This document shows positions 1-64,000 of a DNA stretch of 64,000 nucleotides, one piece after another. The notes beneath the pieces were generated by a model. That model saw only the letters and a program-made list of their open reading frames with translations, had not been told where the DNA came from and searched no databases. Made by a program: the position numbers and the translations under genes. Within the stretch, counting starts at the first letter, position 1, and each line of letters begins with the position of its first letter. The DNA lies in NCBI GenBank assembly GCA_031655335.1, contig CP134226.1:62001-126000 (forward strand). The letters run 5' to 3'. Origin of the DNA: Thalassospiraceae bacterium LMO-SO8 (GTDB lineage: Bacteria > Pseudomonadota > Alphaproteobacteria > Rhodospirillales > Casp-alpha2).

Positions 1-288
1 ATCTTCGTGCCGATTTTCCTGCCCATGCTGAAGACCTTCGACGTCAATCCTTACTTCTTCGCCATGCTGGTTGCCCTCAACTTGCAGACGTCGTTCCTCA
101 CCCCACCCATGGCGATGTCCGCCTATTATCTAAAAGGGGTGATGGGCAAGGCCGTCGAATTGATGGAAATTTTCAGAGGCATCATGCCGTACCTGGCCAT
201 CGTCATTGCCGTCATGGTTTTGATGTATCAGTACCCGGGAATCGCGCTGTTCCTGCCTGATTACTTCTTCGGCAAGTACATCCCGTAA
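1..288 (+). CDS. TRAP transporter large permease, C-terminal part
   Basis: The window opens inside this gene, so only the last 95 codons are present. They encode the last membrane segments of a DctM-type TRAP permease. Visible marks are the LNLQTSFLTPPMA stretch, typical of the end of this family, followed by a long hydrophobic helix and a short C-terminal tail. The large permease carries the sodium-coupled translocation path and works with a small membrane subunit and a periplasmic binding protein, which must lie upstream of the window. The substrate cannot be told from this fragment. The identity is from family recognition; the stop at 286-288 is seen directly. Confidence 0.9.
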   Translation: MFVPIFLPMLKTFDVNPYFFAMLVALNLQTSFLTPPMAMSAYYLKGVMGKAVELMEIFRGIMPYLAIVIAVMVLMYQYPGIALFLPDYFFGKYIP

Positions 289-351
289 CGCCGGCATGAG
301 CGAAACCAAAACAAGGACGATCCAAGCCAGGATTTCAGGAGTGAACCGATC

Positions 352-558
352 ATGAGATCAAGGGTATTCGAACAATTTTGCGGCATCCTCGGCACCGCAA
401 TGGTGGCGGCCTTCGTCCTCGGCCTCGCCTGGGGCATCTCCCACGGCTTCGCCGGGTTCTGGGGCGGGCTGCCGTTCTGGATCATCAGCCTCGGCGTCCT
501 GGCCCTGGTCCTTTACGACCTTTGGGACTCCACCTTGAAGAAGACCACATCAGACTGA
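352..558 (+). CDS. Small two-helix membrane protein, unknown function
   Basis: This codes for 68 residues with two hydrophobic segments (about residues 12-30 and 40-57) and a charged C-terminal tail, so it is probably a small inner-membrane protein. AGGAG followed by TGAACCGATC precedes the ATG, a usable ribosome site. It starts 63 bases after the TRAP permease stop and ends 38 bases before the amidase start, all on the same strand, so it may be cotranscribed with the transporter. I recognise no family. It could be a transporter accessory protein, but that is inference from position only. Confidence 0.7.
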   Translation: MRSRVFEQFCGILGTAMVAAFVLGLAWGISHGFAGFWGGLPFWIISLGVLALVLYDLWDSTLKKTTSD

Positions 559-596
559 ACCATCGCGGGTTTGGCATACCTTTAGGAACCGGCACC

Positions 597-1928
597 ATGG
601 ATTTGGCGGATTTGGGCGCATCCCAATTGGTTGGGATGATCGAACGGGGCGAGATCACCTCCACGGAACTGGTTGAGGCCTGCCTCGCACGGATCGAGGC
701 AAAAGAAGACGCCGTCGGCGCCTGGGCGCATCTCGACCCGGATTTCGCCCGCCGCCAGGCGGCCCATTGCGACGATGTGCATGCCAGTGGTGCTCCGACC
801 GGACCGCTGCACGGCATTCCCGTCGGCATCAAGGACATCTTCGACACGGCCGACCTGCCCACGGAAAACGGCACCGTGCTGTCCAAGGGCCGCCTTCCCG
901 ACGACGACAGCGCCGCCGTCCGCCTGTTGCGGGCCGCCGGCGCCGTGATCATGGGCAAGACCGTGACCACGGAACTGGCCGTCTATTCCCCGGGCAAGAC
1001 CCGCAACCCGCACGACCCGGAACGCACCCCGGGCGGGTCGTCCAGCGGTTCCGCCGCCGCCGTCGCGGCGGGCATGGTGCCCTTGGCGATCGGCTCGCAG
1101 ACCAACGGGTCCGTCATTCGCCCGGCGTCGTTCTGCGGTGTCGTCGGCTTCAAGCCGACGCACGGGCGGATTTCCCGCGCCGGCGCGTTGGCCCTGTCGC
1201 GAACCCTCGACCATGTCGGCGTGTTCGCCCGAACCCTGGAAGACGCCGCCCTGATCAGCGACTGCCTGATCGGCCACGATCCGGCCGACCCGGACACCAA
1301 GCCGGCCGCCGCCCCGCGCCTGTCGGAGATCACCCGCCAAGAGCCCCCCATCGAACCCCGGTTCGCCTTCGTCAAATCCCCCGTGTGGGACCGCGCGGAC
1401 CCGGATGCCCAGGAAGCGTTCGAAGAACTGCGTGAGTTCCTTGGCGATCAATGCGAAGAAGTCACCCTGCCCGATCCCTTCAATGGCGCCGTCGACAACC
1501 TGCGCAAGATCATGTGCGCCGATCTGGTGCGCTACCTATCCGGATACGTGGCCCGCGGCGAAGACAAGCTGAGCGATGTGCTGCGCGCCATGATCGAGGA
1601 AGGCAAGTCGGTGACGGCCGTGGATTTCAATGAATGCGTCGACATGCGGGTTCATCTGGCCGGCTGGGTGAAAAGCCTGGGCGAGGAATTCGACGCCATC
1701 CTGACCCCGGCGACCTGCGGCGAAGCCCCCAAGGGCCTGGATGCGACGGGCGACCCGGTGTTCTGCTCGACATGGTCCTATCTGGGTGTACCGGCGGTGA
1801 CCGTTCCCTTGATGCTGGGCGCCAACGGGATGCCCATCGGCGTTCAGTTGGTCAGCGCGCGAAACGATGACGGGCGCCTGCTGCGCACGGCGCGCTGGCT
1901 GGTCGAAAAGGTGGCGGCGGAAGGCTGA
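597..1928 (+). CDS. Amidase (amidase-signature family)
   Basis: The product of 443 residues has the full amidase-signature core. The Ser-cisSer-Lys triad is visible as Lys79 (in GIPVGIKD), Ser148 (in PGGSSSGSAAA) and Ser172 (in QTNGSVIRPAS), with the spacing expected for the family. It hydrolyses a carboxamide or related C-N bond; the substrate is not readable from sequence. The glycine-rich loop has TNGS where most relatives have TGGS, a mild variation. The ATG at 597 was chosen because it follows AGGAACC and begins the conserved N-terminal helix; the open frame continues upstream but overlaps the preceding gene. Its position after a TRAP transporter suggests uptake and hydrolysis of the same class of compound, which is inference. 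Confidence 0.92.
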   Translation: MDLADLGASQLVGMIERGEITSTELVEACLARIEAKEDAVGAWAHLDPDFARRQAAHCDDVHASGAPTGPLHGIPVGIKDIFDTADLPTENGTVLSKGRLPDDDSAAVRLLRAAGAVIMGKTVTTELAVYSPGKTRNPHDPERTPGGSSSGSAAAVAAGMVPLAIGSQTNGSVIRPASFCGVVGFKPTHGRISRAGALALSRTLDHVGVFARTLEDAALISDCLIGHDPADPDTKPAAAPRLSEITRQEPPIEPRFAFVKSPVWDRADPDAQEAFEELREFLGDQCEEVTLPDPFNGAVDNLRKIMCADLVRYLSGYVARGEDKLSDVLRAMIEEGKSVTAVDFNECVDMRVHLAGWVKSLGEEFDAILTPATCGEAPKGLDATGDPVFCSTWSYLGVPAVTVPLMLGANGMPIGVQLVSARNDDGRLLRTARWLVEKVAAEG

Positions 1929-2092
1929 CGGGAACGCGCGTTCCCATACCTCTCTCCGCGCACCGCCCCACATCGATCCGAAATGTTTCGTTGGCGCGGG
2001 TCGTCGCCCGCAATCGTCATCGACAGCAATCCACAGTTTTCATATGGTTATTGGCGCGACTCAATGGATGCGAGCCTGGAAAGGACAAGCGC

Positions 2093-2914
2093 ATGACCGC
2101 CCCCAGCGTCGATGCCACGCCGGCCACCCGCCGGGGCACTCGCCCGCCGCCGCCGCAGGTGAACCGGGTTGGGGTCAATGACCTGATCGACGTTCTGGCC
2201 CTGGGCCTGCGGGATTTCCGGGCGGCGCCCGCCTACGACCTTTTTTTCGCGGGGATTTACGCGGTCGGCGGCTGGGTCTTGATCCTGATGCTTTTCGCCT
2301 TCGACCTTCCTTACCTGGTTTATCCTTTGGCCGCGGGATTTGCGCTGATCGCGCCCTTCATCGCCAGCGGCTTCTACGTGATCAGCCGACGCCTGGAGGC
2401 CCCCGCCCCAGACGGCGGCGCGGTGCTCAGCTGGGGGATCGTGCTGGGAACCGTCAAGTCCATGTTCAGCCATGAATTGGGCTGGATGGCGCTGGTCACC
2501 GGGTTTTCCCTGTTCTTCTGGATGGACATCGCCGCCCTGTTGTCCTTCGGTTTCATGGGATTCCAGTTCTTCGGATTCCGCGAACTGATCAACGACATCT
2601 TCACGACGCCGTCAGGCTGGTTGTTCCTGGTCGTCGGCAACGCAGCCGGCGCCCTCATCGCCTTCGCTGTGTTTTCTTATTCCGTCATCTCCATCCCGAT
2701 GCTGTTCCACCGCGACGTCGATTTCATCACGGCCATGCTGACCAGTGTCCGGTTCGTTGCGCTGAACCCGCGGGTGATGGCGATCTGGTGCGCCACCATC
2801 GCCACGATGATCGCCCTCGCCCTGCTGTCCGGATTGATCGGCCTGTTCCTGGTCCTGCCGGTCCTGGGACACGCCACCTGGCATCTCTACCGCCGCGCGG
2901 TCGCGCTGCCCTAA
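2093..2914 (+). CDS. DUF2189 integral membrane protein
   Basis: The 273-residue product has a Pro-rich cytoplasmic N-terminus (about residues 1-30) and then several long hydrophobic segments. The VGVNDLIDVLALGLRDFRA stretch before the first helix is characteristic of the DUF2189 family of bacterial membrane proteins, whose function is unknown. The ATG follows GGAAAGGACAAGCGC. Earlier in-frame starts would add 34 residues without membrane or family character. It is alone between the amidase gene and the convergent xerD. Confidence 0.85.
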   Translation: MTAPSVDATPATRRGTRPPPPQVNRVGVNDLIDVLALGLRDFRAAPAYDLFFAGIYAVGGWVLILMLFAFDLPYLVYPLAAGFALIAPFIASGFYVISRRLEAPAPDGGAVLSWGIVLGTVKSMFSHELGWMALVTGFSLFFWMDIAALLSFGFMGFQFFGFRELINDIFTTPSGWLFLVVGNAAGALIAFAVFSYSVISIPMLFHRDVDFITAMLTSVRFVALNPRVMAIWCATIATMIALALLSGLIGLFLVLPVLGHATWHLYRRAVALP

Positions 2915-2935
2915 GGGATAGATGCCCCTTTCCGC

Positions 2936-3850
2936 CTAATCCAGCGGTGCTCTGGCCAGCGGATGGGCCTGGTCAACCAGTGCCTTCAGACGCTCTTCCA
3001 GAACATGGGTGTAGATCTGCGTGGTCGAGATGTCCGCATGGCCCAGCATCTGTTGCAGAGAACGCAGATCGGCGCCATGAGCCAAAAGGTGGCTGGCGAA
3101 GGAATGACGTAGAACGTGCGGCGACACCCGTTTCGGCGGAATGTCGGCGGCAATCGCCAGTTCCTTGAGAATTTGCCCGAAACGGGCGCGCGTCAGATGC
3201 CCCTGTTGCGCGCGGGACGGAAACAGGAAGGCCGCCCGCGCGTCCCTGTCCTTGCCGAGAAATCCGTCGCGCACGGCAAGGTACTCTCCGAGGGCATCCC
3301 GCGCCGGCCCGCCGATCGGCACCATGCGCTCCTTGCCGCCCTTACCGCGCACGATCAGCACCCGCCCGTCGCGGGCAACCGCGGCCATGGGCAGGCCGAC
3401 CAGTTCCGACACGCGCAGCCCGGTGGCATAAAGCACCTCCAGCAAGGCCGTCGTGCGCAGGCCGTCGGCACCCGGCCGTTCGCGGGCCGCGGTCAGCAGG
3501 CGTTCGACCTCTTCCTCGCTCAGGTATTTGGGCAGGGACCGCGCCTGACGCGGCGCATCGACGGCCTGGGTCGGATCGTCGTCGCGGACACGTTCCGCCT
3601 GGAGGAAGCGAAAGAACTGGCGCAGGGCCGACAGCCGCCGGGCCTGGGTGCTGGCCGCCATGCCGGCACCCGACAGGCGCTTCATATAGGCCGTGACGTC
3701 ATCCGGGGCCGCCGCGTCGGCGGCCGTCTTGCGCCGGGCGCAGAACGACGCGAAATCGTCCAGATCCCGGCCGTAGGATTCAATCGTATTGCGGGCGGCC
3801 CCTCTTTCGGCGGCCAACATGTCGAGAAACAGGCTGATGTAACGAGACAG
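2936..3850 (-). CDS. xerD: Tyrosine recombinase XerD, probable CTG start
   Basis: XerD acts with XerC at the dif site to resolve chromosome dimers at division. Counting from the ATG at 3820, the catalytic set is complete: Arg136 (ATGLRVSEL), Lys160 (RGKGGKER), His235 and Arg238 (SPHVLRHS), His261 (LGHADISTT) and the nucleophile Tyr270 (QIYTHV). The first ATG would remove the start of the N-terminal helix, since the frame continues upstream as SRYISLFLDM as in other XerD proteins. No ATG, GTG or TTG lies in frame there, but a CTG at 3850-3848 sits six bases after GGGAGG, so I place the start there. The gene follows the 695-residue protein gene by 32 bases and is probably cotranscribed with it. 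Confidence 0.92.
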   Translation of the reverse strand: MSRYISLFLDMLAAERGAARNTIESYGRDLDDFASFCARRKTAADAAAPDDVTAYMKRLSGAGMAASTQARRLSALRQFFRFLQAERVRDDDPTQAVDAPRQARSLPKYLSEEEVERLLTAARERPGADGLRTTALLEVLYATGLRVSELVGLPMAAVARDGRVLIVRGKGGKERMVPIGGPARDALGEYLAVRDGFLGKDRDARAAFLFPSRAQQGHLTRARFGQILKELAIAADIPPKRVSPHVLRHSFASHLLAHGADLRSLQQMLGHADISTTQIYTHVLEERLKALVDQAHPLARAPLD

Positions 3851-3882
3851 GAGTTGCCTCCCTTCGCGAGTTGCCGCCGGGC

Positions 3883-5970
3883 TTACAGGCCCGCCGCGAG
3901 CGCCGCCTCCAGCGCCAGGTCGTGGGCTTCCTGATCAAGGCCGATGGCGCGCAGGCTGATCACCGCCTGACGCAGAACCTGGGCTTCGGACCGCGCCGTG
4001 CCGCCATCGCCGATGGCGGCCAGCACCATCAGGATGATCTCGCCGCGATGGGGCGGCAGAACCGTTTCCTCGGCCACCGCGGGTGCCGGCAGCACGTCGG
4101 TCGTGCCGAGTTGCGCCTCGCGCGCAGCCTCACCCGCCGGCGGCACCTGCGACGCGTCAAGCGCCGCCGTAGAGACCGCAGCCGTTTCGCGTGCTTCGCG
4201 CGCGGCGTTCCATGCGGCCACCTTGTCGGTCACGGACAGCAGGCGGAACCACAGCGCCGGATGGACCGTTTCCGCCGTGGCATGGCCGATCACCGGCCCC
4301 ATCGCCCGCCAAGCATCGAGCGGTACATCCTCGCCCAGACCGTCCAGCAGCGCATAGAGCAGCGCCGCCCGGCGGGCCGCGTCTTTCTCGCCCGCCATCG
4401 AACGCCACCAGACGCTTAGGTCGCGGGGCTCGTTCTCCAGCCCCATGGTGCCGACCAGCCGGACCAGCGGCGTCATGCGGATCAAAAGATCGCGGCTATC
4501 GTCCTGGAACAAAGCGCTCGCCTGTAGCAGCTTGAACCAAGCCTCGGCGCCCGTGGGGTCGTCCGTCGACAGCATCAGACGCACCGCGCCGGGGGCGAAC
4601 CACAACAGGTCCGCCGACGGCGGAATCTTGGAAACCAGCGGATGGAACACCCGCGCGGCGGCACCATAACGGCCTTCGCCGACGGCGATCTTCAGGGCCT
4701 TGTCGATAATTTCCGCCTGAGCCGTCGGCACCGTTTGCGACAGGGCCGAATGGTAGAGCAGCGCGCGCGCCACGGGACCGCCGATTTCCTCGGCCCGCGA
4801 CAACGAGCGCTTGAGATCGCCCGGATCGAAGGTGACGCTGGAATAAAGCTGGCGCAGGGCCTCCGTATCGAGGGCGCCGGCGGCCTCGGCGCGCTCGGCG
4901 GCCTCCAGGCGGATATCGGGCCCCACGTTGGGATTGACCGCGATGGCGCGCAGCACGCCCGGACGGTCGGACCGGGTGGCGTCGGCCGGCAACGGCGTTT
5001 TGGCCGCCCGCGCCATGGCCAGCAGCAAACCATCGGCTTCGCTCACCGTCGTCAGTTCCCCGGTCGTGCCGCCCAACAGGCGGTCGCTCAGGGCGTAGAA
5101 CGCCGGGTCCCGGGCGCCCAGTTCGTTGAGCATGGAAATGCCGATTTCCGCCTTTTCCGGCTCCCCGGCCAGGATCTGGCAGAAAATCATCGCCTTCTGC
5201 CAATAAGGTCCGCCGCCGGCCTGAATCTGATGCGCCGTGATGCCGCAGGCGCGGGCATTGTCGTTGGCCAGGAAACGGGCGTTGGCTTCGACCTGCAGCA
5301 GGGCCGGATCGGTGATGCTGCCGGGGATCGCCGCCAGAAGGTCGCCAACCCCGGCGACGTCGCCCATGGCGGCAAGCTGTTGCACACGCAGGGTAATCAG
5401 GCTGACCGGCTTGGTCTTGGCCGCATCCGCGTCGTCGCCTTCAATCGGTTTGGCCGCGGCGGGGGGCTGGGCCGCCGTCAACAACAGCCGGCGCATCAGA
5501 GCGCGCATCACCGGCGAGGGGGCGCGCACGGGCAGGTTCGCCATCAAGGCCGCGACATAGGCGCGGTCGGCACCCTGCCAGAGATCAAAGCCCAAACCGC
5601 CTTCGTCGGGGCCGATGACGCCCGCCGTTTCCGGATCGACCTTTTCCAGGGTATCGACCTGAACCCCGGGCTCCCCACCCGAGGCCGAGCCCGACACCGG
5701 CCGGATCGACCCCTGGTCCATCGACGGCTGAACGGGTGCCGCGGGCGCATGAGGTTTCAGGGCCCGCGGCGGCGCCAACGCGGCCGGCGGTTGCAGGGCC
5801 ACAGGTTGGGCCGCGGACGGCGGCATCGACGGCAGCGAGGTCGCAGGCGCATCCGCCGAGGGGGTCTGGGCCCGCGGCTGGCTTAACGGGGCGGTCAACA
5901 GCAGCGGCGCCACCGCGAGGGTAGCCAGCCGCAATGCCGAAACCGGGCGCTTAGCGCGGGAACCGGTCAT
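3883..5970 (-). CDS. Large exported protein, helical-repeat type, unknown function
   Basis: The 695-residue product begins with a signal-like segment (basic RAKRPVSALR, then a hydrophobic stretch ending near an AQT at about residue 35). A Pro/Ala-rich low-complexity region (about 36-110) follows. The rest is Ala/Leu-rich and looks like an alpha-solenoid without clear TPR motifs. I do not recognise a named domain. The ATG has no good ribosome site of its own and overlaps the end of the upstream 46-codon gene by 20 bases, which suggests translational coupling. In my recollection a similar protein often sits between aroK and xerD in related bacteria, divergent from aroK as here. It probably works in the periplasm or at the envelope. 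Confidence 0.8.
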   Translation of the reverse strand: MTGSRAKRPVSALRLATLAVAPLLLTAPLSQPRAQTPSADAPATSLPSMPPSAAQPVALQPPAALAPPRALKPHAPAAPVQPSMDQGSIRPVSGSASGGEPGVQVDTLEKVDPETAGVIGPDEGGLGFDLWQGADRAYVAALMANLPVRAPSPVMRALMRRLLLTAAQPPAAAKPIEGDDADAAKTKPVSLITLRVQQLAAMGDVAGVGDLLAAIPGSITDPALLQVEANARFLANDNARACGITAHQIQAGGGPYWQKAMIFCQILAGEPEKAEIGISMLNELGARDPAFYALSDRLLGGTTGELTTVSEADGLLLAMARAAKTPLPADATRSDRPGVLRAIAVNPNVGPDIRLEAAERAEAAGALDTEALRQLYSSVTFDPGDLKRSLSRAEEIGGPVARALLYHSALSQTVPTAQAEIIDKALKIAVGEGRYGAAARVFHPLVSKIPPSADLLWFAPGAVRLMLSTDDPTGAEAWFKLLQASALFQDDSRDLLIRMTPLVRLVGTMGLENEPRDLSVWWRSMAGEKDAARRAALLYALLDGLGEDVPLDAWRAMGPVIGHATAETVHPALWFRLLSVTDKVAAWNAAREARETAAVSTAALDASQVPPAGEAAREAQLGTTDVLPAPAVAEETVLPPHRGEIILMVLAAIGDGGTARSEAQVLRQAVISLRAIGLDQEAHDLALEAALAAGL

Positions 5971-6091
5971 CAGGCAGAACTTTCGTCACGTCCTTGGACG
6001 GCGCGGGGAAATCCCAGGTAACCAGGAACGTCCCGCCGCCCAGCACCAAGGCCAGGGCGAGGATGAGGATGATCTTGGAAATGCTTTTCAT
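5951..6091 (-). CDS. 46-residue membrane-anchored peptide overlapping the next gene
   Basis: This open frame is too short for most gene finders. It encodes a basic start (MKSISK), one hydrophobic segment (residues 7-25) and a polar tail containing TWDFPAP and ending PDDRFPR. The organisation is that of a small protein anchored in the inner membrane with a short periplasmic tail. Its last 20 bases overlap the start of the 695-residue protein gene, which lacks its own ribosome site, so the two are probably translated together. No strong Shine-Dalgarno is visible before its own ATG. I infer it is real from the coherent topology and the overlap; function is unknown. Confidence 0.6.
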   Translation of the reverse strand: MKSISKIILILALALVLGGGTFLVTWDFPAPSKDVTKVLPDDRFPR

Positions 6092-6291
6092 CGGGAGGGC
6101 GGGCCTATTCGTCTTCGCGGGTGATCTTGGTGGCCGTCGGATCGGCGTTTGCCACAGTCTTCGGGCTTTCTGCTAGACTGTGACTATGGCATTTTTCCGG
6201 CGGCGGCGGGCAGGCCGGAGTTTATCGGCTCGCCCTCCCGCTTTCAACGCCGCCCGCCCGGCGCCACCCGCAGCCCGCAAGTTACAGGTCC

Positions 6292-6834
6292 ATGTCTTCC
6301 CAACTCATTCAAAAACAAGAAAAAACCATCGTCCTCGTCGGCCTGATGGGCGCCGGGAAAAGTTCCGTCGGCCGGATCCTGGCCACGAAGCTGGGCTTGC
6401 CGTTCATCGATTCCGACGACGAGGTGGAAACGGCCGCCGGCTGTAGCATCGAGGATATCTTCGAAATCTACGGCGAACCGGCGTTCCGCGACGTGGAGGA
6501 ACGGGTCATCGACCGCCTGCTGAACGGGCCGCCCATGGTTCTGTCGTCCGGCGGCGGCGCCTTCATGAACCCGCGCACCCGCGCGCGCATCGCCGAGACG
6601 GCGACCAGCGTCTGGCTGCGCGCCGATCTGGAGATTCTGGAACGCCGCACCAAACGACGGGCCGCCGGGCGTCCGCTGCTCAAGGGCACGGATCCGTCGG
6701 AGAAACTGAAGCAATTGATAAATGAGCGTTATCCCGTGTACGAACAGGCGGATATCATCATTGAAAGCGTCGATGAAACCCCGGAAAAGACCGCCGACAA
6801 GATCATCGAGAAACTGACGGACGGCACGGCATGA
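6292..6834 (+). CDS. aroK: Shikimate kinase
   Basis: This cytoplasmic enzyme phosphorylates shikimate at the 3-hydroxyl with ATP in the chorismate pathway. The Walker A loop is GLMGAGKSS (17-25). The shikimate-binding acidic group DSDDE is at 40-44, Arg66 follows GEPAF, the GGG turn is at 87-89, and the lid arginine is in AAGRPLL (about 127). The length of 180 residues is normal. The gene overlaps aroB by four bases (ATGA), so the two shikimate-pathway enzymes are cotranslated. It is divergent from the minus-strand group ending in xerD, so both promoters lie in about 6092-6291. Confidence 0.97.
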   Translation: MSSQLIQKQEKTIVLVGLMGAGKSSVGRILATKLGLPFIDSDDEVETAAGCSIEDIFEIYGEPAFRDVEERVIDRLLNGPPMVLSSGGGAFMNPRTRARIAETATSVWLRADLEILERRTKRRAAGRPLLKGTDPSEKLKQLINERYPVYEQADIIIESVDETPEKTADKIIEKLTDGTA

Positions 6835-7967
6835 CGAGCGACGAGATCACAATCGAGCGCCTGGGCGTCGACCTGGGCGAGCGCAGCTACGATATCCTGA
6901 TCGGCGATGGCCTGCTGCCCGACGCGGGGCGGCTGATCGCGCCCGTGCTGCGCTCTAAACAGGTTGTGGTGATCACCGACCGCAACGTCGCCGGCGCGGG
7001 ACATCTGGCGACCCTGGAAACGGCGCTGGCCGCCGCCGGCATCGCCAGCCGCACGATCGTTCTGGAACCCGGCGAGCAGACCAAGGACTTCGCCCATCTG
7101 GAACAGGTCATCGGCGATCTTCTGGCCGGCGGCGTCGATCGCAAGACGACGCTGATCGCGCTTGGCGGCGGGGTCATCGGCGACCTGACCGGCGTCTGCG
7201 CGGCACTGACCCTGCGCGGCATCGATTTCGTACAGGTGCCGACGACCTTGCTGGCCCAGGTCGATTCATCGGTCGGCGGCAAGACCGCCATCAACACGGC
7301 CCAGGGCAAGAACCTGGTGGGCGCGTTTTACCAGCCGCGTCTGGTGCTCGCCGATACGGGCGTGCTCGACACCCTGCCGCCCCGCGAACTGCGGGCCGGC
7401 TATGCCGAGGTCGTTAAATACGGCGTCATCGACATGCCCGATTTCTTCGATTGGCTGGAAGGCAACGGCCCTTCCTTGCTGGCCGGGGACGCCGCCGCCC
7501 GCCGCCACGCCATCCTGACCTGCTGCAACGCCAAGGCGCGCATCGTCAGCGCCGACGAAACGGAACAGGGGCAGCGCGCGCTGTTGAACCTGGGGCATAC
7601 CTTCGGCCACGCGCTGGAGGCCGAAACCGGCTACGGCGGCGGCCTGCTGCACGGCGAGGCCGTGGCCATCGGCATGGTCATGGCGCTGACCCTGGCGAAC
7701 CGTCTGGGTCATTGCAAAGGCAACGACGCGGCGCGGCTTCGGGCCCATCTCGACGCCACGGGCCTGCCGGGCGACCTCGTGCGGCTCGACACCGGCGGCT
7801 GGACGGTGGACCGCCTGCTGGCGCACATGATGAAGGACAAGAAGACCGAAGGCGGCAAGCTGACCTTCATCCTGGCCCGGGCGATCGGCGAGGCGTTCAT
7901 CGAACGTGATGTGCCGACCGGGCTGGTCGCCGATGTCCTCAACGAATTCCTCAGCGCCCGGCGTTGA
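6831..7967 (+). CDS. aroB: 3-dehydroquinate synthase
   Basis: The enzyme converts DAHP to 3-dehydroquinate, the second step of aromatic amino acid synthesis, using NAD and a divalent metal. The NAD-binding GGGVIGDLTG is at 112-121, and VPTTLLAQVDSSVGGKTAIN is at about 136-155. The metal-binding histidines are in NLGHTFGHALE and LLHGEAVAIG, and the acidic ligand is in the GYAEVVKYG region. The length (378) is normal. The start overlaps the aroK stop (ATGA). A HlyC/CorC-family gene follows 60 bases later on the same strand and may be read through. Confidence 0.97.
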   Translation: MTSDEITIERLGVDLGERSYDILIGDGLLPDAGRLIAPVLRSKQVVVITDRNVAGAGHLATLETALAAAGIASRTIVLEPGEQTKDFAHLEQVIGDLLAGGVDRKTTLIALGGGVIGDLTGVCAALTLRGIDFVQVPTTLLAQVDSSVGGKTAINTAQGKNLVGAFYQPRLVLADTGVLDTLPPRELRAGYAEVVKYGVIDMPDFFDWLEGNGPSLLAGDAAARRHAILTCCNAKARIVSADETEQGQRALLNLGHTFGHALEAETGYGGGLLHGEAVAIGMVMALTLANRLGHCKGNDAARLRAHLDATGLPGDLVRLDTGGWTVDRLLAHMMKDKKTEGGKLTFILARAIGEAFIERDVPTGLVADVLNEFLSARR

Positions 7968-8027
7968 CCCGGGCCGACCCGCCGGTGCGCCCAAGACGGC
8001 GCCCGGCACATTGAATGAGCGGATAAC

Positions 8028-9305
8028 ATGGAAGACGAAACAAGCCTGATCACCATCTTTTTCCTGCTTTTGATGTCGGCGTTCTTTTCCGGCTCGGAAA
8101 CGGCGCTGACCGCCAGTTCCCAACCGCTCATGCATCGCCTGGAACTGGCCGGCGACAAGCGGGCCGCGGTGGTCAACCGCCTCTACGATCAGAAGGAGCG
8201 CCTGATCGGCGCCATTCTGCTCGGCAACAATCTGGTCAACATCCTGGCGTCCTCTTTGGCGACCAGCCTGCTCATCACCTATTTCGGCGAGGCCGGCGTG
8301 GCCTACGCGACCCTGGTCATGACCCTTCTGGTGCTTATCTTCGCCGAGGTCATGCCCAAGACCTACGCAATCAAAAACGCCAACACCATGGCCCTTTTCG
8401 TGGGGCCGCCGGTGAGGATTCTGGTCGCCCTTCTGGCCCCCATCACCCATACCGTGGAATTGCTGGTGCGCGGCCTGTTCTACATGGTCGGCGTCGATAT
8501 CCGCGCATCCGGCGGCAACGAGCACGAATCCGAACAGGAACTACGCGGCGCCATCGAGCTTCACACGGGCGACGAGGAAACGGGCCTGGAACGGGTGATG
8601 CTGCGCAGCGTGCTCGACCTGGCCGATGTCCAGGTCGGGGAAATCATGATTCACCGATCCAGCGTGAACACGCTGAACGCCGACCTGTCGGCCGAGGCGA
8701 TCATCGCGGGCGTCCTGGAAAGCCCCCACACCCGCATCCCCCTGTGGCGGGGCGAGCCGGACAACATCGTCAGCGTGCTCCATGCCAAGGCCCTGTTCCG
8801 CGCCGTACACGGCGCCAAGGGCGATTTGGCGGCGCTGGACGTCAAATCCTTCGCCGCCGAACCCTGGTTCATTCCGGATACGACGCCGCTGTTGGACCAG
8901 CTTCAGGCGTTCCGCGAACGGCGCGAACATTTCGCCCTGGTCGTCGATGAATACGGCAGCCTACAGGGCATCGTAACCCTGGAGGACATCATCGAGGAGA
9001 TCGTCGGCGAGATCGACGACGAGCATGACCTGAAGGTCGCCGGTGTCGAGCCGCAGGCCGACGGATCCTACCTGGTCGACGGCACGGTGACGATCCGGGA
9101 TCTCAACCGCCAGTATGAATGGCACCTGCCCGACGAGGAGGCCGCGACCGTCGCGGGTCTTGTTCTGCACGAAGCCCGGCGCATCCCCGAGGTCGGTCAG
9201 TCGTTCCGTCTGTTCGGATTCCGCATCGACATCGTGGCCCGTCACCGCCATCAGATCACCCGCCTGCGCGTAACGCCGCCCAAGCCCGGCGAAGTCACCG
9301 ACTGA
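8028..9305 (+). CDS. HlyC/CorC-family membrane protein (DUF21, CBS pair, CorC-HlyC domain)
   Basis: The 425-residue protein has three parts. A DUF21 membrane domain (about 1-190) opens with the signature FFSGSETALTA. A CBS pair (about 205-325) includes the VVDEYGSLQGIVTLEDIIEE stretch. A CorC/HlyC transporter-associated domain closes it (about 340-420). Relatives act in magnesium and cobalt resistance or export, with the CBS pair sensing nucleotides. The name haemolysin attached to some members is historical. It follows aroB closely, an arrangement I recall in related genomes. The cation handled here cannot be read from sequence. Confidence 0.92.
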   Translation: MEDETSLITIFFLLLMSAFFSGSETALTASSQPLMHRLELAGDKRAAVVNRLYDQKERLIGAILLGNNLVNILASSLATSLLITYFGEAGVAYATLVMTLLVLIFAEVMPKTYAIKNANTMALFVGPPVRILVALLAPITHTVELLVRGLFYMVGVDIRASGGNEHESEQELRGAIELHTGDEETGLERVMLRSVLDLADVQVGEIMIHRSSVNTLNADLSAEAIIAGVLESPHTRIPLWRGEPDNIVSVLHAKALFRAVHGAKGDLAALDVKSFAAEPWFIPDTTPLLDQLQAFRERREHFALVVDEYGSLQGIVTLEDIIEEIVGEIDDEHDLKVAGVEPQADGSYLVDGTVTIRDLNRQYEWHLPDEEAATVAGLVLHEARRIPEVGQSFRLFGFRIDIVARHRHQITRLRVTPPKPGEVTD

Positions 9306-9328
9306 CCCCGTCGCCCGATGCACCAGCC

Positions 9329-9366
9329 GGTTAACGGTTAACATGAGCATCCGTTAATTCTTAACC
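9329..9366. repeat. Four TTAA half-sites in imperfect inverted repeat
   Basis: TTAA cores begin at 9331, 9338, 9354 and 9361, spaced 7, 16 and 7 bases. The left arm GGTTAACGGTTAAC and the right arm GTTAATTCTTAACC are inverted copies matching at 11 of 14 positions. The element overlaps the likely -35 box of the downstream CBS-protein gene, so it may be an operator. The spacing within each pair does not fit the CtrA site. The binding factor is unknown. Confidence 0.5.
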
Positions 9367-9389
9367 CGTCGGCACAATTCCCGTACAAT
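9361..9389 (+). promoter_or_regulatory. Candidate promoter for the CBS-protein gene
   Basis: TTAACC (9361-9366) and TACAAT (9384-9389) are separated by 17 bases, a normal spacing for a housekeeping promoter. The -10 box is a good match and the -35 box a weak one. The site is 75 bases before the gene start and overlaps the TTAA repeat, which suggests regulated expression. Confidence 0.4.
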
Positions 9390-9463
9390 GACGCATCAAT
9401 TGTCGCACCGTGGCAAAGCCCGGCAAACGTCCGGGCGACATGGTCAACGAGAGGAAACGTCCG

Positions 9464-9913
9464 ATGCAGCGCAAGATTATTCCGGACATCGTTCAGCGCA
9501 CGGAACTGACCGCGACCACCATCGACGCCACGTCGGAACAGGCCGCCAAGGACATGGCGGCGGCCAATGTCGCGGCGGTCGTCGTTCTGGACGCGGATGG
9601 TGTGCTGATCGGTATTCTGACGGAACGTGACATGTCCCGCCGCGTGGTGGCGGCGAACAAGCGCCCCAGCGACATCAAGGTCGGCGACATCATGACCGCC
9701 AATCCGGATACCCTGGCGCCGAACGACCGGGCCTCGGACGCACTCGAGTTGATGCTGACCCGACGCTACCGCCACCTTCCCGTCGTGGGCGAGGACGGCA
9801 AATGCGTCGCCATGGTGTCGATCCGCGATCTTTACCAGGCGGTCAAGGAAGGCCTGGAAGAGAACATTCGCGAGACGGAAGCCTTCGTCTTCGGCGACCG
9901 ATACAGCGCCTAA
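9464..9913 (+). CDS. CBS-domain protein (CBS pair only)
   Basis: The product of 149 residues is essentially one CBS pair. The first motif ends at GVLIGILTERDMSRRV and the second at DGKCVAMVSIRDLYQAV. Such stand-alone pairs bind adenosine nucleotides and regulate partner proteins; no partner is indicated here. The ATG at 9464 follows GAGAGGAAACGTCCG, a good ribosome site, and was preferred over an in-frame ATG 54 bases upstream that lacks one. The gene has its own candidate promoter behind the CorC-like gene and is probably a single-gene unit. Confidence 0.88.
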   Translation: MQRKIIPDIVQRTELTATTIDATSEQAAKDMAAANVAAVVVLDADGVLIGILTERDMSRRVVAANKRPSDIKVGDIMTANPDTLAPNDRASDALELMLTRRYRHLPVVGEDGKCVAMVSIRDLYQAVKEGLEENIRETEAFVFGDRYSA

Positions 9914-9980
9914 TACATTGAAATAAATATTTTTTTACGGGCCTGCGCCGACTGCGCGCAGCATCTCTTGCCGCCCGTGG

Positions 9981-10031
9981 CCGGCAACCGATAAAGTTGC
10001 CGGACGATATGCCCCGCCCGCTTCCGGGCGG
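9981..10031 (+). repeat. Two perfect hairpins in the leader of the DUF2889 gene
   Basis: CCGGCAAC and GTTGCCGG (9981-9988 and 9996-10003) form an 8-bp stem with a 7-base loop. CCGCCCG and CGGGCGG (10014-10020 and 10025-10031) form a second stem with a CTTC loop. Neither is followed by a T run, so they do not look like terminators of the CBS-protein gene. They end 33 bases before the next start codon. They match no riboswitch class I know. Confidence 0.45.
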
Positions 10032-10063
10032 CGGTGCCCAATTCGCCCGACAGGAATCCGCCC

Positions 10064-10651
10064 ATGCCCCTCAGCAGACCCGCCTCCCGCAAGCATATCC
10101 ACACCCGTGACATCAAATGTCTCGGCTTTGAGCGCGATGACGGCCTGTGGGACATCGAGGGCCGCCTGACCGACACCAAGACCTACAGTTTCGAAAACCA
10201 CGACCGCGGCGGGATCGCGGCGGGCGAGCCCATTCACGACATGCTCATCCGCCTGACCCTGACCGGCGACATGGTGGTCACGGCCGCCGAGGCATCGACG
10301 GAATCGAGCCCGTTTTCCATGTGCGGCGACGTCACCCAGGCCTTTTCTCAACTGGTCGGACTGAAGGTCGGGCCTGGCTGGCGCCGGGCCGTGGCCGAAG
10401 CCATGGGGGGCGTGCACGGCTGCACCCATCTGCGCGACCTCGTGATGGGGCCCATGGCGGTGACCGCGTTCCAGACCATCTTTCCCGCCCGCAAGAAGCG
10501 GGGCGAACCCGGCCCCGGCAAGAAATCACCCTTGATCGACACCTGCTACGCGTTTCGCAGCACCGGCCCCGTGGTTAAGGTCCGTTGGCCCGAATTCTAT
10601 GAGGAAGAAGGTGATGGCCCCGCCGGGACCGAAGGAAAGAAGGCCGGCTGA
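10064..10651 (+). CDS. DUF2889 protein
   Basis: The 195-residue product fits the DUF2889 family, short cytoplasmic proteins of unknown function in Proteobacteria. Family character is seen in the N-terminal HTRDIKCLGFERDDGLWDIE stretch, the HDM(L)IRLTL beta segment and the conserved GVHGCTHLRDL motif with its cysteine and histidines. The C-terminus is basic and low complexity. The ATG at 10064 follows CAGGAATCCGCCC; an earlier in-frame GTG at 10034 has no better support. It ends 13 bases from the convergent ribbon-helix-helix gene. Confidence 0.85.
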   Translation: MPLSRPASRKHIHTRDIKCLGFERDDGLWDIEGRLTDTKTYSFENHDRGGIAAGEPIHDMLIRLTLTGDMVVTAAEASTESSPFSMCGDVTQAFSQLVGLKVGPGWRRAVAEAMGGVHGCTHLRDLVMGPMAVTAFQTIFPARKKRGEPGPGKKSPLIDTCYAFRSTGPVVKVRWPEFYEEEGDGPAGTEGKKAG

Positions 10652-10664
10652 CCCGGCCGGAACG

Positions 10665-10943
10665 TCAGGTGGTCTTGAAGGCCGTCAGTGCCTTGTCGGC
10701 AATTCCAACTTCGATGCTGGTGCGGTTCGCCGCCAGACGGAAATAGGTCACGATGAAGGCCCGTACCGTTGATGTGCGGGACGAGCCGAAGCGAACGCTT
10801 TCGATCATCGAGCAGAGCTCATGAACGGTCGTCTTTTCGCATTCACAGATTTGGTCCAAAGCATCCCACGTTGCGTTTTCAAGCCGCAGACTGGTTCTGC
10901 GGCCGTTGACGGTCACGTTTCGGCTTATAAGTTTGCTTTGCAT
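10665..10943 (-). CDS. Ribbon-helix-helix domain protein
   Basis: The 92-residue product carries the small alphaproteobacterial ribbon-helix-helix domain. The strand region is ISRNVTVNGRRTSLRLE, followed by helices from TWDALDQICE and TTVHELCSMI. Proteins with this fold usually bind DNA as dimers; here the target is unknown. The N-terminal strand residues needed for DNA contact (Arg, Thr, Ser) are present. It is convergent with the DUF2889 gene and divergent from the J-domain gene. Confidence 0.8.
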   Translation of the reverse strand: MQSKLISRNVTVNGRRTSLRLENATWDALDQICECEKTTVHELCSMIESVRFGSSRTSTVRAFIVTYFRLAANRTSIEVGIADKALTAFKTT

Positions 10944-11273
10944 AGTCCGACTAACACCCTCTTTTATTGTATGTGGCGATTATTATACTCGCATTACGCC
11001 TGTCACCCCAGCAGAACAAATCGTGCTGCCGCCTCCAAAACTTTCCCCCACCGGTTCACAGACGCCACATGAGGGCGCCGAATTACCGACGTTAGGGCGG
11101 AATCATCCGCCCACTGCCTTCAGAATTAGAGATAACGCAAGGGAATTCAAGTTAGACGAAGGTTATATGTCTGTTTTTCAACCCTTTGGATCATGACGGA
11201 ATCCGGGGGCATTTTCGCCTTCGTAACGTCCACATGTCTTGTCTGGAACAAAGGGCGCGCGCATAGTGTCGTC
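10944..11273. other. 330-base intergenic region between divergent genes
   Basis: I see no convincing gene here. The region is less GC-rich than its surroundings, as expected of a double promoter. On the minus strand a TATAAT (complement of 10982-10987) lies upstream of the ribbon-helix-helix gene, with a TGTCAC-complement at 11001-11006 as a poor -35 at short spacing. Several short open frames exist on the plus strand but lack family character. The J-domain frame can be extended upstream to 11193, but that segment reads as random sequence. Confidence 0.5.
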
Positions 11274-11852
11274 ATGGGTGAACTGCTTAAAAATCACGAA
11301 TCCCGCCAGGCGGAGTCGGTCTGTGAATGGCCTGGCTGCGACGGCAATGCCGAATTCAAGGCCCCGCGGTCACGCGATGCCTTGAACGAATACCGTTGGT
11401 TCTGCCTGGCCCATGTCCGGGAGTACAATCGCAACTGGAACTATTACAAGGGCATGGACGAAAATCAGGTCGAGGCGGACGTGCGCAACGATACGGTATG
11501 GCAGCGGCCGACCTGGAAACTGGGCGCGGGCGACGCCGCCAAGTTCACCCGCGCGCGCATTTTCAATCCCTTCGGCATCGATGACGCGATCCGTGACGCC
11601 GATGCGCGGGCGCAGCCCTTTCGGGCGGACCCACGCGCGGCCGAAGCCCGCAAGACGGACCCGAAGACCGCGCGGGCCCTTTCCGTCTTTGGCCTTGAAA
11701 CCCCGGTGACCATTGACGACGTGAAGTCCAGATACAAGGAACTGGTGAAACGCCATCACCCGGACGCCAACGGCGGCACCAAGGCGGCGGAGGAAGAATT
11801 CAAGAAAGTCACCGAGGCCTATGAGGCGTTATTGGACTTTCTCGGCCCTTGA
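11274..11852 (+). CDS. J-domain protein with N-terminal zinc-finger-like motif
   Basis: The 192-residue protein ends in a DnaJ-type J domain (about 135-190) with the HPD motif in KRHHPDANGG, so it should stimulate an Hsp70 ATPase. The N-terminus (about 17-50) has a C-x4-C and C-x2-H arrangement (CEWPGC and FCLAHV) that could bind zinc. The middle part is rich in Trp, Tyr and charged residues and conserved in related proteins in my recollection. The ATG at 11274 was chosen because the first recognisable residues follow it directly. Placement 92 bases before cobS and cobT is a recurrent alphaproteobacterial order, which suggests a role in assembling or remodelling the CobST complex. Confidence 0.85.
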   Translation: MGELLKNHESRQAESVCEWPGCDGNAEFKAPRSRDALNEYRWFCLAHVREYNRNWNYYKGMDENQVEADVRNDTVWQRPTWKLGAGDAAKFTRARIFNPFGIDDAIRDADARAQPFRADPRAAEARKTDPKTARALSVFGLETPVTIDDVKSRYKELVKRHHPDANGGTKAAEEEFKKVTEAYEALLDFLGP

Positions 11853-11944
11853 CGGCCCGCCGCTTAACCCCTACGACGTTTGCCAAACATGACCGATCTT
11901 AGCCCCGCGTCCGTCGGGGCGGCCTCAGAAACTGGAACATTTGC

Positions 11945-12952
11945 ATGACAACTCTGGAATCGACCGCCACTCCCGGGATCGATGCGGCCCATCAGGTGCC
12001 CGACGTTACCGTCTCCGTGCGCCAGACCTTCGGCATCGACAGCGACATGGAAGTCCCCGCCTTTTCCCAGGCCGAGGAACATGTCCCCGAGCGCGACGAA
12101 GCCTACCGCTTCGACCGCGAAACGACGCTGGCGATCCTGGCCGGCTTCGCCTACAACCGGCGCGTCATGATCCAGGGCTATCACGGCACCGGCAAGTCGA
12201 CCCATATCGAACAGGTCGCGTCGCGCCTCAACTGGCCCTGCGTCCGGGTCAACCTGGACAGCCACATTTCCCGTATCGATCTGGTCGGCAAGGACGCCAT
12301 CGTGCTGCGCGACGGCAAGCAGGTCACCGAATTCCGCGAAGGCATCCTGCCCTGGGCGCTGCGCAACCCGACCGCCCTGGTATTCGACGAATACGACGCC
12401 GGCCGCCCGGACGTGATGTTCGTGATCCAGCGCGTGCTGGAAGTCGACGGCAAGCTGACGCTTCTGGACCAGAACCAGGTCATCAAGCCGCATCCGTACT
12501 TCCGCCTGTTCTCGACCGCCAACACGGTCGGCCTGGGCGACACCACGGGCCTGTATCACGGCACCCAGCAGATCAACCAGGGCCAGATGGACCGCTGGAG
12601 CATCGTCGCGACCCTGAACTACCTGCCCCATGACGAGGAAGTGGAAATCGTCTGCGCCAAGGTGCCGGAGTATGCCTCCAAGGCCGGCAAGGAACAGATC
12701 AGCGCCATGGTCGAACTGGCCGATCTGACCCGCTCCGGCTTCATGAACGGTGACATTTCGACCGTCATGTCGCCGCGCACGGTCATCACCTGGGCCGAAA
12801 ACTCCCGCATCTTCAACGACGCCGGCTACGCCTTCCGGCTGACGTTCCTCAACAAGTGCGACGAAATCGAACGCCCGGTCGTGGCAGAGTACTATCAGCG
12901 CTGCATGGGCGAGGAACTTCCCGATTCCGCCATGCGCGCGGTGCTGCAATAG
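11945..12952 (+). CDS. cobS: Aerobic cobaltochelatase subunit CobS (AAA+ ATPase)
   Basis: CobS is the AAA+ ATPase of the aerobic cobaltochelatase CobN-CobS-CobT, which inserts cobalt into hydrogenobyrinate diamide in cobalamin synthesis. Walker A is GYHGTGKST (78-86) and Walker B is LVFDEYD (145-151). The sensor region [11 protein letters not shown] and the arginine-rich [10 protein letters not shown] segment follow. The 335-residue length is normal. cobT starts 52 bases downstream. CobN and the rest of the pathway are not in the window. CobS and CobT also occur in genomes with little cobalamin pathway, so another chelatase-like role cannot be excluded. Confidence 0.96.
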
Positions 12953-13004
12953 GACACCCACGCCCATCCGGGCCTTGTCCGGACGGGAATCGGGGCCATA
13001 GGAC

Positions 13005-14873
13005 ATGAACAATTCGGAACGCCCGGCAGATCTTCTGAAACGCGTCACGGCGGCCGCGGTCAAGGCGATGTCCAATCGCCCGGAGTTGGAGGTTCATTTT
13101 CAGGCCTCCGGCGCTTCGGCCACCGAGGAAGCCGTCAACCTGCCCGCCCCGTCGGGCCCGCCCAGCGCCGAAGGCATCACCAAGCTGCGCGGCGTCGCCG
13201 ACGCCTTGGCGTTGCGGTTGCGCTATCACGACGCCGACGTGCACCGCCGCATGGCCCCCACGGGCCCCGACGGGCATGCCGTGTTCGAGGCCCTGGAACA
13301 GGCGCGCTGCGAAAGCCTGGGCGCCCAGCGCATGTGCGGTGTCGCCAACAACCTGGATTTCCTGTTGGCCGAAAAATGCCGCGCCAAGGGCTATGGCGGC
13401 GTGACCGAACGCGAGGAAGCCATGCTGCCCGAGGTTCTCGGTCTGCTCGCCCGCGAACGCCTGCCCGGCCAGAACCTGCCCAAGGAAGCCAAGCATATCG
13501 TCGATCTGTGGCGCGACGAGTTGACCCGTAAGGTCGGCCCGCAGCTTGCCGAACTCGAAAAGAACGCCCTGGACCAGGAAGCCTACGGCAACCTGGTGCG
13601 CGAGATGATTGTCGCCCTCGACATGATGACCGACGCACCGGCCCCGTCGGAACCCGAGAATCAGCAGGATTCCGCGGATGACGATGCCGAGCAGGGCCAG
13701 GACCAGAACCAGAACCCGGATGCCGACATGGACACCGACGGATCGCTGTCCAGCGAATCCGGCGAGGCGGAAATGTCCGACGACATGGAGTTTTCGACCG
13801 AAGGCTTCGACGACGACGTGATGTCCGGCGACGGCGAGGAAGAACCCGCCGGGCCGACCGACTGGGACGACCGCTGGCCGCGCAACGCACCCGACGATCT
13901 GACGCTCTACAAGGCCTTCACCCAGGCCTATGACGAGGTCGTCGAGGCGGAAGAGCTTTGCGATTCCGAGGAACTGACCCGCCTGCGCGCCCAGTTGGAC
14001 CAACAACTGTCGCACCTGCAAGGCGTGGTCTCGCGCCTGGCCAACCGCCTGCAACGCAAACTGATGGCCAAGCAGACCCGGTCCTGGGACTTCGACCTGG
14101 AGGAAGGCGTCCTGGACGCCGCGCGCCTGTCCAGGGTCGTGACCGACCCCCTGCATCCCCTGTCCTTCAAGCAGGAACAGGACACGGATTTCCGCGATAC
14201 GGTCGTCGGCCTGTTGATCGACAATTCCGGATCCATGCGCGGGCGGCCGATCACCGTCGCCGCCATGAGCGCCGACATCCTGGCCCGCACGCTGGAACGC
14301 TGCGGCGTCAAGGTCGAGATCATGGGCTTCACCACGCGGTCGTGGAAGGGTGGGCAGTCGCGCGAAGACTGGGTCGAAAAAGGCAAGCCTAAGAACCCAG
14401 GCCGCCTCAACGATCTGCGCCACATCGTCTACAAGGCCGCCGACATGCCCTGGCGCCGCGCGCGGCGCAACCTGGGCCTGATGCTGCGCGAGGGGCTGCT
14501 CAAGGAAAACATCGACGGCGAGGCCCTGATGTGGGCCCACAACCGTCTGCTGGCCCGCCCGGAACAGCGGCGCATCCTGATGGTGATTTCCGACGGTGCG
14601 CCGGTCGATGACGCGACGCTGTCCGCCAACCCGGGCAACTATCTGGAAAAGCACCTGCGCGACGTCATCAGCTTCATCGAAAACAAATCCGATGTGGAAC
14701 TGACCGCCATCGGCATCGGCCACGACGTCACCCGCTATTACCGCCGCGCCGTGACCATCGTCGATGCCGAGGAACTGGGCGGTACCATGATGGCCAATCT
14801 CGCCGAACTGTTCGACGAGGACACTCCGGCCTCCAACGCGGGTGCCGTCCGCGGCCGCCGCCGGGCGGGATGA
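13005..14873 (+). CDS. cobT: Aerobic cobaltochelatase subunit CobT
   Basis: CobT is the VWA-domain partner of CobS; together they form the two-tiered chaperone-like part of cobaltochelatase. Residues 1-210 form the helical N-terminal domain. Residues about 212-282 are a strongly acidic, Gln/Asp/Glu-rich linker typical of the family. The C-terminal VWA domain carries the MIDAS motif DNSGSM (406-411) and continues to about 605. The 622-residue length is normal. The stop overlaps the next gene's start (ATGA), so the downstream HELIGH protein is translationally coupled to CobT. Confidence 0.96.
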
Positions 14874-15721
14874 CCGCTTCGGCCCGCCGCCGCGGACCGC
14901 CGTTCCCGTCTTCCGGACGGTTTCCCCTTCTGGCCGCTCTTGCCGCCATCCTGTTCGTCCTGATCCCCCCGGGCGCCCTCCAGGCGCAGAACCTCGTCGA
15001 TACGGTCTGGCGTCTCCGGCCCATGACCCTGGCCGCCCTGCGCGAGGAACACCGGGGCATCGACCTGGTCGGCATGCAGTTGCCGCCCAAGTCCGATTTC
15101 GACATTCCTCTGGCCGATCCCGCCGCCACCGTGGCCAAGATCAAGGCGGCGGTCGACCGTGTGCTTCAGATGTCCCCCGTTGCCGCAGAGGGCCTCGACG
15201 CCCTGTCAAAGGCCGGGCAGATCCGCATCATCTACGACGCGGCCTTTCCCGAACGCTCGCTGTCCAGGGTCATCATCGCCGCCTTTCTGGTCGGCGAGTT
15301 CCAGCCCCAGGACGGCAAGCGCGACTTCACGGTGATCGTCAGCCGCTTCGGCGCCAACTGGCCGATGGACGAACTGGCGGCGGTGCTGGTGCATGAACTG
15401 ATCGGCCATGGCCTGCAACGTCTCAAGAACCGCTTCGGCCACGACCGGCCCATCGACCTGGAGTGCGAGGCCCGCCTGTGGCAACAGCTGTACATCACCG
15501 ACGCCGGCATGCCCCAGGACACCCAGGAAATGGTTTCCTTCCGCAAGACCACGGACCGCCGCGTGTGCCACGATTTCCGCCGCTACGTCCGCCATCTCCG
15601 TCCCGACCTGATGCGGCAATGGGATTCCGGCCATTTCGCCATGGCGGACATCATCGCCCTGTTCGAGGATTATTACGCGACGATCCGCAAGGGCCGGGAA
15701 AAGCTTCGCCGGAAACCGTAA
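14870..15721 (+). CDS. Exported predicted zinc metallopeptidase-like protein (HELIGH motif)
   Basis: The 283-residue product has a basic N-terminus and hydrophobic segment (about 18-40) ending at ALQAQ, which looks like a signal peptide. Residues 175-180 are HELIGH, an HExxH zinc-binding motif within a hydrophobic helix. Acidic residues Glu198 and Glu200 (in DLECEARLW) follow about 20 residues later, as the third ligand does in gluzincins. I know no characterised family for it. It overlaps cobT by four bases and so belongs to the same operon. A periplasmic metallopeptidase is the simplest reading; a non-peptidase zinc protein is the alternative. Confidence 0.75.
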
Positions 15722-15837
15722 GCCGCACCGGCCTTCGGGGTCATCAAGATTTCACAGAGCCCCCGTAAGATCAGGCCCATGAGCCTGACGCCCCGCCCTG
15801 TCCGATTCCGCCCAATCCCCTGCACCGGAAGGCCGCC

Positions 15838-16116
15838 ATGGGCTGGCTGCTGACCCTGTTGCTCGCCGTGCCGCAGGTCGAGGGCACGGTTCAGGTCGAG
15901 ATGTGGTTTTCCCGTGAATCCTACTGCACCTTCGCCCAGGCGAAATTTACCGAACAGCCCATGTACAGCCTGCCGAAGGGGCCCAAGCAGGATACCGTCC
16001 GCACGCCGGTCACGGTGACGGGCAGCAGCTGCCGCGAACTGGGCCCCGGAGAGGCAAACCGCGTGCCGGCCCACATGCGCGCCCAGGCAACGCCCGAGGC
16101 GGACACCGGGTTCTGA
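15838..16116 (+). CDS. Small exported protein, unknown function
   Basis: The 92-residue product starts with a short hydrophobic stretch (GWLLTLLLAVPQ) and has two cysteines near residues 31 and 65 that could form a disulphide. The C-terminal 30 residues are polar. It looks like a small periplasmic protein. The ATG follows GGAAGGCCGCC, which contains an acceptable GGAAGG. It lies between the HELIGH protein and the phytase-like gene on the same strand. I recognise no family. The 38382 gene product is of the same general kind but not clearly homologous. Confidence 0.6.
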   Translation: MGWLLTLLLAVPQVEGTVQVEMWFSRESYCTFAQAKFTEQPMYSLPKGPKQDTVRTPVTVTGSSCRELGPGEANRVPAHMRAQATPEADTGF

Positions 16117-16200
16117 TCCGCGGCCCCCGACCGCTCTGGACAACGGCCGCCCGTCCCCCCATTTTGGAGGCAACCGTTCCATGGGAAAGGCCCCGCCGCC

Positions 16201-17187
16201 ATGCACCGCCGCATCGCCCGCATCATTTCCCGTGTCCTGACCGGGGCCGCCCTTGTCTTGCTCGCAGGTCATGCCCCGGCAGTGGCCGACACGGTCGAGG
16301 TACGGTCGGTCGCCGTGCCCCTGAATGCCGAGAAGCCGGACCAGACGACCGTCGGCAAGCTGAAATTCCGGGGCGGGGTGGAACTTCTCAGCCAATCCGA
16401 CCGCTTCGGCGGGTTCTCCGCCCTGGGTCTCAGCGCCGACGGCAAACGCCTGGTTTCCCTCACGGACGAGGGCAACCGCCTGGACGCCCGTCCCGTCTAC
16501 GGCGCCGACGGTAACCTGACCGGCCTGACGGACACGGAAATCTTCACCCTGACCGGCCCGGGCGGCATCCCCCTGATCGACAAGTCCATGGCTGACGCGG
16601 AATCCATGGCGCCCGGCGTGGACGGCGAAATCATCGTCGCCTTCGAACGCATCCACCGGCTATGGGCCTATCCGCCGAACCGGACCGAGCCCAGCCCCCT
16701 GCCCCTGCCCGCCGAGATGAAGAACGCCCCCGACAACAACGGCATCGAGGCCCTGACCCTGCTGAACGACGGCAGCCTGTTCGCGATCGCGGAGGGCAAG
16801 GGCCGCGGCGGGACCTTTCTGGCCTGGGTCAGCAATCCGAAGGGATGGAGCGTGCTGATCTACAAGTCCGAGGACAGCTACCGCCCGACCGGCGCGGCGA
16901 CCCTGCCCGATGGCGATGTGGTGGTGGTCGAACGCTATTTCACCCCCCGCGAAGGGGCGCGGTCCCGCATCCGCCGCATCAAGGCCGACGGTATCCGCGC
17001 CGGCGCCGAAATATCCGGCGAATTGCTGGCCGATATTCGAGCCCCCCTGACGGTCGACAATTTCGAAGGCATCGAAGCCATCAAGGGTCCCAGGGGCGAG
17101 ACCTTGATCTTTCTGATTTCAGACAACAATTTCAATCGCTTCAGCCCGCAGCGGACGCTGCTGATGATGTTCGAACTGATGGACTGA
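16201..17187 (+). CDS. Exported esterase-like/phytase-like beta-propeller protein
   Basis: The 328-residue product has a signal peptide (about 1-29, cleaved after PAVA). The mature part fits the family annotated as esterase-like activity of phytase. Recognisable segments are the early FGGFSALGLSADGKRLVSLT, the central ADAESMAPG with the following IVAFERIHRLW, NNGIEALTLLNDGSLFAIAE, and the C-terminal DNFEGIEAI with LISDNNFNRF. These form a propeller-like fold with conserved acidic residues that may hold calcium. The natural substrate is not known. It probably acts in the periplasm. Confidence 0.85.
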   Translation: MHRRIARIISRVLTGAALVLLAGHAPAVADTVEVRSVAVPLNAEKPDQTTVGKLKFRGGVELLSQSDRFGGFSALGLSADGKRLVSLTDEGNRLDARPVYGADGNLTGLTDTEIFTLTGPGGIPLIDKSMADAESMAPGVDGEIIVAFERIHRLWAYPPNRTEPSPLPLPAEMKNAPDNNGIEALTLLNDGSLFAIAEGKGRGGTFLAWVSNPKGWSVLIYKSEDSYRPTGAATLPDGDVVVVERYFTPREGARSRIRRIKADGIRAGAEISGELLADIRAPLTVDNFEGIEAIKGPRGETLIFLISDNNFNRFSPQRTLLMMFELMD

Positions 17188-17270
17188 CGGAGGGCCGTCA
17201 CGGGTTTCCCGTTCCTGCGGCCGGCCGCCTGTGAAGTGAACCGGCGGGGCCGTGCCGCCGTATAGGGGGC

Positions 17271-17768
17271 ATGAACATCTTCTATCTCGACCCCGATCCC
17301 GCGACGGCCGTCCGCTATCACTGCGACCAGCATGTCTGGAAGATGCCGCTGGAAACCGTGCAGATCCTGTGCACGGCGCTGCGCCGCCACGGGCTCGACG
17401 CCCCCTATCGGCCGACCCATCCGAAGCATCCCAGCGTCCTGTGGGCCGGGGACAATCTTGCGCAGTGGCGCTGGCTGTACGACTTCGGGCGCCTGCTGTT
17501 CGAGGAATATACCTTTCGCCGGGACCGTGAGCATGCGAGCCAGCAGGTCCTCGAAGCCCTGCCCGCTGACCCGCCCCTGCCGGACGGCGGCTGGACGCCA
17601 CCACCCCAGGCCATGCCCGATCATTTCAAGCACGCTGACCCCGTCACGGGATACCGCGCCTTCTATGCCGGTGAGAAATTGATCTTTCCCGGCAAGGGGC
17701 CGGCGACCTGGACCCGGCGGGCGCGGCCGCCGTTCATGCCCGAAATGCCGGCCCTGCAGGCCGGGTGA
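17271..17768 (+). CDS. Conserved protein of unknown function, also found in phages
   Basis: The 165-residue product has no signal peptide. Its N-terminus reads MNIFYLDPDP and is followed by CDQHVWKMPLETVQILCTAL, then HPSVLWAGDNLAQWRWLYD. I recognise this pattern (a Cys-Asp-x-His-Val-x-Lys-Met core and a later HP-x-(V/I)-W segment) from proteins of unknown function common in tailed phages and some bacteria. The many conserved His, Cys, Lys and Trp residues suggest an enzyme, possibly one acting on nucleic acid, but I cannot name it. It ends directly against the convergent iron-sulfur gene (stops adjacent). There are no other phage genes nearby. Confidence 0.75.
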   Translation: MNIFYLDPDPATAVRYHCDQHVWKMPLETVQILCTALRRHGLDAPYRPTHPKHPSVLWAGDNLAQWRWLYDFGRLLFEEYTFRRDREHASQQVLEALPADPPLPDGGWTPPPQAMPDHFKHADPVTGYRAFYAGEKLIFPGKGPATWTRRARPPFMPEMPALQAG

Positions 17769-19091
17769 TCACACCGCCGGGTGCAGGGCCCGATCCGGCG
17801 GCAGCCGCTGTTCGCCCAGGATGTCGGCGAGGATCACCGCCCGGACCTCGTCCGCGTCCAGGTCGTGGAGCGCGATCATGTCTTTTGCATCGGCCAGGAT
17901 GTCGTCGGCGTCCTGCATCAGCTTCATGCGCTTGAACAGGTCGGGATGGCGCAGGCCCAGGCTTTCGCCGATCAGTTCCATATAATTGACGATCTCGAAC
18001 GGCCATTCGTTCTGATGACTGACCAACTCCCGGTGGTCGGCGTGGAACACCCCGGCCAGGACCTGGACGCCCTTGGCCTCCGCCTGGCGGAAGGTGCCGG
18101 CGATATGGCGTTTCTGCAGGTCCGGCAAGGCGTCGAGAGACGACATCTGATAACCGACGCCGGGATGATCCAGATCGACAAGCTCCAGCCCCGGGATCGC
18201 AGTCAGCAGCGCCTTCACCGCGTCGACCACGCCGGGCGACCCCGGATATTCATGAAGCGCCACGCGCTTGTTCACCGGCGTCGTCATCAGCGGACGCAAC
18301 GTGTCCAGACGGGACGCCAGAAACACGGGCAGCATGAGATTGTCGAAGGGCTTGGGCTGGGCCGGGACGGCGGTCATGACCTCCGACATCTGCATCTGGC
18401 AGGTCGGACACCAGGACACCACCTGGGCCGCCCCCGTGCGGGCGAAGCGGTCCATGGTGCTGCCGATCTGGCGGCCCGAGTTGGCCGTGTCGCCGGGGCG
18501 GAACTGTAGAATGCCGCAGCAGTTGGCGGGCCCGCCGAACACTTCGTAGGACACGTCCAGGCGGTCCAGAACGTCCAGGCACAACAACCCGATATGCGGC
18601 GTCTTCAGCATGTTGCAGCCGGTATAGAACACGATGTCGGGCGGCGTGTCCCGTTCAGGATGGGATGCCGGGCTCAGCCGGTTCATGAGGTCCGGCGGCA
18701 GTTGCAGGCGCGACAGCACGCGCACGCCCCGGCTCATCGCCTTGAAGGCGGCCTTGCCCGCATCCTTGCGTTCGCTCTCGGACGCCGTCTCGGCCATTCG
18801 GCGGCGCGCCATGGCCAACATGACGCGCGGGTTGATTCCTTCCTCACAGACGCTGAGACAATTGCCCGTGCCGCAGCAGGCACCGGCCCAGGCCGCCGAA
18901 ACCACATCACCCTGGCCGCCCCGCAGAATGTCCCGAACCCCGTCCGCGACGGCCTTGCCGTCGCCGGCGGCCAAACCCAGGATACCCGGCGTCGGGCAGG
19001 CTCGCACGCAGGCGCCGCAGGCCGTGCAGGCATCGGCGATGGCGCGCACCTGATCGTCCAATCTGTCGATGAAGGTTTCCTGGCCGTCCAT
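17769..19091 (-). CDS. Iron-sulfur protein with CCG domains (GlcF/heterodisulfide reductase type)
   Basis: The 440-residue cytoplasmic protein starts with a ferredoxin-like region. The first 4Fe-4S motif is complete (Cys22, 25, 28 and 32). The second is unusual, with cysteines at 72, 73, 78 and 82 (ACCGTGNCLSVCEEG). The first CCG domain has FYTGCN and ANCCGIL, and WCPTCQMQM follows. The expected second CCG is replaced by HEYPGSPG, so that domain has lost its cysteine pair. Relatives transfer electrons from flavoprotein dehydrogenases such as glycolate or lactate oxidases or reduce disulphides. No flavoprotein partner is adjacent. The ATG follows GGAGGCAAAGCC, a good ribosome site. Confidence 0.85.
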   Translation of the reverse strand: MDGQETFIDRLDDQVRAIADACTACGACVRACPTPGILGLAAGDGKAVADGVRDILRGGQGDVVSAAWAGACCGTGNCLSVCEEGINPRVMLAMARRRMAETASESERKDAGKAAFKAMSRGVRVLSRLQLPPDLMNRLSPASHPERDTPPDIVFYTGCNMLKTPHIGLLCLDVLDRLDVSYEVFGGPANCCGILQFRPGDTANSGRQIGSTMDRFARTGAAQVVSWCPTCQMQMSEVMTAVPAQPKPFDNLMLPVFLASRLDTLRPLMTTPVNKRVALHEYPGSPGVVDAVKALLTAIPGLELVDLDHPGVGYQMSSLDALPDLQKRHIAGTFRQAEAKGVQVLAGVFHADHRELVSHQNEWPFEIVNYMELIGESLGLRHPDLFKRMKLMQDADDILADAKDMIALHDLDADEVRAVILADILGEQRLPPDRALHPAV

Positions 19092-19206
19092 GGCTTTGCC
19101 TCCGAACCTGATACCCAGACGAAGGCTAGCGGCGGCGGCCGGCCACGTGCAATGGAAGTATTGTCACCGGACAATCAAAGAAGACGTTTAACAGCCCCCT
19201 GGCGCG

Positions 19207-20895
19207 TCAGTTCGCAGGGGCTTTCTGGGCCTCGGCGCGCTTGCGCATCTCCGCCGCCAGGTCGGAAAATCCGCTGGCCCGCAGCAGACGGGCATAGTTC
19301 ACCAGGGTTTCAATGATGTCGGGATGGCCTTTGGGCAGGATCTTTTCACGCAAGGCCAGGCAGCGTTCATAGGTCCTGCCCGCCGGCTCGTACCGGCTTT
19401 GCCGCTGATACAGCCGCGCGAGCTTGTAGAGCACGGCGGCGACGTCGGGATGATCGGGCCCAAGCGAGCGTTCCAAGGCCTCCAGCTCCGCCACATAGGC
19501 CTGTTCCGTATCGGCCAGACGCGGTGTGTCCGGATAGATCGGCCCCATGTTTCGCTTGGCCGCCCCCAACCGCACGCCGAGAACGGGATGGCGTTCCTCC
19601 AGGGCCTTGCGCTGGGCGATCTGCGCGGGCGTTTCCTCCGCAACGGCACGGCGCATAACCTCCGGCGGGGCCGCCGGATCGGCGGCAAGGGCGCGGATGG
19701 CCCCCGCATCAACCGGCTGCCCCGCGATCTCGACCGGCCGGGCGTCCCAGGACCGGACCTGGGCGGGCGCGGTCCCGGCCTCGACCGGCGACACCGTTCT
19801 CGCGTCGCTTGCCGGCGGGGCGGAAATCGCCGCGATGTCTTCCGGCGCGACGGCCTTTGATTGGGTGATGGGTGGCGGCGTACCTCGCAGGGGCAGGCCC
19901 TCGGCTTCCGGCGGACGGACGGCGGCCAATGCCCGCGGGACATCGGGCGGCGGCGCTGCGGCCATCATTGCAGCCTCTGGAACGGCGGCGTCAGCCACCT
20001 CGACCGCCGGCGGCAGCGCGGACGGCGCCGGCGACGGTGACATGGGCGTTCCCCGCAGGGGCACAAAGCTCCGCGCATTTGGCGCCGGCCGCACGGCCGA
20101 AACAGCCGGTTCAGGCGGCGATACGGCCATCGACAAGGCCGCCTCGGGCGCGCTGACTTCGACCGCCGCGACGGCCGGCGGCAGCTTGGCGGCGGCGGTC
20201 GGGGGCGGCGGGGCTGGAATTGGCGCCAGGACCTCGGCCGGGGGCGGCGGGGGCACCACCGCACCGGCAAGCCGGTAATGGGTCAGCACCGGCACCGACG
20301 GCACGGGCGGCGGCGGAACGGGCACGGGGGCTGCCGCGGACTGGATAGGGGCGGGAACCGGCGCGGGGGGCGAGGCCGGTGCTGGCGCCGCATTCGGCTC
20401 GATCGGGCGCGGGGGCGGCGGGCTCTTCACCCCGGTGGCGGCGGCTTCCTGGGCGCGGCGCGTCGCGGCCTCCTGGCGGGCGTTGCCCGCCTCCGCCCCG
20501 GCCAGGGCCGTCCGGTAAATCGCGATCACGCCGTGCCGGGCATGGCCCGTGTCATACAACGCCTCGGCGATGGTCAGGGCCTGACGATACAGCGACGCCG
20601 CCTCGGCGAAGCGTTCCTGAGAAACGTAAAGCCCGCCCAGCCCCGCCATGGCGCGTTCCAGGTAGCCGCCCGTGCGGTCAAACCGTTCCGCCAGTTTCAG
20701 GGCCTCCAGATAGTGGTCCTCGGCCTCGGCGAGATTGCCCAGCATATGGGCGTGGTCCGCCGGATCCATTGCGGCCTGCCAGCGATCCTGGTCGCTTTGC
20801 GCCTGCGCCGCCGCCGGCGCAAGCGTCAGGCCCGCCGCCAGGGTCCCTGCGGACAGAAACGCAATGATCGGTCGGATTGATTTTGCGCGGAACAT
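19207..20895 (-). CDS. Exported TPR protein with long proline-rich linker
   Basis: The 562-residue protein has a signal peptide (about 1-33, ending AQAQS). A first TPR block (about 40-135) includes GNLAEAEDHYLEALKLAERF. A very Pro/Ala/Val-rich linker (about 150-400) contains the phrase PLRGTP twice. A second, kinesin-light-chain-like TPR block (about 465-555) includes SLGPDHPDVAAVLYKLARLY. It is likely a periplasmic scaffold that could span the peptidoglycan by its linker. The ATG at 20895 follows AAAGAGGCCGGG and gives a clean signal peptide; a longer frame upstream does not. No specific function is indicated. Confidence 0.8.
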   Translation of the reverse strand: MFRAKSIRPIIAFLSAGTLAAGLTLAPAAAQAQSDQDRWQAAMDPADHAHMLGNLAEAEDHYLEALKLAERFDRTGGYLERAMAGLGGLYVSQERFAEAASLYRQALTIAEALYDTGHARHGVIAIYRTALAGAEAGNARQEAATRRAQEAAATGVKSPPPPRPIEPNAAPAPASPPAPVPAPIQSAAAPVPVPPPPVPSVPVLTHYRLAGAVVPPPPPAEVLAPIPAPPPPTAAAKLPPAVAAVEVSAPEAALSMAVSPPEPAVSAVRPAPNARSFVPLRGTPMSPSPAPSALPPAVEVADAAVPEAAMMAAAPPPDVPRALAAVRPPEAEGLPLRGTPPPITQSKAVAPEDIAAISAPPASDARTVSPVEAGTAPAQVRSWDARPVEIAGQPVDAGAIRALAADPAAPPEVMRRAVAEETPAQIAQRKALEERHPVLGVRLGAAKRNMGPIYPDTPRLADTEQAYVAELEALERSLGPDHPDVAAVLYKLARLYQRQSRYEPAGRTYERCLALREKILPKGHPDIIETLVNYARLLRASGFSDLAAEMRKRAEAQKAPAN

Positions 20896-20995
20896 CCCGG
20901 CCTCTTTACCCGTCCCATGGGGGCGGCATGAACAGGGCCGCATTGTCGCAGAATGCGGCCCTGGTTTCGAGGCCGGGCATGCGCCTTGGGCAGGC

Positions 20996-21589
20996 TCAGC
21001 CCAGGTTTTTCACCATCAGCAGCGCCCGCCCGTCATGCTGGATCAGCGGATGCGGCACGATGTCGCGGCTGTCCTTCACGCGATAGCCCAGGCGTTCGTA
21101 AAGGCGGACCGAATCCGTGTTTTCCTCGAACGCGATCAGGGACATCTTGGCGAGCCCCCGCGTCATGGCGCGCAGTTCGGCGAGGCGCAGCATCTTGGTC
21201 CCCATGCCGCGCCGCCGATAATCGGCCTTCAGGGCGATGCCGGCGATGTAATAGCTGTCGTCTTCTTCCAGTTCCGCATAGGGGCGCAGCACCGGATCGA
21301 CCGAGGCCGGATCGATTTCCGGATCGGCATGCATGGGATAGGCATGCAACAGGCCGACCGGGCGGCCCCGGGATTCGGCGATGGCGCAGTTCTGATAGGA
21401 AAAATCCGCGTCTTCCCGGGCATAGCGCCGGGCCCCCGCGTCGATAACGTCCTCGCCCGGTTCTTTCAAGGCGTCCCAGATGACGTCTGCGACCCCGCCG
21501 GCGGCCAGGCGGTAGAGTGCGGCGATCTCGCGCGCGTCGGCCTGTTCGGCATCACGGAATAAAATCTGGGTCACGGACATGTCGGTCAT
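20996..21589 (-). CDS. GNAT-family N-acetyltransferase
   Basis: The 197-residue product has the GNAT fold. The acetyl-CoA loop is ALKADYRRRGMGTKML, and a later segment ending RLYERLGYRVKDSR is typical of the C-terminal strands. The N-terminal FRDAEQADAREIAALYRLA is also typical. The acceptor is unknown. The ATG at 21589 lies after GAGGAGACCCAGACA; the frame is open further upstream but crosses the rpmB terminator. The gene lies downstream of rpmB and behind that terminator, so it may have its own promoter at about 21590-21640. Confidence 0.87.
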   Translation of the reverse strand: MTDMSVTQILFRDAEQADAREIAALYRLAAGGVADVIWDALKEPGEDVIDAGARRYAREDADFSYQNCAIAESRGRPVGLLHAYPMHADPEIDPASVDPVLRPYAELEEDDSYYIAGIALKADYRRRGMGTKMLRLAELRAMTRGLAKMSLIAFEENTDSVRLYERLGYRVKDSRDIVPHPLIQHDGRALLMVKNLG

Positions 21590-21643
21590 TGTCTGGGTCT
21601 CCTCTACCTTGACCGGGGTTGGATACGGCAAATCGGAAAAGAA

Positions 21644-21676
21644 AAAGGCCCGCGCCTTTGTAGGGCGCGGGCCTTT
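21644..21676 (-). terminator. Rho-independent terminator of rpmB
   Basis: A perfect 13-bp stem (AAAGGCCCGCGCC with GGCGCGGGCCTTT) encloses a 7-base loop. On the minus strand the stem is followed by TTTTTCTTTT, the T run of an intrinsic terminator. It lies 28 bases beyond the rpmB stop. Confidence 0.9.
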
Positions 21677-21703
21677 GCCGTCTGGCAAATTTGTATGGCT
21701 GGG

Positions 21704-21994
21704 CTACGCCGCTTTGACCTGCGCTTTCTTTACGAGCTTCTTGATTTTGACCATGGCGGGTGCCAGGTCAGCATCGGAAGCGTCCAGCAGGAAGGCGTCC
21801 AGACCGCCCTTGTGTTCAACGGTGCGGATCGCGCTGACCGACACCTTCAGACGCACCATGCGGCCGAGCGAATCGCTCCACAGGCTGGTTTCCTGCAGGT
21901 TCGGCAAAAACCGGCGGCGGGTCTTGTTGTGGGCGTGGGACACGTTGTTCCCGGTGATGACACCTTTGCCCGTCAGATCGCAAACTCTGGACAT
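21704..21994 (-). CDS. rpmB: 50S ribosomal protein L28
   Basis: This 96-residue basic protein is ribosomal protein L28. It begins [12 protein letters not shown], typical of the family, and continues with [16 protein letters not shown]. The C-terminus is Lys-rich ([13 protein letters not shown]), in the longer form common in alphaproteobacteria. It has its own strong terminator downstream and is divergent from bioB; the 221 bases between them hold both promoters. Confidence 0.98.
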
Positions 21995-22215
21995 GACTTC
22001 TACGTTCCTATGATCAGCTTTCGCTGGTAAATAAACCGTTGGATGCGGGCCGGAGTCCGCGTCGGAGGCGGCTTTTTAAGGCAATCGCCGCGCCCCGTCA
22101 ACCAAAGCAAGACGCTTTGTGCTAAATTCCTTGACCGGGCGTTTCGGTCGGCATATCTCGGCCCGACCCCCGCGCCCAATCGGTCCGAACGCCCAGGAAG
22201 GCCCTGAACCCCACC

Positions 22216-23220
22216 ATGAACGAAATGAACGCCCCCCTCAACGACGATCCGGCCGTCCGCTTCGATTGGACGGCGGAACAGGCCCTGGCCCTGTTCGCCC
22301 TGCCCTTCGCCGACCTGATTCACCGGGCGCAGACCCTGCACCGCCGCTATTTCGACCCCAACACCGTGCAGATGGCGTCGCTGTTGTCGGTCAAGACCGG
22401 CGGCTGCCCGGAAGATTGCGCCTATTGCCCGCAGGCGGCCCAGTACGACACGGGCGTCGACGCCGCCAAGCTGATGGATGTGGACACGGTTCTGGCCGAG
22501 GCAAAACGGGCCAAGGACGCGGGCGCCACGCGCTATTGCATGGGGGCGGCCTGGAGAAGTCCGAAGGACAAGGACCTGGACGCCGTCTGCAAGATGATCG
22601 AAGGCGTGCGCGGTATGGGCATGGAAGCCTGTGCCACGCTCGGCATGCTGTCACCGGAACAGGCCCGGCGGCTGTCCGATTCCGGCCTCGATTTCTACAA
22701 TCACAACCTGGACACCTCGGAAAGCTTCTATTCCGAGATCATTTCCACCCGTACCTACGCCGACCGCCTGAACACGCTTCAGGCCGTGCGCGACGCGGGG
22801 ATCAAGGTGTGCTGCGGCGGCATTCTCGGCATGGGTGAGGCGGCCCGGGACCGGGCCGACATGCTGGTGACCCTCGCCAATCTGCGGCCCCACCCGGAAA
22901 GCGTGCCCATCAACATGCTGGTCCAGGTCGAGGGCACGCCGCTGGAGGGCCGCGAGGCGCTGGATCCGCTGGATTTCGTGCGCACCATCGCCGTTGCCAA
23001 GATCATGATGCCGTCCTCCACCGTGCGCCTGTCCGCCGGGCGGGAAGAAATGTCGGACGAATTGCAGGCGCTGTGCTTCCTGGCCGGCGCCGGGTCCATC
23101 TTCGTCGGGCCCAAGCTGCTGACCACGGCCAATCCGGAACAGGACCGGGACGCGGCTCTGTTCCGACGCCTCGGCATTCACGGCGAGGACATCGGTCCGG
23201 TTTCGACCGACACCCTATGA
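22216..23220 (+). CDS. bioB: Biotin synthase
   Basis: BioB is the radical-SAM enzyme that inserts sulfur into dethiobiotin. The 4Fe-4S/SAM motif is Cys64, Cys68 and Cys71 ([10 protein letters not shown]). Further conserved segments are [29 protein letters not shown] (a 2Fe-2S cluster ligand) and the arginine in TVRLSAGRE that holds that cluster. The 334-residue length is normal. It is the first gene of a bioB-bioA-bioF-bioD operon; its stop overlaps the bioA start (ATGA). Genes for the early pimeloyl steps (bioC, bioH, bioZ) are not in the window. Confidence 0.98.
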
Positions 23221-24518
23221 CCTCTGACGGTACCGCCCCCGGCTGGCTTCAGGCGGGTTACGGCAGTATCTGGATGCCTTACACCCAGATGCAGACGGCC
23301 CCCCTGCCCCAGGCCGCCGTGGCGACACAGGGATCGCGCATCCGTCTGGCGGACGGGCGGGAGCTGATCGACGGCGTCGCCAGCTGGTGGGCGGCCTGTC
23401 ACGGCTACAACCACCCCCATATCGTCGATGCCATCCGCAGTCAGGCATCGCAAATGCCGCACGTCATGTTGGCGGGGCTGGCCAACGAGCCCGCGTTCAC
23501 CCTGGCGGCGCGCCTGCCGGGCCTTCTGGACCTGCCCGGCTACCGCGCGTTCTTTTCAGAATCGGGATCCGTCGCGGTCGAGGTCGCGCTGAAGATCGCG
23601 GCCCAGTACTGGCACAACAGGGGCGAAACGGGGCGCAAGAAATTCCTCAGTTTCCGCGGCGGCTATCACGGCGACACCTTCGCGACCATGGCGCTGTGCG
23701 ATCCCGTGGACGGCTTCCACGCCGCCTTTAAGGGCGTGGTGCCGGGCCAGTTGATCGCCGACCTGCCCCGCGACGACGCGTCGGAGGCGGCGCTGGACGC
23801 CCTTCTGACCGCCGAGGCAGGCACCATCGCCGCCGTCGTCGTCGAGCCCGTCGTGCAGGGGGCCGGCGGCATGAAGTTCCATGCGCCGGAAGTACTCACC
23901 CGCCTGCGCCGCCTGTGCGACGCCCATGGCGTGCTGCTGGTGTTCGACGAGATATTTTCCGGCCTGGGCCGCCTGGGTGCCATGCTGGCAGGGCAACTGG
24001 CCGGGGTGACACCGGACATCCTCACCCTGTCCAAGACCCTGACCGGCGGCACGATGCCGTTGTCGGCCACCCTGGCGTCGGACACGGTGTTCCAGGCCTT
24101 CCAGTCGGACAAGCTGGAACACTGCCTGATGCACGGGCCGACCTTCACCGGCAACGCGCTGGCTTGCGCCGCCGCCAACGCGTCCCTGGATCTGTTCGAG
24201 GCGGAAGGCCGATTGGCCCAGGTCCAGGCCCTGGAAAAGCTTCTGGTGCCCGCCCTGGCCCCCTGCCGCGACATTCCCGGGGTCAAGGACGTGCGCGGCC
24301 AAGGCGCCATCGGCGTGGTCGAACTGGACGTCGGCGGGTTCGAGGAACTGACCTGGCTGCGCGGCCGCTTCGTTGAGGAAGGCGTGTTCATTCGCCCGTT
24401 TTCCGACATCGTCTACCTGACCCCGGCCTACAACATTCCGGCGGATGACCTGGCCCGGCTCTGTGATGTTATAGTGTCCGTGGTTGCCGAATGGTCGGCC
24501 CGGTTCAAGAAGACCTAG
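23217..24518 (+). CDS. bioA: Adenosylmethionine-8-amino-7-oxononanoate aminotransferase
   Basis: BioA is the PLP-dependent aminotransferase that makes 7,8-diaminopelargonate from KAPA with SAM as amino donor. It begins near [11 protein letters not shown], a BioA hallmark, followed by [19 protein letters not shown]. The PLP lysine is in [13 protein letters not shown] and the conserved Asp in [10 protein letters not shown]. The late [18 protein letters not shown] also fits. The ATG at 23217 overlaps the bioB stop; open frame further upstream lies inside bioB and is not used. It is 433 residues long, normal for the family. bioF follows after 4 bases. Confidence 0.97.
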
Positions 24519-24522
24519 GATC

Positions 24523-25707
24523 ATGTCCCGCACCCTCGACGATTTCGCCCAGGAAAAGCTGGATGCGCTGGAGGCCAAGGGCCTGCGCCGCCGCCTCACG
24601 GTGACGGAGCGCACGGGCGCCATCGAGGTGATGCGCGGCGGCCGGCGGCTGATCTCGTTCTCCTGCAACGACTATCTGAACCTGTCGCAGCACCCGGCCC
24701 TGAAACAGGCCGCCAAGGATGCCGTCGACCGGCTCGGCGTCGGCTCGGGCGCGTCGCGGCTGGTGACCGGCGACCATCCCCTGCTGCCGGAGCTGGAGGC
24801 CCGCCTCGCCCGCCTCAAGGGGACCGAGGACTGCTGCGTCATGGGCTCCGGCTTCCTGACCAACACGGGCGTGATCCCGACCCTGATGACCGAGGGCGAT
24901 CTGGTCCTCGCCGACGAATGGAGCCATGCCTGCATCATCGTCGGCGGGCGGTTGTCGCGGGCAGCACAACACCTGTTCCGCCACAACGACATGGCCCACC
25001 TGCGGGCCCTTTTGGAAGAACACCGGGCAAGCCACAACCGCTGCCTGATCGTCACCGACGGTGTGTTCTCCATGGACGGTGATTTGGCCCCCGTGCATGA
25101 AATGGCCGATCTGGCCCAGGAATTCGACGCTTGGCTGATGACCGACGACGCCCACGGCATCGGCGTGGTCGGGGCCGGCGGGCGCGGCTCGACCTTCGCC
25201 GGCGGCACCAAGGCGGCGGTCGATTTACAGATGGGCACGTTGTCCAAGGCCGTCGGCGGCTACGGCGGCTATCTCTGCGCCTCCAAGCCAGTCATTGATT
25301 TGATGAAGACGCGCTGCCGCACGCTGATCTATTCCACGGGCCTGCCGCCCGCGACCGTGGCCGCCGCCATCGCGGCGCTCGACATCATCGAGGGCGATCC
25401 GGAATACGCCGCCCGACCGGTGAAGAAGGCCCGGCGCTTCACCCAGCGCCTGGGCCTGCCCGCCGCCGAAAGCCCCATCGTGCCCATTCTTCTGGGCGAC
25501 AGTGCGCGCACCATGGCGGCGCAGAAGACGCTGGAGGACGCGGGCTATCTGGTCATCGGCATCCGCCCGCCGACGGTGCCGGAAGGCACGGCGCGGCTGC
25601 GCCTGACCTTCACCGCCCAGCATGCGGACGCGGACATCGACCGCCTTGCCGATCTGATCGCCGACAAGGTGTTAGCAGGAGACGAACCATTCAGGGCCTC
25701 TTCATAA
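24523..25707 (+). CDS. bioF: 8-amino-7-oxononanoate synthase
   Basis: BioF condenses a pimeloyl thioester with alanine to give KAPA, using PLP. Recognisable parts are SCNDYLNLSQHP near the N-terminus, GVGSGASRLVTGDHPLLPELE, the LMTDDAHGIGVVG Asp-His pair, and the PLP lysine in MGTLSKAVGGYGGY. The length is 394 residues. The ATG at 24523 follows TAGGATC, directly after the bioA stop. The gene's last 19 bases overlap the start of bioD, so all four biotin genes appear translationally linked. Confidence 0.97.
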   Translation: MSRTLDDFAQEKLDALEAKGLRRRLTVTERTGAIEVMRGGRRLISFSCNDYLNLSQHPALKQAAKDAVDRLGVGSGASRLVTGDHPLLPELEARLARLKGTEDCCVMGSGFLTNTGVIPTLMTEGDLVLADEWSHACIIVGGRLSRAAQHLFRHNDMAHLRALLEEHRASHNRCLIVTDGVFSMDGDLAPVHEMADLAQEFDAWLMTDDAHGIGVVGAGGRGSTFAGGTKAAVDLQMGTLSKAVGGYGGYLCASKPVIDLMKTRCRTLIYSTGLPPATVAAAIAALDIIEGDPEYAARPVKKARRFTQRLGLPAAESPIVPILLGDSARTMAAQKTLEDAGYLVIGIRPPTVPEGTARLRLTFTAQHADADIDRLADLIADKVLAGDEPFRASS

Positions 25708-26330
25708 CTTCGACCGGCACGGGCATCGGCAAGACGCACGTCGCGGCGGACATGATCCGGGCCCTGAAGGCCCAAGGCAAGGCCGTGCGCGCCGTGAAAC
25801 CCGTGATCTCGGGCTGGGACGATAACCCGGCCGCCATCGCGGCCTCGGACACCGGCATCCTGCTGGCGGCCCAGGGCCTCGACCTCAGCCCCGAGAACAT
25901 CGACGCCTGCTCTCCCTATCGGTTCAAGGCACCGCTTTCGCCGGACATGGCGGCGGCCCGCGAAGGCACGGCCATCGATTTCAAGCGCGTGGTCGGATTT
26001 TGCCGCCATGCCGCCGAGGGCCTGGGAGAAAACGGCACGCTGCTGATCGAAGGCGTGGGCGGGGTCATGGTGCCCTTGACGGACGACAAGACGGTCCTGG
26101 ACTGGATGGCCGCCCTGAGCCTGCCCGTGGTCCTGGTGACCGGCAGCTACCTGGGAACGATCTCACACACCCTGACCGCGGCCCTGGCGTTGCGCGAAAA
26201 GCACATCAGCATCCGCAGCATCGTGATCAGCGAGTCGGAAGACAGCCCCGTGCCCTGCGAGGAAACGGCGGAAGCGCTGATACGGCACCTCGGCCCGACC
26301 CCCATCCGCATCGCGGCGCGGGAACGATGA
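25689..26330 (+). CDS. bioD: Dethiobiotin synthetase, probable ATT start
   Basis: BioD closes the ureido ring of dethiobiotin with ATP and CO2. The P-loop TSTGTGIGKT is essential, and it lies upstream of the first ATG in this frame (25752), so that ATG cannot be the start. Reading back, the frame reaches ATT at 25689 in exactly the position of the usual BioD N-terminus (MQGLFITSTG). AGGAG at 25677-25681 stands seven bases before it. No in-frame ATG, GTG or TTG lies nearby upstream. I therefore place the start at ATT, giving 213 residues with Lys15 in the P-loop. Other motifs are KPVISGW and IEGVGGVMVPL. It overlaps bioF by 19 bases. Confidence 0.93.
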   Translation: MQGLFITSTGTGIGKTHVAADMIRALKAQGKAVRAVKPVISGWDDNPAAIAASDTGILLAAQGLDLSPENIDACSPYRFKAPLSPDMAAAREGTAIDFKRVVGFCRHAAEGLGENGTLLIEGVGGVMVPLTDDKTVLDWMAALSLPVVLVTGSYLGTISHTLTAALALREKHISIRSIVISESEDSPVPCEETAEALIRHLGPTPIRIAARER

Positions 26331-26356
26331 CGCCGGACCTCCTTCATCGGACATGA

Positions 26357-26382
26357 AAAACCCGGGCCGAAGCCCGGGTTTT
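26357..26382. terminator. Bidirectional terminator between bioD and icd
   Basis: AAAACCCGGGC and GCCCGGGTTTT form a perfect stem with a CGAA loop. The stem ends in T runs on both strands, so it can end both the bio operon (plus) and icd (minus), which converge here. Confidence 0.88.
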
Positions 26383-26470
26383 CCGTAATCATTCTTCGTG
26401 GGGCCTGGGGGCGCGGCTTGGCCGACCCGGCCAACCCCAAGCCGCTTGAGATTGCCTCAAGCAGTCTCGC

Positions 26471-27691
26471 TTACCATTTCGCCATTTCGGCCTTCAGGTT
26501 GCCGTCCAGCACGTCCAGGAACTGCTGGGTCGTGCACCACCCCTGATCGGGGCCGACGAGGATCGCGAGGTCCTTGGTCATGGAGCCGCTTTCCACCGTA
26601 TCGATGCAGACCTTTTCCAGGGCGTCGGCGAATTTCACCACCTCGGGCGTGCCGTCGAATTCGCCGCGGTACTTCAGGCCCTGAGTCCAGGCGAAGATCG
26701 AGGCGATCGGGTTGGTCGAGGTTTCCTTGCCCTGCTGGTGCAGGCGATAGTGGCGGGTGACCGTGCCGTGGGCGGCCTCGGCCTCGACCGTCTTGCCGTC
26801 CGGCGTCATCAGCACCGAGGTCATGAGACCCAGCGAGCCGAAGCCCTGGGCCACGGTGTCGGACTGCACGTCGCCGTCGTAGTTCTTGCAGGCCCAGACG
26901 AAGCCGCCTTCCCACTTCATAGCGCAGGCGACCATGTCGTCGATCAGGCGGTGTTCGTAGGTGATGCCGGCGGCCTTGAACTTGTCCTTGAATTCGGCGT
27001 CGAAGACTTCCTGGAAGATGTCCATGAAGCGGCCGTCGTATTTCTTGAGGATCGTGTTCTTGGTCGACAGGTAGCAGGGCCAGCCCAGGCCGAGCGCGTA
27101 GTTCATGGACGCGCGGGCGAAACCGCGGATGCTTTCATCCAGGTTGTACATGGCCAGGGCGATGCCGGCTTCCGGCGCCTTGAACACTTCGCGTTCGATC
27201 ACTTCGCCGCCGTCGTCGGGCACGAACTTCATGGTCAGCGTGCCGGGTCCCGGGAACAGGAAGTCGGTGGCGCGGTACTGGTCGCCATAGGCATGGCGGC
27301 CGATGACGATCGGCTTGGTCCAACCGGGAACCAGGCGCGGCACATTCTTGCACACGATGGGCTGGCGGAAAATGGTGCCGCCCAGGATGTTGCGGATGGT
27401 GCCGTTGGGCGAGCGCCACATCTGCTTCAGGCCGAATTCCTCGACCCGGCCTTCGTCCGGCGTGATGGTCGCGCATTTGACGCCGACGCCGTACTGTTTG
27501 ATGGCGTTCGCGGAATCGATGGTGATCTGGTCGTCGGTCTCGTCGCGCTTTTGCACGGACAGATCGTAATATTTAAGATCGACGTCGAGGTAGGGAAGGA
27601 TCAGCTTGTCCTTGATGAAGGCCCAGATGATCCGCGTCATCTCGTCGCCGTCCAGCTCCACGATCGGGGTTTTGACCTGAATTTTCGCCAT
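26471..27691 (-). CDS. icd: NADP-dependent isocitrate dehydrogenase
   Basis: This TCA-cycle enzyme of 406 residues is the homodimeric, mitochondrial-like type of isocitrate dehydrogenase. Marks are [13 protein letters not shown] near the N-terminus, the substrate-binding [15 protein letters not shown], the [12 protein letters not shown] segment, and the metal-binding [18 protein letters not shown]. The NADP region is [15 protein letters not shown]. The gene stands alone, convergent with the bio operon and sharing its terminator. LOG-family gene 27801-28385 lies 109 bases upstream on the same strand. Confidence 0.98.
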
Positions 27692-27800
27692 CGGTACGGT
27701 GCTCCGGTTGTCCTGCGATTGAAGTTGCGGCGCACATTATATCCTGCCCTCTTTCCCTGCAAGACGCAGGCGCGGCGAAATGTGCGGCGGGAACCGGGGG

Positions 27801-28385
27801 TCAGAGACGGGCGGACGCTGCCTTTGGGCCGGGCCGGGCGGCGGCGTCGATGGCGTCGAACACCTGTTCGGGGGTCTCGACCACCGACCACAGAGTCTGG
27901 ATGTCACCGTAGGCGAAGCCGCCCTTGACCACCGAAGCGAGCAGCGCCGACAGCGCCCCCCAATAGCCGGCGGCATCCAGGATCACGATGGGCTTGGCAT
28001 GCAAGCCGAGCTGCTTCCAGGTCGCGACCTCGATGGTTTCGTCCAGGGTGCCGAGCCCGCCCGGCAGGGCGACGAAGGCATCGGCCAATTCGAACATGCG
28101 CTGCTTGCGGCTGTGCATGCTGTCCGTGACGATCAGGTCGGTCAGGTCGTCGCGCCCGACTTCGCGGCGCTTGAGGAAGTCCGGGATCACGCCGATGGCC
28201 TGGCCGCCGGCGTCCAGCACCGCGTCGGCGACCACCCCCATCAGACCGACGTGCCCACCACCGTAGACTAGGCGGATGCCCCGTTCGGCCATCATCCGGC
28301 CGAGGACCCGCGCGGCGTTTTCATAGGCCGGGTCGCTGCCCGTTCGCGAGCCGCAAAAGACGCAGATGGCGGAAATATCGGACAT
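27801..28385 (-). CDS. LOG-family protein (cytokinin riboside phosphoribohydrolase type)
   Basis: The 194-residue product is a LOG-family protein. It has VFCGSRTG near the N-terminus, YGGGHVGLMG (41-50) and the nucleotide-binding PGGLGTLDE (108-116). The family hydrolyses nucleoside 5'-monophosphates such as AMP or cytokinin nucleotides to base and ribose phosphate; the bacterial role is usually unknown. The start MSDISAI was chosen because it directly precedes the first strand; an earlier in-frame ATG adds 18 residues without family character. It is divergent from the cytochrome c' gene. Confidence 0.92.
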   Translation of the reverse strand: MSDISAICVFCGSRTGSDPAYENAARVLGRMMAERGIRLVYGGGHVGLMGVVADAVLDAGGQAIGVIPDFLKRREVGRDDLTDLIVTDSMHSRKQRMFELADAFVALPGGLGTLDETIEVATWKQLGLHAKPIVILDAAGYWGALSALLASVVKGGFAYGDIQTLWSVVETPEQVFDAIDAAARPGPKAASARL

Positions 28386-28552
28386 GAAAGCGTTTTGATT
28401 CCGTTGAACTTTTCGTGACCAGGGAAGCTGGCCGTTCACAGGCGGCGCCTGAGTGATTACAGTCTGCTCAAGGTCCAGGCTGGCCCGGGGCAGTATATGC
28501 CAGACCAGGTCCGATTGGTGATACTCTTTTGTTTCAGAAGGATCGGCGAAAA

Positions 28553-29023
28553 ATGCAGAAATTCAAGGCAATGACCCGTGGCATCCTGGCGGCGGCGGTC
28601 GTCGCGACCGTTGCCGCGGCGGGCACGGCGCAGGCCAGCGACGGCGGCGAGATCAAGTACCGCAAGGCGGTCATGAAGGCCGTCGGTGGGCACATGAACG
28701 CCCTGGTCGGCATCGTCAAGGGCGAGACCGCCAACAAGGCCGACATGGCCGCGTTGGCCAAGGGCATGCTGTCGCTTGCCAAGATTTCCCAGAACGTATT
28801 CCCCAAAGGATCCGACGCCATGGGCGGCGAAACGGACGCGCTTGCGAAAATCTGGGACGACCCGGCGGATTTCAAAAAGGTCAGCATGGCCTTCGTCGAT
28901 CACGCGCAAAACCTGGTGACGGCCGCCGAATCGGGTGATCCCAAGGCCCTCGGCGCCGCCGTGGGCGCCCTCGGCAAGAACGCCTGCAAAGCCTGCCACG
29001 ACAGCTACAAGAAAAAGGACTAA
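28553..29023 (+). CDS. Cytochrome c' (periplasmic haem protein)
   Basis: The 156-residue product has a signal peptide (about 1-29, ending AQAS) and a single C-terminal haem motif CKACH followed by DSYKKKD. That layout and the helical body are those of cytochrome c', a four-helix haem protein that binds NO or CO in the periplasm. AAGGATCGGCGAAAA precedes the ATG. A cytochrome b561 gene faces it across a 45-base gap. The pair is often found together, with the b-type protein a possible electron donor; that link is inference. Confidence 0.92.
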   Translation: MQKFKAMTRGILAAAVVATVAAAGTAQASDGGEIKYRKAVMKAVGGHMNALVGIVKGETANKADMAALAKGMLSLAKISQNVFPKGSDAMGGETDALAKIWDDPADFKKVSMAFVDHAQNLVTAAESGDPKALGAAVGALGKNACKACHDSYKKKD

Positions 29024-29040
29024 GGACGAAGGCTCAAGCC

Positions 29041-29063
29041 GCCGGGACGGACACCGTCCCGGC
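29041..29063. terminator. Hairpin between convergent cytochrome genes
   Basis: GCCGGGACGG and CCGTCCCGGC form a perfect 10-bp stem with an ACA loop in the short gap between two convergent genes. There is no T run on either side, so it is not a textbook intrinsic terminator, but the position fits a shared transcription end. Confidence 0.55.
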
Positions 29064-29068
29064 GCGCC

Positions 29069-29767
29069 TTACCAAATCGACAAAATCCAAGCCACGGGCG
29101 CGGCCGCCACGATGACCGCCACCGCCAACCATGCCCAGGGCGTCGGCCCGTCCGCCGCCGCCGCATCGGCCCCCGGCTTGACCCCCGTGATCATCGGCCT
29201 GACCAGATTGTCGCCTTTCCACCAATGCAGGGCGACGGCCGCCACATGGGCCGCCACCAGCACGTAGATCACGGTACTCATCAGATGATGGATGCCGGTC
29301 AGGCGGTCGCTGAGCGCCTTGCCCGCGTATTTCGCGAGCGGCCCTTCCAGGAAGATGTCGTCGTTGGCGAACAGGCCCGTCCCCGCCTGCACCGCCAGCG
29401 CCGACAGGATCAGCACCACGGACCAGCCGCCGAGCGGATTATGGCCCGCCGTATGGGCGGCGCGGCCCTTCAGGAAATCCACCGCGTAGCGCAGCACGGT
29501 CGCCGGGCCTTTGACGAAGGCGGCGAAGCGTGCATGACGCCCGCCGACCAGCCCCCACAGCACACGGAACACCACCAGCCCCAGGACCACGCAGCCCGAG
29601 ACCACATGCAGGTCCATCTGCCACAGGCCGCCGGTAAGCCCGGTCGCGACCGACGTGACGACGGCGGCCAGCAGGGTCCAATGGAACAGCCGAACGGGCA
29701 GATCCCACACGCGAACGCCGGATGCGTCCGTCCGACCGGCGGCGCGTCCTGCCTCATTTGGTACCAA
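29069..29767 (-). CDS. Cytochrome b561-type membrane protein (TTG start)
   Basis: The 232-residue protein has at least four hydrophobic helices. Haem-ligand histidines are visible in VRLFHWTLL, MDLHVVSG, LTGIHHLMS and AAHVAAVALHWW, the pattern of the prokaryotic cytochrome b561 family, which passes electrons from quinol to periplasmic acceptors. The start is TTG at 29767-29765, preceded by GAGGAG and eight bases, better than any later ATG, all of which fall inside helices. The gene converges on the cytochrome c' gene, a likely partner. Confidence 0.87.
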   Translation of the reverse strand: MVPNEAGRAAGRTDASGVRVWDLPVRLFHWTLLAAVVTSVATGLTGGLWQMDLHVVSGCVVLGLVVFRVLWGLVGGRHARFAAFVKGPATVLRYAVDFLKGRAAHTAGHNPLGGWSVVLILSALAVQAGTGLFANDDIFLEGPLAKYAGKALSDRLTGIHHLMSTVIYVLVAAHVAAVALHWWKGDNLVRPMITGVKPGADAAAADGPTPWAWLAVAVIVAAAPVAWILSIW

Positions 29768-29932
29768 GAGCCTATCTCCTCTACCGTTTCGGGAAAAATG
29801 GCCCCTGACAGCGCCGCTGGCAAGGTTCCGCTAGATGCCGATTGCGTTGCCGCCTTCGGGCGACTAATTGTGAAGGATAGAATTTGGGGGAAAACAGGAG
29901 AATGCCGCCTCGTTGCGGCATTTGTGAACGCG

Positions 29933-30952
29933 ATGTGGCGTAATCCACTGTTCATCGTTGGTGTCGGACTGGTCGTGGTGGCTTTCGCCATCGTCGTCAA
30001 TCTGTCGTCGCCCGACGACGGCAAGGACGACGATGCCGCCCGCCCGCCCGCGCAGGCCCTGACCACCCCCGGCAAGGACGCGTCCGTCCCGGCGCCGGAC
30101 CGCGCCGCCCGGACCGGCGACCCGAACCTGCCGACCTTCGACGTGGTCCGCGTCAGCTCGACGGGCGACACGGTCATCGCCGGCCGCGCCGCCCCCGGCG
30201 CCACGGTCATCATCAAGGACGGACAGACCGAGATCGGCCGCATCACCGCCGACGACAAGGGCGAATGGGTCTATCTGCCGAGCGACCCGCTGCCGCCGGG
30301 CAACCGCTACCTGTCCCTGGAAACCGTCGGCCCGGACGGCAAGATTCTGACCTCGCCGGACGTCGTCGTGCTGGCCGTGCCGGAACGCACGGACACCGGC
30401 CCCCTGGTGGCCGAGGAACGCACCACGGAACCGCTCGCCATCCGGATGCCCCGCGAAGGCGAAGGGCCGAGCAGCCTGATCCAGGGCGACGGGCCGCAGA
30501 AGATCGAATTCGACATCAGCGCCGTCGACTACACCCCCGCCGGCCGGGTCATCGTCAGCGGCCGCGCACCGGCCGGTGACGGCGTCGCTCTTTACATGGA
30601 CGACGCCCCCCTGGGCACGGCACAGGCCGACGCCCAGAACCGATGGTCCCTGACCCTGAAGGACAAGGTGTCGCCCGGCGTCCACAAGCTGAAGGCGGAA
30701 CGCATCGGCCCCGCGGGCAAGGTTCTGGGCCGAGTGTCCATTCCCTTCCGTCAGGAGGAAATCATGCCCAACCTGGCGGCCGGGCAGGTCGTCGTGGTGC
30801 AGCCGGGCAATTCACTGTGGCGGATCGCACGGCGGGTTTACGGCGAAGGCGTGCAGTACACGATCATCTACCGCGCCAACAAACAGCAGATCGGCGATCC
30901 CGATCTGATCTATCCGGGTCAGGTTTTCCAGGTTCCCAAGCCGGCAAACTGA
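29933..30952 (+). CDS. Membrane-anchored LysM protein with Ig-like repeats
   Basis: The 339-residue product has one N-terminal membrane segment (about 5-22) and an acidic/Pro-rich stretch. Two Ig-like segments of similar layout follow: one around VIAGRAAPGATVIIKDG, the other around VIVSGRAPAGDGVALYMDD. The C-terminus is a LysM domain (about 288-335, VVVQPGNSLWRIARRVYG to YPGQVFQVP) that binds peptidoglycan. Such proteins act at the cell wall. The start is uncertain: ATG at 29933 or GTG at 29924; AGGAG at 29896 is too far from both. The longer open frame upstream overlaps the cytochrome b561 gene on the other strand and is not coding. Confidence 0.83.
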   Translation: MWRNPLFIVGVGLVVVAFAIVVNLSSPDDGKDDDAARPPAQALTTPGKDASVPAPDRAARTGDPNLPTFDVVRVSSTGDTVIAGRAAPGATVIIKDGQTEIGRITADDKGEWVYLPSDPLPPGNRYLSLETVGPDGKILTSPDVVVLAVPERTDTGPLVAEERTTEPLAIRMPREGEGPSSLIQGDGPQKIEFDISAVDYTPAGRVIVSGRAPAGDGVALYMDDAPLGTAQADAQNRWSLTLKDKVSPGVHKLKAERIGPAGKVLGRVSIPFRQEEIMPNLAAGQVVVVQPGNSLWRIARRVYGEGVQYTIIYRANKQQIGDPDLIYPGQVFQVPKPAN

Positions 30953-30966
30953 CGCCGGCCGGCGTC
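30951..30966. repeat. 16-base perfect palindrome at convergent gene ends
   Basis: GACGCCGGCCGGCGTC is self-complementary throughout. It lies exactly where the LysM gene and the gene on the opposite strand end, touching both stop codons. Without a loop it is a weak hairpin; it may help end transcription or be a chance of high GC. Confidence 0.4.
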
Positions 30967-31490
30967 TATTCGGCCGGAGACTGGGCCTCCGGCGCCGGCA
31001 GCAGGGCATAGACCGCCTTGCTTGCCCCCGCGATCAGCGCCAGCAGTTCCAGATACGGCTTGGCCGACAGAAGGAACGCGACCGTCTTGGTCAGCAGCGA
31101 CTGGGGCGTCAGGGTTTCATCGAAATTGAATTCGTCGAGGAACAGGATGCGCTGTTCCCGTGTGATGCTGATACGCCCGCCAAGCGCCCGCCCCGCCTCG
31201 TGGACCACGGCCCGCATGTTGCTGCGCAGGTCCGGCGCCTCGGCCGTATAGGGAAGATGGCCCAGCACCGCATGGATGCGCATGCGGGTATGCCCGGGTT
31301 CGACTTCGGCCCGCACGGCGAACTGGTAGCCCATGTAGCTGAAGGTGAAATTGATCAATCCGTCATTGTTCTTACGGACAAGCTGGCCGTCGCCGTCGAG
31401 ACCCATGGCCCCCAGCGGCATGGCCGTGGATGGCGTCGAGGCAGAGTCGACAAGGGCTTTGGTCTTTTCGGCGGAAGAGGCTGTGGCCAC
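30966..31490 (-). CDS. Conserved cytoplasmic protein, unknown function (GTG start)
   Basis: The 174-residue product has no signal peptide. Residues about 30-150 alternate strands and helices, with FTFSYMGYQFAVRAEV, TRMRIHAVLGHLPYTAE and RILFLDEFNFDETLTP as the most structured parts. The C-terminus (LLSAKPYLELLALIAGASKA) is a hydrophobic helix. I do not recognise the family; the layout recalls small chaperone-like folds, but that is not firm. The GTG at 31490 follows AGGAGACCCCC and was preferred over an upstream ATG without a ribosome site. It is divergent from psd. Confidence 0.7.
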   Translation of the reverse strand: MATASSAEKTKALVDSASTPSTAMPLGAMGLDGDGQLVRKNNDGLINFTFSYMGYQFAVRAEVEPGHTRMRIHAVLGHLPYTAEAPDLRSNMRAVVHEAGRALGGRISITREQRILFLDEFNFDETLTPQSLLTKTVAFLLSAKPYLELLALIAGASKAVYALLPAPEAQSPAE

Positions 31491-31665
31491 GGGGGTCTCC
31501 TGTCTGCTTGTCGAATTATCGTCTTTTTGCCTGGCGCCTGACAAGCACCCGCAATGCATATCGTGGGTATTTCGACCGGGCATTCCGGGTAAAATATGTT
31601 ATGTAGGGCGCCCGAGACGCCGGCCCCGCCGGCGGAGGGTTCGCAACGGACAATAACGGCGGCAC

Positions 31666-32385
31666 ATGAAACAGAACATCATCCTGGATACCGTCATGAC
31701 CCCCATTCACAAGGCGGGCTGGCCGTTCATCGCGCTATTCGCGGCGATCACCATCGTCCTGTTCTTCATTGCCGAGGAACTGGGCTGGCTGGGCGTCATT
31801 CTGACCGCCTGGTGCGTCTACTTCTTCCGTGACCCGGACCGCATGACGCCCCTGGGCGACACCCTGGTCATCGCCCCCGCCGACGGCGCCGTGCAGATGA
31901 TCGACCGCGCAGCACCCCCGCCCGAACTGGAAATGGGCGACGAGGAACGCACCCGCATCGCCATCTTCATGAACGTGTTCAACGTGCATGTGAACCGCGC
32001 GCCCGTGGCCGGCACGGTGGTCAAGCTTGCCTACCGCCCCGGCGCCTTCCTGGATGCTTCCCTGGACAAGGCCAGCATCGAGAACGAACGCCAGAGCGTG
32101 CGCCTGAAGATCGCCGGGGTGAAAAGCCGGTCGGCCAAGAAGAACGAGATCGCCGTGGTCCAGATCGCGGGTCTGGTGGCGCGGCGCATCCTGTGCGACC
32201 TCAGCGAAGGCGACACGGTCAGTGCCGGCGACCGCTTCGGCCTGATTCGCTTCGGCTCGCGCGTCGACGTCTACCTGCCGGAGGGCTGCGAGCCCCTGGT
32301 GTCCGTCGGCCAGACGTCCATCGCCGGCGAAACGGTGATCGCCGAAATCGGCGCCGAAAGCGCCCGCACGGCGCAGCGCCGTTAA
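31666..32385 (+). CDS. psd: Phosphatidylserine decarboxylase, short form
   Basis: The 239-residue enzyme makes phosphatidylethanolamine from phosphatidylserine. It is the short alphaproteobacterial type, with two hydrophobic segments (about 17-50) that anchor it to the inner membrane. [10 protein letters not shown] and [14 protein letters not shown] are conserved. The self-cleavage site that yields the pyruvoyl group is the Gly-Ser in [13 protein letters not shown] near the C-terminus. pssA follows after 21 bases, so two consecutive steps of phospholipid synthesis form one operon, with psd first. Confidence 0.96.
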
Positions 32386-32406
32386 CGGAACGGAAGGCCT
32401 GGGGCC

Positions 32407-33264
32407 ATGAGCGACGCCAAACCCGACCCGAAAGCCGATTCGGCCCAGAAACCAGTCCAGGGCGAGCGCCCGCGCCGCCTGCGGCGCGGCCTCCGGGTCA
32501 TGCCGATCAACAAAATGATCCCCAACATGCTGACCCTGGGGGCCCTGGCCTCGGGCATGACGGGGATGCGCTTCGCCCTCAACGAACGCTGGGAGGCCGC
32601 CGCCTTCGCCATCCTGATCGCGGCGATCCTGGACACCCTGGACGGCCGCGTCGCGCGCCTGTTGAAGGGATCGAGCAAGTTCGGGGCGGAACTTGATTCC
32701 CTGTCCGACTTCATCTGCTTCGGCGTCGCCCCCGCGATGATCCTCTATCACTGGGCGCTGGAAGGCGCGGGGCGCTTCGGCTGGTTCCTGGTGGTCCTGT
32801 TCGCCATGTGCTGCGCCATGCGCTTGGCGCGCTTCAACACCATGCTGGAAGACGACAAGAAACCCGTGTGGGCGGGGCGTTTCTTCACCGGCGTGCCGGC
32901 CCCCGCCGGCGCGGGGCTGGTCCTGCTGCCGATGATCCTGTCGTTCCAGGTGCCGGAAGACTATGTCGGCTACCTGCAAAACCCCTATCTGGTCTCGGTC
33001 GTCCTGACCCTGTGCGGTGGCCTGTTCGTCTCCACCCTGCCCACGTTCTCGTTCAAGAACATGAAGATGGCGCGGGCCTGGATGATGCCGCTGATGATCG
33101 CCGTGGCGATCCTGGCCGCCTTCGTGGTGACCGACCCCTGGCTGGCGTTGACGGCGATCCTGGTGCTCTATCTGGCCAGTTTCCCGCTCTCGATCCGGTC
33201 CTACCTGTGGCACAAAAGCCGGTCGACCAACCCATTGCCGACGCCGGAGCCGACCGCCGAATAA
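32407..33264 (+). CDS. pssA: CDP-diacylglycerol-serine O-phosphatidyltransferase
   Basis: This inner-membrane enzyme makes phosphatidylserine from CDP-diacylglycerol and serine, the substrate of the decarboxylase encoded just upstream. The CDP-alcohol phosphotransferase motif is complete in DTLDGRVARLL and the following SSKFGAELDSLSDF (Asp-Gly-x2-Ala-Arg-x8-Gly-x3-Asp-x3-Asp). About eight hydrophobic segments follow NKMIPNMLTLGALASGM. The 285-residue length is normal. The gene ends three bases from the convergent RND gene. Confidence 0.96.
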   Translation: MSDAKPDPKADSAQKPVQGERPRRLRRGLRVMPINKMIPNMLTLGALASGMTGMRFALNERWEAAAFAILIAAILDTLDGRVARLLKGSSKFGAELDSLSDFICFGVAPAMILYHWALEGAGRFGWFLVVLFAMCCAMRLARFNTMLEDDKKPVWAGRFFTGVPAPAGAGLVLLPMILSFQVPEDYVGYLQNPYLVSVVLTLCGGLFVSTLPTFSFKNMKMARAWMMPLMIAVAILAAFVVTDPWLALTAILVLYLASFPLSIRSYLWHKSRSTNPLPTPEPTAE

Positions 33265-33267
33265 CCC

Positions 33268-36200
33268 CTATTCCGCCGCCTGCGGCTGATTACCGGCCCG
33301 CCGCCCGGCCCGCCAGGCCTGGAAATTCGCCCGCACCATGAGCGCCGCCGGGGTCACGATCAGGGTCAGCACCGTGGCGAAGGCCAAGCCGAACACGATG
33401 GCCGTGGCCAGCGAGCGCCACCATTGGGTCGAGGGCGCGCCGACCGTGACCGCATGGTTCACGAAGTCGATGTTCATGCCGAGCACCATGGGCATCAGGC
33501 CCAGCACCGTGGTCACCGAGGTCAACAGCACCGGGCGCAGGCGCTGCGCCCCCGTGCGCAGGATCGCCTCCTTCATGTCCGTGGCGGTTTTGGCCAGGCG
33601 GTCGAAGGTGTCGATCAGCACGATGTTGTTGTTCACGACGATCCCCGCCAGCGCGATCACGCCGATCCCGGTCATGACGATGCCGAAGGGCTGCGCCGTG
33701 ACCATCAAGCCGATGAACACGCCGATGGTCGACATGATGACGGCGCTTAGGATCAGGAAGGCCGAATAAAAGCTGTTGAACTGGGTGACCAGGATGATCG
33801 CCATGATGAACAGCGCCGCCGAGAAGGCCTTGGACAGGAAGGCCTCGGCCTTGGCCTGTTCCTCGTCCTCGCCCTTGAAATCGACGCCGATGTTCGGATC
33901 CAGGTTCGCCTGGGCGATCCACACCTTCAACGCCGCCAGTTTCTCCGCCGCCTGCACGCCGGGCGCCACGTCGGCCTTGACCGCCAGCACCCGCTTGCCG
34001 TCGGATCGCGACAGGGTGCCGATCTTGGGCTTGGGCGTGATGGTCACGAAATTACGGATCGGCACCGGACCGTTCGCCGTGTTGACCTTGATCGCATAGA
34101 GTTGTTCCAGCGTGCGGAATTCGGCTGGATAGCGGACACGGATGTCGATCTCGTCGTCGCTGTCGTCGGGGCGGTATTCGCCGACATTGATGCCCGTGGT
34201 GACGGTCTGCACCATGCGGCCGATCAACTGCACGTTGGCGCCGAACTTGGCCGCTTGGGCGCGGTCGACCTGAACTTCCCAGTCGATGCCGGGAAGCTGC
34301 CGGCCGTCCTCGACGTTGATCAGGCCACCGATGGCATTGATGCCTTCCAGCACCTTCTGCACGGCGGCGGGCAACAATTCGGGCAGACGCGATGTCAGTT
34401 CCACGTTGACCGGCTTGCCCACGGGTGGGCCTTTTTCCTGCTTGCGCCGGTCAACATGGATGCCGGCCAGGTCATGGGTACGCTTTTCGACGTCGTTGAG
34501 AATCTCATCCGCCGTGCGCCGGGTCGTCCACTCGGCGAATTCCAGGGTGATGGTGCCGATGATGTCCTCGGCTTCCTGGCTCTGCTGGTTCTTGCCCGTG
34601 CGGGTGTAGATGCTTTTGAATTCGCGCATGTCGAGGATGCGGTCCTCGACCTCGCGCATCAGCTTGTCCTGTTCCCAGGCCGACAGGTTGCCCCGGGCAC
34701 GGACCTGCAATTGCGCCAGTTCCGGCTCCACGTCGGGAAAGAATTCGACCCCGTGGCCGAATTTGGCATAGCCGACTTGGACCACGATCAGCAGCAGCAC
34801 CGACCCCGCCAGCACCTTGACCGGGTGGCTGAGCGCCCCCCGCAGGACCATGAGATACATCCCCGTCAGCCCGCCGACGCCCTCCAGGCTGCCCGTGCCT
34901 TCGTTGTCCTCGTCCTCGGACACGGCGGCCAGGCGTTTCGCCGTTTCCGCATCGCCCGTGCCGCCGGCGCGACCGAACACGGCGCCCAGGGTCGGCACGA
35001 AGATCAACGCCATCAGCAACGACGCCGCCAGGGTCATCAGCAGCGTGATCGGCAGAAATTTCATGAACTCGCCGACCACGCCCGGCCAAAACAGAAGCGG
35101 CAAAAAGGCGGCCAGGGTCGTCGCGGTCGAGGCCGTGATCGGCCAAGCCATGCGCTTGGCGGCCAGGCCGTAGGCAAGCTTGGGCGGCGCCCCTTCCGTC
35201 ATCTTGCGGTCGGCGTATTCGGTGACGACGATGGCTCCGTCGACCAGCATGCCGACAGCCAGGATAAGCGAGAACAGGACGACGATATTGACCGTCAGCC
35301 CCATGGCCGACAGCACCAGGATGGCGGTCAGAAACGAGCCCGGGATGGCGAGCCCGACCAACCCGGCCGAACGCAGGCCGAGCGCCGCGACGACGACCAC
35401 CATGACCAGCAGGATCGCGGAGGTCACGTTGTTCTGTAGGTCCAGCAGCATGGTGCGGATCTGGATCGACTTGTCCTGGATGAAATCGACCGTGACGGCG
35501 CGGCGCACTTCTTCGGGCCAACCGGCCTGTTCCTGGGCAACCACCTGGCGCACGGCTTCGATGGTGTCGATGATGTTCTCGCCGGTGCGCTTGACGACCT
35601 CGAGAACGATGGCCCTTTCGCCGTGGATGCGCGCGAAGCCTTCCGGGTCCTTGAACCCACGCCGAACCTCGCCGATATCGCCGAAGGTGACGACGGCGTC
35701 GCCCTTGAAGGCGACAGGCATCGAGACGATGTCGGTGAGCGTTTCGAACAACCCCGGCACCTTCAGCGAGAACCGGCCCTGGCCCGTGTCCTGAGCGCCG
35801 GCGGCGACCAGCTTGTTGGACGCCTCGACCAGTTGCACCGTATCGACGGGCGACAGGTTGTAGCTTTCCAGTTTGATCGGATCGATGAGAATTTCCAGAA
35901 GCTCCTCGCGGTCGCCGGCGATCTGCGCCGACAGGACGGCGGACACGGCCTCTATCTTGTCGCGCAGGTCGCGCGCCAGCTTGAGCAGCAGGCGTTCCGG
36001 GACGTCGCCGGACAGCGTCACCGCGATCACCGGAAACAGCGAGAAATTGACTTCGTTGACCGACGGCTCGTCCGTGTCATCGGGCAGTTCAGGTTTGGCC
36101 AGGTCGACCTTTTCGCGCACATCGGTCAGCGCCTGGTCGGCGTTGAACCCCGCCTCGAACTCCAGCGTCACGTTGGCGCCGCCTTCATAGCCCTTGGCGG

Positions 36201-36444
36201 TCATCTTCTTGACCCCGTCGATGCCGCGCATTTCCTTTTCCATGGGGCGGATCAGAAGGCGTTCGGCGTCCTCGGGCGAAATACCCTCGTGGGTGATCGA
36301 CACGTAGATGATGGGGATGTTGATGTCAGGATCGGCTTCCTTGGGGATTTCCACGTAGGCGACCGTACCCGCGACCAGGATCAGCACCAGGGTCAGGAGC
36401 ACCGTGCGCGCATGGCCGAGCGCCGCGTCGATCAACGCATTCAT
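33268..36444 (-). CDS. RND efflux transporter, inner-membrane pump
   Basis: The 1058-residue protein has the RND layout: a first helix, a large periplasmic loop, helices 2-6, and the same again. It exports hydrophobic compounds or metals with an adaptor and an outer-membrane channel. In helix 4 the proton-relay region reads VGMLVDGAIVV, with one Asp where AcrB has two. In helix 10 it reads VVNNNIVLID, with Asn where AcrB has the relay Lys. Both variants occur in non-AcrB HAE-type pumps. The ATG overlaps the adaptor gene's stop. No outer-membrane channel gene is nearby. The substrate is not readable. Confidence 0.93.
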   Translation of the reverse strand: MNALIDAALGHARTVLLTLVLILVAGTVAYVEIPKEADPDINIPIIYVSITHEGISPEDAERLLIRPMEKEMRGIDGVKKMTAKGYEGGANVTLEFEAGFNADQALTDVREKVDLAKPELPDDTDEPSVNEVNFSLFPVIAVTLSGDVPERLLLKLARDLRDKIEAVSAVLSAQIAGDREELLEILIDPIKLESYNLSPVDTVQLVEASNKLVAAGAQDTGQGRFSLKVPGLFETLTDIVSMPVAFKGDAVVTFGDIGEVRRGFKDPEGFARIHGERAIVLEVVKRTGENIIDTIEAVRQVVAQEQAGWPEEVRRAVTVDFIQDKSIQIRTMLLDLQNNVTSAILLVMVVVVAALGLRSAGLVGLAIPGSFLTAILVLSAMGLTVNIVVLFSLILAVGMLVDGAIVVTEYADRKMTEGAPPKLAYGLAAKRMAWPITASTATTLAAFLPLLFWPGVVGEFMKFLPITLLMTLAASLLMALIFVPTLGAVFGRAGGTGDAETAKRLAAVSEDEDNEGTGSLEGVGGLTGMYLMVLRGALSHPVKVLAGSVLLLIVVQVGYAKFGHGVEFFPDVEPELAQLQVRARGNLSAWEQDKLMREVEDRILDMREFKSIYTRTGKNQQSQEAEDIIGTITLEFAEWTTRRTADEILNDVEKRTHDLAGIHVDRRKQEKGPPVGKPVNVELTSRLPELLPAAVQKVLEGINAIGGLINVEDGRQLPGIDWEVQVDRAQAAKFGANVQLIGRMVQTVTTGINVGEYRPDDSDDEIDIRVRYPAEFRTLEQLYAIKVNTANGPVPIRNFVTITPKPKIGTLSRSDGKRVLAVKADVAPGVQAAEKLAALKVWIAQANLDPNIGVDFKGEDEEQAKAEAFLSKAFSAALFIMAIILVTQFNSFYSAFLILSAVIMSTIGVFIGLMVTAQPFGIVMTGIGVIALAGIVVNNNIVLIDTFDRLAKTATDMKEAILRTGAQRLRPVLLTSVTTVLGLMPMVLGMNIDFVNHAVTVGAPSTQWWRSLATAIVFGLAFATVLTLIVTPAALMVRANFQAWRAGRRAGNQPQAAE

Positions 36445-37607
36445 GACGCGGGGCCGCCCTTGCCCGCCGTCAGGGAGCTTTCCTCGACCGGCTGGACAAG
36501 CTGTCCTTCACTGACGAATTCCTGGCCCACGGTGATCAACCTCACCGTGTCCGGCAGGCCGCCCAACCAGATGCCGTCGGGCGTATGGGCGATGATGCGG
36601 ACCTTCGAGAAACGGACGCGGTCGGTTTCGTCCACGTATTTGACGCCGATCTCGCCGGCGTCGTTGAGGGTCAGCACCGCGGCCGACACCTTATGCGCCT
36701 TTTCCCGCCCCGCCTGGAACAAGACCTCCATGGTCTGACCATCGCGTAGGACATGGTCCGGGTTTTCCAGCCAGGCATCGACCCGAAAGGTGCGCGTCGC
36801 CTCGTCGGCGCGCTGCGCGACATAGCGGATCGACCCGGCGAAGTCCTGACCCTGCACCGTGCGGGCGATGGCGGTGTCGCCGGCCTTCAGGTTCGGGACG
36901 TCCCGCTCCGACACCTGCGCGACGACGCGGATGGGATCGGGATTGATCATGACCACGATCTTGTCGCCGGATTTCAGGTAGTCCCCGACATTGATGGGCA
37001 AGGTTTCCAGGTAGCCCGAAATCGGCGCGCGCACGGTCGTGCGCTCGACATCCAGCTTGATGGCGGCCAATTCAGCCTTGGCCTGCGCCAGTTCCGATTC
37101 CTCCTGAGCCAGCTTGACCTCGGACTGGAAGCCCTTCTTGGTCAACTTCTTGGCGGCCTCGAAGCCGATCCGCTCGTAAACCAGGCGGGCTTCGGCTTCG
37201 CGCAATTTCGCCTCGCGATCATCCATGGCCAGTTTCAGGATCACGTCACCCTTTTCCAGCCAAGCCCCCTTGGACGCCGCGATCTCGACGATGCGGCCCG
37301 TTGTCTCGGCCGTCACCTCGGCGTCGAGGATAACGTCCGTGCGTCCGGTGACGATGGTTTCACGCACGCGGTCCAATGCGTCCATCCGCCGCACACGGAC
37401 CATGGCCAATGCCCTTTCAGGGCGGCCGGCGCCTGCTGTGGCCTTGTCGTCACCCGCGGTTCCGGCCGCCGGTTCGGCGGCGGGGTCGGCGGCGGTGAAG
37501 CCGTAATGGCGCTTCGCCTGTTCCAGATCGCCGGAGAAAATCCATGCGATGGCAACCAGGGCAAGAACCGTGGCCGCGGCATAAGATGGTTTGATGGGCA
37601 GTTTCAT
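36441..37607 (-). CDS. RND efflux adaptor (membrane fusion protein)
   Basis: The 388-residue periplasmic adaptor has an N-terminal membrane anchor (about 8-25) and a low-complexity Ala/Pro stretch. The lipoyl half-motifs are around ETTGRIVEIAASKGAWLEKGD and RAPISGYLETLPINVGDYL. A coiled-coil hairpin (about 130-190, ELAQAKAELAAIKL) lies between them, and beta-barrel and membrane-proximal domains follow. It joins the pump to an outer-membrane channel. It overlaps the pump gene by four bases and follows the PadR gene by 10 bases, giving a three-gene operon. Confidence 0.92.
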   Translation of the reverse strand: MKLPIKPSYAAATVLALVAIAWIFSGDLEQAKRHYGFTAADPAAEPAAGTAGDDKATAGAGRPERALAMVRVRRMDALDRVRETIVTGRTDVILDAEVTAETTGRIVEIAASKGAWLEKGDVILKLAMDDREAKLREAEARLVYERIGFEAAKKLTKKGFQSEVKLAQEESELAQAKAELAAIKLDVERTTVRAPISGYLETLPINVGDYLKSGDKIVVMINPDPIRVVAQVSERDVPNLKAGDTAIARTVQGQDFAGSIRYVAQRADEATRTFRVDAWLENPDHVLRDGQTMEVLFQAGREKAHKVSAAVLTLNDAGEIGVKYVDETDRVRFSKVRIIAHTPDGIWLGGLPDTVRLITVGQEFVSEGQLVQPVEESSLTAGKGGPAS

Positions 37608-37617
37608 GAAGGTATCC

Positions 37618-38157
37618 CTATTCCGCCGCGTCGGCCTTGCCGGACCCTGCGTTCAAAAGCAGATCCCGGTTTTCGGTCATATAGGTGACCATCGCCTGAT
37701 AGAACGCCAGCCCCAGGCCGCGCACGAACAGTCTGCCCTCGGGCACGCCCTCGGGGTCCAGTCCCTGCATGGTCTGGACCCTCGCGCGATAGAACCCGAG
37801 GTAGTCGTCATAGACCGCGCGCAGGTGATCGGGGTCCAGGAATTCGGCGAAGAACATCAGGAACGCCGCGTCAGACCGGATTTTGTCTGGCATGGGTTCC
37901 CGCGCCAGCGATTGCCGGAACACCGCGCGCCCGGCCGGGGTCGCCGCATAGACTTTCTTGTCCGGATGGCCTTCGCCGGGCGTGTCGGTCACCGCGATCA
38001 AGCCTTCCTCGGACAGTTTCGCCAGGGCCGGATAAATGGACCCGTAGCCGACGTCCTGGAAGTGAGCGAAGGGCCCTTCTTCGAACATCTTTCGGATTTC
38101 ATAGCCCGAGGCGTCGCCCATCACGAGCACGCCCAGGCAAAGGGTTCTAGCGTCCAT
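37618..38157 (-). CDS. PadR-family transcriptional regulator
   Basis: The 179-residue product has the PadR winged helix at the N-terminus: CLGVLVMGDASGYEIRKMFE, then GSIYPALAKLSEEGLI and a wing ending KKVYAATPAGRAVF. The C-terminal half is a longer helical dimerisation domain, as in the larger PadR class. It is the first gene of the regulator-adaptor-pump operon, so it probably represses the operon and releases it on ligand binding. The ATG at 38157 starts the conserved helix directly; an ATG at 38229 would add 24 residues without family character. Confidence 0.9.
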   Translation of the reverse strand: MDARTLCLGVLVMGDASGYEIRKMFEEGPFAHFQDVGYGSIYPALAKLSEEGLIAVTDTPGEGHPDKKVYAATPAGRAVFRQSLAREPMPDKIRSDAAFLMFFAEFLDPDHLRAVYDDYLGFYRARVQTMQGLDPEGVPEGRLFVRGLGLAFYQAMVTYMTENRDLLLNAGSGKADAAE

Positions 38158-38220
38158 GTTCCCGAAGCAAAGCCTGCGCGGCCCGCCCAATTCTGTCCAA
38201 GGTGAATGTGACGCGGAAAC

Positions 38221-38259
38221 TACATGCAATTTTGTATTGTATCAAGCCGATATATTGAT
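38221..38259. promoter_or_regulatory. Candidate operator upstream of the PadR-efflux operon
   Basis: Two short inverted repeats lie in the AT-rich intergenic region: TACA (38221-38224) with TGTA (38238-38241), and ATCAA (38241-38245) with TTGAT (38255-38259). PadR proteins usually bind repeats of this kind in front of their own gene. The arms are short, so this is a suggestion only. Confidence 0.3.
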
Positions 38260-38381
38260 GACGGATCACGATGACAACGGATCGGGCGGATAGGTGGTGT
38301 GAGCATCCAATTATTGCGATTAATTATCATTTGCAATAATAACACTCCATACATCCAAAAAAACCCGCCCAAGGACCCACC

Positions 38382-38768
38382 ATGTCGCCCGTCGTCACCG
38401 TCCTCCTGATCGTTTCCTGTGACCCCAGCCTGCTCTACTGTTCGTCGGTCGAACCCTGGCACCGGACGTGGGCATCGACGGAAGACTGCCGCGCCGACCG
38501 GCCTGCCATCCGCCGCAAAGTGGCGCGCGATGCCGGGCCCGACAGGGTCGTGATGGCGCAATGCCGATTATATTTGGAAGAACGCCCGAGGGACGAAAAG
38601 ACGCCCCCCGCGGATCTCTGGGTCGCGGACAGCGCGCCGCCGCCCGCCTATGCCTTGCCGTCCAGCGCCGCCAGGCTTTCGGCCCAGGGCGGATTCTTGA
38701 CGAAACGTTCGACCAGCCAGTCGATGAAGGCCCTGACCTTGGGTGCCTGGTGGCGGCCCGGGGGATAG
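38382..38768 (+). CDS. Small exported Cys-containing protein, doubtful 3' end
   Basis: The first 80 codons look real. AAGGACCCACC precedes the ATG, a short hydrophobic start follows (SPVVTVLLIVS), and cysteines are spaced at about residues 13, 20, 36 and 61. The last 40 codons overlap the 3' end of the convergent LysR gene and read as its reverse strand. The gene may therefore be longer than useful, or its C-terminus unconserved. It resembles small periplasmic Cys proteins of alphaproteobacteria in kind; I assign no function. Confidence 0.4.
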   Translation: MSPVVTVLLIVSCDPSLLYCSSVEPWHRTWASTEDCRADRPAIRRKVARDAGPDRVVMAQCRLYLEERPRDEKTPPADLWVADSAPPPAYALPSSAARLSAQGGFLTKRSTSQSMKALTLGAWWRPGG

Positions 38769-39580
38769 ACGGCGAACACGCTGCGGCCTTCCTCGGTCTC
38801 GTATTCCTGCAACACGGGGATCAGGCGGCCGTCGCGCAGCGCTTCCCAGGTCAGGAACTGGGCCGCACGGATCAGGCCGACCCCGGCAATCGCCGCGTCG
38901 TACAGCAGCGAAGCGTCGTTGACCATCAAGGACCCGTTCACGTCCATGATGCGCGGGCCGTCGGCGCTTTTGAATTCCCAGCGGTTGATGGAGGTTTCGA
39001 AGCTGACGCGCAGGCAGTTGTGATGAACAAGGTCGTCGGGCGTCTGCGGGATGCCGTGGCGCTCGAAATAGGCCGGGGCGCCGGCAACGACCCGTTTGAC
39101 CGCCGTCAGGCGCCGGGCGATCAGCGAGGAATCGGTCAACGTGCCGATGCGCAGGCCCACATCCACGCCTTCGCCGACAAGATCGACCATGCTGTCCGAA
39201 GTGATGAACTGAACCTGAAGTTCGGGATAGGCCTCGATGAACTCGTGCAGGTGCGGGATCACCGCATAGCGGCCGAAGGCGGTTGATGAATTGACCTTCA
39301 ACACTCCGCGCGGTTCCGCATGCAATTCGCGCACGGCCAGTTCCGCCGCCTCGATTTCCTCCAGGATGGTCACCGCGCGTTCATAATAGGTGCGGCCTTC
39401 CTCGGTCAGGCTGATCGACCGCGTGGTGCGGTTCAGAAGCCGCGCGCCCAGACGGTCTTCGAGCCGCCCGATCAGCTTGCTCACCGCCGACGGCGTGATG
39501 CCCAGATCGCGGGCCGCGGCGGAAAAACCCCCACCGTTTACCGCGCGGACAAACACCGCCATTTCACTGTCCCGGTCCAT
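38648..39580 (-). CDS. LysR-family transcriptional regulator
   Basis: The 310-residue product has the LysR winged helix at the N-terminus (about 1-65; FSAAARDLGITPSAVSKLIGRLEDRLG) and a substrate-binding domain. RTTRSISLTEEG and the VDLVGEGVDVGLRIG segment mark the subgroup near AaeR/DhcR-like regulators. The start at 39580 follows GGGAGGCGAT; an ATG at 39601 is less well placed. It is divergent from the 61-residue gene at 39727, and two perfect palindromes lie between them, so that gene is its likely target besides itself. Confidence 0.93.
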   Translation of the reverse strand: MDRDSEMAVFVRAVNGGGFSAAARDLGITPSAVSKLIGRLEDRLGARLLNRTTRSISLTEEGRTYYERAVTILEEIEAAELAVRELHAEPRGVLKVNSSTAFGRYAVIPHLHEFIEAYPELQVQFITSDSMVDLVGEGVDVGLRIGTLTDSSLIARRLTAVKRVVAGAPAYFERHGIPQTPDDLVHHNCLRVSFETSINRWEFKSADGPRIMDVNGSLMVNDASLLYDAAIAGVGLIRAAQFLTWEALRDGRLIPVLQEYETEEGRSVFAVYPPGRHQAPKVRAFIDWLVERFVKNPPWAESLAALDGKA

Positions 39581-39605
39581 ATCGCCTCCCCAACCGCTCA
39601 TTTAG

Positions 39606-39646
39606 TGAAATAATTTCATAAATCATAATCTGCCTTTCCAGATTAT
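39606..39646. promoter_or_regulatory. Two perfect palindromes between LysR gene and short gene
   Basis: TGAAATAATTTCA (39606-39618) is a palindrome about its central A. ATAATCTG (39625-39632) and CAGATTAT (39639-39646) are perfect inverted repeats around six bases, with the dyad size expected for a LysR binding site. Both lie within 70 bases of the LysR start codon in an AT-rich stretch. The role as operator is inferred. Confidence 0.55.
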
Positions 39647-39726
39647 CAATCAAAACCGCAATGGTTAGGCTTCCCTCAACAACCGGCGGCCTGCCCTCCG
39701 CCGAAGCCGATTTGAGGAGAAAGACC

Positions 39727-39912
39727 ATGCCGATGACACCGCTTGACCTGAGAAACGCCATCCCGCACGCGGAGATCGAAGCCGGCGTGCGCCGGGGCCG
39801 GCAGCTGCGGGCCGAAGCCATCCGCGACGTGATCGGTCGGATATTCCGTCATTCACCTCTTGGCGAACGCCATGCCCGCACCCCTCAGGGCGGCGTTCCC
39901 ACTCCCTGCTGA
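39727..39912 (+). CDS. 61-residue Arg-rich peptide, DUF1127-like
   Basis: GAGGAGAAAGACC precedes the ATG, an excellent ribosome site. The peptide has an amphipathic, Arg-rich helix (GVRRGRQLRAEAIRDVIGRIFRH, positions about 21-43, shown here in two parts: GVRRGRQLRAEA and IRDVIGRIFRH) and an unstructured tail. Such short Arg-rich helices occur in the DUF1127-type and related small proteins of alphaproteobacteria, which are often regulatory or RNA-linked. The VIGRIFR motif is shared with the 45518 peptide (VIGRLFK). The gene has its own terminator (40034-40064). Confidence 0.65.
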   Translation: MPMTPLDLRNAIPHAEIEAGVRRGRQLRAEAIRDVIGRIFRHSPLGERHARTPQGGVPTPC

Positions 39913-40033
39913 AGCCTCTCCTTGCCGCCCGGTCGCCGGCGGCACCCCTCCCCTCGCCGGCCAGCCCCCTTGCCGGCAACGTGGGGTGAAACGGCGCCAT
40001 CTCCCTACTTGTGGAGTAGATAGGCAAACTGCC

Positions 40034-40064
40034 GGGCGGCCCTTATAGGGCCGCCCTCTTTTTT
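40034..40064 (+). terminator. Rho-independent terminator of the 61-residue peptide gene
   Basis: GGGCGGCCC and GGGCCGCCC form a perfect 9-bp stem with a TTATA loop, followed by TCTTTTTT. It ends the transcript of the short gene at 39727 before the SLC13 transporter gene, which therefore needs its own promoter in about 40065-40135. Confidence 0.88.
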
Positions 40065-40135
40065 GCGCCCTTTCAATTTGCCCGGCGGCACCGCACACTC
40101 GGCAGGGATATGCGGCGACAACCGAGTGACGTTTA

Positions 40136-41920
40136 ATGACCTTTGACCAGATCGCCATTATCGGGCTGATCGCGGCGGCGCTGGCGTTGTTCGTCTGGGA
40201 CCGCTGGCGCTACGACGTGGTCGCCTTCAGCGTGCTGCTGGCGGCGGTCATCCTGGGACTGGTGCCCGCGCGCGAGGCTTTTTCCGGGTTCGGCCATCCG
40301 GCGACCATCACCGTCGCGGCGATCCTGATTCTCAGCCACACGCTCGCGCGCACGGGGGCATCGGAAATCCTGGCCCGCATCATTGAACGCTCGGCCACGG
40401 GCATGGCGCGGCATATCGCCGTGCTGTCGGGCCTGGGGGCGCTGATGTCGTCGGTCATGAACAACGTGGCGGCGCTGGGGCTGCTCATGCCGCCGGCGAT
40501 CCAGACGACGCTGAAGACCAAATACCACGCGGGGGCGGTGCTCATGCCCCTGTCGTTCGCGACCATTCTGGGCGGATTGATCACCCTGCTGGGCACGCCG
40601 CCCAACATCATCATCGCCGCCTTCCGCGGCAAGGTGACGGGCGAACCCTTCGCCATGTTCGATTTCACGCCCGTGGGCCTGCTGGTCGCCGGGATCGGGG
40701 TCGGGTTCCTCGCGGTTTCGGCGCGCTTCCTGATTCCCAAACGCCGCCTGCTGCAAGACGCGACCCGCGACCATATGGGCATCGACAAGTTCGTAACCGA
40801 GGCGACGGTGGTCAAGGACACGGACGCCGTCGGCATGACGCGGGGCGAATTGCGCATGCTGGCGACGGATTGCGACGTGCTGATCGTCAACATCATCCGG
40901 CGCGGCCGGCGCATGACCAGGCTGCCGCAGGGCGACGGGCTGAAGGTCGGCGACAAGCTCCTTCTGGAGTCCTCGTCCGAGGGATTGGACCGCCTGACCA
41001 CGGCCATGGACCTGAAGGTCGGGACCATGAAGGGCAGCAAGTCGGAAAACATGATCGACGAGGATCTGGACCTGGTCGAAGCCGTCGTGCACCCGGGATC
41101 GCGCATGATCGGGCGCGAGCTTCTGTCGCTCCGCCTGCATTCGCGTTACGACACCGACATCCTGGCCGTGTCGCGCCAGGGCCGGGCATTCCGCGGCCGC
41201 ATGGGAAATTTCAAGTTCCGCCCCGGCGATCTGGTGCTGTTCTACGGACCGCGCGACCACATGCCCGACCTGATGGCCCGCATGGGATGCCTGACCTTGC
41301 AGGAACGGGTTCAGTTCGGCGAGGCAAGCCACCGCCACGCCCGCATGGCCATCGCCATCTTCGCCGTCGCCGTGGCGCTGGCGAGCTTCAACATCCTGCC
41401 GATCACGATTGCCCTCGGGCTCGCTGCCGTGGCCATGGTGGTACTCAACATCCTGCCCATGCGCGAAATCTACGACGGCATCGACTGGCCCGTGGTCGTG
41501 TTGATCGGCGCCCTGATCCCCGTGGGCGACGCCTTCGACGCCACGGGCACCACGGGCCTGATCGCCCAGGGCATCCTCGACAGCCCCCTGCCGCTTAACC
41601 CGCTGGCCGTGCTGACCCTGCTGATGGTGGTGACCATGGCGCTCTCGGCGGTGCTCAACAACGCCGCCACGGCGGTCATCATGGGCCCCGTCGCGATCAC
41701 CCTGTCGCAACGCCTCGGCGTCGATCCCGATCCCATGCTGATGGGCGTCGCGGTCGCCGCCAGCTGCGCCTTCGTCACGCCCATCGGACATCAGAACAAC
41801 GCCCTGGTCATGGGCCCCGGCGGCTACGCCTTCGGCGACTATTGGCGATTGGGCCTGCCGTTGCAGGGCGTGGTGCTGGTCGTCGCCGTGCCGGCGATCC
41901 TATTGTTCTGGCCGTTCTGA
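40136..41920 (+). CDS. SLC13-family transporter with two TrkA-C domains
   Basis: The 594-residue inner-membrane protein has two blocks of membrane helices (about 1-195 and 400-594) split by a cytoplasmic insert with two TrkA-C (RCK-C) domains (about 215-385). The SLC13 signatures are present: MSSVMNNVAALGLLMPPAI in the first half, with LGTPPNIIIAAF, and VLNNAATAVIMGPVAI in the second, with ASCAFVTPIGHQNNALV. The family moves anions such as sulfate or dicarboxylates with sodium; the RCK domains add nucleotide control. The ion here is unknown. It converges on the SHMT-like gene. Confidence 0.9.
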   Translation: MTFDQIAIIGLIAAALALFVWDRWRYDVVAFSVLLAAVILGLVPAREAFSGFGHPATITVAAILILSHTLARTGASEILARIIERSATGMARHIAVLSGLGALMSSVMNNVAALGLLMPPAIQTTLKTKYHAGAVLMPLSFATILGGLITLLGTPPNIIIAAFRGKVTGEPFAMFDFTPVGLLVAGIGVGFLAVSARFLIPKRRLLQDATRDHMGIDKFVTEATVVKDTDAVGMTRGELRMLATDCDVLIVNIIRRGRRMTRLPQGDGLKVGDKLLLESSSEGLDRLTTAMDLKVGTMKGSKSENMIDEDLDLVEAVVHPGSRMIGRELLSLRLHSRYDTDILAVSRQGRAFRGRMGNFKFRPGDLVLFYGPRDHMPDLMARMGCLTLQERVQFGEASHRHARMAIAIFAVAVALASFNILPITIALGLAAVAMVVLNILPMREIYDGIDWPVVVLIGALIPVGDAFDATGTTGLIAQGILDSPLPLNPLAVLTLLMVVTMALSAVLNNAATAVIMGPVAITLSQRLGVDPDPMLMGVAVAASCAFVTPIGHQNNALVMGPGGYAFGDYWRLGLPLQGVVLVVAVPAILLFWPF

Positions 41921-41933
41921 CCGCGGAAACCGG

Positions 41934-43256
41934 CTAGGCTCTGACGAAACACAATCCATCGAAAGTTTCCCGCCATTCGCGGACTTCCGCAGCCATGGCG
42001 TCCGGATCGTTGGCGGCAAGGGCCCGGGCGATCAGCTTGCCCAGGCGCGGCATATCCGCCGCCGTCATGCCCCGGCGCACCAGTTCCGGCGTGCCGATGC
42101 GCAGGCCGTTCAGGTCGCCCGCGACCGGATCGACGGGAAGACCGATGCCGCAGGCGAGAAAGCCCGCCCGGCGCAGTTTCTGGGCCGCCGCCTGCCCGCC
42201 GCCGTAAGGGGCGGCCAGGACCGCGAACTGGTGCGAGGTCGTGAAGCCTTGATCTTTCGCGAACAACGCCACGCCCTCGGCGTCCAGGGCCGATGCCAGG
42301 GCACGGGACGTCGCCACCATCTCGTCCGCATAGGCCCGGCCGTATTCCCGCCAATCGAGCAGCGTGATCGCCAGCGCCGCCGACTTGGCCGCGTCGAAGT
42401 TGGCGGTCATCCCGGGAAAGGCGATGGCGTCGAGGCGTTGGGCGAGTTCCCTGTCGTTGGTCACGACCAGGCCGCCCGCGGGTCCCCCTAAGCTTTTGTA
42501 GGTGCTCATGGTCATCAGATGCGCACCCTGGGCCAGCGGGTCCGGCCAGGCGCCGCCCGCGACCATGCCGCAGAGATGCGCCGCGTCGAACAGCACCTTG
42601 GCCCCGACCGCGTCGGCGATGGCGCGGATCTCGGCCACGGGATGGGGGAACAGGTTGAGGCTGCCGCCGATGGTGATCAGCCTGGGCCGCACGTCCTGCG
42701 CCAATTTACGCAGGGCGTCGAGATCGACCGTATAACCCGACGCATCGACCGGGGCCGCGTGGGTCGTGAGCCCGAACAGCCCGGCGCAGCCCGCCGCGTG
42801 ATGGGTGACATGGCCGCCGATTTCGGACGACGGCGCGATGATCGCGTCGCCCGGCCGGCAGGTCGCCATGAAGGCGTAGAGGTTGGCCAGGGCGCCCGAA
42901 GCGACACGGATTTCCGCGAAGCCCGCACGGAAGATTTCGGCGGCCAGTTCGGCGGCGATGACCTCGATCTCCTCGATCGCCTCCAACCCCATTTCGTACT
43001 TGACCCCCGGATAGCCCAGCGACGGGCGCGCGCCCAGGCCGGATGCCAACGCAGCCTCCGCCTTGGGGTTCATCACGTTGGTCGCCGGGTTCAGGTTGAA
43101 GCACTCGGCGTCGTGGATGTCTCGGTTGCGGGCGATCAGCGCGTCGATGCGGGCGGCGACCGCATCGGTGCCGTCCGCCGCCGTGGCCTCGGCGATCCGT
43201 TGGACCAGGGCCTCGCTCTCGCCCGGCACCCAGCCACGGGGCGTCAGGTTGGTCAT
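41934..43256 (-). CDS. SHMT-like PLP-dependent enzyme
   Basis: The 440-residue product belongs to the serine hydroxymethyltransferase fold. ECFNLNPATNVMNP, SLGYPGVKYEMGLEAIEEIE and VRVASGALANLYAF-like segments match that family, and the PLP Asp/His are in VLFDAAHLCG (Asp224, His227). The PLP lysine is Lys254 in MSTYKSLGGPAGG, where true GlyA has TTTHKTLRGPRGG. Other GlyA residues for folate are not obvious. It is probably a paralogue acting on a different beta-hydroxy amino acid. It follows the D-2-hydroxyacid dehydrogenase gene by 27 bases. Confidence 0.85.
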   Translation of the reverse strand: MTNLTPRGWVPGESEALVQRIAEATAADGTDAVAARIDALIARNRDIHDAECFNLNPATNVMNPKAEAALASGLGARPSLGYPGVKYEMGLEAIEEIEVIAAELAAEIFRAGFAEIRVASGALANLYAFMATCRPGDAIIAPSSEIGGHVTHHAAGCAGLFGLTTHAAPVDASGYTVDLDALRKLAQDVRPRLITIGGSLNLFPHPVAEIRAIADAVGAKVLFDAAHLCGMVAGGAWPDPLAQGAHLMTMSTYKSLGGPAGGLVVTNDRELAQRLDAIAFPGMTANFDAAKSAALAITLLDWREYGRAYADEMVATSRALASALDAEGVALFAKDQGFTTSHQFAVLAAPYGGGQAAAQKLRRAGFLACGIGLPVDPVAGDLNGLRIGTPELVRRGMTAADMPRLGKLIARALAANDPDAMAAEVREWRETFDGLCFVRA

Positions 43257-43283
43257 CGCACTGTCTCCTTGCCGCCGGTCGGC

Positions 43284-44258
43284 TTATCCCTTGAGAACCT
43301 CGGGATTAATGACGTTGATGGGGCTGCCTTTTTCGAAGGCCACGATCTGGTCGAAAATGTCGGTGAAGTGGATTTCCCATTCGTCGACGGTGACGTAGCC
43401 GATATGCGGCGTGCAGGTCACGTTGGGCATGTCGACCAGGGGCTCCGAGCCCTTGGTCACCGGCTCGTGGTCGAACACGTCGACCGCCGCCATGCCGGGG
43501 CGCCCGGTCTTCAAGGCCGCCGCCAGCGCCCCCGGCTGGATCAGGCCCGCGCGCGACGTGTTGACCAGAAGCGCCGTGGGTTTCATCAGTTCCAGGTCCG
43601 CCTGGCTGACGATGCCCTGGGTCGCGTCCTTGAGGCGCATGTGCAGGCTGAGGATGTCGCAGTCGCGGAAGAAGTCTTCCTTGCTGGCGGCGACGTCGCA
43701 GCCCTCGGCGCGGGCGGCCTCGCGCGACGCTTCGCGCGCCCACACCAGGATGCGCATGCCGAAGGCGCGGCCGACCTCGGCGACGGCGCGGGAAATGCGC
43801 CCGTAGCCGTAGAGCCCCAGCGTCTTGCCGCGCAGGGAATGGCCCATGCCCATCTGCCAGGTACCGGCCTGGAGCGAGGCCATCTGCTGCGGAATTTGCC
43901 GCATGGCGGCCAGGATCAAGGCCCAGGTCAGCTCCGACGTGGCGTAGCTGGGCGTGCCTTCGTGCTGCGCCGAACACACGACGACGCCCCGCGCCGTGCA
44001 GGTATCCACGTCGATATGCGGCCACACGCTGCGCTGGCTGATCAGTTTCAGGTTAGGCAGGCGTTCCAGAAGCGGCGTGCGTATCTTGGTGCGCTCGCGG
44101 ATCAGGACAAGAACTTCCGTATCCTTCAGACGCTCGGCCAGGCCGTCCGTGTCCTGGACATGGTCGTTCCAAATGGTGACGTCGTGGCCGGCGATCTTCT
44201 GAAAGCAGGGCAGGCCGCGGATGACGTCGAAATAGTCGTCGAGAATGGTGATTTTCAT
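43284..44258 (-). CDS. D-2-hydroxyacid dehydrogenase
   Basis: The 324-residue cytoplasmic enzyme has the D-2-hydroxyacid dehydrogenase layout. The Rossmann motif is GLYGYGRI (148-155). The catalytic Arg is in [10 protein letters not shown] and the His in TPHIGYV; the acidic partner is in the AVDVFDHEP segment. It reduces a 2-keto acid, or oxidises a D-2-hydroxy acid, with NAD(P). The ATG at 44258 starts the first strand (MKITILDDY) after GGAGACCGGATTCC; a longer upstream frame overlaps the LysR gene and is not used. With the SHMT-like gene downstream it forms a two-enzyme unit. Confidence 0.9.
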
Positions 44259-44311
44259 GGAATCCGGTCTCCGCTCGAAGCCCCCCCTTCGGGTTACATC
44301 AGGTGCCAGGC

Positions 44312-45298
44312 TCAGACATTGCCGGCCGCCTTCTGAAGCTTGCGCGCCGCCGCCCATTCCGCCTGCTGCTTGGCTTCCAGTTCGGCGTGGTGTTCGGCGT
44401 GCTCCCGGGCCTCGGCCATGATCCATTCGCGGAACGCCTTGATCTTGGGCTTGTCGGCGGTGTCCTCGGGCGAAATCAGCCAATAGGCATGGGCGACGGG
44501 AATGGTGTCGGCGAAGGGCCGCACCAGGCGCCCGGTCTCCAGGTCGCGCTCGGCGACCGAGGCCTTGACCAGGGCCACGCCCTGCCCGTTCACGGCGGCC
44601 TCGACCAGCATCCAGTGCGGTGAGATGTTGGGCCCGGGGATCGGCCCCTGGGTGCGCACGCCATGGCCGCGCAGCCACATTGCCCAGGTTGGAAAGCTGT
44701 CATCGAGATCCTGCTGCACGGGGTGCAGCAGCGTGTGGTTCAGGAGATCACGTGGTTCGCGGATCGGGTTCTTGCCGTTCATCAGCTCCGGCGCGCAGAC
44801 GGCATAGACCTCTTCTTCGAACATCTTATCGACCCGGCAGCCGGGGTAATTGCCGGGGCCATAGCGCACGGCGACGTCGGCCTCGCCCATTTCGAAGCGC
44901 ACCTTCAACGAGGTGGCGACCAACATGACCTGAATCTCGGGATGCAGGTTGGTGAATTTTTCCAGCCGGTGAACCAACCACTTTGCGGCGAAGGTCGGCG
45001 TGACGGATACGGTCAGCGGCCCCGTGGATTCGGAATCGTACAAAGCCTGGGTCGCCGCCTGCAGTTTCGCGAACCCCTCGCGCAGGCCGGGCAGATAGGC
45101 GGCCCCCGTTTCGGTCAGGGCGAGCCCTCTCTGCTGGCGATGGAACAGCTGCACACCAAGGTATTCCTCCAGCCCCTTGACCTGATGGCTGATGGCCGCT
45201 GGCGTTACATGAAGTTCATCCGCGGCGCGCGACATGGATAGGTGTCGGGCGGCGGATTCAAAGGCGCGGAGCGCGTTCAGGGGCGGCAGGGCTCTCAT
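44312..45298 (-). CDS. LysR-family regulator, GcvA-like
   Basis: The 328-residue regulator starts [19 protein letters not shown] and continues [20 protein letters not shown], the typical N-terminus of GcvA-type LysR proteins. The effector domain follows. It lies 53 bases upstream of the hydroxyacid dehydrogenase and SHMT-like genes on the same strand, so it may be cotranscribed with them or regulate them. The palindrome GATTTTCTAAAATC is 20 bases before its start. It is divergent from the 48-residue gene at 45518. The C-terminal 40 residues are unusually rich in Ala, Glu, His and Gln. Confidence 0.92.
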
Positions 45299-45318
45299 GA
45301 GCTCAGGTTTATCTTATA

Positions 45319-45332
45319 GATTTTCTAAAATC
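45319..45332. promoter_or_regulatory. Perfect palindrome before GcvA-like LysR gene
   Basis: GATTTTCTAAAATC is a perfect 6-2-6 inverted repeat 20 bases upstream of the LysR start codon, in the region shared with the divergent short gene at 45518. It could be an autoregulatory LysR site; this is inferred from position. Confidence 0.4.
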
Positions 45333-45517
45333 AAGAGTGAGAAATGGTCGTTTGCGCCAAAGCGCCTCCGTACGTAAGTTTTCTTCAACAGAACACGGGA
45401 ACCCCGCCCAACTACGAGGGTTTGACCGTTCAAATAGATAAGTTCGAATAGGGAAAAACGTTCCAAGCCTACCGTTACCTGTCCCGGAACCCCGTTCGAC
45501 ACTTAAGGAGAATTAAC

Positions 45518-45664
45518 ATGGCCTACAATCGCTACATCGGACATTCGGCCCCCTTGCCCACCGGCGCCCTGCCGACCCAGGAAGAGATGAGCGCCCTGCG
45601 CCACCAAGCCTGGAATCGCGATGTCCGCAACGTCCGCAACGTCATCGGCCGCCTGTTCAAGTAA
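45518..45664 (+). CDS. 48-residue DUF1127-like peptide
   Basis: AAGGAG followed by AATTAAC precedes the ATG, close to an ideal ribosome site. The peptide starts MAYNRYIGHSAPLPTG and ends with the basic helix RDVRNVRNVIGRLFK. The C-terminal motif VIGR(L/I)F(K/R) is shared with the 39727 peptide. Such short basic peptides are typical of the DUF1127-like group in alphaproteobacteria, with roles in RNA regulation or stress. The gene is divergent from the GcvA-like LysR gene and is followed by a strong, complex hairpin. Confidence 0.7.
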   Translation: MAYNRYIGHSAPLPTGALPTQEEMSALRHQAWNRDVRNVRNVIGRLFK

Positions 45665-45781
45665 GGCCCCGCTTTCTTGGCCAAGGACGGCACCGCCGCC
45701 TTGCCTGACCAACGACTGACCGCCTGAGATACACGCTTACAACCTGTTACTTGCCCACGACCACCTGATTATCTCCCTACC

Positions 45782-45880
45782 CCCGGTTCTTACCGGGATT
45801 CGACTTCCCACCTTTGGGGTCTGCTTTTTGGATCGCTCCAGCCCCCCTTCGCGATCCCTAAGGCAGACCCCTAATTTTTT
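45782..45880 (+). terminator. Structured region with two-tier terminator after the 48-residue gene
   Basis: The first hairpin is CCCGGT/ACCGGG (45782-45797, TCTT loop). The second is a two-tier structure: outer stem GGGGTCTGC/GCAGACCCC (45816-45824 with 45863-45871), inner stem GGATCGC/GCGATCC (45830-45836 with 45851-45857). It is followed by TAATTTTTT, so it fits an intrinsic terminator for the plus strand. It is larger than needed for a terminator and may be part of a structured 3' RNA. It lies in a 281-base gap in which I see no gene. Confidence 0.7.
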
Positions 45881-45945
45881 GGGACGGCGTTCCAAAGACT
45901 CACGCGTGGGCGTGGCAGGGTCGGCCACACGCGCCCAAGCCCCCC

Positions 45946-47655
45946 TTAAATCACATCGAACGCGATCGAATGGCGGGTGTCTTCGCGCGTGAAGGGCCGC
46001 ACGCCGTGCCATAGGTAGGACGGAAACAGCACGAGCTTGCCCGGCTCCGGCCGGACCGTGATGCGCGTGCGGTTGCGTGCGCTCACGTAGGCGTCGGGGG
46101 GCGCGCCGATCTGCAAGCAGCCCTCGCCCGTCCGCCACACATCGTCCGGCAGGTCCGGCACCTTCACGTAATAGACACCGGACAGCCATCCTTCGTTGTG
46201 GATATGGCTGGCGTCGTAGCCGGCGCCCCGCAGGATCGTCGACCAGGCGCCGGTAAATCGAAAGCCCGGATTGACGAAGCGCAGGAAAGGATGATCGGCG
46301 TCGCGCTCCAGCCCGGCGATGAAACGGCGCAGCGATTTGACGATCTCGGCCTTGACCAGGGCGACGGCGCCCGTTGGCCCGCTGAACAGATTATCCGGAA
46401 TCTGCGTGCCGCCGCGCATGGTCTGGTTGATCGGCGGCGGCAGCGCCATGTGGCGGACCTCCAGTTCGGCATGCAGGGCCGTGTTGAAGGCAGCCAAATC
46501 CGCGTAACCTTCGGGCAGGTCGATGAATTGCTGGGTCACGGCGGCATCGAAATCGACGATGCGGGCGAGATCCGGGTCATCGGCCTCGGTCATGGCGATG
46601 GTCAGCAGGCCGAGAATCCCCGACCTCCTTGGGTTGCGGGCATGCGCCTCCTTCAGCGGCGCCACCGCATCACCGTGCCGTCCGGCGCGCAGCAAGGCCT
46701 CGCCCTGGATTTCCAAAATCTCGGGATCGTTCGGCGCCAGCTCATGCGCCCGCGTCAGGGCGTCCAATGCCTCCTCGTGACGCCCCAGGGCCGACAGGGC
46801 CGCACCCAATTGGCCCAGGACCTGGGCATTATCGGGCGCCAGGCCGAGGGCCCGGCGCAGCACCGGCTCCGCCTCGGCGAACCAGTGATCCGTCACCAAA
46901 CAGCGCCCGTACTGCAAATGAGCCATGGGATTGTCCGGCAGTTCGCGGCACACCCAGCGGTAGGTGTCGTGCATCTGATCCTGTTGGCCGCTCTCCCATT
47001 TCAGGTTCTTGAAGCATTCGTGCGCGCCCTGATGGAAGGGATCGAGGGCGACCGCCTTGCGGCAGGCGTCGAAGGCCTCGTCGCGGCGGCCGAGTTGGAA
47101 ATAGATGGCGCCCAGGCTGGCATAGGAATCGGGCCAGCCGCCGGATATGCGCACCGCCTGCTCGAAGGCATGGACGGCTTCTTCCGGCCGGGCCGCCGCT
47201 TGCAGAGCGACGCCGTAATTATGGAACAGTTCGGGATCGCGGATCTGGCGCGTCAATGCCGCCTTGAAATCGCGGATCGCTGCGTCCAGCGCGTCCAATT
47301 TCTGTAGCGCCATTCCCCGGTTGTTGAGGAAATCCGGATTGCCCGGATCAAGCGCCAGGGCGCGGTCGCCGGCCGCCCGCGCGGCCGCGAAATCCTCGGC
47401 GTAGTAGCGGGCGAGGCCCAGGTTGTTCCACCACGCGGCCTTGGTGGCATCGATGGCCACGGCCTGTTCCAGCATTTCCCGGGCCGCCGCCAGGTCGCCG
47501 CCCTGCATCAGGGCGACGCCGAGCAGATGCGCCGCGTCGCCGTGCCCCGGATGAGCGGCAAGGAACGCGCGGTACATCGCCGTCGCAGCCGCAATATCGC
47601 CGGCCTGATGGCGGGCGAAGGCCTGTTCGAGAGATGCGGGGACGGCGTGCGCCAT
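45946..47655 (-). CDS. TPR protein with C-terminal 2OG-Fe(II) oxygenase-like domain
   Basis: The 569-residue protein has about ten TPR units in its first 370 residues, with repeats such as ATAMYRAFLAAHPGHGDAAH, AWWNNLGLARYYAEDF and GNPDFLNNRGMALQKL. The C-terminal 180 residues match the putative 2OG-Fe(II) oxygenase family. The iron-binding His region is SHIHNEGWLSGVYYVKV, the distal His is in YLWHGVRPF and the 2-oxoglutarate Arg in TRHSIAFDV. It probably hydroxylates a protein bound by the TPRs. The ATG at 47655 was chosen because TPR sequence starts just after it; the longer frame upstream has no family character. Confidence 0.85.
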   Translation of the reverse strand: MAHAVPASLEQAFARHQAGDIAAATAMYRAFLAAHPGHGDAAHLLGVALMQGGDLAAAREMLEQAVAIDATKAAWWNNLGLARYYAEDFAAARAAGDRALALDPGNPDFLNNRGMALQKLDALDAAIRDFKAALTRQIRDPELFHNYGVALQAAARPEEAVHAFEQAVRISGGWPDSYASLGAIYFQLGRRDEAFDACRKAVALDPFHQGAHECFKNLKWESGQQDQMHDTYRWVCRELPDNPMAHLQYGRCLVTDHWFAEAEPVLRRALGLAPDNAQVLGQLGAALSALGRHEEALDALTRAHELAPNDPEILEIQGEALLRAGRHGDAVAPLKEAHARNPRRSGILGLLTIAMTEADDPDLARIVDFDAAVTQQFIDLPEGYADLAAFNTALHAELEVRHMALPPPINQTMRGGTQIPDNLFSGPTGAVALVKAEIVKSLRRFIAGLERDADHPFLRFVNPGFRFTGAWSTILRGAGYDASHIHNEGWLSGVYYVKVPDLPDDVWRTGEGCLQIGAPPDAYVSARNRTRITVRPEPGKLVLFPSYLWHGVRPFTREDTRHSIAFDVI

Positions 47656-47739
47656 CGGCGATTTCCACAACCACAAAGACTCCTTCAAGGAGCCCAATCG
47701 CCAAATAATACAGATTGGCGGTGGCGGCAATCCGCTAAT

Positions 47740-48597
47740 TCAGCAGGTCGTTCCTGCCCCTTCGAGAGCACGGATTTCGGCGGCGCTCAGGGTGAAATCG
47801 AAAACGTCCAGGTCCTGGGCCATATGGGCCGCGTCCTTGGTGCCGGTCAGGGCGATCATGCCGACGTCGAGGGCGAAGCGAAATACCGTCTGCGCCGGTG
47901 TCTTGCCGTGACGCGCGGCGATGTCCTTGACCAAGGCATGGTCGACCAACGCCCGGTTCGCCGTGAGCAACGAGAACCCCTGATAGTGGATGCCGGCTTC
48001 CGCGCAGAACGCGCGGATGTCGCGGTCCCAGCCGCGCGACGCGTAACAGCGGTTCTGCACGAAGCGGGGTTTCACCTCGGCCCGAGCGCAGAGCAGGCGG
48101 ACCTGCTCCAGCTTGAAATTGCTGACCCCCAACAGGCGTACCCGGCCCTGCTTGTGGATCGCCTCCATGGCCCGCCACACCTGCCAGTCGATGGGGTGCA
48201 GGCGCGCGCCGGTCCAGGGGCCGTGCAACACCAGACTGTCGATATAGTCCGTCTGCAGATGTTCCAGGGATTTTTCGAAAGACTGGGCGACCTGCGTGGC
48301 GGCGGGCGCGTCTTCGTCATAGGGCAGGCGGTGGTCCTGGCCGCGCCGATAGGTGAACTTGGTCTGGATGAACAGGTCCCGGCGCCGGACCCGGCCCGCC
48401 TTGATCGCCTTGGCCAGGGCGGCCCCGGTTCCGGCCTCGTAATAATGCTTGCGCTGATTGGCCGTATCGAAGCCCCGGAACCCTTGCGCCAACGCCAGGG
48501 TCACCAGCGCCTCGGTGGCGTCTTCCTTCCAGGCCGTGCCATACAACTGACGCGGCACGGTAACGCCGTCGATGTCGATGGTGCGTGCGTCGTCCAT
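47740..48597 (-). CDS. Aldo/keto reductase
   Basis: The 285-residue cytoplasmic oxidoreductase has the catalytic tetrad Asp44 (FDTAN), Tyr53 (HYYEAG), Lys80 (IQTKF) and His125 (LVLHGPW). The C-terminal half has the NADPH-binding pattern seen in KDIAARHGKTPAQTVF and ALTGTKDAAH. It reduces carbonyl compounds with NADPH; the substrate is unknown. The gene ends the run of minus-strand genes that starts with the DUF2796 gene. The gap to the permease stop is 17 bases, so it may be read from the same transcript. Confidence 0.9.
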   Translation of the reverse strand: MDDARTIDIDGVTVPRQLYGTAWKEDATEALVTLALAQGFRGFDTANQRKHYYEAGTGAALAKAIKAGRVRRRDLFIQTKFTYRRGQDHRLPYDEDAPAATQVAQSFEKSLEHLQTDYIDSLVLHGPWTGARLHPIDWQVWRAMEAIHKQGRVRLLGVSNFKLEQVRLLCARAEVKPRFVQNRCYASRGWDRDIRAFCAEAGIHYQGFSLLTANRALVDHALVKDIAARHGKTPAQTVFRFALDVGMIALTGTKDAAHMAQDLDVFDFTLSAAEIRALEGAGTTC

Positions 48598-48614
48598 GGT
48601 GACCGCCCCCAGGG

Positions 48615-49883
48615 TTAGAGTCTGACCGTCATCCCGTCGGCCAGCGACTGCCGGTAAGCGCCGAGCGCGGGCACGGCCCCCGCCAACACCCCGGCCAGAA
48701 CGACGGCCCCCAGGATCGCCAGATCGTGGGCCGTCGGCGCGGAGATTTCCAGGAACAATCCGAAACGGCTATCGAGCACGGGGCGGAACGCGGCGAGCGC
48801 GGCATAGAACAGGCCGAGCCCCGTCGCCGCGCCGGCCAGGGTCAGCACCGCCGCCTCGGACACCAGCAGGGCGAACAGATGCAGCGGTCGGGCGCCGACG
48901 GAGCGCAGGATCGCCATCTCCCGCCGCCGCTCGTTCAGCCCGGCCAGCATCATGATCATCATGCCGAGCAGCCCCGCCGCGACTACCGCCACGGAGATCG
49001 CCGCCAGCGCCGCCTCGGCCGTGCCCATGAGGTCCCAGAGTTCCTGCAAGGCCACCCCAGGCAGCACGGCCAGCAGGGGTTCCGGGCGGTATTCGTTGAT
49101 CGCGCGTTGCAGAGTGAAGGCGGCGAACCGCGATTTCGCGCCAACCAGAACGGCGGTGACGGCGCGGGGCGTCAGGTCCATGCGCCGGACCTGATCGGCG
49201 GTCACGCGCATGCCCGGCGCGGGGGCGCCGCTTTTCCAATCGACATGGATCGCCTCGATGGCCCGCAGGCTGACGTGCACCGTACGGTCCACGGGCGTGC
49301 CCGTGCGGGCCAGGATGCCGGCGACGCGGAAGGGTTTGTCCTTGTGGCTGGAAAAACCCTCCGCCCCCAGGCCATGGGCGACGACCAACGGGTCGCCCAG
49401 TTTGTAGCCCAGGGCCCGCGCAACCTCGGCGCCCAGAACGGCGTCGAACAGGTCCGTGAACGGCCCGCCGGCGCTGAACGCCAAGGGCTTCTTGCGGGCG
49501 TAGCGGTAATGACGGAAGTAATCCCCCGTGGTGCCCAGCACGCGGAACCCGCGGTGAGAATCGCCGAGCGACAGGGGTACGGTCCAGGCCACGTCGGGCC
49601 GGTCCGCGATGTCCCGGTAGCTTTCCCAGGAGATGTTGTTTGTCGCGTTACCGATGCGGAACACGGAATACAGCAGCAATTGAACCGAACCGCTGCGCGC
49701 ACCGACGATCAGGTCCGTCCCCGAAATGGTGGCGGCGAAGCTGGCCTTGGCCTCGGTCCGCAGCTTTTCCACGCCGAGCACCAGCGTCACGCTGACGGCC
49801 AGCGCCAGCAGGGTCAGCCCCACGGTCGTCCGGCGGTTCAACAGGCTCTTGACCGCAAGGCCGAGGATCGGCGCCCCCCTCAT
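48615..49883 (-). CDS. ABC transporter permease, FtsX/MacB type
   Basis: The 422-residue permease has one N-terminal helix (about 16-40, TVGLTLLALAVSVTLVLGV), a large periplasmic domain and three C-terminal helices (about 285-420). The last part has the LGMMIMMLAGLNERRREMAILRSVGA segment typical of FtsX-like permeases of the MacB/LolCE class. Such permeases move or release substrates at the periplasmic side rather than import small molecules. GGAG with TCGC precedes the ATG, which overlaps the ATPase gene's stop (TGA). It is the third gene of the zinc-type operon. Confidence 0.87.
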   Translation of the reverse strand: MRGAPILGLAVKSLLNRRTTVGLTLLALAVSVTLVLGVEKLRTEAKASFAATISGTDLIVGARSGSVQLLLYSVFRIGNATNNISWESYRDIADRPDVAWTVPLSLGDSHRGFRVLGTTGDYFRHYRYARKKPLAFSAGGPFTDLFDAVLGAEVARALGYKLGDPLVVAHGLGAEGFSSHKDKPFRVAGILARTGTPVDRTVHVSLRAIEAIHVDWKSGAPAPGMRVTADQVRRMDLTPRAVTAVLVGAKSRFAAFTLQRAINEYRPEPLLAVLPGVALQELWDLMGTAEAALAAISVAVVAAGLLGMMIMMLAGLNERRREMAILRSVGARPLHLFALLVSEAAVLTLAGAATGLGLFYAALAAFRPVLDSRFGLFLEISAPTAHDLAILGAVVLAGVLAGAVPALGAYRQSLADGMTVRL

Positions 49884-50599
49884 GCGACTCCGCCTTCCAC
49901 ACGCGCCGCCCGGTTGATCTCGGCCAACGCCACCACCCGGTCGAACCCGGCTTCGAGCCGCCGGTCGTGACTGACGAACAGCACCGTGGCGCCGCTGCGT
50001 CCGGCCTCGGCGAACAGCAGGTCGAGGAAGGCCGCCTGGGCGTCGGCGTCGAGGGCCGAGGTCGGCTCGTCGGCGATGATGACCGGCGGCGCGCCGATCA
50101 GGGCGCGGGCGGCGGCGACGCGCTGCTGCTGGCCGGTGCTCAGTTCGGCGACGGCGCGGCCGCCGGCGGCGGCCTCGCCCAGACCCATATGGGCGAGCAG
50201 GCGCAGCGCCTCGCCCTCGGCCCCGCCCGGCTCGGCTTCGGCACGGGCCCGGCGGACAGGCGAGAACCGGCAGGGCAGAAGGACGTTTTCCGTCAACGAC
50301 AGGAACGGCAGCAGATTGAACATCTGGAAGATAAAGCCGATACAGTCGGCGCGGATGGCGTCGCGGCGAGGACCCGGGACATGGGTCAGATCCTCGCCCG
50401 CGATCTCGACCGCCCCCTCCTGAGGCAGGCAAATCCCGGCCAGCAGGTTCAGAAGCGTGGTCTTGCCGCTGCCGCTGGGGCCGCTGACGAACAGCCGTTC
50501 GCCGGGCCGGGCCGCGAATTCCGCGATGTCCAGAACCAATGGCGCCCCGGCGCGCCAGCGAAACCGGACACCGGACAGGCGGATCGCGTTGCCGTTCAT
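49880..50599 (-). CDS. ABC transporter ATP-binding protein
   Basis: The 239-residue ATPase has Walker A GPSGSGKTT (40-48), the signature LSTGQQQR (153-160) and Walker B VIIADEPT (173-180), with SALD as the D-loop and a His switch in LFVSHDRR. The signature has Thr where the standard is Gly. This is the LolD/MacB-type ATPase. The ATG at 50599 precedes the first strand; a TTG at 50626 would add nine residues. It is coupled to the permease by ATGA and follows the DUF2796 gene by 37 bases. Confidence 0.92.
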   Translation of the reverse strand: MNGNAIRLSGVRFRWRAGAPLVLDIAEFAARPGERLFVSGPSGSGKTTLLNLLAGICLPQEGAVEIAGEDLTHVPGPRRDAIRADCIGFIFQMFNLLPFLSLTENVLLPCRFSPVRRARAEAEPGGAEGEALRLLAHMGLGEAAAGGRAVAELSTGQQQRVAAARALIGAPPVIIADEPTSALDADAQAAFLDLLFAEAGRSGATVLFVSHDRRLEAGFDRVVALAEINRAARVEGGVA

Positions 50600-50636
50600 G
50601 CTTCTGCCGTTCCCTCCGGGCGCCAACCCAAACCGC

Positions 50637-51230
50637 CTAGAAAGTCAGGCGCGGACGGTCCGCTGTCAACTCCGCCGCACCCTGGCCCTTCGCCGTGATG
50701 GTCCGTGCCTCAAGCTCTCGGGCCGCCGGGAACGCGGTGAAATAGCCCAGATCGACATGGCTCAGCGCCGCCGGATCGGCGCAACGGAAATGGTAATGGG
50801 CGCGGAATTCCGCATGGGCCTCGGTCTTTTGATCATGTCCTTTTTCATGGCCATGCGCCCCGTCCAGCAGGGCGGAGTGAACCTCCGCCTCCTCCAATCG
50901 GCAGGCGGCCCTGGGCGGAAAATGGAATAAAGCAACCGCATCCTTCAGGCGGGCCGCGGCGGCGGCCAGGGCCGCACGGTCGGCCTCGGTTTCCGCCGCA
51001 TGCTCGAAGCCGACGATATCCGCCCCCGGCGCCGTGATCTCAATTTCGACCTCGTTGCCCTCCACGGCCAAGCTCAACTGCCCGACGCCGTGTTCATGGG
51101 GGCCGTGTTCGCGCTCGGCCGCCGATGCCGGTTTGGCGGCGACGAACAGGCCCGCCAGCAGGGCAGCGGCGGCGAAACGGGGTTTAAAGGATACGATGCG
51201 CGGGACCGGCAACAGGGACATCGGCTTCAT
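50637..51230 (-). CDS. DUF2796 (ZrgA-like) periplasmic zinc-linked protein
   Basis: The 197-residue product has a signal peptide (about 1-38, ending PASA). The mature part opens with a His-rich run (EREHGPHEHGVGQLSLAVEG) that starts the DUF2796 fold. A second His-rich loop (GAHGHEKGHDQKTEAHAEF) could bind metal. Relatives in Vibrio are zinc-regulated (ZrgA), with roles in zinc acquisition. It is the first gene of the operon and lies just downstream of the palindrome at 51275-51293. GGAG precedes the start at six to eight bases. I infer a periplasmic zinc-handling protein. Confidence 0.88.
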   Translation of the reverse strand: MKPMSLLPVPRIVSFKPRFAAAALLAGLFVAAKPASAAEREHGPHEHGVGQLSLAVEGNEVEIEITAPGADIVGFEHAAETEADRAALAAAAARLKDAVALFHFPPRAACRLEEAEVHSALLDGAHGHEKGHDQKTEAHAEFRAHYHFRCADPAALSHVDLGYFTAFPAARELEARTITAKGQGAAELTADRPRLTF

Positions 51231-51274
51231 GGGAAAACTCCTTCGGGCGTGGCGTAATTGCGGGCAGAATTCGT

Positions 51275-51293
51275 AATGTTATATTATAACATT
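51275..51293 (-). promoter_or_regulatory. Perfect 19-base palindrome, probable Zur box
   Basis: AATGTTATA, a central T and TATAACATT form a perfect 9-1-9 palindrome. The core TGTTATANTATAACA is the established Zur (zinc Fur-family repressor) operator type. On the minus strand it contains a perfect TATAAT -10 box (plus 51283-51288), so bound repressor would block RNA polymerase. It lies 45 bases before the DUF2796 start codon. A zur gene is not in the window. Confidence 0.85.
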
Positions 51294-51367
51294 TTTTGTC
51301 CGGCAATCGCTCTTTACCCCCATCACCCGATTATTCGGTCGTGAAAACGACGGTCGCCCGGCGCGGC

Positions 51368-52042
51368 CTATTTTTCCGTATAGGGTTCGACCCGCGTGCC
51401 CTGGATCGTGTAACCGGCTTCGACATCGGCGCTGCCGTCGACCAGGGTAAGCGCGCGCTTGGCCCGCTTCACGGTCATCCGCCCGGTCACCCAGACGGGC
51501 TCGTACAATTCCTTGGCGGCGTAGGACTGGTTCAGATGCACCACCACCGTCTGGTTGATGGGCGGCGGCGGCACATGGATGCAGGCCCCGACATAGGGCA
51601 CCAACAGGAATTCCTTGACCGACGTGCCCTCGAACTCCAGCGGCAGGACATAGCCGGGCAGCCGCACCAGCTGGCCGTCCAGGTCATGGGCCAGTTCGCC
51701 GTTCCGCGCCGCGACCTCGACCTGCATCTTCTGCACCAAGCCGACCATGCGGTCCACGTCGATGCCTTCCTGACGCAACTTGAACTCGATCTCCCGCGCG
51801 TCCTCGAACATGGGATGGACCTCGTTCATCAGACCCGCCGCGACCTGGGACCGGATGGTCGCCAACATCTCCAGTTCGACCTGCTGATCGATCGGCAGGT
51901 ACTGGTAGGGATTGTCGATGGGCGGGCCTTGGGGAATCAGGTCTTCCCAGGTCAACACCTTGGGCGTTTCCGCCGCCGACAACGGCCCGGCCACGACCAG
52001 CAACAGGAACAGCGGCGAGACCAGATGGAACAGGCGCGGCAT
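51368..52042 (-). CDS. DUF3299 exported protein, zinc-operon neighbour
   Basis: The 224-residue product has a signal peptide (about 1-23, ending LSAAE). The body has the DUF3299 pattern: VLTWEDLIPQG, then LPGYVLPLEFEG, VKEFLLVPYVGACIHVPPPP and NQTVVV. The Cys-x-His pair in ACIHVPPPP is conserved. Relatives stand beside DUF2796 and ABC genes in other Proteobacteria, in my recollection. GAGGGTTGCC precedes the ATG at 52042; an alternative ATG at 52066 follows AAGGTGCGGCGA. The gene ends about 75 bases before the Zur box, so it does not share that promoter unless a second one exists upstream. Confidence 0.85.
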   Translation of the reverse strand: MPRLFHLVSPLFLLLVVAGPLSAAETPKVLTWEDLIPQGPPIDNPYQYLPIDQQVELEMLATIRSQVAAGLMNEVHPMFEDAREIEFKLRQEGIDVDRMVGLVQKMQVEVAARNGELAHDLDGQLVRLPGYVLPLEFEGTSVKEFLLVPYVGACIHVPPPPINQTVVVHLNQSYAAKELYEPVWVTGRMTVKRAKRALTLVDGSADVEAGYTIQGTRVEPYTEK

Positions 52043-52142
52043 GGCAACCCTCAAACTGCGGAACATTCGCCGCACCTTAGACGCGCCCCCCGACCGCCGC
52101 AATCGGCGACATGCGGAATTTTGATGCAGAACCTGATGGCGT

Positions 52143-53132
52143 TCAGGAAATTGCGCGCACCCGCGTCGGCGGGAAGCGGACGGTCACCGTCGTGCCCCGG
52201 TTTTCGACGCTTTCAAGGCCGAGCGACGCCTGATGCATGTCGGCCAGAATGCGCACCAGGGACAGGCCCAGGCCCGACCCTTGCTGACCCTTGAGCAGAT
52301 GATTGCCGCGGATCTGGATATAGGGCTCGAACACGTCGTCGAGGGCGTCCTGCGGAATGCCGATGCCCGTGTCCGACACGCGGATGACGATGCCGCCGAC
52401 CCGGTCCGTGCGCGCCGCCAGGGTGATATGGCCGCGCTTGGGCGTGAACTTGACGGCGTTGGACAACAGGTTGACGACGATCTGGCGGACCCGGCCGGGA
52501 TCGCAGTAAAGCCCCGGCAGATCCGGCGGCGTTTCGATCACGATATCGACGCCGTTGGCGTCCGCCTGGCCCTGGATCAGGCGCCGGCAGTCGTCCAGGA
52601 TCACCGGCACGGAGGTCCAGGATTCCCGCATGTCGATCTGCCCGGCCTCAATCTTGGCGACATCCAACAGGTCGTTGACGATGTCGAGCATGTGCGCGCT
52701 GGTGGCGCGGATGTCGGTCAGGTATTCGGTATATTTGGGGCTGCCCAGTTCGCCATAAGGTTCCTCGCGCACCAGATCGGCGAAGCCGACCACGGCGTTC
52801 AGCGGCGTGCGCAGTTCATGCGTCACCCGGGCGAGAAATTCGGTCTTGCGCTGATCATTGATTTCCGCCCGTTCCTTACCCTTCAACAGTTCCATGTTGA
52901 CGGCGCGCAGCCCGGCGAGTTCGCGCCGAAGCTGCAGGATTTCCATTTGCAGCTTGGTCTTATCCTTGTCGCGGCGGCGCTTGAAGCCGCGCACCACCCA
53001 CAGCACGGGCAGAATCGGAAGAAGAAGCAGGCCTTTTAGCGTCGGTTTGACGGGTGCCCCATACCCGGGGACCATCGGCCGACCGGCACCGTAGGGCAAA
53101 TCTGAATAGTTCTGGGCCATGGTGACTGTCAT
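52143..53132 (-). CDS. Sensor histidine kinase, single helix plus HisKA-HATPase
   Basis: The 329-residue protein has one hydrophobic helix (about 34-48) with a short N-terminal tail and no large sensor domain. A coiled coil (about 55-95) follows. The phospho-accepting His105 is in THELRTPLN. The ATPase domain has NLLSNAVKFTP, DTGIGIPQD and GSGLGLSLV. No response-regulator gene is next to it. The start is uncertain between ATG 53132 and ATG 53120; a longer frame from 53219 crosses AT-rich DNA and is less likely. It divides the region from the divergent etf genes. Confidence 0.9.
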   Translation of the reverse strand: MTVTMAQNYSDLPYGAGRPMVPGYGAPVKPTLKGLLLLPILPVLWVVRGFKRRRDKDKTKLQMEILQLRRELAGLRAVNMELLKGKERAEINDQRKTEFLARVTHELRTPLNAVVGFADLVREEPYGELGSPKYTEYLTDIRATSAHMLDIVNDLLDVAKIEAGQIDMRESWTSVPVILDDCRRLIQGQADANGVDIVIETPPDLPGLYCDPGRVRQIVVNLLSNAVKFTPKRGHITLAARTDRVGGIVIRVSDTGIGIPQDALDDVFEPYIQIRGNHLLKGQQGSGLGLSLVRILADMHQASLGLESVENRGTTVTVRFPPTRVRAIS

Positions 53133-53443
53133 CTTTCGTTCAAAACGCCGCAGTCCGGTCCCCGAATCATTTTTAATTGCGTCACCTATAACTTTCGTAT
53201 TAATTGAATCGAACATCAATATTTTTTATTTAAAGTAGTTTTTGTTCAAATTAGTCTAAAATTTTACCAATCCAGGATTTTCGCGCTTTTCCGCCCGCCG
53301 CCGTCCGCATCGCGGAATGAAATGGCGTTTCTTGACGGGATGGGCTTCCTCCTTTAAATCCAGCGGATCATCTCTCGCAGTGCAGCAATCAAGGCCGGAG
53401 GTCCGCCTGGACCTCACGAGCGGCCGAATAAGAAGGTTTAGCC
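53133..53443. other. 311-base AT-rich intergenic region
   Basis: This stretch lies between divergent kinase and etfB genes. Positions about 53205-53275 are the most AT-rich DNA in this part of the window, with T-runs such as ATTTTTTATTTAAAG, typical of strong promoters and bending. I see no gene. It should hold promoters in both directions; I cannot assign boxes firmly. Confidence 0.5.
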
Positions 53444-54193
53444 ATGAAAATCCTGGTCGGCGTCAAGCGCGTGATCGACGCCTATGTGAAGGTTCGCGTC
53501 AAATCGGACCACACGGGTGTCGAAACCCAGAACGTGAAAATGTCCATGAACCCGTTCGACGAAATCGCCGTCGAGGAAGGTGTGCGCCTGCGCGAAGCCG
53601 GCACCGCGGACGAACTGATCGCCGTGTCCATCGGCCCGGATCAGGCCCAGGAAACCATCCGCACGGCGCTGGCCATGGGGGCCGATCGGGGCATCCACGT
53701 GGTCGCCGACGGCCGGGTGGAGCCGCTGGCCATCGCCAAGATCTTCAAGGAATTGATCGCCCGCGAAAACCCGGACGTGGTGATCCTGGGCAAGCAGGCC
53801 ATCGACGACGACAACAACCAGGTCGGCCAGATGCTGGCCGCCCTCATGGGCTGGTCGCAGGGCACCTTCGCGTCCAAGATCGAACTCGGCGCCGGGCAGG
53901 CCAAGGTCACCCGTGAAATCGACGGCGGCCTGCAGACCCTGGACCTCAAGCTGCCAGCCGTGCTGACCACGGACCTGCGGTTGAACGAGCCGCGCTATGC
54001 CTCCCTGCCCAACATCATGAAGGCCAAGAAGAAAGAGATCGCCAAGCTGACGGCGGATGAACTGGGCGTCGACGTTTCGCCCAGGGTCGAAATCCTGAAA
54101 GTGACCGAGCCGCCCGCCCGTCAGGCCGGCGTGAAGGTCGAAAGCGCGGCCGAGCTTGTCCAGAAACTCAAAAACGAAGCGAAGGTGATCTGA
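53444..54193 (+). CDS. etfB: Electron transfer flavoprotein, beta subunit
   Basis: The 249-residue subunit starts [19 protein letters not shown] and has the family segments [33 protein letters not shown] and [17 protein letters not shown]. It binds AMP and pairs with EtfA. The ETF accepts electrons from acyl-CoA and other flavin dehydrogenases and passes them to ETF-quinone oxidoreductase. AGAAGGTTTAGCC precedes the ATG. etfA starts two bases after its stop. Confidence 0.98.
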
Positions 54194-54195
54194 TC

Positions 54196-55128
54196 ATGGC
54201 TGTCCTGGTTTACGCGGAACACGACAACGCGGTCCTGAAGCCGGCGACGCTCAACGCCGTCGCCGCCGCCAAGCAACTGGGCGACGTCACCGTCCTGGTC
54301 GCCGGATCGGGCTGCCGCGCGGTCGCCGAGGCCGCCGCCAAGATCGACGGCGTGGCCAAGGTGCTGATCGCCGACGACGCGGCCTACGCCAACGAAATCG
54401 CCGAGAACGCCGCCCCCCTGATCGCCAAGCTGGCGGCCGGCTTCGACCATATCCTGGCCGCCGCCACCACCAGCGGCAAAAACGTCATGCCCCGGGTCGC
54501 GGCCTTGCTCGACGTGCAGCAGATTTCCGACATCTCCGCCATCGAAGGCCCCGATACCTTCATCCGCCCGATCTACGCCGGCAATGCGCTGGCGACCGTC
54601 AAGACGTCGGACGCCAAGAAGGTCCTGACCGTGCGCGCCACGGGCTTCGACGCGGCCAACGCCGAGGGCGGTTCCGCCGCCATCGAGGACGTCGCGGGCG
54701 AAGGGGCCAGCGATCTCGCGACCTTCGCGGGACAGGAACTGACCAAGTCCGAACGCCCGGAACTGACCAGCGCCAAGGTCATCATCTCGGGCGGGCGCGG
54801 CATGCAGTCGGGTGACAACTTCCACCTGCTGGAAGAGGTCGCGGACATCCTGGGCGCCGCCGTGGGCGCGTCCCGCGCCGCCGTCGATGCGGGCTTCGTG
54901 CCCAACGACTATCAGGTCGGCCAGACCGGCAAGGTTGTGGCGCCGGAGCTGTACATCGCCGTCGGCATTTCCGGGGCCATCCAGCACCTGGCGGGGATGA
55001 AGGATTCCAAGGTCATCGTCGCCATCAACAAGGACGAGGAAGCGCCGATCTTCCAGGTCGCCGATTACGGCCTGGTGGCGGACCTGTTCACCGCCGTCCC
55101 GGAACTGAAGGCCGCCCTGTCTGACTGA
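54196..55128 (+). CDS. etfA: Electron transfer flavoprotein, alpha subunit
   Basis: The 310-residue subunit starts [16 protein letters not shown]. The C-terminal FAD-binding region has VISGGRGM-like ([14 protein letters not shown]), [38 protein letters not shown] and [19 protein letters not shown], all standard. It binds FAD and forms the heterodimer with EtfB, encoded just upstream. The pair should be cotranscribed. An EamA gene follows at 17 bases. Confidence 0.98.
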
Positions 55129-55144
55129 CGCCGCCCACCCCCCT

Positions 55145-56020
55145 TTGGCCGACACGTCCCGGCGTTCGCTGGCGCTGGGCATCCTGTGCATGGCGGGGTC
55201 GGTCGGGGCGCTGGCGGCCATGCAGATGTTCGTCAAGCTGGCGGGCCCCGAGTATTCGCCGTTCCAGGCCGTGTTCTTCCGCAACGCCATCGCCGCGATG
55301 ATGGTGGTGCCCCTGATGTTCTACGCCGCCGGGCCGACGTCGTTTCGCACGACGCGGCCCGTCGGCCACTTCGTCCGCGCCCTGTTCGGCGTCGCCGGCA
55401 ACGCCAGCTTCTATTACGCCTATTCGACGATCCCCATGAGCGACGGCATGTCCATCGCCATGTCCGTGCCCATCTTCACGACCCTGCTGGCCATTCCGTT
55501 CCTCGGCGAAAAGGTCGGCCTGCGCCGTTGGATCGCCATCGCCATCGGCTTCGCCGGGGTGATGATCGCCCTCGACCCCACGGGGGATTTTCAGGTCGGG
55601 GCCCTCTATGCCCTGTTCGGAACCCTGTGCTGGGCCGCCAGCCTTATCCTGATCAAGCAATTGTCGGCCACGGAAACGCCCTATCTGATCGTGTTCTATT
55701 ACATGATCACGGGCGTCGCCGTGTCGCTGTTGATCCTGCCCTTCGTCTGGATCACGCCGACGACCGAACACCTGATCTTCTATATCTGCGCCGGGCTGGT
55801 CGGCGGACTCGGCCAGATTCTCATGACCTTCGCCATGAAGTTCGCGCCGGCCGCCGTGGTCACGCCCTTCGAATACACGGCGATCTGCTGGGCCGTGCTG
55901 TTCGATCTGTTGATCTGGAACGTCCTGCCCGACCTGACCACCGTCCTGGGGGCCGGTATCGTCATCGCCACGGGCCTGTACATCTGGCACCGGGAGACCC
56001 GCGTCCGGCCGGCAACATGA
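55145..56020 (+). CDS. DMT-superfamily exporter (EamA domains), TTG start
   Basis: The 291-residue membrane protein has ten hydrophobic helices as two EamA repeats. Typical parts are the QMFVKLAGPEYSPFQAVFFRN segment in the first and FGTLCWAASLILIKQLSATE in the second. The family exports amino acids, purines or sugars; the cargo is unknown. The start is TTG at 55145, only 17 bases after etfA, without a clear ribosome site; later ATGs lie inside the first helix. It may depend on coupling with etfA. Confidence 0.87.
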   Translation: MADTSRRSLALGILCMAGSVGALAAMQMFVKLAGPEYSPFQAVFFRNAIAAMMVVPLMFYAAGPTSFRTTRPVGHFVRALFGVAGNASFYYAYSTIPMSDGMSIAMSVPIFTTLLAIPFLGEKVGLRRWIAIAIGFAGVMIALDPTGDFQVGALYALFGTLCWAASLILIKQLSATETPYLIVFYYMITGVAVSLLILPFVWITPTTEHLIFYICAGLVGGLGQILMTFAMKFAPAAVVTPFEYTAICWAVLFDLLIWNVLPDLTTVLGAGIVIATGLYIWHRETRVRPAT

Positions 56021-56073
56021 TATTCATATATTTGAATGTGTTTTGCGACGAACAGCCATGATAAACCTGTCCC

Positions 56074-56493
56074 ATGAACGCCTTTGACCCCATCTCCGCC
56101 CTCGCCGGCGGCGCCCTGATCGGCCTGGGCGCGGTGATCCTGGCCTTGTTCAACGGCCGGGTCGCGGGCATCAGCGGCATCCTGGGCGGCCTGTTGGACG
56201 GCGAGCGCGCGAACCTGACTTGGCGTGCGGCCTTCGTCGCCGGGTTGATCGGCGCCGGGTTCCTCGGCCTGAAGCTGGTTTCCCCCGACGTCATGATCGC
56301 CGCCGACTGGCCCACCCTGGTCATCGGGGGGGTGCTGGTCGGTATCGGCACGCGGCTCGGCAGCGGCTGCACCAGCGGCCATGGCGTCTGCGGCATGGCG
56401 CGGGGTTCCATCCGGTCCATCGCCGCGACGGCGGTCTATATCACCGTGGCCGTGACGACCGTGTTCGTCACCCGCCACCTGATCGGAGGTTGA
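56074..56493 (+). CDS. YeeE/YedE-family transporter half, sulfur type
   Basis: The 139-residue membrane protein has four hydrophobic helices. The conserved cysteines are in GSGCTSGHGVCGMARGSIRS (about 99 and 106), the YeeE/YedE motif thought to pass thiosulfate or other sulfur compounds. It is a half-length protein; the second half is the next gene. The start is ATG 56074, without a strong ribosome site. It is downstream of the exporter gene on the same strand. Confidence 0.85.
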   Translation: MNAFDPISALAGGALIGLGAVILALFNGRVAGISGILGGLLDGERANLTWRAAFVAGLIGAGFLGLKLVSPDVMIAADWPTLVIGGVLVGIGTRLGSGCTSGHGVCGMARGSIRSIAATAVYITVAVTTVFVTRHLIGG

Positions 56494-56498
56494 GGGCG

Positions 56499-56912
56499 AT
56501 GGCGCGCCTGCTCGTCAGCCTGATCGCCGGGGGATTGTTCGGTGCCGGCCTGATTATCTCGCAAATGGTCAACCCGGCCCGTGTGCTGGGTTTTCTTGAT
56601 ATCGCGGGGACTTGGGATCCGACCCTCGCGTTCGTCCTGGCCGGGGCTCTCGCCGTTTCCGTTCCCGGCCACTGGCTGGCCCGTCGCCTGGGGACACCCG
56701 TCCTCGACAGCAAAAGCCACCTGCCCCCGCCGGGCCGCCTGGACGGGCGCCTGATCCTGGGCGCCGTGCTGTTCGGGATCGGCTGGGGGCTTGTCGGGTT
56801 CTGCCCCGGCCCCGCCCTGGCCGCCCTCGGCACGGGCGATAACAAGGCCCTCGCCTTCCTCGCCGCCATGGCCGCCGGCATGTGGCTTTACGGGCGCATC
56901 GCCCGGCGGTGA
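56499..56912 (+). CDS. YeeE/YedE second half (DUF6691 type)
   Basis: The 137-residue membrane protein has four hydrophobic helices and the conserved segment IGWGLVGFCPGPALAALG with its single cysteine. GGAGGTTGAGGGCG precedes the ATG, an excellent ribosome site. With the upstream half it forms a split YeeE/YedE transporter (the two halves of the fused protein). They are six bases apart and should be cotranslated. The substrate is probably a reduced sulfur compound. Confidence 0.85.
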   Translation: MARLLVSLIAGGLFGAGLIISQMVNPARVLGFLDIAGTWDPTLAFVLAGALAVSVPGHWLARRLGTPVLDSKSHLPPPGRLDGRLILGAVLFGIGWGLVGFCPGPALAALGTGDNKALAFLAAMAAGMWLYGRIARR

Positions 56913-56927
56913 GGTAAACTCCCCGCC

Positions 56928-57734
56928 ATGACCGATGCTGTTCTCCTTCTTCCCTCCATCACCGACGTTGACGTGGGCCACCGCGGGCAAGTCGTCGTCT
57001 CGGGCTCTCACGGCGGGCTTTATCCGGGATACCTGGCCGCCAAGGCGGGCCTCCGGGCCGTCGTTCTGAACGACGCCGGCGGCGGGCTGGACGGCGCCGG
57101 GGTTGCCGGCATCCATGCCCTCGACCAGAGCGGCATGGCCGCCGCCGCCGTGTCCCACCTGTCGGCCCGCATCGGCGATGCCGGCGACATGCTGGCGCGG
57201 GGCGTCATCTCCACCATGAACGCCACCGCCGCGGATTTGGGCGTCACCGCCGGGATGACCTGCGCCGAGGCCGCCGAACGTCTGACCCAGGCAATCATTC
57301 CGGCCGCCGGCCTGCCCCCGGTCGACGAAGGCCGCCGCGTCATCGCCCGGAACGGCGGCGCCGATGTGGTGCTCGCCGACTCGGCGTCTCTGGTCGGGGC
57401 CGAGGATGTCGGCCGGATCGTCATCACCGGCTCCCACGGCGGGCTGGTCGGCGGCGACCCGGCCCGCGCCCTGAAGACGGCGGCATCCCTGGCTGTTTTC
57501 AACGACGCCGGCGGCGGCATCGAAGATGCGGGCGTGACCCGCCTGCCCGCCCTCGACGCCCGCGCCATTCCGGCGGTGACCGTCGCCCATGTCTCGGCAC
57601 GGATCGGTGACGCCGTATCGGCCTGGGAAACGGGCGTGATATCCCACGCCAACGCCGCGGCGACGGCCCTGGGCGCGCGGCCGGGGGTATCGCTTCGGGA
57701 TTGGGTCGGCGTGGCTTTCCCCGCGCGGCCTTGA
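56928..57734 (+). CDS. Protein made of two copies of a GSHGG domain, unknown function
   Basis: The 268-residue product has no signal peptide. It is built from two related segments, about residues 19-110 and 161-254. Paired motifs are SGSHGG (25) and TGSHGG (167), VLNDAGGG (46) and VFNDAGGG (190), HLSARIGD (77) and HVSARIGD (221), GVISTMNA (92) and GVISHANA (236). The repeats suggest an internal duplication with a twofold active site rich in Gly, His, Asn and Asp. I recognise the domain only as uncharacterised. GAGGTAAACTCCCCGCC precedes the ATG; it starts 15 bases after the YeeE half, so the three may be one operon. Confidence 0.78.
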   Translation: MTDAVLLLPSITDVDVGHRGQVVVSGSHGGLYPGYLAAKAGLRAVVLNDAGGGLDGAGVAGIHALDQSGMAAAAVSHLSARIGDAGDMLARGVISTMNATAADLGVTAGMTCAEAAERLTQAIIPAAGLPPVDEGRRVIARNGGADVVLADSASLVGAEDVGRIVITGSHGGLVGGDPARALKTAASLAVFNDAGGGIEDAGVTRLPALDARAIPAVTVAHVSARIGDAVSAWETGVISHANAAATALGARPGVSLRDWVGVAFPARP

Positions 57735-57833
57735 AGAATTTCATGTCCGCGCCGTCCGGGCCTTACCTTGACGGCGAAACATCTGCTAGGTTCCCTGGTC
57801 CAATCAAGCCATCAAGGGGCAAGGCAGAATTTC

Positions 57834-58277
57834 ATGGCCCTGGAACATTCCTTCCGGAACCTTACCGACGACGAACGCGAGACCCTGATGCAGGTCGCGG
57901 CCAGCCATACCTATGGCAGCGGCGACACGGTGATCGGCCAGGGCGACCGGGTTGAAAACCTGATGGTGGTGGCGCGCGGGATGCTGCGCGTGACCCATGT
58001 GTTCGAAGGCGGGCATTTGAGCGAATTCGTCGGCCCGCTGGGCCCCGGCGACGTGGTCGGCGAGATGTCGTTCGTCGACGGCCAGGGCGCCAGCGCCACC
58101 CTGATCGCCGACGGCGACACGGAAGTCCTGACCATTCCCCGCAATGCCATCGACGCGCTGATGTCGGGAAATTCAACCTTTACCGGGCGATTGTACAAGG
58201 ACCTGCTGCTGCACCTGTCCCGGCGTCTGCGCGCAACCAACCTCAGGGCCGACCCGGGCCCGGCCGCGACGGGCTGA
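57834..58277 (+). CDS. Cyclic-nucleotide-binding domain protein without HTH
   Basis: The 147-residue product is a single cyclic-nucleotide-binding domain of the Crp type. The strand order is visible in YGSGDTVIGQGD, VVARGMLRVTH and LGPGDVVGEMSFVDGQGASAT, with EVLTIPRNAIDALM after. There is no DNA-binding helix-turn-helix. It probably regulates a partner protein, or the gene encodes a truncated regulator. The ATG at 57834 was chosen because the first helix begins there; an upstream ATG at 57768 overlaps the end of no gene but adds unlike sequence. Confidence 0.85.
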   Translation: MALEHSFRNLTDDERETLMQVAASHTYGSGDTVIGQGDRVENLMVVARGMLRVTHVFEGGHLSEFVGPLGPGDVVGEMSFVDGQGASATLIADGDTEVLTIPRNAIDALMSGNSTFTGRLYKDLLLHLSRRLRATNLRADPGPAATG

Positions 58278-58312
58278 CCGGCCCCCCGCCGGCCCCCGCC
58301 GCCCGTCCTCCG

Positions 58313-59659
58313 ATGAACCAAGCCAGCTTCAATCGCCGCGTCTGGGCGCTCGCCCTGCCGATCATCGCGACCAACGTCACCGTGCCGTTCCTCGGCCTTG
58401 TCGACACGGCCGTGGTCGGCCGCCTGCCGGGGGCCGAATACATGGGGGCGGTCGCCATCGGCGCCGTCATCATGAACGTGATCTATTCGTCCCTGAACTT
58501 CCTGCGCATGGGCACCACGGGCCTGACGGCGCAGTCCTTCGGGGCCGGGGACGCGGATCAGATGCGCTCCTGGCTGGCCCGGGCGTGCCTGCTGTCCGCC
58601 GTCCTGGGCCTGGGCCTGATCGCCCTGCAACTGCCGATCCTCGGCATATCGCACTGGCTGATGGGGGCAAGCGACGCCGTCTGGCCGCTCACCGAAAGCT
58701 ATTTCCAGATCCGCATCTGGGGGGCGCCGGCGGCGCTGTTGAACTTCGCGCTTCTGGGCTGGTTCTTCGGCGTGCAGAACATGCGGGCGGCCCTGTTCTC
58801 TCAGGTCTTTCTCAACGGGCTGAACATCGTGCTCGACGTGTGGTTCGTGCTGGGCCTCGGCTGGGGCGTCGACGGGGTCGCCTGGGCGACCATCATTTCC
58901 GAATACTCGGCCGGGGCGCTGGGCCTGTGGCTGGCCGTCCGCCAACTGGCCAAACTGGGCGGGCGCTGGCGCTGGGAGCGCATCCGCGACACCTCGCGCA
59001 TCCGCCGCATGCTGGGCGTCAACCGCGACATCTTCATCCGCTCCATGTGCCTGCAGGCGGCCTTCGTCGTGTTCACCTCGGCCGGCACGCGCATGGGCGA
59101 CGAGGTCCTGGCCGCCAACGCATTGCTGCTGCAATTCTCCATGTTCACGGCCTATGCGCTCGACGGGTTCGCCAACGCGGCCGAAGCCATGGTCGGCCAG
59201 GCCGTGGGCGCCCACGACCGCACCCTGTTCCGCCAGGCGGTGAAGATCACGACCGGCTGGGGCGTGATGTTCGCGCTGCTGTTCATGGTCGCCTATTGGC
59301 TGTTCGGTTATGCCATCATCGATACGCTGTCGACCGTGTCAGGGGTCCGCGAAACGGCTTATGCCTACCTGCCCTGGATGGTGGCGTTGCCGGTCATCGC
59401 GGTCTGGAGCTTTCAGTTCGACGGCATCTTCATCGGCGCCACCTGGACCCGCGAGATGCGCAACAGCATGGCGATTTCCTTCGCCGTGTTCGCCGCCGCC
59501 GTGCCCTTCGTCACGGCAACCTGGGGCAATCACGGCCTGTGGGCGGCCTTCACCGTATTCATGAGCCTGCGCGGCCTGACCATGGGTCTGATGCTGCCGA
59601 AGCTGGCGCGCCGCGTCGGTGTCGGCCCCCGGCCCGACGGTTCCGGCGACGGTCCTTGA
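58313..59659 (+). CDS. MATE-family efflux transporter
   Basis: The 448-residue protein has about twelve membrane helices in two MATE halves. ALPIIATNVTVPFLGLVDTAVVG is the typical first helix, here given in part as ALPIIATNVTVPFLGL. The second half includes YALDGFANAAEAMVGQAVGA, a motif typical of the DinF-type branch. It exports organic compounds with sodium or protons. The substrate is not readable. It follows the CNB gene by 35 bases and may be in the same unit. Confidence 0.92.
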   Translation: MNQASFNRRVWALALPIIATNVTVPFLGLVDTAVVGRLPGAEYMGAVAIGAVIMNVIYSSLNFLRMGTTGLTAQSFGAGDADQMRSWLARACLLSAVLGLGLIALQLPILGISHWLMGASDAVWPLTESYFQIRIWGAPAALLNFALLGWFFGVQNMRAALFSQVFLNGLNIVLDVWFVLGLGWGVDGVAWATIISEYSAGALGLWLAVRQLAKLGGRWRWERIRDTSRIRRMLGVNRDIFIRSMCLQAAFVVFTSAGTRMGDEVLAANALLLQFSMFTAYALDGFANAAEAMVGQAVGAHDRTLFRQAVKITTGWGVMFALLFMVAYWLFGYAIIDTLSTVSGVRETAYAYLPWMVALPVIAVWSFQFDGIFIGATWTREMRNSMAISFAVFAAAVPFVTATWGNHGLWAAFTVFMSLRGLTMGLMLPKLARRVGVGPRPDGSGDGP

Positions 59660-59724
59660 CCTTCGCCCCGGAAGCGCCGATTTTGTGCCCATATTCCCGA
59701 CAATAGATACAGACCCATAACCCT

Positions 59725-60885
59725 ATGACCGACCTCCGCAGCCGTCCGCTCATCGAAAAGCTCGTGGGCTTCGACACCACCAGCCATTATTCAAACCTGG
59801 AACTCATGGCCTTCGTTCAGGACTACCTGAAGGGCCACGGCGTCGCGAGCCAGCTGGTGCCCGACGCCACGGGGACCAAGGCCAATCTTTACGCCACACT
59901 GGGGCCGATCGACCGGGGCGGGATCATGCTGTCCGGCCATACGGACGTGGTGCCCGTGGATGGCCAGGACTGGGCCACGGACCCGTTCAAGGTGACGGAA
60001 AAGGACGGCAAACTGTACGGGCGCGGCACGTCGGACATGAAAAGCTTCATCGCCATCGCCCTGGCCTATGTGCCCGAATTCCTCAAGCGCGGCCTGTCGA
60101 CCCCCATTCATCTCGCCTTTTCCCATGACGAGGAAGTGGGCTGCATCGGCGTGCGCTCGCTGATCAAGATGATGAACGAACAGCCGATCCGCCCCATCAT
60201 GGGCATCATCGGCGAGCCGACCAGCATGCAGGTCTGCGTCGGGCACAAGGGCAAGCGCAGCTTCCGCGCCATCTTCAAGGGCAAGGAGGCGCATTCGTCG
60301 CTCACCCCCATGGGCGTCAACGCCATCGACTACGCCGCCCGTCTGGCCGTGTTTCTGCGCGGCATGGCCGACCGCATCGCCGGCGACGGCCCGTTCGACG
60401 AACTGTACGACGTCGCCTATACCACCGTGCACACGGGCGTCATGAAGGGCGGCGAGCAATTGAACATCGTGCCCGGCCATTGCCGCATGGATTTCGAATT
60501 CCGCCACCTGCCCAAGCATGACCCGGACGCCCTGCAAGCGGAAATCATGGCGATGGTCGGCGAACTGGAGGCCGAGATGAAGGCCCATTCGCCGGAAACG
60601 GGCATCGAGGTCGAGGAACTGTCGGGCATTCCGGCCCTCGATACCGACCCCACGGAAGAGGTCGTGACCCTGGCCAAGCAACTGGCCGGGCGCAACGACC
60701 ACGCCGCCGTCGCCTTCGGCACCGAAGCCGGCCTGTTCCAGCAGTCCGCCGGGGTGCCCTGCGTCATCATCGGCCCGGGGTCGATCAACGAAGCCCACAA
60801 ACCCAACGAATTCATCACCCTGGACCAGGTTGCCAAGGGCGAGACCTTCATGGCCCGTCTGGCCGACAAGGTCTGCGCCAGCTGA
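59725..60885 (+). CDS. argE: Acetylornithine deacetylase (M20 metallohydrolase)
   Basis: The 386-residue enzyme hydrolyses N-acetylornithine to ornithine in arginine synthesis. The M20 metal ligands are visible as His72 (LSGHTDVVP), Asp104 (GTSDMKSF), the Glu pair in SHDEEVGC, the later Glu in FGTEAGLFQQ and the C-terminal His in NEAHKPNEF. That layout and length match ArgE rather than DapE. A related N-acyl substrate is possible, as other arginine genes are not in the window. A REP-like repeat follows the gene. Confidence 0.9.
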   Translation: MTDLRSRPLIEKLVGFDTTSHYSNLELMAFVQDYLKGHGVASQLVPDATGTKANLYATLGPIDRGGIMLSGHTDVVPVDGQDWATDPFKVTEKDGKLYGRGTSDMKSFIAIALAYVPEFLKRGLSTPIHLAFSHDEEVGCIGVRSLIKMMNEQPIRPIMGIIGEPTSMQVCVGHKGKRSFRAIFKGKEAHSSLTPMGVNAIDYAARLAVFLRGMADRIAGDGPFDELYDVAYTTVHTGVMKGGEQLNIVPGHCRMDFEFRHLPKHDPDALQAEIMAMVGELEAEMKAHSPETGIEVEELSGIPALDTDPTEEVVTLAKQLAGRNDHAAVAFGTEAGLFQQSAGVPCVIIGPGSINEAHKPNEFITLDQVAKGETFMARLADKVCAS

Positions 60886-60899
60886 TACACGCATCCTAG

Positions 60900-61034
60900 C
60901 CCCCTCACCCCGACCCTCTCCCCCAAGGGGAGAGGGAGAATTTATGGTGTCCTTTCTCCACAACGGGGAGCGGAAGATTGGCGCGCCGAGAGTCCCCTCG
61001 CCCCGGCACGGGGAGAGGGACAGGGTGAGGGGCC
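60900..61034. repeat. REP-like pair of inverted CCCCTCACCC repeats
   Basis: The left arm CCCCTCACCCCGACCCTCTC (from 60901) and the right arm, whose complement reads CCCCTCACCCTGTCCCTCTC (from 61033 back), are inverted copies about 130 bases apart. Each is followed by its own short internal hairpin (CTCTCCCCCAAGGGGAGAG on the left; a CTCTCCCCGTGCCGGGG type on the right). This is the form of the widely scattered intergenic repeats of Proteobacteria. It lies between argE and mnmC, which converge here, and may act as a terminator. Confidence 0.65.
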
Positions 61035-61054
61035 TTGGGCCGTGATCCGTGGCG

Positions 61055-63016
61055 TCAGGGTTCCTGCTGCCGCTGCGCCGGCGGCCGCCGGAGAGACCGC
61101 ACCAGCATGCGCGCCGGATGCAGGGCCGTGGCGACCTCGCGGTCCACAGGGCTGGGCGCCCCCGCCATCAGGGACGCCAGCACCTCGGCCCCCAGGAAGG
61201 CGGTCTGATAGCCGCGCGAGCCCAGGCCCGAGAGCACGAAGGCGTTCTGCTGATAGGGCGCCGTCGGCCAGTCGCCCCGCCGTCCGTGGTGCAGGCCGCC
61301 GTAGGCCGATCCGTAAGCGGCGGCGTCGGCCAACGGCCCCACGAAGGGCAGGTGATCCGCCGTGGTCGCCCGCAGGCCCGCCCAGCCTTTGATCGGCGCG
61401 GCCTGCCAAGCCTCCGCCAGGTCGGGGAACACCCCGGCCAAGCCCTCCAGGGCCGAGGCCATGTCGCCTGCGTCGAGCCCGCGCCAGCCGTCCCCCTGCC
61501 CCATCAGGTTCCAACGTCTGTAAGACGACCCCAGCACATGCGCGGCCCCGTCCCCGGCCCCGGTCAACGGTGTTATATGCCCGCCGAAACTGACCGGCAG
61601 GCGCAAACGGGCCGAGGCCGCCGTGGCCGGCAGGTGACACAACTGCCCCCGGTTGGCGCGCAACCCCGGAATGCCGCCGGGAACCAGCGCCCCCGACCAG
61701 GGCCCCGCGGCCAGGACCACGGCGTCGAAGGTTTCCGTGCCGCCGTCCTCCAGGCCGACGCGCCATCCCCAATCCGTGGGCGTCAGCGAGGCAACCTGCG
61801 CCGACTGCGTTTCCGTCGGCAGAACGGCGGCGGGCGGCGCAAACCGTGCCGCCGGATACCACAGACCGCCGCGCGAGGACTTAAGTCCGGCAAGGTCCGA
61901 GGCCGCTTTCGCATCCACCGGCTGGGCAAGCCCGCCGTCCCAGCCCAGGCGGGCCGCGAAGTCTGCAAGGCGAGGCACCTCAGCCGCCGCCGGCAGATGC
62001 AGGGCACCCGACGCGGGCGGCAATCCGCCCTGCCCTTCGGCGTGCAGAAACGCCTGGGCCATGAAGCGGCCGTAGGCATCGTCCGGGCCCGCCAGGCGGG
62101 GCGAAATCAGCACCCGTTCCGGCTGCGCCGCCGCGTCGCCCACGTCGAACAGGACCGGGCGGAACCCTTCCTGGACCAGGGTCCGTGCCGCCGCCCGCCC
62201 GGCAATGCCGCCGCCGACCACGGCGACCGAGGCGCCGGGATCAAGAGGAACCGGGGGTGCGTACCAAGGGGGCGTATCATCGCCAGGGGGCAGCCCGTCG
62301 AAGCGGCCCGCCAGACATTCCAGTTTACCGGCGAACCCCGGGCGCTTTGTCATGACGAACCCGGCCGCGCCCAAGCCCCGGCGCACGGCGCCGGCGGCGG
62401 AAAAGGTCGCGACGCGGGCGCCCGGGGCGCTCAGGCGCGCAACCTGACGGAACACGGCGTCGGCCCACATGTCCGGATTGCGCCGAGGTGCGAAACCGTC
62501 GAGAAACCAGGCATCGGCCCGGGCCGACAGCCGTTCCAGCATCTCTGCGACCGGGCCGAACAGCAGGGTCAGGACGACCCGGCCGCCGTCGAGCCGAAGG
62601 CGGTGAAACCCCGGCACGCGGCGCGGATAGGCCGCCCGCAGTTCCGTCGCCAGGGGTCCGAGTTCGGGAAACGCCGCATGGGCGGCGGCCAGATCGCCCG
62701 GTTCCAGGGGAAAGCCTTCGACCGAGACGACATGCAGGCGCGCGTCCGCCGGGGCCGTGCGCCGCCAGGCGTCCCACAGAGCCAGCACGTTCAACCCCGT
62801 GCCGAACCCCAGTTCGCCGACCGTGAACCGGGACCGATGCCGCCAAATATCGGGCCCACCGATGCCGTCCAGGAACACGTGCCGCGCCTCGCCCAGGCCA
62901 TCGATCGGTGAAAAATAGATGTCCCCGAAGTCGGCGGAACACAGCGCGCCGTCCCGCCAATCGAGCCGAACAGCACCAAAGGGGGGGGAAATCATATCGG
63001 GGTGGTCCTGTTTCAT
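61055..63016 (-). CDS. mnmC: Bifunctional tRNA mnm5s2U34 enzyme MnmC
   Basis: The 653-residue enzyme has two domains. Residues 1-about 235 are the SAM-dependent methyltransferase with ELGFGTGLNVLALW. Residues about 245-653 are the FAD-dependent oxidoreductase, with VAVVGGGIAGRAAARTL as the nucleotide-binding loop. The enzyme converts cmnm5s2U to nm5s2U and then to mnm5s2U at the wobble position of some tRNAs. Both domains look complete. AAAAGGC precedes the ATG. The name is firm from both domains in the usual order. Confidence 0.95.
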   Translation of the reverse strand: MKQDHPDMISPPFGAVRLDWRDGALCSADFGDIYFSPIDGLGEARHVFLDGIGGPDIWRHRSRFTVGELGFGTGLNVLALWDAWRRTAPADARLHVVSVEGFPLEPGDLAAAHAAFPELGPLATELRAAYPRRVPGFHRLRLDGGRVVLTLLFGPVAEMLERLSARADAWFLDGFAPRRNPDMWADAVFRQVARLSAPGARVATFSAAGAVRRGLGAAGFVMTKRPGFAGKLECLAGRFDGLPPGDDTPPWYAPPVPLDPGASVAVVGGGIAGRAAARTLVQEGFRPVLFDVGDAAAQPERVLISPRLAGPDDAYGRFMAQAFLHAEGQGGLPPASGALHLPAAAEVPRLADFAARLGWDGGLAQPVDAKAASDLAGLKSSRGGLWYPAARFAPPAAVLPTETQSAQVASLTPTDWGWRVGLEDGGTETFDAVVLAAGPWSGALVPGGIPGLRANRGQLCHLPATAASARLRLPVSFGGHITPLTGAGDGAAHVLGSSYRRWNLMGQGDGWRGLDAGDMASALEGLAGVFPDLAEAWQAAPIKGWAGLRATTADHLPFVGPLADAAAYGSAYGGLHHGRRGDWPTAPYQQNAFVLSGLGSRGYQTAFLGAEVLASLMAGAPSPVDREVATALHPARMLVRSLRRPPAQRQQEP

Positions 63017-63113
63017 GCCTTTTCTATATCAGGCACGCGCCACGCGGGTGTTGATTTCCAGCCCCGCGACCAGGATAAATATCAGACTGAAACACCCTCC
63101 AAGGAGTATGCAC

Positions 63114-63305
63114 ATGAACCGGGTTTCCTCGATTTTCCGCCGCCTTCCTTTTGCCGCGGCCGCCGCCGTCCTTGCGGTCAGCGTTTTCACGGCCTGTAGC
63201 CCCGAAGTCGGCAGCAAGGAATGGTGCGAAGACCTGAAGGCGAAGCCCAAGGGTGAATGGACCGCCAACGAGGCCGGCAACTTCACCAAGCATTGCGTCC
63301 TCTAA
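63114..63305 (+). CDS. Small lipoprotein, DUF3012 type
   Basis: The 63-residue product has a lipoprotein signal (hydrophobic AAAAAVLAVSVF, then FTAC with Cys28). The mature peptide has CSPEVGSKEWCEDLKAKPKG, the DUF3012 hallmark, and ends NFTKHCVL; the two remaining cysteines probably form a disulphide. AAGGAG with TATGCAC precedes ATG 63114; an earlier in-frame ATG at 63108 is too close to the ribosome site. The function is unknown. Confidence 0.87.
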   Translation: MNRVSSIFRRLPFAAAAAVLAVSVFTACSPEVGSKEWCEDLKAKPKGEWTANEAGNFTKHCVL

Positions 63306-63430
63306 CCCTCCGCGACCGCGGTTTTCAAGGCAAACCTTAAGGCTTTTTAACCAGTTGGTAATTCCTGGCGATTTATCCTGCGCGAGGTGGTCCCAGAAGG
63401 GGGCTGAAACGCGGACGGGAGAACAGGTCC

Positions 63431-63958
63431 ATGGGAATTATTTCGAATACGCGGCTCCGACCAGGGAGCCCGCAAAACGAACGGTTCGCACGGCTATCGG
63501 TGGTCGTCGGCGACAGTCAGGATTTCTTCCTGCACCAGACGCGCCGCACCCTCGCCCAGCTTGGCGTGCGCGACATGCACCTGGCCCGTGACGGGGCCGA
63601 GGCGCTTGGCCTCGTTCGCACCCAGGAGCCGCACCTGGCCATCATCGATTGGGACCTGAAGGCCATTCCGGGCCTGGAATTCACGGCCTTTTTGCGCCGC
63701 GCCGAAGGCAGCCCGGCGCCCAACCTGCCGATCATCATGACCATGGCCTCGGTCGACCGCATGAAGATTTCCCGCGCCATGAACGCCGGCGTGAACGAAA
63801 TCCTGATCAAGCCGGTGACGGCGGATGCCCTGCTGCGCCGCATCGTCTCGGCCATCGCCGCCCAGCACAAACCGCAGGTCGCCGCCGGCGCCTACATCGG
63901 CCCCGACCGGCGTCAGACCAGCGAGCCGATCACCGAGGAGCGGCGCGCCGGCACCTGA
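63431..63958 (+). CDS. Single-domain response regulator (CheY-like)
   Basis: The 175-residue product is a receiver domain with short tails. The phospho-acceptor is Asp73 (in IIDWDLK), and Thr104 (MTMAS) and Lys127 (LIKPVT) complete the active site. The acidic pair at the first strand is reduced to GDSQD. The C-terminal 40 residues are polar and basic, with GPDRRQTSEP, without an output domain. It probably acts like CheY or through a partner. GGGAGAACAGGTCC precedes the ATG. Its partner kinase is not nearby. Confidence 0.88.
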   Translation: MGIISNTRLRPGSPQNERFARLSVVVGDSQDFFLHQTRRTLAQLGVRDMHLARDGAEALGLVRTQEPHLAIIDWDLKAIPGLEFTAFLRRAEGSPAPNLPIIMTMASVDRMKISRAMNAGVNEILIKPVTADALLRRIVSAIAAQHKPQVAAGAYIGPDRRQTSEPITEERRAGT

Positions 63959-64000
63959 GCCGCTCGCCCGACCACGGCATACGGAATCAAAAAGGCGCCC

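Follow-up and report, generated by a model that had tools for sequence, protein, structure and literature searches.

The window, that is the whole stretch of 64,000 nucleotides from Thalassospiraceae bacterium LMO-SO8 that was analysed, carries on its forward strand a gene for a 268-residue protein built of two similar halves. The split YeeE/YedE pair that had been read upstream of it is real, both genes matching transporter profiles, and the second of them ends 15 nt before the two-domain gene. The features of the locus are as follows.

56074..56493, + strand: YeeE/YedE N-part gene (Sulf_transp, E 8.8e-8; match 56074-56490)
56499..56912, + strand: YeeE/YedE C-part gene, DUF6691 (DUF6691, E 4.8e-42; Sulf_transp, E 4.8e-7; match 56499-56909)
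56928..57734, + strand: two-domain protein of 268 aa, ATG start (ORF and translation, 60-row alignment, AlphaFold2 model, dN/dS)
56928..57350, + strand: first half, aa 1-141 (self-alignment, profile comparison, column counts)
57351..57731, + strand: second half, aa 142-268 (self-alignment, profile comparison, column counts)
57003-57017 (aa 26-30) and 57429-57443 (aa 168-172), + strand: GSHGG of half 1 and half 2
57069-57086 (aa 48-53) and 57501-57518 (aa 192-197), + strand: NDAGGG of half 1 and half 2
57162-57179 (aa 79-84) and 57594-57611 (aa 223-228), + strand: SARIGD of half 1 and half 2
57201-57221 (aa 92-98) and 57633-57653 (aa 236-242), + strand: GVIS..N, as GVISTMN in half 1 and GVISHAN in half 2
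57111..57284, + strand: stretch aa 62-119 matching Pfam DUF1805 (28.2 bits, E 2.3e-6)

The four motif pairs reported in the first-pass annotation were confirmed in the 268-aa ORF, where they follow one another in the same order in each half, and the internal duplication of one domain that they implied was borne out by direct comparison. When aa 1-141 were aligned locally with aa 142-268, 48 of 109 columns were identical and the score was 199, while 1000 shuffles reached a mean of 42.2 (sd 7.3) and a maximum of 69. BLASTP of one half against the other gave an E of 1.5e-17, and the N-half and C-half profiles drawn from the 60-row alignment matched with a probability of 100 and an E of 1.2e-42. 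The gene is present in one copy in the window genome and, since comparison with three same-genus copies gave dN/dS values of 0.22-0.31, it is maintained under purifying selection. On the - strand, a 403-aa ORF at window positions 56439-57647 overlaps the two-domain gene; it was taken as a high-GC artefact because the codon structure of the relatives gives it no support.

Relatives of the protein are spread over Proteobacteria, Actinomycetota, Myxococcota, Thermodesulfobacteriota, Thermaceae and haloarchaea. Among 41 near relatives of the window genome there were 11 matches at E<=0.001, including a doubtful one in G025 (67 residues, E 5e-4), and the clear carriers were the window genome, 6 of 7 same-genus and 3 of 17 same-family genomes. 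The protein was found in 35 of 308 drawn alphaproteobacterial genomes and, with an earlier and smaller profile, in 6 of 398 drawn genomes of the phylum. Plasmids contributed 13 records from Alphaproteobacteria, haloarchaea and Rhodococcus, 12 of them annotated as 'hypothetical protein' and one without annotation, while the viral contigs of IMG/VR gave 8 pattern matches and no relative. A scan of genome contigs provided 59 two-domain proteins of 253-299 aa, including one truncated at a contig end, and 21 single-domain proteins of 118-139 aa; the locus counts given below are not a census, because these are 80 of 102 relatives. No homologue of known function was found in these searches, in agreement with the initial view of an uncharacterised protein family. 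Extra tandem domain copies were seen at G559:C188:717-1520 and G672:C33:61041-61835; both genomes have the two-domain form as well.

In a domain tree that is unrooted, draws on few columns, has an unsettled bootstrap and so gives no direction between single-domain and two-domain forms, the N halves, the C halves and the single-domain forms fell largely apart (5 changes, against a shuffled mean of 63.6), with the single-domain forms in one group at 96/88 support. The exceptions were the C halves of L078, L020 and L021, which stood apart from the other C halves. Judged from the sequences, the duplication is real and also old, as the N halves, C halves and single-domain forms group largely separately.

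The proximity of the YeeE/YedE genes had led to the proposal of a tie to sulfur metabolism, in which the protein would work with the transporter. To weigh it, 104 loci (9 from plasmids, 80 from the genome contigs and 15 from the relatives' genomes) were searched for the window pair by tblastn at E<=1e-4. The pair was present in 5 loci, all from the window's genus, and in none of 97 loci outside the genus, although many contigs are short and a diverged pair could escape at this threshold. Even within the genus the arrangement varies, as G004 has the gene (L128) and lacks the pair on its 10.9-kb contig, and G003 has a called ORF of about 520 aa between the pair and the gene. Beyond the closeness of the pair in the window and its recurrence in five same-genus genomes, the proposal can draw weakly on 6 of 104 loci with a nearby relative of PF03601, a family named 'putative sulfate exporter', and on a GD_AH-family dehydratase in two loci (L033 and L035), the GD_AH family being one that includes sulfolactate sulfo-lyase. 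Homologues with a single copy and no sulfur link, which the first-pass annotation had named as grounds for refutation, do exist and tell against the sulfur part of its reading: 21 of the 80 genome-contig loci are single-domain and none of these has the YeeE/YedE pair. The sulfur reading is consequently considered very improbable, and the YeeE/YedE genes appear to be genus-level neighbours only, outside the function proposed below.

The alignment of 60 two-domain sequences was then used to see how far the motif residues are fixed. In half 1, S27, D49 and N98 are kept in all 60 sequences and H28 in 59, and in half 2, S169, H170 and D193 are kept in all 60 and N242 in 59. Conservation is lower for R81 (52), R225 (56), N48 (43) and N192 (43), with His as the usual substitute at N48 and N192. 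The first His is replaced in more divergent plasmid-borne members, by N in L014 and by Y in L020 and L021. The earlier proposal of invariant His, Asn, Asp, Ser and Arg residues thus stands for His, Asp, Ser and N98/N242 (59-60 of 60), and holds less well for the two arginines and for N48 and N192.

An AlphaFold2 model of the window protein, computed from this protein and its relatives from the genome-contig scan only, showed two alpha/beta domains of about 120 residues each with a pLDDT of 96.8 and a pTM of 0.93; the model of a single-domain relative reached a pLDDT of 88.1. In half 1 of the window protein the strands run at 22-28 (ending in S27-H28), 44-48 (followed by D49), 71-75 (followed by the loop with S79, R81 and D84) and 93-97 (with S95, then N98), and half 2 repeats the same layout with strands 164-170, 188-192, 216-219 and 237-241. 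The conserved residues therefore sit at or just past strand ends. Both halves have Ser-His, Asn/His-Asp-Ala-Gly, Ser-Ala-Arg-Ile-Gly-Asp and Ser-x-x-Asn placed at the C-terminal ends of successive strands or directly behind them, which suggests two equivalent or nearly equivalent putative active sites per chain, an assignment resting on conservation and the model. Sequence and the confident model together show a soluble pseudo-dimer in which two extended DUF1805-like alpha/beta domains are joined in one chain, and the single-domain relatives would do the same job as homodimers.

The kinship to DUF1805 (PF08827) is seen at several levels. The window protein, at 28.2 bits, does not reach the Pfam gathering cut-off of 29.5; among the aligned sequences, 42 of the 60 two-domain ones match DUF1805 at E<=0.01, as do 2 of the 21 with a single domain. 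Profile-profile comparison with DUF1805 gave probabilities of 96.6 for the N halves and 92.0 for the C halves over about 60 columns, and of 89.4 for the single-domain relatives across all 95 DUF1805 columns, whereas none of 66 control comparisons, made with 33 clusters of unrelated neighbours, exceeded 4.5. In structure comparison, 1QW2 ranked first by Z in each of the two VIA lists, at 7.9 for 95 aligned residues (rmsd 3.2) and at 6.8 for 68 (rmsd 2.0), above runner-up rows at Z 5.4 and 4.4, these being modest values given that a VIA Z under 8 may reflect merely a common arrangement. Foldseek gave 1QW2 probabilities of 0.54 and 0.91 with E of about 1.0 and 0.22, and for both models no row at E<=0.001. 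A phosphohistidine 'swivelling' domain (rows at Z 4.2 and 3.8, among many ties) and TIM-barrel decarboxylases (Z about 4) were also considered as fold relatives and set aside. In the part of PMC9425974 consulted, 1QW2 is a DUF1805 protein and DUF1805 has no known function. By profile comparison, each half is distantly related to DUF1805, as an extended form that lies outside the Pfam membership rule. The profile search of the halves, put forward with the first reading of the sequence, has in this way uncovered distant uncharacterised kin and no homologue of known function.

A different origin is suggested by the Y-family polymerase profile IMS (PF00817), whose cut-off of 23.2 is passed by the window protein with 24.1 bits (aa 88-134, 57189-57329, on profile positions 31-74 of 148) and which 34 of 60 relatives match at E<=0.01. 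DNA polymerase IV chains were also matched by profile, with an E of 0.007, and a 27-residue structural match with an rmsd of 0.5 goes in the same direction; if the IMS match were real the protein would derive from a Y-family DNA polymerase. However, the likeness is confined to a stretch of 30-60 residues, GVIS..N..A..LGV..GM, which also matches DUF1805; the structural matches are local (about 27-65 residues), the rest of the polymerase fold and its catalytic parts are absent, and the match of the whole domain to DUF1805 contradicts such an origin. A polymerase ancestry can thus be given almost no credence, and the likeness most likely reflects a common local strand-helix element or chance. Since the IMS cut-off is passed by 0.9 bits and more than half of the aligned relatives match the profile, automatic annotation may misname the family as a DNA polymerase fragment. 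For the window protein, Pfam gave no match beyond DUF1805 and IMS, NCBIfam gave only chance-level matches, polymerase and other, far below cut-off, and neither PHROGs nor the PDB searched by sequence gave anything significant.

Clustering of the ORFs that adjoin the gene in the relatives' loci made a thiamine-diphosphate (ThDP) enzyme the commonest neighbour, and Pfam searches of the 113 proteins encoded directly beside the gene in the 59 two-domain loci placed TPP_enzyme_C (20) and E1_dh (6) as leading families, with IclR_C (5), Biotin_lipoyl (5) and Transket_pyr (3) also present, among the 25 listed of 99 families. Judged by homology to the conserved copies (at least 50% identity), 37 of 59 two-domain loci have the ThDP enzyme, the E1 alpha/beta pair or both in the flank (ThDP enzyme in 33, E1 pair in 16, both in 12); one or the other lies at most 300 nt away in 31 of 59, and the ThDP gene itself in 23 of 59, several with short overlaps or gaps. 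In these data, where the gene calls of unannotated loci were home-made and miss genes and many contigs end near the gene, both a close ThDP enzyme and an E1 pair were absent from the flank in 22 of 59 two-domain, 20 of 21 single-domain and 9 of 9 plasmid loci. The single-domain loci had an E1 pair in one case and a close ThDP enzyme in none of the 21; in three of them (L095, L102 and L107) a remote ThDP paralogue (27-31% identity) adjoins the gene, which may be a separately evolved association with this type of enzyme.

Four loci (L032, L039, L062 and L136) share the order E1a-E1b-DctP-DctM-ThDP-protein on one strand, with an IclR gene in three, while in G009, G022 and G023, which belong to the same family as the window genome and lie outside its genus, E1a-E1b-ThDP is divergent from the gene. 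The E1a-E1b-TRAP-ThDP-protein arrangement looks like a conserved catabolic operon unmatched to described pathways; the literature search found no described AHAS-like/acetoin dehydrogenase/TTT operon. The partner ThDP enzyme is acetolactate-synthase-like (AHAS-like) and carries the TPP_enzyme_N/M/C domains and an NDER...GDGG...NN signature, in which NDER, presumably the site of the catalytic Glu, is kept in 22 of 22 aligned copies. Its nearest PDB chains are BbmA and acetolactate synthase (E about 1e-64), and four copies fell below the cut-off of each of the best 25 NCBIfam models listed. The E1a protein is nearest to pyruvate dehydrogenase E1 alpha, and no E2 gene was noticed among the genes scanned in these loci.

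The association was also examined at the level of whole genomes, with the ThDP protein of G009 as query against the 308 alphaproteobacterial genomes (E<=1e-150). An orthologue of 59-70% identity occurs in 27 genomes, and 25 of these, from 15 families, also carry the protein, the exceptions being G547 and G577. Set against the 35 protein-positive genomes, this gives a Fisher P of 1.6e-26, a value in which kinship is ignored. The two genes lie within 10 kb in 19 of the 25 double-positive genomes; among the other six, G674 has them 1.09 Mb apart on one contig and is the only firm case of unlinked co-occurrence, as the five others are draft genomes with the genes on different contigs. Ten of the 35 protein-positive genomes, the window genome included, are without the ThDP enzyme.

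Among the 41 near relatives, a close ThDP orthologue (68-100% identity) and an E1b orthologue (62-100% identity) were found only in G009, G022 and G023, all protein-positive, and G015, which is without the protein, has a ThDP paralogue of 37% identity. No orthologous ThDP enzyme was found in the window's genus, and the E1b match of the window genome has 42% identity, as in most relatives, which is what an ordinary paralogue would show. The linkage and co-occurrence with the AHAS-like ThDP enzyme/E1 pair, seen in 37 of 59 two-domain loci and in 25 of 27 ThDP-positive genomes, do not extend to the window's genus, where the protein presumably works with other partners, given this lack of an orthologous ThDP enzyme, an E1b at paralogue level and a gene under purifying selection.

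Other contexts recur at lower frequency. A lipoyl/biotinyl-like protein of 73-79 aa follows the gene in 7 of 104 loci (L067, L074, L079, L081, L082, L084 and L134), and in six of the seven a PF03601 membrane protein also follows; HyuA/HyuB-type hydantoinase genes are near the gene in 4 of 104 (L041, L042, L044 and L063). In 5 of 104 loci, from haloarchaea and one alphaproteobacterium, the gene is accompanied by a RuBisCO-like protein and a four-carbon acid sugar kinase. This pairing is known from D-apiose breakdown, of which 3-oxo-isoapionate-4-phosphate, a hydroxylated chemical relative of acetolactate, is an intermediate. According to the part of PMC6302742 consulted, RuBisCO-like proteins decarboxylate or transcarboxylate/hydrolyse 3-oxo-isoapionate-4-phosphate. 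The contexts with RuBisCO-like protein and sugar kinase also point to small hydroxy/keto acids.

Taken together, the gene contexts, conserved residues and predicted structure argue for a pseudo-dimeric enzyme of small hydroxy/keto-acid catabolism that acts on a substrate or product of the ThDP enzyme, a reading to which we give a probability of about 0.5. The protein would carry out one catabolic step on a small hydroxy- or keto-acid, catalysis being suggested by the residue pattern, and its companions in the pathway, indicated by gene order and co-occurrence, would be the ThDP-dependent E1 alpha/beta pair and a TRAP or TctC-type uptake system. The pathway partnership itself draws support from conserved gene order and co-occurrence with the ThDP enzyme and E1, so that in most lineages possessing the ThDP enzyme the family very probably belongs to ThDP-enzyme catabolism and not to sulfur metabolism.

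The same tight operonic pairing, with the ThDP gene within 300 nt in 23 of 59 loci and short overlaps or gaps in several, would also fit a non-catalytic accessory, either a ligand-binding regulator or an assembly/stability subunit of the ThDP enzyme or E1, and such a role finds further ground in a fold that is too small and unlike known ThDP-linked enzymes and in a DUF1805 domain itself without known function. We nevertheless regard an accessory role as rather unlikely, since 10 of the 35 genomes with the protein have no ThDP enzyme, its neighbours in haloarchaea are unrelated enzymes, and the clusters of His, Asp, Asn, Ser and Arg, conserved in both halves, look catalytic. A narrower form of the enzymatic reading takes account of the fact that AHAS-type ThDP enzymes make acetohydroxy acids and that their superfamily makes or breaks such acids: the protein could represent a new enzyme class, for example an isomerase or decarboxylase, acting on branched 2-hydroxy-3-oxo acids of the acetohydroxy-acid kind. 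This would unite the AHAS-like ThDP contexts with those of RuBisCO-like protein and sugar kinase, and is put forward as a speculative and decidedly unlikely specification of the substrate.

With the enzymatic reading in small hydroxy/keto-acid catabolism as the preferred one, a widespread unannotated protein can be assigned a repeat architecture, a relative in fold and a metabolic setting that is open to test, and the substrate of the operon, if found, would be a first handle on the function of the DUF1805-like domain.

Compared with known systems, the partner ThDP enzyme has the domains and the signature of the AHAS branch, yet in four copies reaches the cut-off of none of the 25 top NCBIfam models listed. 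With DUF1805 (PF08827; COG3377/arCOG04424; PDB 1QW2, TA1206), of which B. subtilis YunC is presumably a member, the window protein has a whole-domain profile match in common; unlike DUF1805, it has two copies per chain and in addition an N-terminal strand-helix bearing GSHGG, and the GSHGG, NDAG and SARIGD motifs are absent from 15 aligned archaeal DUF1805 sequences. The single-domain GSHGG proteins of Burkholderiales, Thermaceae and others, for which the searches gave no family name, have this domain with its motifs, their profile matching the two halves at E 2e-50 and 8.7e-46, and differ from the two-domain window protein in having one copy and a branch of their own in the tree.
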